Shown: positions 1 to 35,859 of the stretch, piece after piece
How the letters are laid out: each line of letters begins with the position of its first letter
Numbering within the stretch: the stretch's first letter is position 1
Origin: Oscillospiraceae bacterium
GTDB taxonomy: Bacteria; Bacillota; Clostridia; Oscillospirales; Acutalibacteraceae
Direction of reading: 5' to 3'
Assembly (NCBI GenBank): GCA_009784445.1
Contig: WRBQ01000002.1
Location: 1 to 35,859, forward strand
DNA length: 35,859 nucleotides
The notes under the pieces: model-generated
What the model saw: the letters and a program-made list of their open reading frames with translations, nothing else
Told to the model about the DNA's origin: nothing
Database searches by the model: none
Program-made: the position numbers and the translations under genes

Positions 1-140
1 ACAGCATTACGCTAATGCAACAAACTAGAATTGGTTGGTTCAGCGATAAATGCGTAGATTATCTCCTCTGCAAATCACCTCCACGCAACAACATCAGTAG
101 CTTTGTTCAGTTGAGCAAGGGAATATGAAAACATAACTAA

Positions 141-170
141 AGCCTCTATCGTTCGATAGAGGCTGGTTTT
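141..170 (+). terminator. Intrinsic terminator, perfect 11-bp stem
   Basis: AGCCTCTATCG pairs perfectly with CGATAGAGGCT across a TT loop and is followed by GGTTTTGTTTG. It could end a plus-strand transcript entering from the left, and it also lies about 40 bp past the stop of the minus-strand gene at 206, so it may serve both directions. Bases 1-140 hold no coding sequence I can support. Confidence 0.75.
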
Positions 171-205
171 GTTTGTGTTGGGGGTTACGGAGGTAGATAT
201 TATAA

Positions 206-598
206 TTAACCCTCATTCGCGTGGAATGATATATCGCTTGGTGTGACAGTTTTGCAATAGTCGATCAGCGTTTTGATATGCGTCAGCGTGGCAGCTTCGG
301 GATTAGTGAAGTTTATCGTGTGCTGGCTGCACACATTCTTCATGTCTTTGCCAAAAATCGGCAGGTCAAACCCGCCGGTGCAGCCCTCATGGCAGACCCA
401 GCAGCATTGCAGATGTTGTTGCATGCAAGCCTCGAAATCCGCGCCCAAGTCATTGTGATAATCACCTTGCAAGTGCGACAGAAAGAATGAAAAGTCATTT
501 CTAACGGGATGCACCCAAACTTTGCAGATGTTTTTGCCGTTGTGCGCCAATTTCCAGCTGTTTTGTTCACCGCTTTTTTCCAACTGTCCGTCAAACAA
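206..598 (-). CDS. Orphan Cys/Trp-rich small protein, start region apparently frameshifted
   Basis: Reading frame of 130 codons from a TTG at 598; I do not recognise the family. The middle is rich in cysteine and aromatic residues (CCWVCHEGC, then DMKNVCSQH and LIDYCK), which could bind a metal or form disulfides; no signal peptide or membrane segment is visible. The TTG start is probably not the real one. The same frame continues upstream with plausible protein (AKEKYLKPQNAVWELFDGQ), and an excellent ribosome site (AGGGAGGT, 647-654) precedes an ATG at 640-642 that is out of frame by one base: ATG-CTAAAG, where ATG-GCT-AAA would restore a 144-residue protein. The gene is therefore either frameshifted at codon 2 or affected by a sequence error. 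It has its own strong promoter (671-699) and is followed by the hairpin at 141-170. Confidence 0.6.
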   Translation of the reverse strand: MFDGQLEKSGEQNSWKLAHNGKNICKVWVHPVRNDFSFFLSHLQGDYHNDLGADFEACMQQHLQCCWVCHEGCTGGFDLPIFGKDMKNVCSQHTINFTNPEAATLTHIKTLIDYCKTVTPSDISFHANEG

Positions 599-670
599 TT
601 CCCAAACGGCGTTTTGTGGCTTTAAGTATTTTTCTTTAGCATGTACGACCTCCCTAAATATGTTATAGCT

Positions 671-699
671 AGTTTAGCACAAATTTCGCGCATTGTCAA
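671..699 (-). promoter_or_regulatory. Sigma-A promoter for the 206-642 gene
   Basis: On the minus strand TTGACA (694-699), a 17-bp spacer and TAAACT (671-676) stand just upstream of the ribosome site and ATG at 642. The promoter lies back to back with the thrS promoter: the two -35 boxes are 10 bp apart. Confidence 0.75.
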
Positions 700-709
700 G
701 CAAAAGTGC

Positions 710-738
710 TGGACAAGCAGAGCAGAATGTGTTATAAT
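710..738 (+). promoter_or_regulatory. Sigma-A promoter of thrS
   Basis: TGGACA (710-715), a 17-bp spacer and TATAAT (733-738). The start of transcription would fall near 745, leaving a leader of only about 25 nt before the thrS ATG at 770. That is far too short for the T-box leader that often controls thrS in Bacillota. Confidence 0.8.
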
Positions 739-769
739 AAAAGGAATAGCGACTTAGGAGGACTTTATC

Positions 770-2509
770 ATGCAAATTGAAATGATGCGCCACAGCTTGG
801 CGCACGTGCTGGCGCAGGCCGTAACCGAGTTATTTGAAGGCACGCAGCTGGCCATTGGCCCTGCGATTGATCATGGGTTTTACTATGATTTCGACTTGCC
901 GCACACGCTGACAGATGCAGATTTTGCGGCCATCGAAGCGAGGATGACAGAGATTCTCAAACGTCGTGCAAATTTTACTCGCTGCGTGGCGACGAAAGAA
1001 AAGGCACTGGAAACTTTCGCAAACAACCCCTATAAAACTGAATTAATTTCGGAGCTGCCCGGCGACGAAGAAATTTCGCTATACTATACCGGCGACGAGT
1101 TCTGTGATCTCTGCCGCGGCCCGCATGCCGATAATACGCAGCAGCTACTGGGCTGGGCATTCAAATTGCATGCCGTCACAGGCGCGTATTGGCGCGGCGA
1201 TGCTAGCCGCAAAATGCTACAGCGCGTGTACGTCTATGCGTTCCCCAACAAGGCGGAGCTCAAGGCGCATCTGCACATGCTGGAGGAAGCCAAAAAGCGC
1301 GATCATCGCAAAATTGGCCGTGAACAAGAGCTGTTTGCGCTGATGGACGAAGGCCCTGGTTTGCCGTTTTATCTGCCCAAAGGGATGATTTTGCGCAATC
1401 AGCTGCTGGCCTTTTGGCGGCAGCTACATACCGAGGCAGGTTACGAAGAAATCAATACGCCCATCATGCTCAACCAGCAGCTGTGGGAGCGCAGTGGCCA
1501 CTGGTTTCATTACAAGGAAAACATGTACACCACACAAGTGGAGGAGCAAGAATTCGCCATCAAGCCCATGAGCTGCCCCGGCGCGCTGCTGTATTATGGT
1601 ATGCGGCCACGGTCGTATCGCGAGCTGCCCATGCGGCTGGCGGAGCTTGGATTGGTTCATCGCAACGAGCTTTCGGGCGCACTGCACGGATTGATGCGCG
1701 TACGTGGCTTCACGCAAGATGACACGCATATTTTCATGACGCGTGAGCAAATCAAGGATGAAGTTAAGGCAAACGTTGCGCTCATTCAGAAAATTTATGG
1801 CTATTTTGGCTTCGACTGCCGCATAGAGCTCTCCACACGTCCCGAAAAAGCCATGGGAGATATCGCAGACTGGGACGCTGCCACCGATGCCCTGCGCGAA
1901 GCCATCACCGAGCTTGGCTATGATTACCAGCTCAACGAAGGCGACGGCGCGTTTTATGGTCCCAAGTTGGACTTTCACCTCAGCGACTGCTTGGGGCGTT
2001 CATGGCAGTGTGGCACTTTGCAGCTAGATTTTCAATTGCCCGAACGCTTTGAGCTGGAATATGTTGGCTCTGATGGCCAAACGCACCGCCCCACGATGAT
2101 TCACCGCGCAACGCTGGGCAGCATTGAGCGCTTCATTGGCATCATTACTGAGCATTTTGCTGGCAAATTCCCGCTGTGGCTCTCACCGCTGCAAATTGGC
2201 GTGGTACCCGTGCGCGACGAACACAACGCCTATGCCGAACAAGTGGCGCAGCAGCTGCGCGCGGCTGGCCTGCGCGTGCAGGTTGATACCAGCGAGGGCA
2301 ACATGGGCAGCAAAATTAAAACGTTTCGCCAAGGGCTGACTCCCTACATCGTCATTGTTGGTGATGCTGAGCGCGACAGCGGCACTATTTCGCTGCGCGT
2401 GCGCACTGGAACGCAAGTGAATGATATTTCGCTTTCGCACTTCACTGCAATGTGCAAACAGGCGGTAAATAGCCGCCAAACGGAATTGCAGGAAAATTTC
2501 GCAGAGTAA
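770..2509 (+). CDS. thrS: Threonyl-tRNA synthetase without TGS domain
   Basis: Charges tRNA-Thr with threonine in the cytoplasm. The 579 residues begin directly in the editing domain: HSLAH (residues 8-12) and, further on, CRGPH are the editing-site His/Cys motifs. The class II catalytic core follows, with the zinc ligands expected in MSCPG, HRNELSGALHG and MIHRATLGS, the FTQDD motif, and then the C-terminal anticodon-binding domain (GVVPV, EGNMGSKIK, YIVIVGD). Family members are usually about 640 residues with an N-terminal TGS domain of about 60 residues; that domain is absent. The start is firm: TTAGGAGG lies just before ATG 770, and the promoter at 710-738 leaves no room for a longer N-terminus. 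There is no T-box leader. Confidence 0.95.
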   Translation: MQIEMMRHSLAHVLAQAVTELFEGTQLAIGPAIDHGFYYDFDLPHTLTDADFAAIEARMTEILKRRANFTRCVATKEKALETFANNPYKTELISELPGDEEISLYYTGDEFCDLCRGPHADNTQQLLGWAFKLHAVTGAYWRGDASRKMLQRVYVYAFPNKAELKAHLHMLEEAKKRDHRKIGREQELFALMDEGPGLPFYLPKGMILRNQLLAFWRQLHTEAGYEEINTPIMLNQQLWERSGHWFHYKENMYTTQVEEQEFAIKPMSCPGALLYYGMRPRSYRELPMRLAELGLVHRNELSGALHGLMRVRGFTQDDTHIFMTREQIKDEVKANVALIQKIYGYFGFDCRIELSTRPEKAMGDIADWDAATDALREAITELGYDYQLNEGDGAFYGPKLDFHLSDCLGRSWQCGTLQLDFQLPERFELEYVGSDGQTHRPTMIHRATLGSIERFIGIITEHFAGKFPLWLSPLQIGVVPVRDEHNAYAEQVAQQLRAAGLRVQVDTSEGNMGSKIKTFRQGLTPYIVIVGDAERDSGTISLRVRTGTQVNDISLSHFTAMCKQAVNSRQTELQENFAE

Positions 2510-2625
2510 AATCGCGAACTTTACACCGCGAAACAGAAAGACCAAAATTCGGAAAAAAACAACTATTTATTGCCAAATCAAGACAAAAAACATGAAAAAA
2601 CATATAATAAATTTCAAAACCCCTC

Positions 2626-2654
2626 TTGACTTTTGTGTCGAATACTGTTATAAT
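2626..2654 (+). promoter_or_regulatory. Sigma-A promoter of the 72-residue orphan gene
   Basis: TTGACT (2626-2631), a 17-bp spacer and TATAAT (2649-2654). The leader to the GTG start at 2728 is about 65 nt and contains an imperfect hairpin with arms CACCGC (2668-2673) and GCGGTG (2691-2696). The remainder of the 2510-2727 gap is AT-rich, with no other signal that I can support. Confidence 0.8.
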
Positions 2655-2727
2655 TGTATTAACAAGTCACCGCGCTGGCGTGCTAGCTTGGCGGTGCGTT
2701 GTGGGAAAAATCAGGAGGTTGAAAATT

Positions 2728-2946
2728 GTGAATTTAATGAGATTTGTCAATAGCTCAGGCAGGGAATTGACGGTGTACAGCGACAGCAAGTTGTCAATCA
2801 AAGTCGGCATGCTTTATCGCGACAGCGCGTGCTACTGCGTTTGTGATGCGCTGGAGGACGTGGTGGCGGTCATGTACAAAGTATCGTCCAACGGCGTGCA
2901 CAAGGTTGGTTTCACCGACTATGTGGACGGCGTGCAAATGGATTAA
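2728..2946 (+). CDS. Small orphan protein, 72 residues
   Basis: I chose the GTG at 2728 because AGGAGGTT (2713-2720) lies at ideal spacing; the ATG at 2737 is too far from it. Unrecognised family. The protein looks soluble and beta-rich (GRELTVYSDSKLSIKVG, DVVAVMYKVSS, VHKVGFTDYVDG), with CYCVC in the middle and no signal peptide or membrane segment. It forms a complete monocistronic unit: strong promoter at 2626-2654, hairpin leader, and terminator at 2961-2988. A dedicated promoter and terminator around so small a gene argue that it is real and well expressed. No function can be assigned. Confidence 0.8.
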   Translation: MNLMRFVNSSGRELTVYSDSKLSIKVGMLYRDSACYCVCDALEDVVAVMYKVSSNGVHKVGFTDYVDGVQMD

Positions 2947-2960
2947 CGCAGATTTTTTCA

Positions 2961-2988
2961 ACACAGTAGCGAAAGCTGCTGTGTTTTT
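2961..2988 (+). terminator. Intrinsic terminator with GAAA loop
   Basis: ACACAGTAGC pairs with GCTGCTGTGT (10 bp, one G-T) around a GAAA tetraloop and is followed by TTTT. It closes the orphan transcript 15 bp after its stop. Confidence 0.85.
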
Positions 2989-3035
2989 CATGTTTTAGCG
3001 GGCAAACTAAGAGTAAAATCTTAGGAGGTAACGCA

Positions 3036-3743
3036 ATGAAGCGTGAAAGCAATACCGAGATGATACCGCCCGAAATTTCTACTGAAGCGAACAACGAGCC
3101 GCACGGCGATCACCGCCATGCGCTCAATTCCACAGACATGGGTGTGGTGCCAACCAGCGGGCCGGTGCAGTGCCTAACCATTATCGGACAAATTGAGGGG
3201 CACAGCGAATCAACGGCCGAAACAAAAACCACCAAGTACGAGCATGTCATCCCGCAACTGGTGGCTATCGAAGAAAATCGTGATGTGCAAGGGCTGCTGA
3301 TCTTGCTCAACACCGTCGGCGGCGACATTGAAGCCGGCCTCGCCCTAGCAGAACTCATCGCCAGCATGAAAACCCCCACCATTTCGCTGGTGCTGGGAGG
3401 GGGGCACTCCATTGGTGTGCCATTGGCAGTGGCTGCGCAACGCTCGTTCATCGTGCCCAGCGCAACCATGACCATTCACCCCGTGCGCATGAACGGCTTG
3501 GTGCTTGGGGTGTCGCAAACCATGAATTATTTTGAGCAAATGCAGGAAAGAATTGTCGATTTCGTTGCGCGACACAGCAGTATCACGCCGGCGCGCTACC
3601 GCAAAATCATGCTAGAAGTCGGCGAACTCACGATGGATTTCGGGCGCACGCTCACCGGCGAGCAAGCCGTGCAAGAGGGCCTCATCGACGAAGTGGGCGG
3701 GCTCGCGCAGGCATTGGAGCATTTATATGGCATGATAAAATAA
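3036..3743 (+). CDS. tepA: ClpP-family serine protease of the TepA type
   Basis: This is the ClpP/crotonase-fold protease family (TepA/YmfB, translocation-enhancing protein) found in spore formers. The N-terminal 45 residues are polar and low in complexity; the protease fold follows. The likely nucleophile is Ser125 in GGGHSIGVP and the partner His148 is in MTIHPVR; Asp218 in GLIDEVGG is a candidate third residue. The oxyanion-side glycines (NTVGGDIEAG) are also present. 235 residues, no signal peptide, cytoplasmic. The start is supported by TTAGGAGGTAACGCA before ATG 3036. In bacilli this gene sits close to spoIIIE; here it lies alone and converges on tenI with only 20 bp between the stops. 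Confidence 0.88.
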   Translation: MKRESNTEMIPPEISTEANNEPHGDHRHALNSTDMGVVPTSGPVQCLTIIGQIEGHSESTAETKTTKYEHVIPQLVAIEENRDVQGLLILLNTVGGDIEAGLALAELIASMKTPTISLVLGGGHSIGVPLAVAAQRSFIVPSATMTIHPVRMNGLVLGVSQTMNYFEQMQERIVDFVARHSSITPARYRKIMLEVGELTMDFGRTLTGEQAVQEGLIDEVGGLAQALEHLYGMIK

Positions 3744-3763
3744 GGTTAGTACGCGCTACCACA

Positions 3764-4276
3764 TTATTTAAACCAAGCCGACATCCGGCAAAATCCCGCT
3801 GCCCCGGCAGCTAAGCACGCTTGCGCATTTTCGTCTGTGATGCCGCCAATGGCAAACACCGGCACCGTCACGCTATCGCACACCGCATGCAAAAAGTCCA
3901 AGCCGCGCGGTGGCAAACCGGGCTTGCTTTGCGTGGCAAAAATGTGTCCGGCAATCACAAACGCTGTACCAAGAGCTTGCGCCGCAATGGCCTCTTCAAC
4001 ACTGTGAACCGACACACTAAAAAGCTGCGACACCGGCTTAACTTGCGAAAACGGCATGTGCACAAAGTCTCCCGCATGCGGCTGATAGGCAATCAACCGC
4101 ACGCCATGTGCCCGGCACAGCGGAGCAACTCGTGCGGCCAGCTCGGCATATTGCGCGGGCGCTAAATCTTTTTCACGCAACAACAAGCCCCACGGTTTCG
4201 ACTGTAGGGCTTTTTCGATTTGCTGCATAAAATCGCCGCTGCACAGCGCACGATTCGTCACAATAATTTCTTTCAT
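3764..4276 (-). CDS. tenI: TenI/ThiE-like thiamine-phosphate-synthase family protein
   Basis: A TIM-barrel protein of the thiamine phosphate synthase superfamily, at 170 residues shorter than true ThiE (about 210). It carries LLLREKDL, SVHSVEEA, the GHIFATQSKPGLPPRGL block and AIGGI, a pattern closer to TenI, the thiazole tautomerase that aromatises the ThiG product. A true ThiE is encoded separately at 8166, which supports the TenI reading. It is the last gene of the minus-strand run; its ATG overlaps the 3' end of thiH by 4 nt, so the two are translationally coupled. Whether it is a tautomerase rather than a second ThiE is inference from motifs and position. Confidence 0.82.
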   Translation of the reverse strand: MKEIIVTNRALCSGDFMQQIEKALQSKPWGLLLREKDLAPAQYAELAARVAPLCRAHGVRLIAYQPHAGDFVHMPFSQVKPVSQLFSVSVHSVEEAIAAQALGTAFVIAGHIFATQSKPGLPPRGLDFLHAVCDSVTVPVFAIGGITDENAQACLAAGAAGFCRMSAWFK

Positions 4277-5367
4277 ACGTAGTCCAAGTATACGGGTTGC
4301 AGCCCGTTATTTTTCAGCATATCGTGAATTTCGCTCACACTGCGTGAGTCAGCAATGGTGAACTGCGGGTCATCCTGCTCGCTTACGCTGGTGCGCACCC
4401 CGGCAGACATCTTCGTGGCGGCCAGCCGCACGGCAGCATCGCGCAGGGCAGGGCGCTCGCGCGTGCTGATGGCAATGCCCGCCTGCGGCATCAACAAGCG
4501 CAGTGCCAGCATCGCCTGCGTGAGTTCGCGCTCGCTCACGCGGCTGTGTGGGCGCATGCGCGGCAGCGAAAACGCAATTTCCGCCTGCGGGTGCTTTCGC
4601 TGGGTAAAATACGCATGTAACCCGGCAGCAAAAATATCGCGCCGCCAATCACCCAAGCCCAGCAGCGCACCAAAACTCACGCCACGCATGCCGCCCAGCA
4701 ATGCACGCTCCTGCGCGTAAAACCGATAGGGATAGCAGCGCTTTGGCCCCTGCACATGCACTTTATCATACAAAACCGGGTCGTAGGTCTCTTGATACAC
4801 GCTCACGTAATCCGCCCCGGCCTGTTGCAATGTTGCATATTCGTCACAGTTCAGCGGATAAATCTCAATGCCAATGGCAGGAAAATAGTTGTGCAGCAAC
4901 GCAATGGCCTGCGCGATGTAGTCCACCGAGCTCTCGCTGCGGCTTTCGCCCGTCAGCAGCAGAATTTCCTGCAAGCCCGTGGCGGCGATTTCCTCGGCAC
5001 GGCGCCGCAAATCCTCCATCGAAAGTTTTGTGCGCGTGATATCTTGGTGGCAGCTAAACCCGCAGTAGCTGCAATGATTTTCGCAGTAATTCGCGATATA
5101 CAGCGGGGTATACAGTCCAACGCTGTTGCCATGCCAGCGGCGTGTTTGTGCCTGCGCAGCTTGGGCAATCTCCTCCAGCAGCGGCAGCGCAGCAGGGGAA
5201 AGCAGCGCAGCAAAGTCAGCGATGCTCGGCGCTGAGCAAGCTAACGCCGCGCGAACATTCTCCTCCGTACATGTTTCCGGTGAAAACTCGCGCAGCAACG
5301 CCTGCACCCTTGGCAAACTATCGCTATCAATTTCCTGCATTCCCGGCAGATAATCAAAACTACTCAT
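4273..5367 (-). CDS. thiH: Radical SAM tyrosine lyase ThiH
   Basis: Cleaves tyrosine to dehydroglycine and p-cresol for thiazole formation. The radical-SAM cluster ligands are Cys95, Cys99 and Cys102 in [17 protein letters not shown] and the LPRMRPH segment are also typical of ThiH. 364 residues, full length. The ATG overlaps the 3' end of thiG by 8 nt. The use of ThiH rather than ThiO (glycine oxidase) fits an anaerobe. Confidence 0.96.
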
Positions 5368-6127
5368 CTAAAAATCCCGTCAGTGGGCTGCTAGCCTCCG
5401 CGCCATGTTCAAGCACGCGCCCGGGGCGAGCGAGATATGCCGCACGGCCTGCTTCAATCGCCAGCTTGAACGCGCGCGCCATCACGGCAGGGTCACCGGC
5501 TGTAGCCACAGCAGTGTTGCACATCACGGCCGCGCAGCCAAGCTCCATGGCCTCGCAAGCGTGCGATGGGCGGCCAATGCCGGCATCCACGAGGATGGGC
5601 AGGTCGATTTCGCGCACCAAAATTTCAATGAACTCGCGGGTCAACAGCCCCTTGTTGCTGCCGATTGGCGCGCCCAAAGGCATTACAGCAGCAGCACCGG
5701 CGGCTTTTAGGGCGCGTGCCACAGCCAAGTCTGGGTATACATAAGGCAGCACGGCAAAGCCCTCGGTCGCTAGAATTTCCGTTGCGTGAATGGTCTCAGC
5801 ATTTTCAGGCAGCAGATAGCGGGTGTCGCGCATGATCTCCACCTTCACAAAATCGCCGCAGCCCAGCGCACGCGCCAGCCGCGCAATGCGCACGGCCTCT
5901 TCGGCGTCACGCGCACCCGAAGTGTTGGGAATAATCGTCACATCCGGCGGAATGAAATCCAGAATATTCTCTTGCCCACCGGCATTTGCGCGGCGCAACG
6001 CTAGGGTAATCATCTGCGCGCCGCCCTGCTCGGTCACGGCCTGCACCAGCGGCAGCGAAAACTTGCCGCTGCCCAAAATAAAGCGCGAGGCAAAGGCCTT
6101 GCCGCCTAGCTCGAAGATATCGTCCAT
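5360..6127 (-). CDS. thiG: Thiazole synthase ThiG
   Basis: Condenses deoxyxylulose-5-phosphate, dehydroglycine and ThiS thiocarboxylate into the thiazole phosphate. The Schiff-base lysine is Lys95 in DFVKVEIM; the phosphate-binding GAPIGSNKG loop and the [11 protein letters not shown] segment are intact. 255 residues, usual length. Its ATG overlaps the thiS stop codon (TGATG arrangement), and thiH starts inside its 3' end. No thiF or thiI is present in the window, so ThiS activation must be encoded elsewhere or done by another E1-like enzyme. Confidence 0.97.
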
Positions 6128-6318
6128 CAGCCGCCTCCCATAAAGTGCAAAATATTCAGCTCGTCATTGCGTTGCAGCACGACATCGCTAAATTGCTCGC
6201 GTACTATGATTTCGCCGCCGCGTTCCACCACTACGCAGTCCTCGCGGTAGCCATGTTGCAGCAGATATTCAAGCAGTGTGCCCGCAAACTCACCTGCGGG
6301 TTTTCCATTCACAATCAT
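6127..6318 (-). CDS. thiS: Sulfur carrier protein ThiS
   Basis: A ubiquitin-like carrier of 63 residues whose C-terminal glycine becomes the thiocarboxylate donating sulfur to thiazole. It ends FMGGG, with three terminal glycines as in Bacillus ThiS. The beta-grasp pattern is visible ([11 protein letters not shown] at the start, [12 protein letters not shown] at the end). The start overlaps the thiD stop by 4 nt (ATGA) and the end overlaps the thiG start. Confidence 0.95.
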
Positions 6319-7073
6319 GCGATACTCCTGTGAAACAGCGGGCCATTCGGCACGCCGAAGTCTGGTTTTTCGTGCAATAAATCCGTGAGCCAGCGCTTAG
6401 CTAAATGGCAACTTTCCAGCAAATCATGTCCAAGCGCTAAATTACAGGCAATCGCGCTGCTTAGTGTGCAGCCGGTGCCATGGGTGTCATCAATCGGCAC
6501 GCGTGGGGCACGCAGCCATGTTGCTTGGCCATTTGCAAATAGCAAATCAGCGGCCTCATCGCCGCCGGCATGTCCACCTTTGAGCAGCACCGGGTAACCA
6601 AACTCGCTTGCCGCCCGCAGCATGTCCTCTTCGCTGGCGATGGTATGTCCACACAGCGTCTTCATTTCGCACAAGTTAGGGGTGATGACCGTGGCGAAGG
6701 GGAACAGTCGCCGCAGGTTGTCGGCCTCGGCTAGACGCGCACCGCTGGTGGCCACCATCACTGGGTCAAGCACAACGGGGCAGCTCAGCTGCTGCAAAGC
6801 CTCAGCCACAACGGCCACACATTCTTCATTCGGCAGCATGCCAATCTTCACCGCCGCCGGCGGGAAGTCGCAAATGGTCTCGCGCAGCTGTGCAGCAAGA
6901 AAATCAGCAGGCGGCACGTGCACCGCCGCCACGCCGCGTGTGTTTTGCGCTGTTAGCGCCGTGATGCAGCTGGTGCCATAACAATGATGTGCTGCGAACG
7001 TCTTCAGATCCGCCTGAATGCCCGCGCCGCCGCTTGAATCAGAGCCGGCAATGGTCAATACAATAGGATGCAT
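6315..7073 (-). CDS. thiD: HMP / HMP-phosphate kinase ThiD
   Basis: Phosphorylates hydroxymethylpyrimidine (phosphate), a ribokinase-fold enzyme. TIAGSDSSGGAGIQADLKTF at the N-terminus is the ThiD signature, and the C-terminal DDTHGTGCTLSSAIA loop carries the catalytic Asp/anion hole. I start it at ATG 7073 (252 residues) because AGGAGA lies at good spacing; the longer frame to 7136 has no supported start and would run into the Nudix gene. Gap of 8 bp to the upstream Nudix gene. Confidence 0.95.
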   Translation of the reverse strand: MHPIVLTIAGSDSSGGAGIQADLKTFAAHHCYGTSCITALTAQNTRGVAAVHVPPADFLAAQLRETICDFPPAAVKIGMLPNEECVAVVAEALQQLSCPVVLDPVMVATSGARLAEADNLRRLFPFATVITPNLCEMKTLCGHTIASEEDMLRAASEFGYPVLLKGGHAGGDEAADLLFANGQATWLRAPRVPIDDTHGTGCTLSSAIACNLALGHDLLESCHLAKRWLTDLLHEKPDFGVPNGPLFHRSIA

Positions 7074-7081
7074 GGTTTCTC

Positions 7082-7558
7082 CTAGAAATATTTTAATTCC
7101 CGGGCGTCGTAGTCTCCCGGCTTCGAATAAGTGCAAAAGGCCTCGCTGTGCGTGCCGTCAAACATGGGGATGTAATCCTCAAAAAATGGCGTAAACTCGG
7201 CCTTGCGCAGCAACAGCTCGTCCAAACCAGACCAAAAATGCTGCCCCTCGTCCGTATCCATTAGCGTGCCCGAAAACGCGCTAGTCTTGTAGAAAAACAC
7301 AAAGTAGCGGCACTCTGCATCGTCACTTTCGCGCCAGCATTCATGTTTGAAGCCGCAAAACTGCAGGTCGCGCACCGCCAGACCGGTTTCTTCCGCCACT
7401 TCGCGCACCGCACAATCGTGCAGGCTTTCGCCCGGCTCAACATGCCCGCCGGGGAAGCTCAGACCCGTGAACGACGAGCGCAGCCGGTTTTGCACCAGCA
7501 CTTGCCCGCTCGCAGGGCATTGAATCATGACCATCGTGGTCAGCGTAATCTTACTCAT
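7082..7558 (-). CDS. Nudix hydrolase (MutT type) inside the thiamine cluster
   Basis: 158 residues with a complete Nudix box at residues 38-60: GHVEPGE, then REVAEETGL, with the Mg-binding glutamates intact. It starts at ATG 7558, which overlaps the stop of the phosphatase gene (TGATG). The first residues (MSKITLTTMVMIQ) are usual for 8-oxo-dGTP-type MutT proteins, but the substrate cannot be read from the sequence. The position between thiE and thiD suggests a thiamine-related diphosphate (for example clearing an oxidised or unwanted diphosphate intermediate). That is inference from context only. Confidence 0.9.
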   Translation of the reverse strand: MSKITLTTMVMIQCPASGQVLVQNRLRSSFTGLSFPGGHVEPGESLHDCAVREVAEETGLAVRDLQFCGFKHECWRESDDAECRYFVFFYKTSAFSGTLMDTDEGQHFWSGLDELLLRKAEFTPFFEDYIPMFDGTHSEAFCTYSKPGDYDARELKYF

Positions 7559-8199
7559 CAGGTAATGCACTCCTGCGGCAAATGGTCAACGCGGTTCATG
7601 TATTGCAGCTGAACGCGTTCGTAATCCGGCACGTTTTCGTTGCAGAATATCACACGTGAAACGCCCGTGTTGTGTTGGAAAAATCGCACCGTGTGCGGCG
7701 GACTAGGCAGCCCCAGCAGCGCATTGAGCAAAAAATTGTTGAACACGCCGTGCGACACCATCATCACTCGCGCACCGGGCGGTGAGTCCCCACGCAGCGC
7801 ACGCACCACACGCAACGTACGTGCTTGCCACTGCTCGGGGTCGCTGCTGCCGCAGTCGAACACCTCGCAAACTTCGGGTTCAATGCGCAGTTCAACCGGC
7901 TTTGGCTGATACTTCACCACCGCCTGTGCCGTCGATTGCGCACGCTGCATGTGGCTGCAAATCACTTGATCAAGTGGCAAGTCCGCATAAAACCGGCCGA
8001 GGTAATCCGCCTGCTGCAAGCCCAGCGGGGTCAAATGCCAGTCGTTGGGCACGCGATGGGTTTCGATGTCATGCGGGCGCTCGCTAAGCGGAAGCTTCTC
8101 CGGCCAGCGCTCGCCATTCAGCGGCACATTGCCATACGACTGCCCATGCCGCACCAGCACAAGGTCTAGCAAAACATCTTCGATTGGGGGGATATACAT
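7558..8199 (-). CDS. Histidine phosphatase family protein
   Basis: A phosphoglycerate-mutase-like phosphatase of 213 residues. The phosphohistidine motif LVRHGQSYGN contains Arg17 and His18; Arg86 (SHMQRAQSTAQ), Glu112 and His150 (MVSHGVF) complete the usual active site. The start at ATG 8199 is preceded by AAAGGAGG and lies 34 bp inside the 3' end of thiE, so coupled translation is likely. Set among thi genes it could dephosphorylate thiamine monophosphate or a pyrimidine/thiazole phosphate, but the family is broad and the substrate is not evident. Confidence 0.9.
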   Translation of the reverse strand: MYIPPIEDVLLDLVLVRHGQSYGNVPLNGERWPEKLPLSERPHDIETHRVPNDWHLTPLGLQQADYLGRFYADLPLDQVICSHMQRAQSTAQAVVKYQPKPVELRIEPEVCEVFDCGSSDPEQWQARTLRVVRALRGDSPPGARVMMVSHGVFNNFLLNALLGLPSPPHTVRFFQHNTGVSRVIFCNENVPDYERVQLQYMNRVDHLPQECIT

Positions 8200-8795
8200 C
8201 GCAGCGCCGCCTCCTTTAAATGTAATGTTGCGTGCTGCACATCAGCAGCAGCAAACAGCCCGCCAGCCACAGCAAAGCCAGCCATGCCACAGCCGCGCAG
8301 TTCGTGGATATTCGTCCCGTCAATGCCGCCAATGGCCACCACGGGAATCGTCACAGTCCCGCAAATTTCGCGGAATAGCTCAAGCGGCATGCGCGTGGCA
8401 TCGTGCTTCGTTGCGCTGCCAAACACCGCGCCACTACCCAGGTAGTTTGCTCCGGCAGCCTGCGCAGCCAAGGCTTGCTCAAGCGTGCGCGCCGTTGCGC
8501 CGAGAATTTTGTTGCTACCCAGCACAGCCCGCGCGGCTCGCAAATCACCATCGCTCGGCCCAAGATGCACGCCGGCGGCGTCAACTTCCACGGCAAAATC
8601 CACCCGGTCGTTGATGATCAGCGGCACGTTGTGCTTGTCCGTCAAGTGCTTCACCTGCCGCGCAAGCAGCAAGAGTTCATCGTCGGGCAGGTTTTTTACA
8701 CGCAGTTGCAGCAGCGTAACACCACCCTGCAAGGCAGCCTGAGCCTTGGCCAAATCGCCATCAGAAATGGCATAAAGCAACAGGTTGTTTCTCAT
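8166..8795 (-). CDS. thiE: Thiamine phosphate synthase ThiE
   Basis: Joins HMP-diphosphate and thiazole phosphate to thiamine phosphate. TIM barrel of 209 residues with GVTLLQLR, the substrate-binding IINDRVD, GVHLGPSDG, GSGAVFGSATK and VVAIGGID, all typical of ThiE. The start is ATG 8795, which overlaps the dapB stop as ATGA; a longer frame upstream would lie wholly inside dapB and is not credible. This overlap physically couples thiamine synthesis to the diaminopimelate genes. Confidence 0.95.
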   Translation of the reverse strand: MRNNLLLYAISDGDLAKAQAALQGGVTLLQLRVKNLPDDELLLLARQVKHLTDKHNVPLIINDRVDFAVEVDAAGVHLGPSDGDLRAARAVLGSNKILGATARTLEQALAAQAAGANYLGSGAVFGSATKHDATRMPLELFREICGTVTIPVVAIGGIDGTNIHELRGCGMAGFAVAGGLFAAADVQHATLHLKEAALRCISPQSKMFC

Positions 8796-9559
8796 TCGCA
8801 GCACGGGTTCACAATGTCGTTCATCGTGTAGCGCCCCGGTTGCTTGCTGGCCATGAACCGCGCGGCACTGATGCACCCGGCAGCAAAAATCGCCTTGCTG
8901 TGCGCCTTGTGCGTGAGTTCGACCACTTCGTCAAAGCCCGCAAACAGCACCGTGTGCTCGCCGGTGATGGTACCGCCGCGAATGGCATGCATGCCGATTT
9001 CTTCGCGCGGGCGCACTTCACGGCGTGATTCACGCTCGTGCACCAGTTCACGCGGGCTATCCAAGCCCTTATTCACCGCATCAGCTAAAATGAAGGCCGT
9101 GCCGCTGGGCGCATCAAGTTTTTGGTTGTGGTGCGCCTCAATAATCTCAATGTCGAATGCCTCGCCCAGCACTTGTGCGGCTTGGCGAGCTAATTCCTTC
9201 AGCAGGTGAATGCCCAGCGACATGTTGCCGCTTTGCAGCACGGGGATGTGCTTTGCAGCGTCGTCAAGCACAGCCAATTCTTCGGCCGTGTAGCCCGTAG
9301 TGGCAATCACCGCGGGAATCTTCTTGGCCACAGCGTAGTCTAACAGCGCCGGCAGTGCGCACGGCAGTGAGCAATCGACAATCACATCGGCCTGCACGGT
9401 CACCAGCGCCGGGCTTGCAAACACGGGGAACGCAACAGATTTTGCAGGCGCACAAGGGTCAATGCCCGCCACAATTTGCACATCGTCGCGGGTTTCGGCG
9501 TAGTCAATCACGGCGCGGCTCAGGCGGCCGTTGCAGCCGCTCAATAAAATATTCAGCAT
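8792..9559 (-). CDS. dapB: 4-hydroxy-tetrahydrodipicolinate reductase DapB
   Basis: Second committed enzyme of the diaminopimelate/lysine pathway. The N-terminal nucleotide-binding motif is GCNGRLSRAV; the catalytic and substrate loop is EAHHNQKLDAPSGTA; GMHAIRGG follows. 255 residues, usual length. The start has GGAGA at good spacing. A GTAGGGG palindrome (9582-9605) occupies the short gap between dapB and dapA. Confidence 0.97.
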   Translation of the reverse strand: MLNILLSGCNGRLSRAVIDYAETRDDVQIVAGIDPCAPAKSVAFPVFASPALVTVQADVIVDCSLPCALPALLDYAVAKKIPAVIATTGYTAEELAVLDDAAKHIPVLQSGNMSLGIHLLKELARQAAQVLGEAFDIEIIEAHHNQKLDAPSGTAFILADAVNKGLDSPRELVHERESRREVRPREEIGMHAIRGGTITGEHTVLFAGFDEVVELTHKAHSKAIFAAGCISAARFMASKQPGRYTMNDIVNPCCE

Positions 9560-9581
9560 GATATTTTCTCCATAGATAACA

Positions 9582-9605
9582 GTAGGGGCGGCGATTACGC
9601 CGCCC
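9582..9605. repeat. Dispersed palindrome, copy 1
   Basis: GTAGG followed by an 8-bp perfect inverted repeat, GGGCGGCG / CGCCGCCC around ATTA. It is one of at least seven related elements in this window and lies between dapB and dapA in the 51-bp gap. As RNA it would form a hairpin within the operon transcript. Confidence 0.85.
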
Positions 9606-9610
9606 GGATT

Positions 9611-10489
9611 TTAGATTAAGCCATGTTTTTTCAGCGTCGCCCGCACTTTTTCGCGCCCGGCTGCGCTAATTTCGCACAGCGGCATGCGGCACGGGCCCAC
9701 ATTCAGGCCCATCAGATTCATCGCTTCTTTCACGGGAATGGGGTTCACATCGCAAAACAGATCGTTGCACAAATCCAGATACTTATATTGCGCTGCGGCA
9801 ATGTCGGCTTGGCTGCCAGCGCTCACAATTTCTTTGCACAGCTTCGGTGCACAGTTGCTCAGCACCGAAATCACGCCCTTGCCGCCTAAGCCCATCAGTG
9901 CGGCAATTTGGTCGTCGTTGCCGCTGTATAAGTCAAGGTTGCCCTCGCACAGCGCCATGGTTTTGGCAATGGCACTCACATCGCCGCTGGCTTCTTTCGT
10001 TGCCACGATGTTGGGATGCTTGCACAACTCGGCATAGGTTTCCGGTGCAATGCTCATGCCTGTGCGTGACGGCACGTTGTACAGAATCATCGGCAGGTCA
10101 ACATTGTCTGCAACCACCAAAAAGTGTTTGATGAGACCGGCTTGCGAAGTCTTGTTGTAGTACGGCGTCACTTGCAGCAGCGCATCGGCGCCCACTGCGG
10201 CCGCATCTTGCGAAAGTTGCAGGGAGTAAGCCGTGTCGTTGCTGCCTGTGCCTGCAATCACTGGCACGCGGCCAGCGGTTTTTTCCACCGCCGTGCGAAT
10301 GCAAGCCACGTGTTCGTCGTGGTCAAGCGTGCTGGCTTCGCCGGTGGTGCCGCAGATGATGATGGCGTCGGTGCCGCTATCAATCTGCCAGTCAATCAGC
10401 TCGCCGAGTTTATCATAGTTCACGGTAAAATCGTCGTTGAACGGGGTAACAATCGCCACGCCCGCACCGGTAAAAATCGTTTTTTTCAT
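9611..10489 (-). CDS. dapA: 4-hydroxy-tetrahydrodipicolinate synthase DapA
   Basis: Condenses pyruvate with aspartate semialdehyde. 292 residues; the Schiff-base lysine is Lys165 (IVATKEASGD), the catalytic tyrosine is Tyr137 (LYNVPSRTG), and GTTGEAS binds pyruvate. I start at ATG 10489 after GGAGAGTTTCC; the longer frame lacks a ribosome site. Product flows to DapB, encoded just downstream. Confidence 0.97.
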   Translation of the reverse strand: MKKTIFTGAGVAIVTPFNDDFTVNYDKLGELIDWQIDSGTDAIIICGTTGEASTLDHDEHVACIRTAVEKTAGRVPVIAGTGSNDTAYSLQLSQDAAAVGADALLQVTPYYNKTSQAGLIKHFLVVADNVDLPMILYNVPSRTGMSIAPETYAELCKHPNIVATKEASGDVSAIAKTMALCEGNLDLYSGNDDQIAALMGLGGKGVISVLSNCAPKLCKEIVSAGSQADIAAAQYKYLDLCNDLFCDVNPIPVKEAMNLMGLNVGPCRMPLCEISAAGREKVRATLKKHGLI

Positions 10490-10511
10490 GGAAACTCTCC
10501 TCAATTGAAAT

Positions 10512-10537
10512 GTAGGGCGGATGCTAATCCGCCCGGG
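10512..10537. repeat. Dispersed palindrome, copy 2
   Basis: GTA, then an 8-bp perfect inverted repeat GGGCGGAT / ATCCGCCC around GCTA, then GGG. It lies in the gap between dapA and asd, touching the asd stop codon. Confidence 0.85.
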
Positions 10538-10539
10538 TG

Positions 10540-11610
10540 TTAGCCCTCAAAATAACCCTGCTGACACAGCAGCTCAGCCATCAGCACTGCACCACCGGCT
10601 GCACCGCGCAGCGTGTTGTGGCTCAGGCAAATGAACTTGTAGTCATACTGCGCGTCCTCACGCAGTCGCCCAACCGAAATCGCCATGCCGCCTTCAAGGT
10701 CGCGGCACAGGCGGGTTTGGGGCATGTTGTCTTCAGTGAAATAGTGCAAGAATTGCTTCGGTGCGCTGGGTAGATCAGCAGCAGGGTAGTTCGCCCATGT
10801 GTTTAGAATTTCTTCTTTGCTGGGCTTTTTGCCCGCAGCAAAGCGCACAAACACGGCAGCCATGTGGCCATCGCTTGCGGGCACGCGAATGCACTGCGCC
10901 GTAAAGCGCGGCAGGGTAGCATTCTCAATGCCGGTGGGCGTCACTGTGCCATAAATCTTCAGCGGCTCTTGTTCGCTTTTTTCTTCTTCGCCGCCGATGT
11001 AGGGGATGACATTATCCACCATCTCCGGCCAAGTCTCGAAGGTCTTTCCGGCGCCGCTGATGGCTTGGTAGGTGCACACGGTCACATCTTGCACATCGGC
11101 AAGGGGAAACAGCGCGGGCACATAGCTTTGCAGCGAGCAATTGCTTTTCACCGCCACGAATCCGCGTTGTGTCCCCAAGCGTTTTCGTTGCGCGGCAATC
11201 ACTTCACTATGGTTGGCGTTTAGCTCCGGAATAATCATCGGCACGTCAGCAGTGCCGCGGTGCGCAGAGTTATTGCTCACCACCGGGCACTCGGCCATGG
11301 CGTAGGCATCTTCAAGCGCCTTTGTTTCGGCTTTGCTAATGTCCACCGCGCAAAATACAAAGTCCACCTGCGCGGTCACGGCTTGCACGTCAAAGGCATC
11401 ATAGACCATCAAATCTTTTAGGTTTTCTGGGCAGGAGCTGCCATCAATCTGCCAACGATCTGCCATCAACTCGCCGTAGGTCTTACCTGCAGAGCGCGCA
11501 CTGGCGGCCAGTGCTGTGACTTTAAACCACGGATGATCAGCCAGCAGCAGTGCAAAACGTTGCCCCACCATGCCGGTTGCGCCCAAAATTCCAACGCGAT
11601 ATTGTTTCAT
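10540..11610 (-). CDS. asd: Aspartate-semialdehyde dehydrogenase (archaeal/fungal-like type)
   Basis: Reduces aspartyl phosphate to aspartate semialdehyde, the feedstock of DapA. NADP-binding GATGMVGQRF at residues 10-19, catalytic Cys158 in VKSNCSLQSY, catalytic His249 in VPASDGHM. 356 residues; length and the SNCSLQ signature match the archaeal/fungal-like subfamily rather than the E. coli Asd type. The start at ATG 11610 follows AAGGAG; the longer frame runs into the promoter. First gene of the minus-strand dap-thi run. Confidence 0.95.
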   Translation of the reverse strand: MKQYRVGILGATGMVGQRFALLLADHPWFKVTALAASARSAGKTYGELMADRWQIDGSSCPENLKDLMVYDAFDVQAVTAQVDFVFCAVDISKAETKALEDAYAMAECPVVSNNSAHRGTADVPMIIPELNANHSEVIAAQRKRLGTQRGFVAVKSNCSLQSYVPALFPLADVQDVTVCTYQAISGAGKTFETWPEMVDNVIPYIGGEEEKSEQEPLKIYGTVTPTGIENATLPRFTAQCIRVPASDGHMAAVFVRFAAGKKPSKEEILNTWANYPAADLPSAPKQFLHYFTEDNMPQTRLCRDLEGGMAISVGRLREDAQYDYKFICLSHNTLRGAAGGAVLMAELLCQQGYFEG

Positions 11611-11624
11611 GTGAAAAATTCTCC

Positions 11625-11653
11625 TTGCTTTTTTGCGTGATATCAATTATAAT
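11625..11653 (+). promoter_or_regulatory. Sigma-A promoter of the 2TM-GH13-GNAT run
   Basis: TTGCTT (11625-11630), a 17-bp spacer and TATAAT (11648-11653). The -35 box lies within the ribosome-site region of asd on the other strand, so the two divergent transcripts overlap at their 5' ends. Confidence 0.65.
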
Positions 11654-11657
11654 CTAT

Positions 11658-11687
11658 ATTATAACATACTATGACGCCACACGTCAA
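11658..11687 (-). promoter_or_regulatory. Sigma-A promoter of the asd-dap-thi run
   Basis: TTGACG (11682-11687 on the minus strand), an 18-bp spacer and TATAAT (11658-11663). It overlaps closely with an opposing promoter at 11625-11653. I see neither a TPP riboswitch nor a lysine riboswitch in the roughly 45-nt leader, which is too short for either. Confidence 0.75.
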
Positions 11688-11749
11688 GTAAGAATTAAAG
11701 GAGATTTTTTATGTAAGAGCCAACCCCACGCTTCACCGACGAAGAATTG

Positions 11750-12034
11750 ATGAAACAAGCCAAAGCAAATGTGCAGCGCAAAAAGGAATTCAAAATTCAC
11801 TTGGCGGTTTATTTGGCAGTTAACGCATTTTTGGTGGGCATCTTTTTTGTCACAAGCCGCAATGCCTTCCACGCCTATTTCTGGCCCATGTGGCCGATGC
11901 TGGGCTGGGGGCTAGGTGTCGCCATCCACGGCGCGGTGGTTTATCTTGGCGGCAACAGCGCCAAAGAAGCTGACCATGTGCGCAAAGAATACCAAAAGCT
12001 CAAAGACGCGCAAGGCAAACACGACAATCAATAG
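11750..12034 (+). CDS. 2TM-domain protein with a stop at codon 2 of its natural start
   Basis: A small membrane protein with two helices (HLAVYLAVNAFLVGIFFV and WPMLGWGLGVAIHGAVVYL) after a basic amphipathic start, and a charged tail; this is the pattern of the 2TM domain family, whose role is unknown. The ribosome site AAAGGAGAT (11697-11705) precedes ATG 11711, but the next codon is TAA (11714-11716). The frame then continues in register with acceptable protein (EPTPRFTDEEL) into the domain. So either codon 2 has mutated to stop and translation restarts at TTG 11747/ATG 11750, where I see no good ribosome site, or AUG-UAA is a regulatory start-stop element. First gene of a run with the GH13 enzyme and a GNAT. 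Confidence 0.75.
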   Translation: MKQAKANVQRKKEFKIHLAVYLAVNAFLVGIFFVTSRNAFHAYFWPMWPMLGWGLGVAIHGAVVYLGGNSAKEADHVRKEYQKLKDAQGKHDNQ

Positions 12035-12054
12035 TTAACAGGGGAGGATTTTTG

Positions 12055-13683
12055 ATGAAAACCAACTACGAACAATGGGCAGTCTATCAAATCTGGCCGC
12101 GCAGTTTTGCTGACGGCAACGGCGACGGCATTGGCGATTTGCACGGCGTGCTGGCCAAGCTCGACTACCTCAAGTGGCTGGGCATTGACGCCATTTGGTT
12201 TTCGCCGCTGTATCCCAGCCCCAACGCCGACTACGGCTACGACTGCGCCGACTACAAGAACATCAATCCCGAATACGGCGACCTAGAGCTATTCAAGCAG
12301 GTCATCGACGAAGCCCACAAGCGCAACATCAAAATCATCATCGACCTTGTGCTCAATCACACCAGCGATCAACACGAGTGGTTCAAGCAATCGAAGATAC
12401 CGGGCAGCAAGTACCATGACTATTACATCTGGCGCAAAGGCAAGGGCAAAGACGGCAAAAAGCCCCCGAATAACTGGCTTTCGATGTTCGAGGGCGGCGC
12501 GTGGGAGTACAACGAAGACTTGGGCGAGCACTATCTGCACGTGTTTGCCAAAGGCCAGCCCGACCTCAACATGGCCAACCCTGCTGTGCGTGAGGAAGTC
12601 AAAGATATCATGCGCTTTTGGCTGGACATGGGTGTAGACGGCTTCCGCGAGGATGTCATCACCTACATCGCCAAGCGCGAGGGCCTGCCCAATGGCTTTC
12701 CGCTGCCCATCGCCACCGGCTGCAAGCACTACACCAGCCTGCCCAAAGTCAAAGACTACCTGCGCGAATTCAAGCATGACGTGCTTGACAAGTATAATGC
12801 CTTTACAGTAGGCGAGGCACCCATGATGACCACCAAAGTCGCCAAAGATTACATCACCGGCGATGACCATGTCCTTGATGTCATGTTCCACTTTCAACAT
12901 ATGGAAGCCGACTGCATCATGAACGACTGGGTGGCCACGCCGTTTCGTTTGGGCAAGCTCAAGCGAGTCTTCAAGCACTGGCAGCGTGAGCTGCATGGCC
13001 AAGCCTTTAACGCAAACTATATGGAAAACCACGACCATCCGCGCGTGGTGGACAAATACGGCTCGCGCAAATATCGCGTGCAAAGCGCAAAAATGCTCGC
13101 CGCGCTGTACATTTTGCAAAGCGGCATGCCCTTCATCTACCAAGGCCAAGAAAACGGTATGACGAACATCGAGCTGCAACGCCTCGATCAATTTAAAGAT
13201 GTCGTGACCTTCAATAACTATAATCTGGCGAAAAAGTTCGGGCTCAGCGAGAAATTCTTCGTCAAGTATGCAAATCGTCGCAGCCGTGAGAATTCCCGCA
13301 CGCCCATGCAGTGGACCGCCGAAAAAGACGCCGGCTGGGCAACGCCCTGGTTCCCTGTCAACGAAAATTGCAGCGAAATCAATGTTGCCGCCGCTGAGGC
13401 TGACCCCAACTCCATCTTGCACTGGTATCGTGCGCTACTGAAGTTTCGCAAAGAGAACCCCGTGGCCATCTACGGCAAGTATACACCACTGCGTGCTGGC
13501 CGCAAAGTTTTTGCCTACGAAAGTGAGCACGAGGGCAAACGCCTAGTATTCGTGGGCAGCTTTAGCGACAAGCCCAAAGCCTTTACACCCCCGGCAGGCG
13601 GCGAACTCGTCTTCTGCAACTACAACACCGTGCAACAAAAATTACAACCTTGGGAGTGTAGAGTTTATGTCATGGAAAATTAG
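12055..13683 (+). CDS. GH13 alpha-glucosidase (oligo-1,6-glucosidase type)
   Basis: A cytoplasmic glycoside hydrolase of 542 residues, without signal peptide, that should release glucose from short alpha-glucosides. The GH13 regions are in order: IIIDLVLNHTSD (residues 95-105), nucleophile Asp200 in DGFREDVI, acid/base Glu254 in TVGEAP, and Asp327 in ENHDHPR. The full (beta/alpha)8 barrel and C-terminal beta domain are present. The sequence resembles oligo-1,6-glucosidase, trehalose-6-phosphate hydrolase and sucrose-isomerase-like enzymes; I cannot separate these by eye. The start is ATG 12055 after GGGGAGGA. No sugar transporter or regulator adjoins it. Confidence 0.92.
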   Translation: MKTNYEQWAVYQIWPRSFADGNGDGIGDLHGVLAKLDYLKWLGIDAIWFSPLYPSPNADYGYDCADYKNINPEYGDLELFKQVIDEAHKRNIKIIIDLVLNHTSDQHEWFKQSKIPGSKYHDYYIWRKGKGKDGKKPPNNWLSMFEGGAWEYNEDLGEHYLHVFAKGQPDLNMANPAVREEVKDIMRFWLDMGVDGFREDVITYIAKREGLPNGFPLPIATGCKHYTSLPKVKDYLREFKHDVLDKYNAFTVGEAPMMTTKVAKDYITGDDHVLDVMFHFQHMEADCIMNDWVATPFRLGKLKRVFKHWQRELHGQAFNANYMENHDHPRVVDKYGSRKYRVQSAKMLAALYILQSGMPFIYQGQENGMTNIELQRLDQFKDVVTFNNYNLAKKFGLSEKFFVKYANRRSRENSRTPMQWTAEKDAGWATPWFPVNENCSEINVAAAEADPNSILHWYRALLKFRKENPVAIYGKYTPLRAGRKVFAYESEHEGKRLVFVGSFSDKPKAFTPPAGGELVFCNYNTVQQKLQPWECRVYVMEN

Positions 13684-14137
13684 ACCGGCCAAAGCCGAAG
13701 ATTACCACGCCGTGGCCCGCGTGCAGCAGCAAGTTGCGCAGCTGCATCACAACTGGCGGCCGGATGTCTACTGCCCAGCAAAGCAGTACGACAAAACCCG
13801 CTACGAAGAACTTCTCGTCAACCCCGACACTCCTATTTTCGTTGCTGAACAGGATGGGCAAGTGCAGGGCTATGCGATGCTGCGGGTGATCACCCCGCAA
13901 AACCCAGTGATGGTGCAGCGCAGTTACGCGCATGTCGAGGACCTATGCGTGGATGAAACATGCCGTAAGCAAGGCGTGGGCGAGGCACTCATGCGCGCTG
14001 TGGAGGATTTTGCACGCCAGCGCAAGCTTGACGCCATTGAGCTGGGCGTGTGGGAATGCAACAAAGCCGCCCGTAAATTTTACGAGCGGCTGGGTTATAC
14101 CACGCAACGGCGCGGACTTGAAATTAAAATTAGCTGA
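13667..14137 (+). CDS. GNAT-family N-acetyltransferase
   Basis: 156 residues with the acetyl-CoA loop RKQGVGEALM after the VEDLCVDE strand, and the C-terminal NKAARKFYERLGY segment typical of GNAT enzymes. The substrate is unknown. The start lies 17 bp inside the GH13 gene with GGGAG at good spacing, so it is coupled to it. Its last 8 bp overlap the end of the convergent microprotein ORF at 14130. Confidence 0.9.
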   Translation: MSWKIRPAKAEDYHAVARVQQQVAQLHHNWRPDVYCPAKQYDKTRYEELLVNPDTPIFVAEQDGQVQGYAMLRVITPQNPVMVQRSYAHVEDLCVDETCRKQGVGEALMRAVEDFARQRKLDAIELGVWECNKAARKFYERLGYTTQRRGLEIKIS

Positions 14138-14240
14138 AAAAGCCAATTGCTAGCAGAATCAATGCAACCGGCACTGCCCACGAAGCAAGAACGCCCGCGG
14201 CCCAAAGTGTTAAGTCGGTAATAGTCATTAAGAAGCCCAT
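14130..14240 (-). CDS. Array microprotein 6 (36 residues, one membrane helix)
   Basis: Last ORF of the tiny-gene array. It begins MGFLMTITDLTLWAAG and ends ALILLAIGFFS; the only charged residue is Asp9. One long hydrophobic stretch with two internal tryptophans and a proline. Ribosome site AAAGGAAA at good spacing. The gap from microprotein 5 is 24 nt, and its end overlaps the convergent GNAT gene by 8 bp. No clear similarity to the A or B types of the array. Confidence 0.65.
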   Translation of the reverse strand: MGFLMTITDLTLWAAGVLASWAVPVALILLAIGFFS

Positions 14241-14264
14241 GAGATTTTCCTTTCACAAAAAAAT

Positions 14265-14363
14265 TTAGTTAAATGCCCAGCGAGCCAAAGTAATCAGCAA
14301 CGAGATGATTGCGGCGATAATGAGAACACCGCTACCAAGCATCCAAAGTTCATTCAGCAGCAT
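14265..14363 (-). CDS. Array microprotein 5, type B (32 residues)
   Basis: Begins MLLNELWMLGSGVLIIAA and ends SLLITLARWAFN. It aligns without gaps to microprotein 3 (shared start ML, a central I-A-I, then LLI and a terminal WAF), so the two are paralogues. One membrane helix; one Glu, one Arg. It has the best ribosome site after that of the first ORF, AAGGAGAT, which argues strongly that it is translated. Confidence 0.75.
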   Translation of the reverse strand: MLLNELWMLGSGVLIIAAIISLLITLARWAFN

Positions 14364-14399
14364 AAGTAGGATCTCCTTCCTAAGTCAAAATCAAACAAA

Positions 14400-14425
14400 G
14401 CCCCCCTCGCCCTCGCGCAGGGGGC
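14400..14425 (-). terminator. Hairpin between array microproteins 4 and 5
   Basis: GCCCCC and GGGGGC arms around a GC-rich loop, followed on the minus strand by TTTGTTTGATTTT. Standing in the only large gap of the array (73 nt), it could act as a partial terminator that lowers expression of ORFs 5 and 6, or as a processing/stability hairpin. No new promoter was found downstream of it. Confidence 0.6.
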
Positions 14426-14436
14426 GCATGGTTCAG

Positions 14437-14550
14437 TTAAAATACATAGCGATTCAGCAGGCCAATCACGCCCAAAATAGGCAGAGCAAGGGTCGCAATG
14501 CCCAGTAGCACGCCGCCGACACTAACCAACAATCCAGTAATGGCTTCCAT
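14437..14550 (-). CDS. Array microprotein 4, type A (37 residues)
   Basis: Begins MEAITGLLVSVGGVLLG and ends LGVIGLLNRYVF. It shares with microprotein 2 the ME start, a glycine-rich helix and the LL-x-R-aromatic end, so the two are paralogues. A single hydrophobic helix with a negative residue at the start and an arginine near the end. Ribosome site AAAGGAAC. The hairpin at 14400-14425 follows. Confidence 0.72.
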   Translation of the reverse strand: MEAITGLLVSVGGVLLGIATLALPILGVIGLLNRYVF

Positions 14551-14579
14551 AAATGAAGTTCCTTTCTTTAAATAGATGG

Positions 14580-14675
14580 TTAAAAGAATGCCCAATTCAC
14601 TACACTAATGAGCAAATAAACAATCGCTGTAATCATCACGACTGCGGCAGCCAAAGAAAAAAGTTGCGATAACAT
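14580..14675 (-). CDS. Array microprotein 3, type B (31 residues)
   Basis: Begins MLSQLFSLAAAVVMITAIV and ends LLISVVNWAFF. No charged residue at all; a single membrane helix. Paralogous to microprotein 5. Ribosome site AAAGGAAA; gap of 29 nt on either side. Confidence 0.72.
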   Translation of the reverse strand: MLSQLFSLAAAVVMITAIVYLLISVVNWAFF

Positions 14676-14704
14676 GGCTAATTTCCTTTCGTTTTGTCAG
14701 TAAT

Positions 14705-14800
14705 CTAGCTAAGCACGCCAAAGCGATACAGCAGACCCATTACACCAATCGTGCTGGCAATAGCGCCAAGCATTGCACCAACAAGAGCCAAAATTTCCAT
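14705..14800 (-). CDS. Array microprotein 2, type A (31 residues)
   Basis: Begins MEILALVGAMLGAIAST and ends GLLYRFGVLS. Glycine- and alanine-rich helix with small-residue spacing (G-x3-G-like) that would favour tight helix packing; one Glu at the start, one Arg near the end. Paralogous to microprotein 4. Ribosome site AAAGGAGA. Confidence 0.75.
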   Translation of the reverse strand: MEILALVGAMLGAIASTIGVMGLLYRFGVLS

Positions 14801-14844
14801 AGTAATTCTCCTTTTCTGTCAAGTAAGTTTCGGTTTGCGGTTGA

Positions 14845-14928
14845 TTAGGACATCATCACAGAAACGCCCAAAATCGACAAGAGTACCCCTACCACGAGGA
14901 ACGCAAGTGAGCTAAAAATGCTAGGCAT
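14845..14928 (-). CDS. Array microprotein 1 (27 residues)
   Basis: First ORF of the array, directly behind the promoter. It begins MPSIFSSLAFLVVGVLLS and ends with ILGVSVMMS; uncharged, a single membrane helix. Perfect ribosome site AAGGAGGT (14936-14943) with 7-nt spacing to the ATG, and a leader of about 25 nt. These are the best possible translation signals in the window. Confidence 0.78.
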   Translation of the reverse strand: MPSIFSSLAFLVVGVLLSILGVSVMMS

Positions 14929-14958
14929 ACGCTGCACCTCCTTCAAATTGATGCTACA

Positions 14959-14987
14959 AGTATATCACAAATTGTCCACTTTGTCAA
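14959..14987 (-). promoter_or_regulatory. Near-consensus sigma-A promoter of the microprotein array
   Basis: TTGACA (14982-14987 on the minus strand), exactly 17 bp, then TATACT (14959-14964). One of the strongest promoters of the window; it fires away from the purO promoter at 15049-15077. Confidence 0.85.
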
Positions 14988-15048
14988 GCATAGAAATTTA
15001 CATTTATGCATTGTTGCATGACAAAATTTGCGTATTTATGAAAAACAC

Positions 15049-15077
15049 TTGACATCTTGCGCAGTATATTGTAAAAT
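15049..15077 (+). promoter_or_regulatory. Sigma-A promoter of purO
   Basis: TTGACA (15049-15054), a 17-bp spacer and TAAAAT (15072-15077). Divergent from the microprotein-array promoter, with about 60 bp between the two -35 boxes, room for a shared operator. Confidence 0.8.
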
Positions 15078-15115
15078 AGTAGCATATTAAATCGCGAAGG
15101 AGTGTGCTTTATCGC

Positions 15116-15823
15116 ATGAAAACTGCACAAATTTACCTGCAAGGCAACGCCTACCCCGGGCGCGGCTTGGTGTTGGGCATGCACAGCGATGGCCAACATG
15201 CCGTGGTGGCGTATTTCATTATGGGGCGCAGCGAAAACAGCCGCAATCGCATCTTCAGCTCCTGTGGCAACGGTTTGCGCACCCTGCCGTATGACCCAAG
15301 TCGTCTGAAAGATCCTTCTTTGGTCATTTACTCGCCAGTGCGTGTGTTGGGCAACCAGATTATCGTCACCAACGGTGACCAAACTGACACCATCGCCGAC
15401 CATCTGCGCGAGGGCAAAAGCTTTGAAGAAGCGTTGCGCACGCGCGAGTTTGAGCCGGATGCGCCGATTTACACCCCGCGCATCAGTGGACTGCTGACGA
15501 AGAAAGGTCGCTCGTTTAGTTACAAGCTCAGCATCCTCAAGGCCAGCGAAAGCGCAGAGAAAGTTTGCCAGCGCTTCTTTTACGAGTACGAGCCAGTGCT
15601 GGGCGAAGGTCACTTAATACATACTTACTTGCGTGACGGTGACCCCGTGGTGCCTAGCTTCGTGGGCGAACCCGTGCGCGTGGCCATTTCCGGCAGCATC
15701 GACACCTACACCCGCACCTTTTGGAATGTCCTGCACGACGACAACAAAATCGCCCTGTTTGTGCGTTACATCAATCTGCTCACTGGTGAAACACAAACCA
15801 AAATTGAGAACAAGCACGGATAA
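15116..15823 (+). CDS. purO: IMP cyclohydrolase, archaeal PurO type
   Basis: Closes the ring of FAICAR to give IMP, the last step of purine synthesis. 235 residues; AYFIMGRSENSRNRIF near the N-terminus is the recognisable signature of the PurO-like IMP cyclohydrolase family, unrelated to the PurH N-terminal domain. I start at ATG 15116; AAGGAG (15097-15102) is 13 nt upstream, a little far, while the alternative GTG 15104 is too close. It pairs functionally with the separate transformylase encoded downstream, and is followed by a terminator at 15845-15873, so it forms its own transcript. Confidence 0.9.
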   Translation: MKTAQIYLQGNAYPGRGLVLGMHSDGQHAVVAYFIMGRSENSRNRIFSSCGNGLRTLPYDPSRLKDPSLVIYSPVRVLGNQIIVTNGDQTDTIADHLREGKSFEEALRTREFEPDAPIYTPRISGLLTKKGRSFSYKLSILKASESAEKVCQRFFYEYEPVLGEGHLIHTYLRDGDPVVPSFVGEPVRVAISGSIDTYTRTFWNVLHDDNKIALFVRYINLLTGETQTKIENKHG

Positions 15824-15844
15824 TAACTTGTGTTGAAAAATAAA

Positions 15845-15873
15845 ACGCACCCATTTTCGTGGGTGTGTTTTTT
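15845..15873 (+). terminator. Intrinsic terminator after purO
   Basis: ACGCACCCA pairs with TGGGTGTGT around TTTTCG, followed by TTTTT. Confidence 0.9.
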
Positions 15874-15911
15874 GATGTTGCGCGGTTCAGCAAATCTCAT
15901 GTGTTTTTTTC

Positions 15912-15941
15912 TTGACAACCCCCCGCGCAATATGCTAAAAT
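15912..15941 (+). promoter_or_regulatory. Sigma-A promoter of the AICAR transformylase-purD-purL run
   Basis: TTGACA (15912-15917), an 18-bp spacer and TAAAAT (15936-15941). The leader to the start codon at 16056 is about 105 nt. Confidence 0.75.
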
Positions 15942-15965
15942 AGATTCTAGACGCTAGATTCTAGA
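15941..15965. promoter_or_regulatory. Tandem palindromic direct repeat over the start of transcription
   Basis: Two perfect copies of TAGATTCTAGA (15941-15951 and 15955-15965) with a 14-bp period, each containing the palindrome TCTAGA, lie from the last base of the -10 box through the expected transcription start near 15948. The position is right for a repressor operator of the purine genes. The binding protein is unknown, and the motif is not the Bacillus PurR box as I know it. Confidence 0.5.
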
Positions 15966-16055
15966 AACCAGATGATGCGTGCACAGCGAAGCGACTTGCT
16001 CACCGCAGGTGTGCTAAAATAAGATGGGATAATTTTTTAAGAGGGGATTTTGTAT

Positions 16056-17231
16056 ATGAACGAATTCAAGCTCAAATACGGCTGCAACCCAAACCAGTCA
16101 CCGTCGCGCATTTTCATGGCAAGTGGCGGAGTCCTGCCCATCGAGGTGCTCAATGGCAAGCCCGGCTACATCAACTTTTTGGATGCCCTCAACGGATGGC
16201 AATTGGTGCGCGAGCTGCGTGCTGCTACGGGTCTGCCTGCGGCGGCTTCGTTTAAGCATGTTAGCCCTGCGGGGGCTGCCGTTGGTCTGCCGCTGACGGA
16301 CGTGCTTAAAAAAGTCTACTGGGCAGAAGGCTTGGAGCTTAGCCCCCTAGCCTGTGCCTACGCCCGTGCACGCGGCGCCGACCGCATGAGTGCCTTTGGC
16401 GATTGGATTGCTCTGAGCGACGTGTGCGATGCCGCCACCGCGCGGGTTATTCAGCATGAGGTCAGCGACGGCGTCATTGCTCCCGGCTACGACGACGACG
16501 CCTTCGAAATCCTCAAGAGCAAGCGCCGCGGGGAGTACAACATCGTGCAGATTGACCCCGCCTACGAACCTGCTGCGCTGGAGCGCAAGCAAGTGTTCGG
16601 CATCACCTTTGAGCAAGGCCAAAACGATGTGAAAATTGACACAACCCTGCTGCGCAAGCTCGTGACCAAGCGCACAGAGCTGCCTGAATCCGCCAAGCGC
16701 GACCTGCTCATTTCCCTCATTACATTGAAATACACGCAGTCAAACTCCGTGTGTTTTGTTAAGGATGGCCAATGCATCGGCGTGGGTGCTGGGCAGCAAA
16801 GTCGCATCCACTGCACGCGTATGGCGGGCGACAAAGCCGATGTCTGGCATCTGCGCCAGCACCCGAAAGTGCTAGCCCTGCCGCTGCGTAATGACCTCGG
16901 CCGTGCCAACACCGACAACGCCATTGACGTGTATCTTTCCGCCACGCCGCAAGATGTTCTCGCTGACGACGTGTGGCAAAATTTCTTCACCCAAAAACCC
17001 GAGCCTCTCACTGCCGACGAGCGGGCGGAATACCTCAACAGCCTCAGCGGCGTGAGCTTGGGCAGCGATGCCTTCTTCCCCTTTGGCGACAACCTTGAGC
17101 GTGCAGCCCGCAGCGGCGTGAGCTACATTGCCCAGCCCGGCGGTTCAATCCGCGATGACTTGGTCATCGAAACCGCCGATAAATACGGCATGGTTATGGC
17201 TTTCACGGGGCTGCGACTATTTCATCATTAG
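16056..17231 (+). CDS. purH: Standalone AICAR transformylase (PurH C-terminal-type)
   Basis: Transfers a formyl group from 10-formyl-THF to AICAR. 391 residues that contain only the transformylase; the IMP cyclohydrolase half of ordinary bifunctional PurH is missing and is replaced by PurO, encoded just upstream. The catalytic Lys-His pair is in AASFKHVSPAGAA; GAGQQSRIHCTR and the DAFFPFGDN...GGSIRDD region are typical of the family end. The start is ATG 16056 after GAGGGGAT. An array of 7-bp repeats begins at its stop codon. Confidence 0.93.
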   Translation: MNEFKLKYGCNPNQSPSRIFMASGGVLPIEVLNGKPGYINFLDALNGWQLVRELRAATGLPAAASFKHVSPAGAAVGLPLTDVLKKVYWAEGLELSPLACAYARARGADRMSAFGDWIALSDVCDAATARVIQHEVSDGVIAPGYDDDAFEILKSKRRGEYNIVQIDPAYEPAALERKQVFGITFEQGQNDVKIDTTLLRKLVTKRTELPESAKRDLLISLITLKYTQSNSVCFVKDGQCIGVGAGQQSRIHCTRMAGDKADVWHLRQHPKVLALPLRNDLGRANTDNAIDVYLSATPQDVLADDVWQNFFTQKPEPLTADERAEYLNSLSGVSLGSDAFFPFGDNLERAARSGVSYIAQPGGSIRDDLVIETADKYGMVMAFTGLRLFHH

Positions 17232-17262
17232 TGGTTAGTGGTCAGTGATTAGTGATTAGTGA
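17228..17262 (+). repeat. Five-unit tandem heptamer between purH and purD
   Basis: TTAGTGG, TTAGTGG, TCAGTGA, TTAGTGA, TTAGTGA in direct succession. The first unit supplies the TAG stop of the transformylase gene, and because the unit is 7 bp the run places stop codons in every frame. It ends just before the purD ribosome site. Confidence 0.85.
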
Positions 17263-17279
17263 ATGTGAGGAAAATCCCC

Positions 17280-18542
17280 ATGAAAATTCTAGTCCTAGGT
17301 TCCGGCGGGCGCGAGCACGCGATTATTCGTGCCTTGGCGCAATCTCCGCGTGTGACAAAACTTTACGCCGCGCCCGGTAACGGCGGCATTGCCCAGCTGG
17401 CCGAGTGCGTCGATATTGCGGCAACGGACATCGAAGCCGTGCGCGATTTCGCCGTGGCAAATGCGATTGATTTTGCTGTGCCCGCTGGTGATTCTCCTCT
17501 GGTTGCAGGTGCGGTGGATGCCCTAGAAGGCGCGGGCATTCCCTGTTTTGGGCCCAACAAAGCTGCCGCGCAAATCGAGGGCAGCAAGGTTTTCTCTAAG
17601 GATTTAATGCGCAACTATAACATCCCCACCGCAGGCTACGAAGTCTTTGATGACGCCGCAGCCGCGCTTGCCTACCTCGACACTTGCGCCATTCCCACAG
17701 TCATCAAGGCCGACGGCTTGGCGCTGGGCAAGGGTGTCATCATCGCCCAAACGCGTGATGAGGCAAAGCTTGCTGTGCGTGAGATTATGCTGGACAAAAA
17801 ATTCGGCGCAAGCGGTAATCGCATTGTGGTGGAGGAATTCCTCACCGGCCCTGAAGTAAGTGTGCTGAGCTTTACAGACGGTAAAACCGTGGTACCCATG
17901 GTGTCGTCTATGGATCACAAACGCGCCTTGGATGGCGACAAAGGCCTCAACACAGGCGGCATGGGCGTGATTGCGCCCAACCCGTTCTACACCACAGAAA
18001 TTTCGACATGGTGTGAAGTAAATGTCTTTACACCCACGATTGAGGCCATGGCCGCCGAGGGCTGCCCCTTCAAAGGTTGCTTGTACTTTGGGCTGATGCT
18101 CACGCCCAACGGCCCGCGTGTGATAGAGTATAACTGTCGCTTTGGCGACCCCGAAGCGCAGGTGGTGCTGCCCCTGCTCAATACCGATTTGTTGGACATC
18201 TTCGAGGCCGTGCAGCAAGAGCGTCTCGCCGAGTTGGACATACAATGGAAAGACGAGTCTGCTTGTTGCGTGGTCATCGCCAGCGGCGGCTACCCGGAGA
18301 AATATAGTACCGGACATGCCATCAGCTTTGGCGACGCAGGCGACGCCTTTGTGTATCACGCAGGCACCAAGCTTGCAGGCGGCGATATCGTCACCGCCGG
18401 CGGGCGCGTGCTGGGCATAACCGCCACTGGCGCAAGTTTGCAGCAAGCCATGAACAAAGCTTATGCTGCCGTGGATAACATTCATTTTGACGGCGCGTTT
18501 TACCGCAAGGATATTGGACAGAAAGCACTGCAAGGGAGTTAA
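17280..18542 (+). CDS. purD: Phosphoribosylamine-glycine ligase PurD
   Basis: The GAR synthetase of purine synthesis, an ATP-grasp ligase. 420 residues: N-terminal VLGSGGREHAI, the ATP-grasp core with VIKADGLALGKGV and the VVEEFLTGPEVS segment, and the catalytic FGDPEAQ block. ATG 17280 is chosen after GAGGAAA; an upstream GTG in frame at 17259 lies within the tandem repeat and is unlikely. Its stop is followed within 3 bp by a possible tiny ORF and then purL. Confidence 0.96.
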   Translation: MKILVLGSGGREHAIIRALAQSPRVTKLYAAPGNGGIAQLAECVDIAATDIEAVRDFAVANAIDFAVPAGDSPLVAGAVDALEGAGIPCFGPNKAAAQIEGSKVFSKDLMRNYNIPTAGYEVFDDAAAALAYLDTCAIPTVIKADGLALGKGVIIAQTRDEAKLAVREIMLDKKFGASGNRIVVEEFLTGPEVSVLSFTDGKTVVPMVSSMDHKRALDGDKGLNTGGMGVIAPNPFYTTEISTWCEVNVFTPTIEAMAAEGCPFKGCLYFGLMLTPNGPRVIEYNCRFGDPEAQVVLPLLNTDLLDIFEAVQQERLAELDIQWKDESACCVVIASGGYPEKYSTGHAISFGDAGDAFVYHAGTKLAGGDIVTAGGRVLGITATGASLQQAMNKAYAAVDNIHFDGAFYRKDIGQKALQGS

Positions 18543-18545
18543 AGA

Positions 18546-18635
18546 ATGAACAAAGTCTTGGTGCACAAACCTGCGCCCAACGCAATTCCACCGCCCAACC
18601 GGCCGCTACCATCCAAACCAACATCTAAATTTTGA
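18546..18635 (+). CDS. Possible proline-rich 29-residue leader ORF before purL
   Basis: ATG 18546 lies 3 bp after the purD stop, with GGGAG at proper spacing. The peptide begins MNKVLVHKPAPNAIPPPNR; proline makes up about a third of it, including a PPP run that would slow ribosomes and need EF-P. It ends 23 bp before the purL ATG. It could be a translational leader for purL, or a chance frame in a short gap. Confidence 0.35.
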   Translation: MNKVLVHKPAPNAIPPPNRPLPSKPTSKF

Positions 18636-18658
18636 CTTGAAAGAGAGATAATTAATTT

Positions 18659-21600
18659 ATGGTACATCGCATCTATAAAACAACCAAGGAAGAATTCGAC
18701 GTAGAGGGCAAAGCACTGTTGCACGAATGGCGCACGCACATGGGCTTGCAACAATTGCAGCGCGTGCAAGTGTATGGTCGTTACGACGTGCAGGGCATTG
18801 ACGAAGCTCAGTTTGCGCGTTGTCTGCCCGCTGTGTTTCAGCAGCCGCAGACCAACGAAATCATGGCGACCCTGCCCAACACGCCGGGCGCAAGGGTCAT
18901 TACGATGGAACTGCTGCCCGGGCAATATGACCAGCGGGCAGACTCCACTGCGCAGTGCATTCAAATGGTGCTGGGCGGCGAGCGCCCGCAAGTGCGTGCG
19001 GCCAAAATTTTTGTGCTGCATGGCGAAATAACCGATGATGAATTTGCCCGCGTGAAGAAGGCAACCATCAATCCCGTGGAGTGCCGCGAGGCTCGGGTTG
19101 AGAAGCCGGAAAGCCTCGATTTAATCGTGGAGCAACCCACCAGTGTGGAAGTGCTCGAAGGCTTCACTAAACTGGATGATGCAGGGCTGGCAGACTTTCT
19201 TAAGCAGCGTGGCTTGGCCATGGACTTGGACGATCTGCGCTTTTGCCAAACCTACTTTATGCGTGAAAACCGCGACCCTACCGTTACGGAAATCCGCATG
19301 ATTGATACCTACTGGTCGGACCATTGCCGCCACACCACCTTCCTCACACACCTTGAGGATATTAAAATCGACGACCTGCGTGCACAGCGCACTTACGAAC
19401 GCTTTTTGGACATCAAACGTGAGTTGGGCCGCGAACACAAGCCCACCACGCTGATGGAAGTGGCCACGCAGGCCATGCGTTATCTGCGCGAAACAGGGAG
19501 ACTGGAACGTCTGGACGTGAGCGACGAAATCAACGCCTGCACGGTGAAAACCGAAGTTGAAATCGACGGCAAAACCGAGCCTTGGCTGTTCCTGTTCAAG
19601 AATGAAACGCACAACCACCCCACCGAAATTGAACCCTTTGGCGGCGCGGCCACCTGTGTGGGCGGCGCAATTCGTGATCCGCTGAGCGGGCGTGGCTATG
19701 TGTACCAAGCCATGCGCATCACCGGCGCAGCAGACCCAACTGTGCCGCTTGACCAAACCATGCCGGGCAAGCTGCCCCAGCGCAGGCTGTGCACGGTGGC
19801 AGCAGAGGGCTATTCGTCCTATGGCAACCAAATTGGCGTGCCTGCTGGCTTGGTGGAGGAAATCTATCACCCGGGCTACGCCGCCAAACGCATGGAGCTG
19901 GGCGCGGTGGTTGCGGCTGTTCCGCAGGCGCAGGTGCGCCGAGAAGTGCCCGCACCGGGCGACAAAGTCATTTTGCTGGGCGGACCCACTGGCCGCGACG
20001 GCTGTGGCGGTGCCACAGGTTCGTCTAAGTCGCACACATTGGATTCTCTTGAGGAATGCGGCGCAGAAGTGCAAAAGGGCAACGCGCCCGAAGAACGCAA
20101 AATCGTGCGGCTGTTCCGCAACCCGGCGGCAACGAAGATGATCAAACGCTGCAACGACTTTGGTGCAGGCGGCGTGAGCGTAGCCATTGGCGAGCTCTGC
20201 GATGGCCTCAAGATTAATCTGGATACGGTGCCGGTGAAATATGCGGGCCTTGACGGCACGGAAATTGCCATTTCGGAATCGCAGGAGCGCATGGCCATTG
20301 TGGTTGAAGCTAGCGACGTGGAGGCGTTCTTCGCCTTGGCGCATGAAGAAAACCTAGAAGCCACCGTGGTGGCCGAAGTGCAGGCCGAACCACGCCTGCA
20401 AATGACTTGGAAAGGCCAGCAAATCGTTGACCTAGCGCGGGAGTTTTTGAACTCCAATGGCGCAACGAAAACAACGACTGCGCGGGTTACTGAGGCTGCG
20501 GGCGGCGCGTCTGCCGCTCCTATATGCTTGCGCGAACTCGCTGCTGATTTAAATGTTGCTTCGCAACAAGGCTTGGTTGAACGCTTTGACAGCACTGCCG
20601 GTGCGGGCACGGTGTTCATGCCGCTGGGCGGGAAATATCAGGCTACGCGTGCGCAGGTGATGGCTGCAAAAATCCCCGTGCGGCATGGCGAAACGAACAC
20701 GGCCTCCGTGATGGCCTACGGCTATGACCCCTACATGACCGAAGCTGACCCCTACAAAGGCGCATACTGCGCGGTGGTGGAAAGCGTGGTAAAACTGGCC
20801 GCCGCCGGCTGCTCGCTTGATGAATGCTACCTGAGCTTCCAAGAATACTTCCAACGCTTGACCAGCGATCCAACCACTTGGGGCAAACCCCTTGCCGCGC
20901 TGCTGGGCGCGTTGCAGGCGCAACTTGACTTGGGCTTGGCGTCCATCGGTGGCAAAGACAGCATGAGCGGTACGTTTGAGCAATTGCATGTGCCGCCTAC
21001 CCTCGTTAGCTTCGCTGTTGCGCTGACAGACTGGCGCAACCTAGTATCGAACGAATTCAAGCAGGCGGGAAGCAACATTGTGCTTGCCGCACCGCCCTGC
21101 GATGAGCATGGCATGCCCATGCCCAAGCATATGCTGGAGATCTTCAAGCAAATTGCTGAGCTTGCCGCTGAAGGCAAGGTTCTTGCTGCGCAAGCGGTGA
21201 CATCGAAAGGCGTTACAGGCGCGGTGCTCAACATGAGCTTGGGTAATCGCATTGGCGCGGAATTTGCTTGCGACAACGCATTTGCGGCAATCCCCGGCGC
21301 GGTTGTGCTGGAACTTGCCGAGGGCGTGAACTTCGGCGAAGTGATTGGCAAAACAACCGAGGCCTATGCCATCAATGGCGTGTGTGGGCTGGAACTTGAG
21401 GCTTTGTATAACAATAAGCTTGAGTCTGTCTTCCCCACGCAGGTACAGCAGGACAATACTGCTGTAAAGGCCTTGAGCTTTACACAACGCAGCAACGTTT
21501 CGCCTGCCATCAAAACGGCAAAACCGCGTGTGCTCATTCCGGTGTTCCCGGGCACGAACTGTGAGTATGATAGTGCACGCGCCTTTGAGTATGCCGGTGC

Positions 21601-22318
21601 CGAAACCGAGATGCTTGTCATCAACAACATGACCCCGCAGGGTTTGACCGACAGCGTGCAGCGCATGGCCAAAGCCTTAGATGCAGCGCAAGTGCTGTTT
21701 ATTCCCGGTGGATTTTCAGGTGGCGACGAGCCCGACAGCAGCGGCAAATTCATTGCGGCGTTTTTGCGCAATGCGCAGCTGCAAGAGGCTGTGACCCGCT
21801 TGCTGGACGATCGCATGGGTTTGGTTGGCGGCATTTGCAATGGCTTCCAAGCGCTGCTGAAGCTGGGTCTGTTGCCCTATGGCAAATTTACCGACACGAC
21901 TGCTGATTGTCCCACGCTCATCCAGAATGCCATTGGGCGGCATCAGTCCAAACTGGTGCGCACGCGTGTGGCCAGCGTGCTCAGCCCTTGGCTTGCGCTG
22001 TGCGAGCCCGGCGACGTGCATCTGAGCCCGGTTTCGTATGGCGAGGGCCGTTTTGTGTGCTCGCCCGCGTTGCTCGATCAACTGATTGCGAACGGCCAAA
22101 TTGCCACGCAATATGTGGACGCCGATGGTAACCCTACGATGGATATTGCGCATAACCCGGCCGGCAGCATGCTGGCGGTGGATGGAATTACCTCGCCGGA
22201 CGGCCGCGTGTTTGGCAAGATGACGCACAGCGAGCGCAGCGGCCCGGGCTTGTATCGTAACGTGCCCGGCGACAGCGACAACCGCATGTTTGCGGCAGCA
22301 GTGAAGTATTTTAGCTAG
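18659..22318 (+). CDS. purL: Phosphoribosylformylglycinamidine synthase, single-chain PurL
   Basis: Makes FGAM from FGAR, glutamine and ATP. 1219 residues, the long single-chain form used by many Clostridia and by proteobacteria, not the split PurS-PurQ-PurL of bacilli. Visible parts: N-terminal PurS-like region, SDHCRHTTF and the NETHNHPTEIEPF and GGAATCVGG motifs of the first synthase half, SIGGKDSMSG in the second, and a C-terminal class I glutaminase with Cys1060 in GICNGFQ and His/Glu in THSERSG. Unlike CarA in this window, this glutaminase triad is intact. The ribosome site is modest (AAGAGAG). Confidence 0.97.
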   Translation: MVHRIYKTTKEEFDVEGKALLHEWRTHMGLQQLQRVQVYGRYDVQGIDEAQFARCLPAVFQQPQTNEIMATLPNTPGARVITMELLPGQYDQRADSTAQCIQMVLGGERPQVRAAKIFVLHGEITDDEFARVKKATINPVECREARVEKPESLDLIVEQPTSVEVLEGFTKLDDAGLADFLKQRGLAMDLDDLRFCQTYFMRENRDPTVTEIRMIDTYWSDHCRHTTFLTHLEDIKIDDLRAQRTYERFLDIKRELGREHKPTTLMEVATQAMRYLRETGRLERLDVSDEINACTVKTEVEIDGKTEPWLFLFKNETHNHPTEIEPFGGAATCVGGAIRDPLSGRGYVYQAMRITGAADPTVPLDQTMPGKLPQRRLCTVAAEGYSSYGNQIGVPAGLVEEIYHPGYAAKRMELGAVVAAVPQAQVRREVPAPGDKVILLGGPTGRDGCGGATGSSKSHTLDSLEECGAEVQKGNAPEERKIVRLFRNPAATKMIKRCNDFGAGGVSVAIGELCDGLKINLDTVPVKYAGLDGTEIAISESQERMAIVVEASDVEAFFALAHEENLEATVVAEVQAEPRLQMTWKGQQIVDLAREFLNSNGATKTTTARVTEAAGGASAAPICLRELAADLNVASQQGLVERFDSTAGAGTVFMPLGGKYQATRAQVMAAKIPVRHGETNTASVMAYGYDPYMTEADPYKGAYCAVVESVVKLAAAGCSLDECYLSFQEYFQRLTSDPTTWGKPLAALLGALQAQLDLGLASIGGKDSMSGTFEQLHVPPTLVSFAVALTDWRNLVSNEFKQAGSNIVLAAPPCDEHGMPMPKHMLEIFKQIAELAAEGKVLAAQAVTSKGVTGAVLNMSLGNRIGAEFACDNAFAAIPGAVVLELAEGVNFGEVIGKTTEAYAINGVCGLELEALYNNKLESVFPTQVQQDNTAVKALSFTQRSNVSPAIKTAKPRVLIPVFPGTNCEYDSARAFEYAGAETEMLVINNMTPQGLTDSVQRMAKALDAAQVLFIPGGFSGGDEPDSSGKFIAAFLRNAQLQEAVTRLLDDRMGLVGGICNGFQALLKLGLLPYGKFTDTTADCPTLIQNAIGRHQSKLVRTRVASVLSPWLALCEPGDVHLSPVSYGEGRFVCSPALLDQLIANGQIATQYVDADGNPTMDIAHNPAGSMLAVDGITSPDGRVFGKMTHSERSGPGLYRNVPGDSDNRMFAAAVKYFS

Positions 22319-22331
22319 GCTTAATGTTTGA

Positions 22332-22359
22332 GTAGGGGGCGGCAATTGCCGTCCCCTAC
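22332..22359. repeat. Dispersed palindrome, copy 3
   Basis: Begins GTAGGGG and ends CCCCTAC, with 14-bp arms carrying one mismatch and AATT at the centre. It lies between purL and the GNAT gene and could act as a hairpin at the end of the purine transcript. Confidence 0.85.
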
Positions 22360-22379
22360 AGGTGAACTTGGAGGATGGC

Positions 22380-23003
22380 ATGAAGAAACCCGAATTGCAC
22401 ACCGCGCTGCTGCTGCTGCGCCCGGTTACCATGGACGACTTCAAGTCAGTGCATGCTTGGGCAAGCGTGCCCGAAAATGTGCGCTGGATGACTTGGGGTC
22501 CGAACTCCGAGCAGGACACACGCTGGTGGCTGGCGGAAGCTGCGGCCAAGCCGGGCTATGACTTTGCGGTGGTGTTGAAAAGCACCGGGCAGGTGATTGG
22601 CTCGTGCGGGATTTACGCTGATGAGGCGAACGACACCGGCACGCTGGGCTGGATTTTGCACCGCGACCACCATGGCTGCGGCTATGGCACGGAATTCGCC
22701 CAAGAGCTGGTGCGTTATGGCTTTGAGGACTTGCGGCTGCGGCGCATTATTGCGACATGTGCGGCGGTGAATGTTGGCTCGAGCCGGATTATGGAGCGTG
22801 CGGGCATGCGCCGCGAGGGTTTGCGCGTGAAGGGCGTTTGGGCGCGCATAGACGAAGAATGGGTTGACCGGGCGGAGTACGGGATGCTAGCGGAGGAGTG
22901 GAACGCGAAAAACCAATGCGTAGGGGTGGCCATTGGCCGTCCGGGATATTCCGCGTGCTCAAAGAGTTCGGACGCGCAATGCGCGCCCCTACATGCGAGA
23001 TGA
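22380..23003 (+). CDS. RimJ/RimL-like GNAT acetyltransferase with a repeat-derived tail
   Basis: Acetyltransferase of the RimJ/RimL type: the cofactor loop HRDHHGCGYGTE and the RIIATCAAVNVGSSRIMERAGM block are clear. ATG 22380 follows GGAGGAT. The family fold should end near EEWNAK; residues 181-207 (from VGVAIGRPGYS to the end) are encoded by a copy of the dispersed GTAGGGG element at 22920-22992 and the few bases after it. The insertion has evidently removed the original stop and supplied a new C-terminus of 27 residues. Confidence 0.88.
   Translation: MKKPELHTALLLLRPVTMDDFKSVHAWASVPENVRWMTWGPNSEQDTRWWLAEAAAKPGYDFAVVLKSTGQVIGSCGIYADEANDTGTLGWILHRDHHGCGYGTEFAQELVRYGFEDLRLRRIIATCAAVNVGSSRIMERAGMRREGLRVKGVWARIDEEWVDRAEYGMLAEEWNAKNQCVGVAIGRPGYSACSKSSDAQCAPLHAR
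22920..22992. repeat. Dispersed palindrome, composite copy 4 inside the GNAT gene
   Basis: Left end GTAGGGGTGGCCATTGGCC, right end GCGCAATGCGCGCCCCTAC, with about 20 bp of unrelated sequence (22946-22967) between two GTCCGGG / TTCGGAC half-elements. It looks like two elements joined head to head, and it is translated as the tail of the GNAT protein. Confidence 0.75.
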
Positions 23004-23011
23004 TGCGAATC

Positions 23012-23045
23012 GTAGGGACGACCGCCCCCGGTCGTCCGGGTTTTT
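23012..23045 (+). repeat. Dispersed palindrome, copy 5, terminator-like
   Basis: GTAGGGACGACCG, CCCC, CGGTCGTCC: a perfect 9-bp stem followed by GGGTTTTTAA. Right after the GNAT stop, it would work as an intrinsic terminator on the plus strand. Confidence 0.8.
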
Positions 23046-23066
23046 AATGACGACATCAAGAGGAAC

Positions 23067-23091
23067 GGACGGTCGGGGCGACCGTCCCTAC
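23067..23091. repeat. Dispersed palindrome, copy 6
   Basis: GGACGGTC / GACCGTCC around GGGGC, followed by CTAC. It is the mirror orientation of copy 5, and the two flank a 29-bp spacer, so copies 5 and 6 together form a larger inverted pair just upstream of the deacetylase gene. Confidence 0.8.
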
Positions 23092-23114
23092 AAATATAGC
23101 ATAAGGAGCACCCC

Positions 23115-24014
23115 ATGGAAAAATATCTGATTATCAACGCGGATGACTTTGGTTCGTTTTATGGCGCAAACAAGGCGACGGAAGAACTCCTCGACCGCGG
23201 CTGCATTACCTCGGCCACGGTGATGATGCCCTGCATGTGGGCACGCATGGCATGCTTGTGGGCGGCGAAAAATCCGCAGCACGCAGTGGGGATTCACCTG
23301 ACCAACACCAGCGAATGGCAAAGCTGCAAGTGGCCGCCGGTGCTCGCCGCGGGCACCGCCAGCTTGCGTGACGCCGAGGGCTACCTTTGGGAAGATTGTA
23401 GGAGTTTTGAAGAGAACGCCGACTTAGATGAAGTGAAGGCCGAGTGCCTGGCACAGCTGAATCTGGCCAAGCAGCTGGGGCTGAATCCCTCGCACTGGGA
23501 TAATCACATGGGTTCGCTATATGGCGTAGCCACTGGTCGTCTTGAGCTGTTGCAGCAAACTTTAGAGCTTTCGGCACAGCAGGGGCTGCCGTTTCGTTTT
23601 CCGCTGCGTGGCATGGAACAAGAAAAAGCCGCCAGTAACAACGTCATGGGCATTTCGCCCGAAACACTGGCGTTTGTGTTCAAGCAAATTGCGGAATTTG
23701 TGGATGCACGCGGCATTGCCTGCCCGGATTTTCTCATTCCGGGTGAATGGACGGACGACAACACGCGTAATTATGAAGCATACCGTGACTATATGTTTGA
23801 GTTTGTCAAGTGCTTTCCCCATGGGGTGACGGAGACATTCATTCACCCTTGCATTGACACGGGTGAGATCACCGAGGCCAGCAACACGGGCATTCGCCGC
23901 GTGTGGGAATATCAGCTGTATCTGGATCCGAAGTTCCAGCAGCACATGAAGGACATTGGCATTGTGAAAATTAACTATCGTGATTTGGCGAAGATGAGAG
24001 GAACAGCAAAATGA
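23115..24014 (+). CDS. ChbG/YdjC-family carbohydrate deacetylase
   Basis: 299 residues of the ChbG/YdjC (HpnK) family of metal-dependent sugar deacetylases: the N-terminal INADDFG holds the catalytic and metal aspartates, GIHL and WDNHMG supply metal histidines, and IHPC near the end completes the site. No signal peptide; cytoplasmic. Likely substrate an N-acetylated sugar or its phosphate. The start has AAGGAGCACCCC before ATG 23115. It overlaps the next gene (a DapA-like aldolase) by 4 nt, so the two proteins probably act in one pathway. Confidence 0.88.
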   Translation: MEKYLIINADDFGSFYGANKATEELLDRGCITSATVMMPCMWARMACLWAAKNPQHAVGIHLTNTSEWQSCKWPPVLAAGTASLRDAEGYLWEDCRSFEENADLDEVKAECLAQLNLAKQLGLNPSHWDNHMGSLYGVATGRLELLQQTLELSAQQGLPFRFPLRGMEQEKAASNNVMGISPETLAFVFKQIAEFVDARGIACPDFLIPGEWTDDNTRNYEAYRDYMFEFVKCFPHGVTETFIHPCIDTGEITEASNTGIRRVWEYQLYLDPKFQQHMKDIGIVKINYRDLAKMRGTAK

Positions 24015-24934
24015 GTTTGCCCCGTGGCATTTACCCCACCATGATTACCCCGTTTACGGACGATGACCGGGTGGACTACGACCTGCTTGAGCCGCTGCTG
24101 CGTTGGTATGAAGAACGCAATTGCACCGGTGTGTTTGCAGTGTGCCAAAGCAGCGAGATGTTTTGCCTTTCGCTGGACGAAACGCTGAAGATTACGCGTA
24201 AGCTCATGCAGCTGCGCCGACCCGAAACCGTGATGCTCGCCAGCGGGCATACGAGCTTGGAAATACCCGAAATGGTGAGCACCGCCCAGGCGATTATTGC
24301 CGAGGGGGTAGATTGCTATGTGTTCATCGCCAACCGGTTTGCCGCGCAGGACGAAGATGATGACGTGCTGCTGCGCCGCGTGGAGCAAGTTACCCGCCAT
24401 TTGGGCGACTTTCCACTGGGGTTTTACGAGTGCCCGGCACCGGTGTATAATCGCTTGCTCACGCCCTATGTGATTGAGCGACTGCCGAGCTTGGGCAATT
24501 TTGTTTTTCTCAAAGACACTTGCTGCGACATGACACAACTGCGCGCAAAACTCGCGGCTGCGCAGGGCACGCCTTTGCAGATTTACAACGCGAACTCTGC
24601 CATGCTGCTGGAAAGCTTGCAGGCCGGTTGCGCGGGCTACAGCGGGGTGATGGGCAACTTTCACCCGCGATTATACGCCAAATTGTGCGCCTGCTGGCAG
24701 GATGAACCCGAGCTGGCGCAGCGCATTCAAGCCATGCTGGGCATCACCAGTGCGGCGGAAAAACTGGCGTACCCCATTTGCGCGAAATATCACATGCAAC
24801 TGCAAGGCATGCCGGTTGGGCTGCACGTGCGCACGCCGCGCGTGAACCCAAAAGACTTTGACCACAACGCGCGCTATGTGATGCAGCAAATGCTGCAGCT
24901 GACGGACGCGCTTGAAGATGAACTGGAATGGTAG
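24011..24934 (+). CDS. DapA/NanA-family aldolase or lyase
   Basis: A 307-residue TIM-barrel enzyme of the dihydrodipicolinate synthase/N-acetylneuraminate lyase family. Schiff-base Lys168 in FVFLKDT and Tyr139 in GFYECP are in place, but the pyruvate-binding GTTGE of true DapA (present in the protein encoded at 9611) is CQSSE here, so this is not a second DapA. With the ChbG-like deacetylase encoded upstream it probably cleaves a keto-acid sugar or similar compound. Substrate unknown. Coupled to the deacetylase gene by an ATGA overlap. Confidence 0.88.
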   Translation: MSLPRGIYPTMITPFTDDDRVDYDLLEPLLRWYEERNCTGVFAVCQSSEMFCLSLDETLKITRKLMQLRRPETVMLASGHTSLEIPEMVSTAQAIIAEGVDCYVFIANRFAAQDEDDDVLLRRVEQVTRHLGDFPLGFYECPAPVYNRLLTPYVIERLPSLGNFVFLKDTCCDMTQLRAKLAAAQGTPLQIYNANSAMLLESLQAGCAGYSGVMGNFHPRLYAKLCACWQDEPELAQRIQAMLGITSAAEKLAYPICAKYHMQLQGMPVGLHVRTPRVNPKDFDHNARYVMQQMLQLTDALEDELEW

Positions 24935-24950
24935 GAGATAGACACAACGT

Positions 24951-25703
24951 ATGAAGCTTAAACGCAAGATTGAATCGCAGGATATTGTGCGCCTGATTGG
25001 CATTGCCATTGTGCTTGGCTTGCTGGTTTTGGGCGGAATATTCTATGCCCGCACTTTTGTGGGGGTGGGCGACCAAAGCGGAAATTTTATTGAAAATTTG
25101 CAGTCCTCCGGGCTATATTTTCAGGAGTTTATTGTGAATACGCAACCCGGCTGGGGCCTTGTGCTTATGCTGTTTTTGCAGATTATGCCGGTGGTGGTTT
25201 CAGCGGTGCCGTCATCGCTAACGTCCCTTGTTGGCGGCATGGTGTATGGCTTTTGGGGTGGCATGGCATTGGCCATTGTTGGCTCGGCCATTGGTGCAAC
25301 CATTGCGTTTTTCCTCGCACGCATCTTGGGCCAGCGGGTGCTGACGCTGTTCATCAGCCAAAAAAACATCACAAAAATTGAGGGCATGCTCGATGGCAAT
25401 GCATCAGTGTTGGTACTGCTGTTTTTGTATGCCATTCCCAGCCCAAAAGATTTTTTCTCGTATTTTCTGGGGCTTTCGAACATGGCGTATTGGAAGTTTA
25501 TTCTTATCTCTACCATTGGGCGCATCCCCGGCATGCTGGTAACGGTTTACTTTGGCACACTGGCGCTGGGCGAAAGCCCAAACTGGACGCTGATGATTGC
25601 TGTGGGTGTGCTGGCGCTGGTGACTTCGCTGCTGGTGCTGGTGTTTAGCAAGCGCATCACGGCTTTTCTTAAACGCAAGGGAGGGAAAGCTACAGATGCC
25701 TAA
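24951..25703 (+). CDS. TVP38/TMEM64-family membrane protein (VTT domain)
   Basis: 250 residues with about six membrane segments. The VTT/DedA-like core is visible: PSSLTSLVGGMVYGFWGGMALAI, GSAIGATIAFFLARILGQRV and the re-entrant-type IPSPKDFFSYFLGLS with GRIPGMLVTVYFG. Relatives of this superfamily move or scramble phospholipids or undecaprenyl phosphate. Its stop overlaps the start of a CDP-alcohol phosphatidyltransferase gene, which supports a lipid role. Confidence 0.9.
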   Translation: MKLKRKIESQDIVRLIGIAIVLGLLVLGGIFYARTFVGVGDQSGNFIENLQSSGLYFQEFIVNTQPGWGLVLMLFLQIMPVVVSAVPSSLTSLVGGMVYGFWGGMALAIVGSAIGATIAFFLARILGQRVLTLFISQKNITKIEGMLDGNASVLVLLFLYAIPSPKDFFSYFLGLSNMAYWKFILISTIGRIPGMLVTVYFGTLALGESPNWTLMIAVGVLALVTSLLVLVFSKRITAFLKRKGGKATDA

Positions 25704-26289
25704 ACATCTGCCCAACGTGCTGTCGTTTTCGCGCATTCCGCTGTCGATTTTACTGCCGTTTTTGGTGAATCACTCGGGCTGGTTTGTGACGGTATATGTA
25801 TTGACGGGGTTGACGGATGTGCTAGATGGCCAACTGGCGCGCAAGCACAGCCGCTGCACGGACTTTGGCGCAAAGCTTGATGGCTTTGCGGACATATTCT
25901 TTATGCTGTCTTGCTTGGTGATTGTGTTTGGCTTGCAGCAGCTGCACCGCTACATTGCGATATATGTGCTGGTTGTTCTAGCTATGATTGTTGCGCTAAA
26001 AACCTTCAATGTGATTTTTGGCCGGGTGAAGTTTCGCGTGTGGTCCACCATGCACACCAAGGCCAACAAGTTCACTGGGTTGCCGTTTTTCTTTGTGGTG
26101 CCGGTGCTGGTGGTAACCGGCGCGGTAACCATGTGGCTAAACGTGATTTTGATATTGCTACTGCTGACGGTGCTGGTTGCCAGCGCGGAAGAAGCGTTGA
26201 TTTTGCTGCGCAGCAAGGAATATGATGCGAACACGACGAGCATATTTGCCATGAACAAGTGCGAAGAAAAAGAGGTAATTGCCACATGA
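25696..26289 (+). CDS. CDP-alcohol phosphatidyltransferase
   Basis: Membrane enzyme that transfers a phosphatidyl group from CDP-diacylglycerol to an alcohol. The family motif DG-x2-AR-x8-G-x3-D-x3-D is complete at DGQLARKHSRCTDF, then GAKLDGFAD. 197 residues with about six hydrophobic segments. PgsA-like by length, but the acceptor (glycerol phosphate, serine, inositol) is not readable by eye. It overlaps the VTT gene by 8 nt and the next gene by 4 nt. Confidence 0.9.
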   Translation: MPKHLPNVLSFSRIPLSILLPFLVNHSGWFVTVYVLTGLTDVLDGQLARKHSRCTDFGAKLDGFADIFFMLSCLVIVFGLQQLHRYIAIYVLVVLAMIVALKTFNVIFGRVKFRVWSTMHTKANKFTGLPFFFVVPVLVVTGAVTMWLNVILILLLLTVLVASAEEALILLRSKEYDANTTSIFAMNKCEEKEVIAT

Positions 26290-27902
26290 CAAAGCCGATA
26301 TTGGGTTCAACCCCTGCGCCTGACCATATTATGCTGAGCCTGAATGGCTGCCCAAGCACTTGCCGTGCCATCACTTGGCGTACCTGTGAGCAGGTGCAGA
26401 CGGGGTATGTGTTATATTGGGCAAGTGACGTCCCTGCGCAGGTGATGCGACAGGACAGCGAGACCGGCTTGTTTGTGAGCGACATTGACCGCAGCACCAT
26501 GCATTGGGCGCGGTTGACTGACCTGAAGCCCGACACGAGCTACACCTACACTTGCGGCGATGAGGCGCATCGCAGTGCTGAGTTTAGCTTCACCACGGCG
26601 CCTGCACAGATTGACAAGTTTAAGTTCATTTGCATTGCTGATCACCAAAAGGGTGAGCCTTTTGACGTGAGCGACTATAGCGTGCTCAACGGGTTTCTCA
26701 AGCAAATGCTGTGTGAGCACCCCGACTGCGCGTTTATTCTCACCGGTGGCGACAACACTGAATGCGGCCAACACGAACAGCAATGGAACGCGTATTTCCA
26801 CAGTGGTGTGCGCGGCGTGTGCGAAAGCATGCCGCTGATGATGAACATGGGCAACCACGACAACCGCGGTTTTCGCGAAAGCTACAAAGAGGGCAGGGGG
26901 CGCTACTACAGCGAGCCGGGCGAGTTTTGGCAAAAGCAGTTTTGGGGCGCGTACCCGCTCAATGGCCCTGCCGGCTGGGAGTGTGAGAACTACCACTTTA
27001 GCTACGGCAACGTGCAAATTAACGTGATTGGCTTGACGGATGATATCCGTAACGACTGGCTGCTGGAGACAGTGGGGAAATCTGCCGCGCAGTGGAAGCT
27101 GGGTGTGTGGCATTTTCCCGTGTGCTACACTGGCGCGGACATGGAATGCAACGATCACCCGCCGCTACAACAGGGCTTGGAAACCCTTGATCTGCTATTT
27201 GCCGGGCATGAGCATGCCTTCGGCCGTAGCTTTCCAATGAAAGATGGGGCGTTGTTCGAGCGGCCGTCGCAGGGCACGATTCACTATGAACTGCCCAATA
27301 GCCACCGCAATCCGCCGCCGCCGGGGCAAACCGTGCCAAAAGTATGGAACGCCGCGTATCATCCGCATGAAGAAAAGCTGTGTGCGGCCACGATAGTGGA
27401 AGTTGACGGCCCGCGCATCACGCTAACCAGTGTGCTAGAAGATGGGCGCGTGATGGATCAATGCGTGATTGACAAAGCCGCTGACCAAGTGACACCGCGC
27501 CAGCTGCCGCCTTATTTCCGCAGCACACGCATGATGTTCAAGGGCATGGATTTGGGCTTGATTGCCCAAGATGCCGCTTGTGAATGCCGTGACGGTGTGT
27601 GGTTTGCGCCGCTGGGCACGCTTGTTGCGGCCATTGGCGGCACGGTGACGAAAACGCCCGGCCAACTGCGCGTGGAAGTCTACGACTGCTGGGCGCAGTT
27701 CACCGAGGGCAGCGATGTTGCCCAAACGGATTTCCGCCCAATGAAACTGCCTGCGCCGGTGTATCGCGGCGAAAGGGGGCAATTGTATGTTCCTGTGCAG
27801 GGCTGCGAGCCGCTGCAAATGACTTGGAAATACGTGGCGCACAACAACTTCATGAGCTTTGAGCACCCCAGCGAGGCGCACCCGATGACTCCACAACCTT
27901 AG
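26286..27902 (+). CDS. Metallophosphoesterase with N-terminal FnIII-like and C-terminal stalk-like domains
   Basis: 538 residues. The N-terminal 105 residues resemble the fibronectin-III domain of purple acid phosphatases (AITWRTCEQVQTGYVLYW, LKPDTSYTYTC). The calcineurin-like core shows IADHQKG, LTGGDNTECG, MGNHDNRG, WHFPVCYTG and FAGHEHAFGR: a complete two-metal site. The C-terminal 100 residues (GVWFAPLGTLVAAIGGTV) resemble the copper-amine-oxidase N1-like domain. Such proteins are usually exported, yet no signal peptide is seen from ATG 26286, nor in the longer frame from 26259. I chose 26286 because it overlaps the upstream stop as ATGA behind GAGGT. Substrate unknown; a phospholipid-derived phosphoester is plausible from context. 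Confidence 0.88.
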   Translation: MTKPILGSTPAPDHIMLSLNGCPSTCRAITWRTCEQVQTGYVLYWASDVPAQVMRQDSETGLFVSDIDRSTMHWARLTDLKPDTSYTYTCGDEAHRSAEFSFTTAPAQIDKFKFICIADHQKGEPFDVSDYSVLNGFLKQMLCEHPDCAFILTGGDNTECGQHEQQWNAYFHSGVRGVCESMPLMMNMGNHDNRGFRESYKEGRGRYYSEPGEFWQKQFWGAYPLNGPAGWECENYHFSYGNVQINVIGLTDDIRNDWLLETVGKSAAQWKLGVWHFPVCYTGADMECNDHPPLQQGLETLDLLFAGHEHAFGRSFPMKDGALFERPSQGTIHYELPNSHRNPPPPGQTVPKVWNAAYHPHEEKLCAATIVEVDGPRITLTSVLEDGRVMDQCVIDKAADQVTPRQLPPYFRSTRMMFKGMDLGLIAQDAACECRDGVWFAPLGTLVAAIGGTVTKTPGQLRVEVYDCWAQFTEGSDVAQTDFRPMKLPAPVYRGERGQLYVPVQGCEPLQMTWKYVAHNNFMSFEHPSEAHPMTPQP

Positions 27903-27913
27903 TGAAAAATCTC

Positions 27914-27937
27914 GGGCGGATTTGCATCCGCCCCTAC
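27914..27937. repeat. Dispersed palindrome, copy 7
   Basis: GGGCGGAT / ATCCGCCC around TTGC, then CCTAC: a perfect 8-bp stem almost identical to copy 2. It follows the metallophosphoesterase stop by 11 bp. Confidence 0.85.
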
Positions 27938-27970
27938 AAATAACAATCGCGAAGCGGCTAGGTTTTTTTG

Positions 27971-27994
27971 GTTCTTTTTTTGCAAAAAAAGAAC
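27971..27994. repeat. AT-rich perfect inverted repeat after sigG
   Basis: GTTCTTTTTTT, GC, AAAAAAAGAAC: 11-bp perfect arms between the convergent metallophosphoesterase and sigG genes. It may stop transcription from both sides, but the stem is nearly all A-T and lacks a separate T-run, so it is not a textbook terminator. Confidence 0.55.
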
Positions 27995-27996
27995 AG

Positions 27997-28770
27997 CTAA
28001 TCCACGCATTTTTTGATGCGGTCGATGGCACCTTTTTCTAGGCGCGACACCTGCGCTTGCGAAATGCCAATCTCTTGTGCAACTTCCATCTGCGTGCGGC
28101 CAACCATGAAACGCAGGTGGAGGATTTTTTTTTCACGCGCGCTAAGCGCCTGCATGGACTGGCGAATCATCATCTCGGAAAGCCAACTTTCCTCGTTGTT
28201 ACGGTCGCCCACTTGGTCCATGACGTAGATGGTGTCGCTGCCGTCGGAATACACCGGCTCGTGCAGCGAAATGGGATCAACAATGCTTTCAAGCGCGAGC
28301 ACCACATCACGTTTTTTTACGCCCATTTCGGCGGCGATTTCCTCCACGGTGGGCTCGCGCTGCAAGGCAATACCCAGCCGTTCGCGCGCTTGCATGGCGT
28401 GGTAGGCGGTGTCGCGCATGCTGCGGCTGACGCGGATGGCATTGTTGTCGCGCAGATAGCGCCGAATTTCGCCGATGATCATGGGCACAGCATAGGTGGA
28501 AAAACGCACGTTGTGCGACAGGTCAAAGTTGTCGATGGCTTTCATTAGGCCAATGCAGCCCACTTGGAAGAGGTCGTCCATGTTTTCGTCCCGGTTTGTG
28601 AATCGTTGTAATACACTCAAGACTAGTCGTAAATTCCCGTTGACCATTTCCTCGCGGGCTTGTTTGTCGCCGTCGCGCACGCGTTCAAGCAGCACACGCT
28701 TTTCGGCCTCCTTAAGCACCTTGAGCTTGGCCGTGTTTACGCCGCAAATCTCCACTTTGTTGAAATACAT
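27997..28770 (-). CDS. sigG: Sporulation sigma factor SigG
   Basis: Late forespore sigma factor of endospore formers. 257 residues. The N-terminus MYFNKVEICGVNTAKL is diagnostic of SigG; regions 2 (ENMDDLFQVGCIGLMKAIDNFD, RFSTYAVPMIIGEIRRYLRDN), 3 and 4 (LSAREKKILHLRF, TQMEVAQEIGISQAQVSRLE) are complete. I start at ATG 28770 after GGGAGGAC; the frame extends to 28920 but those residues lie in the promoter. A sigma-F/sigma-G-type promoter precedes it. In bacilli sigG follows spoIIGA-sigE; here it stands alone. Confidence 0.97.
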   Translation of the reverse strand: MYFNKVEICGVNTAKLKVLKEAEKRVLLERVRDGDKQAREEMVNGNLRLVLSVLQRFTNRDENMDDLFQVGCIGLMKAIDNFDLSHNVRFSTYAVPMIIGEIRRYLRDNNAIRVSRSMRDTAYHAMQARERLGIALQREPTVEEIAAEMGVKKRDVVLALESIVDPISLHEPVYSDGSDTIYVMDQVGDRNNEESWLSEMMIRQSMQALSAREKKILHLRFMVGRTQMEVAQEIGISQAQVSRLEKGAIDRIKKCVD

Positions 28771-28796
28771 GGCAGTCCTCCCACATTTTATATGGT

Positions 28797-28826
28797 AAGT
28801 ATGGGATTTTACTCTTGCTTTCATAC
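28797..28826 (-). promoter_or_regulatory. Sigma-F/sigma-G-type promoter of sigG
   Basis: On the minus strand GTATG (28822-28826), an 18-bp spacer and CATACTT (28797-28803), close to the sigma-G consensus (GHATR, 17-18 bp, CATnHTA). This fits activation in the forespore and self-activation, as known for sigG. The distance to the ATG is about 27 bp. Confidence 0.65.
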
Positions 28827-28843
28827 ACGTGGTGTGATATAAT
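28815..28843 (+). promoter_or_regulatory. Sigma-A promoter of the sugar transporter gene
   Basis: TTGCTT (28815-28820), a 17-bp spacer and TATAAT (28838-28843). Its -35 region overlaps the -35 region of the opposing sigG promoter. Confidence 0.7.
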
Positions 28844-28870
28844 GAATAGAAATAGCGAGGAGGGCACGCG

Positions 28871-30367
28871 ATGGGATTGCAGGAAAAGTTGCGAAACAAC
28901 AAAGTTGCTAGCAAGGCCATAGTTGTGGTAGACGAAATTCGCGAGAACGAACAAGACCCCGAAAAGATGAAACTGAAGGAATACGTCAGCTTTGCGTTGG
29001 GGCGGCTGAGTTTTGGATTAATCCGAACGTTGTCGCAAGGGTATCGCCAAGAGTTTTATATGGCGGCCGGCATGCAACCGGAGCGAGCTGGTTTGCTGGT
29101 GTTTTTGCAAACGATGTTTGATGCAGTTGCGGATCCTACCGTTGGCTCGTTTATCGACAGGCGAAAAAACACAGGAAAAGGCCGTTTTAAGCCTTACATC
29201 GCGCCGCTGGTGCCGGTGCTTGGCATACTTTCGATTTTTATGTTCTTCTTGCCCGGCTTTGTTGGCGCAGGGCAGATATTCGCGTGGTTCTTCATCAGCT
29301 ATGCAATCTGGGAAGTGGTGAACACGGCGTCGGGCGTTTCGTTTGATGCGATTGAAATGGTAATGAGCGCCGACAAGCGCGAGCGCACGCTAAACACCAC
29401 CATCGGCAGCTTTGGCTTTCAACTGTCGGGCATGGTGCCGGGCTTTATTCCTGCGTTTTTGGCGTGGTTTGCCATTAGCAATGAGGAAGGCGTTTACTCT
29501 GCAGTGTCGCAGCAGACGTTTTTCACGTTCACGGCACTACTGTTTGCGATAATGGGCATCGCCTCCGGCTTGTTCACCGTGAACCTGAAAGAACGCATTG
29601 CGCCCGCAAAGAAAACCGAAAGCTATTTTGACAATCTGCGCATGTTCTTCAAAAACAAAGACCTATTGCTGCTTTGGACAACGGATATTCCGCAGCTGAT
29701 TTCCTCTGCTGCGGGCCCTGCGAATGCACAGTTTTACACCCACAGCGTGGGCAGGCGCTACATTCAGTCCATTCAATGGACGGTGGCGGGGATTCCGCAC
29801 TTTTTGGCGCATGGCTTGGCACCGTTTTTTCTCAATCGATTCCGCCCCAGCCGCATTATTTTGTTTGCCACTTGGGCAAATGGGCTTAGCTTTATTTTGC
29901 TGTTTATCATCGGTCGCATTGTGGGCTATGAAAGTTGGCTGGGCATTGCCAACATTTTGATTTTCGCTTCCATCGGCTGGATCCCCAGTGGCATTGCGGC
30001 CATTGCCCGCCGCCTGCTGCAAATGAACACCTTTGACTACATGGCGGCCAAAACCGGCAAACGTGCCGAGGCGACCTCCCTTGCGGCATTTAATGCAGGC
30101 AGCAAGATGCTGTGGGCAACGGCGGCACTGCTGGGCGGGCTTGCACTGGCTTACATCAACTTTGTTCCAGACATTGACGGCGTGATGCAAGTGCAAACAC
30201 AGGCCACGCGTGACGGCTTGTTCACGATTTTTGCGTTGTTCCCGGCCATTGGTAACCTGTTGGGGCCACTGCCGCTGCTGTTCTACAAGCTGGAGGGCCC
30301 GGAGTTTGACCGCCGTATGGCAGAACTGCACGCAATGCAGAAAGAAAAAGAAACGGTTGAACACTAA
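28871..30367 (+). CDS. GPH-type MFS transporter (glycoside-pentoside-hexuronide family)
   Basis: A 498-residue membrane carrier with about twelve hydrophobic segments. The early ADPTVGSFIDRRKNTGKGRFKPYI loop is the GPH-family signature, and the FPAIGNLLGPLPLLFYKLEGPEFDRRMAEL end is also typical. Substrate probably a glycoside or uronide taken up with a cation; no hydrolase gene adjoins it. The start is ATG 28871 after GAGGAGGG. A charged cytoplasmic N-terminus of about 35 residues precedes the first helix, longer than usual for the family. Confidence 0.88.
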   Translation: MGLQEKLRNNKVASKAIVVVDEIRENEQDPEKMKLKEYVSFALGRLSFGLIRTLSQGYRQEFYMAAGMQPERAGLLVFLQTMFDAVADPTVGSFIDRRKNTGKGRFKPYIAPLVPVLGILSIFMFFLPGFVGAGQIFAWFFISYAIWEVVNTASGVSFDAIEMVMSADKRERTLNTTIGSFGFQLSGMVPGFIPAFLAWFAISNEEGVYSAVSQQTFFTFTALLFAIMGIASGLFTVNLKERIAPAKKTESYFDNLRMFFKNKDLLLLWTTDIPQLISSAAGPANAQFYTHSVGRRYIQSIQWTVAGIPHFLAHGLAPFFLNRFRPSRIILFATWANGLSFILLFIIGRIVGYESWLGIANILIFASIGWIPSGIAAIARRLLQMNTFDYMAAKTGKRAEATSLAAFNAGSKMLWATAALLGGLALAYINFVPDIDGVMQVQTQATRDGLFTIFALFPAIGNLLGPLPLLFYKLEGPEFDRRMAELHAMQKEKETVEH

Positions 30368-30373
30368 TTTTTT

Positions 30374-30421
30374 GTGCGATATGTCAATTCTCAGGTTGGG
30401 AATTGACAGTCGCACTTTTTT
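30374..30421 (+). terminator. Terminator after the transporter gene, sharing its stem with the carA promoter
   Basis: GTGCGA ... GTCAATTC (30374-30390) pairs with GAATTGAC ... CGCAC (30400-30415), with a small internal bulge, followed by six T. The right arm contains TTGACA (30403-30408), the -35 box of carA. Confidence 0.75.
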
Positions 30422-30431
30422 GATGTATAAT
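30403..30431 (+). promoter_or_regulatory. Sigma-A promoter of carA-carB/dapF
   Basis: TTGACA (30403-30408), a 17-bp spacer and TATAAT (30426-30431). The leader to the carA ATG is only about 30 nt, so there is no room for a PyrR or arginine attenuator downstream of the promoter. Confidence 0.82.
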
Positions 30432-30466
30432 GTATGGTTAGAGAGCGCGAAAGGAGAATCACACTG

Positions 30467-31504
30467 ATGAGTGCAGCAAAAAGATATTTGGTGCTGGAAG
30501 ATGGCAGCGTATTTGCTGGCCAAGCGTTTGGGGTCTCGGTTTCGGCTGGTGCGGGCGGTGAAATTGTTTTTTCCACGAACATGACGGGCTTTACCGAAAC
30601 GGTGAGCGACCCTTCGCATTGCGGCCAAATCGTGGTGCAAACCTTCCCCCTTGTGGGCAATTACGGCGTTAATCCCGCCGATGTTCAGGCCACCCCCAAA
30701 TTAGCCGGTTACATTGTGAGCCAATTGTGTCAAACCCCCTCTCATTTTAAGAGCCAGGGAACGTTTGATGCTTTTTTTGTGCAACATGGCATCCCCGGGC
30801 TTGCGGGTATAGACACCCGCGCGCTGACGAAGATGATTCGCAATGCCGGGCAGTTGCGCGGCGTGCTGGTGGACAACCCTGCCGACGCGAAGTTCAACCA
30901 CCTGCCGGATGACTTGATTGCCAAGGTGACGGTGAGCGAGCCGAAACTCGTGCCCGCTGACGATGCCAAACATCACGTTGGACTGTGGGACTTTGGCGTG
31001 AAGGCAAGCGAACTGCGCGAACTAAGCGCACGCGGCTGCCAAGTGACAGTGATGCCAGCGAGCAGCACCGCCGAGCAGATGCTTGCGCACAACCCACAAG
31101 GCGTGTTGTTGAGCGCTGGTCCCGGCAACCCCGCGCAATACACCGCCTTTGCGGCGGAAATTGCCACGGTGAGCAAAACCGGCGTGCCGGTGTTTGCTTG
31201 GGGCATGGGCCACCAGCTGCTTGCCATGGCTTGCGGCGGCAAAACCGAGCGTCTGCCTTACGGCCATCGCGGCGGTTACAGTGTGTTTGACCAAGCGGCG
31301 AACAAAACGGTGATTGTTAACCAAAACCATGGCTATGCGGTGGCGATGAATGGCCTGCCTGCCAACGCCGTGGCGAGCTACACCAACATGAACGACAAAA
31401 CCTGCGCCGGTCTAGACTACACGGGCATCAACGCGTTTTCGGTGCAGTTTGAGCCTGCCGCCGCGCAGTGGGATAGATTTGTGACGATGATGGGAGGGAA
31501 ATAG
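30467..31504 (+). CDS. carA: Carbamoyl-phosphate synthase small subunit with lost glutaminase triad
   Basis: The small subunit normally hydrolyses glutamine and feeds ammonia to CarB. 345 residues; the N-terminal domain (EDGSVFAGQAFG, MTGFTETVSDPS, GIAGIDTRAL-like GLAGIDTRALT) is normal, and LLSAGPGNP and VNQNHGYAV of the glutaminase fold are kept. But the nucleophile motif GICLGHQ reads AWGMGHQ, so Gly246 stands for the catalytic Cys, and the C-terminal HPEA reads EPAA (FSVQFEPAA): Glu329 for the His and Ala331 for the Glu. All three triad positions are replaced. CarB probably uses free ammonia, as human CPS1 does. Start ATG 30467 after AAAGGAG; the next gene begins 1 bp after the stop. Confidence 0.93.
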   Translation: MSAAKRYLVLEDGSVFAGQAFGVSVSAGAGGEIVFSTNMTGFTETVSDPSHCGQIVVQTFPLVGNYGVNPADVQATPKLAGYIVSQLCQTPSHFKSQGTFDAFFVQHGIPGLAGIDTRALTKMIRNAGQLRGVLVDNPADAKFNHLPDDLIAKVTVSEPKLVPADDAKHHVGLWDFGVKASELRELSARGCQVTVMPASSTAEQMLAHNPQGVLLSAGPGNPAQYTAFAAEIATVSKTGVPVFAWGMGHQLLAMACGGKTERLPYGHRGGYSVFDQAANKTVIVNQNHGYAVAMNGLPANAVASYTNMNDKTCAGLDYTGINAFSVQFEPAAAQWDRFVTMMGGK

Positions 31505-31505
31505 G

Positions 31506-34500
31506 ATGCCGCTTAACCTGAATCTCAAAAAAGTGCTGGTGATTGGCTCGGGGCCGATTGTCATTGGTCAAGCTGCTGAGTTTGACTACGCCGGCACACA
31601 GGCTTGCCGTGCGCTGCGCGAAGAAGGCTTGGAAATCGTGCTGATTAACTCCAACCCGGCCACGATTATGACCGACGCGGGCATGGCCGACAAAATCTAC
31701 ATTGAACCGCTCACGCTTGAAACCGTCAAGCGCGTGATTCGTAAAGAAAAACCCGACAGCGTGCTCAGCACTCTGGGTGGGCAAACAGGGCTGACCCTTT
31801 CGATGCAACTGGCCAAGGAAGGCTTTTTGGAAAGACATGGCGTGAAACTGCTGGGTGCAAAGCCCGAAACCATCGACCGCGCCGAAGATCGCCAAATCTT
31901 CAAAGACACCATGGAAAGCATCAACCAGCCCTGCATTCCCTCTGTAGTGGTGACGGACGTTGAAGAGGCCGTGGCTTTTGCAAACGACATTGGCTACCCC
32001 GTGATTGTGCGGCCTGCGTTCACCCTCGGCGGCAGCGGCGGCGGCAGCTGTGCCGACGAAGCCGAGTTGCGCGAGATTTGCGCGGGCGGGCTGCGACTTT
32101 CGCCCATTACCCAATGCCTGATTGAAAAAAGCATTGCGGGCTGGAAGGAAATTGAGTTTGAAGTCGTGCGCGACGCCAGTGGCAGCGCAATCGCCGTGTG
32201 CAGCATGGAAAACCTCGACCCCGTGGGTGTGCACACCGGCGACAGCATTGTGGTGGCGCCCTGCGTAACCCTCGCTAAGAGAGAATTCGACATGATGCGC
32301 CAGGCATCGCTTGACATTGTGCACAGCCTTGAGGTGGAGGGCGGCTGTAATGTGCAGTTGGCGCTGCACCCCACCAGCTATGAATACGCCGTGATTGAGG
32401 TGAACCCGCGGGTGTCGCGTTCCAGCGCACTGGCGAGCAAGGCAACGGGTTTCCCCATTGCGAAAGTGGCCACGAAAATTGCCGTGGGCTATCACCTGCA
32501 CGAAATTGCCAATGCCGTAACAGGCAAAACCATGGCCTGCTTTGAGCCAACGCTTGACTACGTTGCGCTGAAGTTCCCCAAGTGGCCCTTTGACAAGTTT
32601 GTGTATGCCAGCCGCACCCTCGGCACGCAAATGAAGGCCACTGGTGAGGTGATGAGCCTTGGTGTGGACTTTGAAGATGCACTGCGCAAAGCCGTGCGTG
32701 GCGCGGAAATTGGCCGCAACGATCTGTTTACGCCCGCGTGGTTTGACATGCCGACCGAACAATTGCTGAAGAACATTGCCACGCCAACAGATGAGCGGCT
32801 GTTCCAAGTATTTGAACTGCTGCGCCGCGGCGTGAGCGTAGATGACATTCACGATATCACCTGGATTGACCGCTGGTTCTTGTGGAAGCTTGAAGCGATG
32901 AGTCAAACCGAAACGCCGCCCGTGGGGCAGCGCATTTTCCGCACGGTAGACACCTGCGCCGGTGAGTTTGACACCGCAACGCCTTATTTATATAGTGTGC
33001 CAAGCGGCGAAGAAGACGAAGCCGCCAAGTTCATCGCACAAGGCAGCGGCAAAGAAAAAGTGGTGGTGCTGGGCAGCGGACCGATTAGAATAGGCCAAGG
33101 CATTGAGTTTGACTATGCCAGCGTGCACTGTGTGCAGGCGCTGCGCAAGCTGGGTTATGAGACTGTGATCATCAACAATAACCCGGAGACGGTGTCGACG
33201 GACTTTGATACGGCAGACAGACTGTACTTTGACCCGCTGACTGCCGACGACGTGGACGCCATTCTGAAGCTGGAGAAGCCCATGGGCGTGGTCTGCGCGT
33301 TTGGCGGGCAAACGGCCATTAAGCTGGCGAAATTTTTGCACGAGAACAACTACCCCATGCTGGGCACGCAGTTTGAAGGCATTGACCGCGCCGAAGACCG
33401 CGACCGCTTTGACGAACTCCTCGAAAAAGTGCAAGTGAAGCGCCCCGCAGGTGAAACCGTGATGACCATGGAAGAGGCCATCACCGTGGGCAACAAGCTG
33501 GGCTACCCGGTGCTGGTGCGGCCGAGCTATGTGCTGGGCGGGCAAAACATGGCCATTGCCAACAACGACGACGAAATGCGCCAGTTTATGCAGATTATTC
33601 TGGATGGCGGGGTAGAGAATCCCGTGCTGGTGGATAAATATCTGATGGGCTTTGAGCTTGAGGTGGATGCCATCTGCGACGGTGAGGAAATTCTCATCCC
33701 TGGCATTATGGAGCACATTGAGCGCACCGGCGTGCACAGCGGCGACAGCATTGCGGTATACCCTGCTATCCACATTGATGACGACATGATTGAGGAAATC
33801 GTGGGCGCAACCAAGCGCATTTCCGCAGAACTTGACATCAAGGGCATTGTCAACATTCAGTACCTGATTTGGGAGGGTGAGCTGTATGTCATCGAGGTGA
33901 ATCCCAGAGCATCGCGCACCGTGCCTTACATCAGCAAAGTGACCGGCGTGCCAGTGGCTGAACTATGCACCCGCTGCATGCTGGGCGAAAAACTCGTTGA
34001 TATGGGCTTTGGCACCGGGCTGTGCAAAACCGCGCCCTATTACGCGGTGAAGGTGCCGGTGTTCTCCTTCCAAAAGCTGCATGGCGTAGACACCCAGCTT
34101 GGGCCGGAGATGAAATCCACCGGCGAGGCATTGGGTATTGGCAAGACCCTTGAAGAAGCACTCTACAAAGGCCTGTTGGCTGCGGGCTTCAAGATGCACA
34201 CCAAGGGCGGCGTGCTGATTACCGTGCGCAAGCAAGACAAGTCGGAGATTCCCGCCATTGCCAAGAAATTTGCTGACTTAGGCTTTAAGCTATATGCCAC
34301 CGAGGGCAACGCACAAGTGCTGCGCGAGGCCGGCCTGCAAGTGGAGGCCGTGCCGAAAATTCAAGATAACCCCGAGCACAACACCGCCACGCTCATCGAC
34401 AGCGGCAAGGTGCAGTACGTGGTATCCACCAGCGCAAAGGGCCGCGACCCCGAACGCGCCAGCGTGCAAATTCGCTTGTTGTGTAGCAAGTTGGGTGTGC

Positions 34501-35414
34501 CTTGCTTGACTTCCATCGACACAGCAAACGCACTGGCCGAAAGCCTGCAAAGCCGCTACAGCGAAATCAACACGGAGCTGGTGGACATCAACGCCATGCG
34601 TGCCGAGCGGCAAACACTGCGCTTTACCAAACTGCAAACTTGCGGCAACGGATATCTGTACTTCAACTGTTTTGATCAGCACGTGGGTAGCCCCGAAAGC
34701 CTTGCCATTGCGCTGTGCAACCGTGACTACGGCGTGGGCGCAGACGGCATTGTGCTAATCATGCAAAGCAAGATTGCTGACGCAAAAATGCGCATGTTTA
34801 ACTTGGACGGCAGCGAGGGCCAAGCCTGCGGCAATGGTCTGCGCTGCGTGGCCAAGCATCTGTATGACAGCGGCATTGCGAAAAAACGCCAGCTGACCAT
34901 TGAGACCTCCACCGGTGTGGTGAATGTTTGCGTGCGCACGGTGGAAGACAGTGTAACCGGCGCAACTGTGGACATGGGCACGCCCAATTGTGTGGGTGAA
35001 AGCATCACTGTGCAAGGCGAGCAGTTCGACATCGCGCGGGTGAACATGGGCAACATGTACTGCGTGTTGTTCCCCAGCGAGCAGCTGGAGGGCTATGATG
35101 TGCAGCGCGTGGGCGAGCTGCTTGAGAACGCACTGGAGTACTTCCCCGACCGCACCAACGTGGCCTTTGCACAACTGGCCAATGAGGGCACCATCAACCT
35201 GCGGGTTTGGGAGCGCGGCCAAGGCGAAACACTCAGTTGCGGCACGGGCGCATGCGCCGCCGTGGTCGCGGCCGTGGACGCAGGCCTGCTGGCCAAAGAT
35301 CGCGACATCAGCGTAAAACTGCCCGGCGGCGAGCAAGTGGTTTGCGTGGGCGACGACGGCGTGACGCTCAGCGGCGACGCGAAAAAAGTGTTCGACGGCA
35401 CGCTTCAAATATAG
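31506..35414 (+). CDS. carB-dapF: Carbamoyl-phosphate synthase large subunit fused to diaminopimelate epimerase
   Basis: 1302 residues. Residues 1 to about 1030 are a complete CarB: first half (KVLVIGSGPIVIGQAAEFDY, ATP-grasp with FTLGGSGGG, VIEVNPRVSRSSALASKATG), second half (KVVVLGSGPIRIGQGIEFDY, SYVLGGQNM, VIEVNPRASRTVPYISKVTG) and a C-terminal methylglyoxal-synthase-like domain. From about 1031 a full-length DapF of 272 residues follows without linker or stop: LRFTKLQTCGNGYLYFNCF, Cys1108 in EGQACGNGLRC and Cys1245 in ETLSCGTGAC, the two catalytic cysteines. The usual GND of the DapF start is GNG (Gly1049). DapF makes meso-diaminopimelate from the LL form. No credible ribosome site precedes Met1031, so one polypeptide is expected. 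Confidence 0.95.
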   Translation: MPLNLNLKKVLVIGSGPIVIGQAAEFDYAGTQACRALREEGLEIVLINSNPATIMTDAGMADKIYIEPLTLETVKRVIRKEKPDSVLSTLGGQTGLTLSMQLAKEGFLERHGVKLLGAKPETIDRAEDRQIFKDTMESINQPCIPSVVVTDVEEAVAFANDIGYPVIVRPAFTLGGSGGGSCADEAELREICAGGLRLSPITQCLIEKSIAGWKEIEFEVVRDASGSAIAVCSMENLDPVGVHTGDSIVVAPCVTLAKREFDMMRQASLDIVHSLEVEGGCNVQLALHPTSYEYAVIEVNPRVSRSSALASKATGFPIAKVATKIAVGYHLHEIANAVTGKTMACFEPTLDYVALKFPKWPFDKFVYASRTLGTQMKATGEVMSLGVDFEDALRKAVRGAEIGRNDLFTPAWFDMPTEQLLKNIATPTDERLFQVFELLRRGVSVDDIHDITWIDRWFLWKLEAMSQTETPPVGQRIFRTVDTCAGEFDTATPYLYSVPSGEEDEAAKFIAQGSGKEKVVVLGSGPIRIGQGIEFDYASVHCVQALRKLGYETVIINNNPETVSTDFDTADRLYFDPLTADDVDAILKLEKPMGVVCAFGGQTAIKLAKFLHENNYPMLGTQFEGIDRAEDRDRFDELLEKVQVKRPAGETVMTMEEAITVGNKLGYPVLVRPSYVLGGQNMAIANNDDEMRQFMQIILDGGVENPVLVDKYLMGFELEVDAICDGEEILIPGIMEHIERTGVHSGDSIAVYPAIHIDDDMIEEIVGATKRISAELDIKGIVNIQYLIWEGELYVIEVNPRASRTVPYISKVTGVPVAELCTRCMLGEKLVDMGFGTGLCKTAPYYAVKVPVFSFQKLHGVDTQLGPEMKSTGEALGIGKTLEEALYKGLLAAGFKMHTKGGVLITVRKQDKSEIPAIAKKFADLGFKLYATEGNAQVLREAGLQVEAVPKIQDNPEHNTATLIDSGKVQYVVSTSAKGRDPERASVQIRLLCSKLGVPCLTSIDTANALAESLQSRYSEINTELVDINAMRAERQTLRFTKLQTCGNGYLYFNCFDQHVGSPESLAIALCNRDYGVGADGIVLIMQSKIADAKMRMFNLDGSEGQACGNGLRCVAKHLYDSGIAKKRQLTIETSTGVVNVCVRTVEDSVTGATVDMGTPNCVGESITVQGEQFDIARVNMGNMYCVLFPSEQLEGYDVQRVGELLENALEYFPDRTNVAFAQLANEGTINLRVWERGQGETLSCGTGACAAVVAAVDAGLLAKDRDISVKLPGGEQVVCVGDDGVTLSGDAKKVFDGTLQI

Positions 35415-35433
35415 GAGATTTTGGGGAATAGCC

Positions 35434-35859
35434 ATGCTTAACGTTTACGATTTTGATCACACCATTGCCTACTTTGACAGTGGCTTTGCGTTCTTTGGTT
35501 TTTGCTTTCGGCGGCACCCACTGCGCTTGCTGCGCTGGCTGCCACGGCAAGTGGTTGAATTGCTGCGCTTTGCGGCCAAACGCAAGCGTGGCAGCCCCAA
35601 AGGCAATTTCTATCTGTTTGTGCGCAGCTTGCCGGACTGGCAGGCTGAAGTGGCCGCCTTTTGGGCGCGCTATGCCGACGAAAAACTCAAGGGCTGGTAT
35701 CTTGCACAAAAGCAGGGGGACGACATCATTATTTCATGCACGGCGGAGTTTTTGCTGCGGCCGATATGCGACGACCTTGGCGTGCGGCTGATTGCCACCA
35801 CATTGGATGATTCGTTCAGCTTGGTGGGATGCTCGTGCTATGGCGAAGAGAAAGTGCGC
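35434..35859 (+). CDS. HAD-IB family phosphatase, partial (runs off the window)
   Basis: 142 residues are visible, open to the end of the window. The start MLNVYDFDHTI holds the DxD catalytic aspartates (Asp6, Asp8); a Leu/Arg-rich cap region follows, then IIISCTAEFLLRPICDDLG with the motif II residue, and CYGEEKVR near the cut. This matches a HAD-IB phosphatase family found in Clostridia that acts on small phosphates; substrate unknown. AGGAGAT and GGGGAA lie upstream of ATG 35434. The gene is 20 bp after carB-dapF and probably in the same transcript. Confidence 0.85.
   Translation, partial: MLNVYDFDHTIAYFDSGFAFFGFCFRRHPLRLLRWLPRQVVELLRFAAKRKRGSPKGNFYLFVRSLPDWQAEVAAFWARYADEKLKGWYLAQKQGDDIIISCTAEFLLRPICDDLGVRLIATTLDDSFSLVGCSCYGEEKVR

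Follow-up and report, generated by a model that had tools for sequence, protein, structure and literature searches.

In the stretch of DNA analysed here (hereafter the window, 35,859 bases), six short open reading frames (ORFs) follow one another on the minus strand between an IMP cyclohydrolase gene and a convergent GNAT acetyltransferase gene (Table 1). They form a tandem of short ORFs devoid of leader peptide, with spacers of 44, 29, 29, 73 and 24 nt from P1 through P6, and the end of P6 overlaps the 3' end of the GNAT gene by 8 bases. Each ORF starts with ATG, encodes one hydrophobic helix and is preceded, 4-7 nt upstream of the ATG, by a ribosome site, from AAGGAGGT at P1 through AAGGAAAA at P6; lysine is entirely lacking from the six peptides of the window. 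The original prediction had placed six minus-strand ORFs of 27, 31, 31, 37, 32 and 36 codons at 14130..14990, each with ATG, a well-spaced ribosome site and a single hydrophobic helix, behind a TTGACA-17-TATACT promoter: all six are present there, the three traits were found in every one of them, and the promoter was located.

Table 1. Coordinates of the array, its flanking genes and related small ORFs. Positions refer to the window unless a locus (L) is named.
Feature	Position	Strand	Remarks
P1	14928-14845	minus	27 aa; no K, R, D, E, H, C or Y in the window's copy
P2 (A)	14800-14705	minus	31 aa; E2 near start, R26 near end
P3 (B)	14675-14580	minus	31 aa; C-terminal WAFF
P4 (A')	14550-14437	minus	37 aa
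P5 (B')	14363-14265	minus	32 aa; P3 paralogue; window's species only
P6	14240-14130	minus	36 aa; net charge -1; window's species only
Promoter TTGACA-17-TATACT	14987..14959	minus	11/12 consensus; TG ahead of -10
P1 ribosome site AAGGAGGT	14936..14943	minus	same in three species
Terminator-like hairpin and U-rich tract after P4	14386..14426	minus	fold -22.7 kcal/mol, z -2.6
IMP cyclohydrolase gene (purO)	15116-15823	plus	Pfam PF07826; one flank of the array
GNAT acetyltransferase gene	13667-14137	plus	convergent with the array; other flank
30-32 aa single-helix ORF	L102 1273-1371; L103 2444-2542; L104 2247-2345	minus; plus; plus	ORF filter

The array stands out against chance. Six ORFs in the whole window, all of them array members, passed a strict filter that required 25-40 aa, an ATG, five or more contiguous bases of AAGGAGGT and a hydropathy of 2.0 or higher over 17 residues; in 1000 dinucleotide shuffles of 14100-15010 this filter found no ORF in 995 and one in 5. 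A looser filter adds a single 57-aa ORF in the window (34727-34900). Over 107 loci, two or more ORFs passed the strict filter in 22, of which 20 are array-bearing; at the other two, L102 and L103, the paired hits are alternative ATGs of a single ORF.

When 60 genomes, among them 14 of the genus, were searched at the DNA level, matches came from the genome of the window itself and from two congeners, G001 (81%) and G003 (80%). Both carry P1-A-B-A' in the order and between the flanking genes found in the window, and both end after A'. The preservation of reading frames, starts and ribosome sites in relatives was a check suggested with the original prediction; for P1-A-B-A' they are kept in both congeners, together with the promoter, and no frame was lost. 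Identity of the orthologues to the window's peptides is 78% and 74% for P1 (L002 and L003), 84% and 81% for P2, 90% and 74% for P3, and 86% and 74% for P4. Indels in the three-species alignment fall in the spacers and, within the ORFs, solely in the last codons of A' of G003. Over the 118 codons of the four genes, the three species pairs differ at 64, 73 and 90 bases, which produce 18, 28 and 31 amino-acid changes, against 39.2, 45.1 and 50.7 expected when the same substitutions are placed randomly. With the four genes pooled, none of the 5000 random placements made per pair was as conservative as the observed changes, a synonymous bias that was the second check suggested. Gene by gene, at most 196 of 5000 placements were as conservative in 11 of the 12 comparisons, the exception being P1 between G001 and G003 (470 of 5000), where no selection is shown. 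Overall dN/dS is 0.15, 0.37 and 0.18 for the three pairs; the neighbouring IMP cyclohydrolase has a dN of 0.019 and a dS of 0.87 between G001 and G003, and the peptides are therefore faster-evolving than the enzyme, yet clearly constrained. The four ORFs P1, A, B and A' are tiny proteins under purifying selection. Leader peptides are typically short ORFs with good ribosome sites, and the array ORFs, which share this trait, could be regarded as by-products of the same kind or of a functional RNA. This reading is largely refuted by substitutions that spare the amino acids, and the terminator-like hairpin after A' in the relatives and the lack of any Rfam match in the window also speak against it; we consider it extremely improbable.

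Within the array, P3 and P5 (B and B') are unmistakably related (Smith-Waterman z 10.4, none of 2000 shuffles as good), and their genes can be aligned at the DNA level too, while P2 resembles P4 (A and A') only modestly (z 3.2, a level matched by 14 of 2000 shuffles). Of the two paralogous pairs that had been announced, the former thus stands and the latter is weak. A profile comparison was considered as support for A/A' (P 0.021) and set aside: since P1/A' (0.018) and A/B (0.085) stand beside it, profiles alone fail to support this paralogy. A second B-type match was not found in the 13 congeners by profile search, and relatives of P6 are absent from the genus, the only match among 14 genomes being the window's own, so that P6 is the least certain gene of the array. 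It follows that the A-B-A-B order is not supported in the form proposed, since the relatives end at P1-A-B-A', where they have a terminator-like hairpin; the argument that an A-B duplication implies a two-part assembly is thereby weakened, having a single species as its basis and a weak similarity between A and A'. It is possible that B' and P6 are a species-specific extension or that they were lost in the relatives. As judged from the IMP cyclohydrolase genes (94 differences between the relatives, 102 and 105 of 705 between each of them and the window), the relatives are slightly nearer each other, and a single loss of B'-P6 on their side and a single gain in the window's lineage are therefore both possible.

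The organisation of transcription leads to the same division into four plus two. In both relatives A' is followed by a hairpin and a U-rich tract (fold z -5.5 and -3.6), and the U tract of the window's counterpart, which lies at the same place, is less regular than theirs; a scan for consensus terminators listed none inside the array, and the hairpin after P4 was not listed either. P1-A-B-A' looks like a single transcription unit, whereas B' and P6 likely sit behind a partial transcription barrier. The idea of six genes under one promoter is therefore retained for the first four and doubtful for P5 and P6, given the hairpin and U-rich tract between P4 and P5. The lone promoter-like site near the last two genes (14388..14359, 9/12 match) overlaps the start of P5 and cannot drive it with a leader; it might drive P6. 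Both hexamers of the array promoter are identical across the three aligned species, and this promoter is presumably a strong one of housekeeping type, with a leader of about 24 nt. Ibs and Ldr toxins occur in tandem arrays, and tandem type I toxins have a separate promoter for each copy. It can be asked whether the array encodes such type I toxin-like peptides silenced by RNA. The accessible text of PMC8309996 gives tandem duplicated small hydrophobic proteins among the search criteria for ZorO, and describes IbsC, LdrA and other peptides of 19-35 aa as toxic when overmade. Part of the P1 ribosome site is paired in the fold predicted for the window; however, the P1 start regions of the three species fold no better than shuffles. 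The single strong promoter with its short leader, the lack of a plus-strand promoter-like site between 14130 and 14990 in a scan limited to the sigma-70 consensus and the Rfam result also argue against RNA-silenced toxins, which we hold to be very unlikely.

With regard to distribution, profile searches of the 14 genomes of the genus gave convincing matches in three (B plus B'; A plus A'), the absence from the other 11 being softer because three of them are at most 80% complete. Beyond the genus, the window's genome alone gave a convincing match among 394 genomes of the order (profiles A2, A4 and A1), 200 of the family (A3) and 391 of the class (A5); G001 and G003 are absent among the matches listed for these samples. 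A scan of 84,980 species genomes, made with B alone, returned two records, the metagenome-assembled genomes (MAGs) Emb289P1bin98 and Co191P1bin34, and gave no credible relative in addition; the array-carrying congeners are termite-gut Oscillospiraceae MAGs. Weak matches outside the window's genome were discounted as relatives, namely those of profile A3 in 55 of 199 family genomes (E 0.026-0.97), of A2 and A4 in 9 (E 0.007-0.047) and 7 (E 0.007-0.017) of 393 genomes, and of A5 in one of 390; within the genus, G008 with A2 (E 0.058) and G004 and G008 with A6 (E 0.02 and 0.34) were treated likewise. Many weak profile matches are fragments in long frames or frames containing stops, and the ORF filter found no array at the weak-match loci that were retrieved. 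Neither Pfam nor NCBIfam gave anything above cut-off (P3 was weakly matched to DUF2701 at E 0.041 and to another family at 0.83, P1 to ATP synthase subunit A at E 0.062), PADLOC gave no match, and none of the PHROGs matches of the six peptides is credible (P3 at 0.024, the best, on part of the profile, and at 0.074; P4 at 0.38 and 0.78). Against PDB sequences, B had just a pair of matches (E 1.4 and 1.7), and A plus A' had none. In viral contigs, B, A, A' and P1 had 26, 130, 43 and 24 pattern matches, none of them confirmed, and plasmids and phages searched with B only had no match. Among the genomes searched, the array is confined to one clade. No description of such an array was found in the literature as represented by titles and abstract openings, with little subscription literature, and the accessible part of PMC10903887 does not mention one.

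One resemblance deserves a separate account. Peptide A resembles one helix in the S components of PanT-like ECF transporters. Homology was considered and set aside in favour of a convergence of Gly-rich helices that surfaced among a large number of comparisons, which is not proven. Against 394 genomes, the best E value with peptide A was 5.2e-4 per genome, and 15 genomes besides the window's own, 12 from a single family, had matches at E <=0.02. At the five loci inspected, of which Pfam named L089 only, pairwise scores with peptide A were 60-64, above all 500 shuffles; the helix of the S components at L089 1321-2004 (-) and L090 1051-1764 (+), beside a gene that we take to be coaX, reads TIGVMGLIY for TIGVMGLLY of peptide A. 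The relatives in the window's genus, found in 12 of 14 genomes, nevertheless score 31-47 against peptide A, and the one from the window's own genome aligns with it at a different helix, with a score that 31 of 500 shuffles also attained.

The flanking genes scanned encode a 2TM protein, an alpha-glucosidase of the alpha-amylase family, the GNAT protein and IMP cyclohydrolase. No large membrane partner, transporter or immunity family was found among these four, in agreement with the earlier statement that no transporter or immunity gene lies nearby. The accompanying statement on modification genes has to be qualified, as the convergent GNAT gene touches P6 and adjoins the array in all three carrier species. 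The window's GNAT gene overlaps the end of the glucosidase gene by 17 nt; the two are adjacent in the three array species, and a GNAT gene beside the glucosidase was not found in 10 of the 11 other congeners, in a survey where the G006 contig ends at the glucosidase and G010 and G002 were covered for just 348 and 480 bases downstream. GNAT is the faster-diverging neighbour, with identities to the window's protein of 63% (G001) and 52% (G003) and 93 of 155 aligned residues shared by G001 and G003, against about 91% for the glucosidase and 94% for IMP cyclohydrolase. The IMP cyclohydrolases of other congeners are at most 79% identical to the window's; this distance and the common rearranged locus make the three carriers look like one clade, and GNAT and array may occur together simply through common descent. 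Further small ORFs were seen at these loci. In G001, a tiny ORF, MLEIILAMCLLLICWSLIVHLTQDKD, with a strong ribosome site lies between the 2TM gene and the opposite-strand glucosidase gene (L070 8697-8777 (+)); G003 has a 65% identical copy (L068 235-315 (+)) and the window no credible match. Also in G001, the IMP cyclohydrolase gene is followed by two hydrophobic ORFs in a row, 58 and 60 aa long and each with a ribosome site (L070 4470-4842 (-)); they have no Pfam match, and the filter lists none such in the window.

The peptides are neutral, except P6 of the window and A of G003, both at -1, and their GRAVY values lie between 1.5 and 2.1. These values bear on the possibility that they are multi-peptide antagonists in the manner of leaderless bacteriocins, active unprocessed and, once released, entering the membranes of competitors. 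Small peptides restricted to one lineage can serve antagonism as well as structure, and the variation in gene number among species within a single clade is what would be expected of competition genes. In its accessible part, PMC6131525 describes a similar layout of three to four leaderless peptides of about 30 aa for aureocin A70 and garvicin KS; however, the leaderless multi-peptide rows compared there have charges of +2 to +5 and GRAVY values of 0.0-0.7. Both charge and hydropathy of the array are outside these rows, which upholds the proposal that it is uncharged in a way leaderless bacteriocins are not. As the scanned flanks also hold no transporter or immunity family, we regard release against competitors as unlikely.

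We propose instead a cell-autonomous membrane assembly. An operon encoding four or more tiny membrane proteins (P1-A-B-A', to which this species adds B' and P6) would be expressed constitutively from the strong housekeeping-type promoter, and each product, one neutral and very hydrophobic helix, would be placed in the producer's own membrane, as expected in view of the lack of an export signal, of an adjoining transporter and of charge. The helices may pack, perhaps through Gly/Ala/Ser-rich faces, into one hetero-oligomeric bundle whose subunits would all be about 30 residues long, and this bundle could itself alter membrane behaviour, by an ion or solute leak or by its packing. The fixed order, the common promoter and purifying selection together suggest joint action. 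AlphaFold2 models B and A' as single helices (residues 2-30, pLDDT 95; residues 2-36, pLDDT 94), and these predictions say little beyond helicity. A conserved helix face, which packing would lead one to expect, was not significant by permutation (p 0.10 for P1, 0.70 for A, 0.76 for B, 0.04 for A', 0.15 combined). Expression, location, co-assembly and function are what we infer here, and we give a constitutive, cell-autonomous hetero-oligomeric assembly of neutral single-helix peptides slightly less than an even chance. More tentatively, and with some doubt on our part, the array could be a self-contained membrane machine made only of nearly non-ionisable helices of about 30 residues, which arose in one termite-gut clade and gained two subunits species-specifically. 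Both named carrier MAGs were assembled from the P1 gut compartment, and the available text of PMC7024585 gives Embiratermes neotenicus for Emb289 and Cornitermes sp. for Co191 and describes that compartment as highly alkaline. The near absence of ionisable side chains could therefore be a membrane adaptation to high pH, the window's species being presumably termite-dwelling as well.

The array species' genomes suggest that more tiny membrane genes exist there. An ORF of 30-32 aa with a single helix and a ribosome site lies outside the array in the window's genome, G001 and G003 (Table 1). At L102 two genes on its own strand precede it, one ECF S component-like (1459-2025) and one coaX-like; an additional ORF, of 26 aa, is present in G001 (L103 2191-2271), and the ORF filter found no 30-32 aa ORF at the matching G007 locus, L105. 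The ECF-adjacent ORF would exemplify a partnered kind of tiny membrane protein. The array peptides might themselves be accessory single-helix subunits, like CydX, KdpF and AcrZ, and belong to one or several larger membrane complexes whose genes lie elsewhere in the genome. Their size and topology are typical of such subunits (PMC4325964 and PMC7267776, as far as accessible), the three array species have the tiny ORF behind an ECF S component-like gene, and in A, A' and B' of the window an acid near the N-terminus and an Arg near the C-terminus suggest a fixed orientation, although A of G003 is devoid of that Arg. Subunits of a conserved complex should nevertheless be widespread, and 11 of 14 congeners have no array; no large membrane gene adjoins it, and four co-transcribed subunits without the large one would be unusual. 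We judge an accessory role improbable, and the self-standing hetero-oligomeric assembly remains our preferred reading.

Compared with known systems, the array bears a partial likeness to several. CydX, KdpF and AcrZ are small and consist of one hydrophobic helix, like the array peptides; KdpF is a single-helix accessory subunit, and so are the small subunits of the photosystems and of cytochrome b6f, some of which are encoded in rows (psbEFLJ). CydX, KdpF and AcrZ travel with a large partner, whereas none lies beside the array, which was found in one clade only. The Ibs, Ldr and Zor type I toxins share with it the small hydrophobic single helix and the tandem duplication (for Zor, the accessible part of PMC8309996), but they have an RNA antitoxin, whereas the array has a single promoter, and the scan showed no promoter-like site on its antisense strand. 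Aureocin A70, garvicin KS and the cereucins are, as here, leaderless peptides encoded together, three to four in number and of 27-34 residues; their loci have conserved neighbouring genes (PMC6131525, accessible text), whereas the four flanking genes scanned beside the array include no transport or immunity family. Since its likeness to bacteriocins, type I toxins and accessory subunits is partial in each case, the array is filed under none of them and remains, as a kind, an operon of small membrane proteins. It lets one ask whether single short helices can make up a working membrane complex, and how tiny membrane genes arise and multiply within one genus. To our knowledge, the well-studied tiny membrane proteins all work beside a large partner, whereas here four to six of them are encoded together with no partner in sight.
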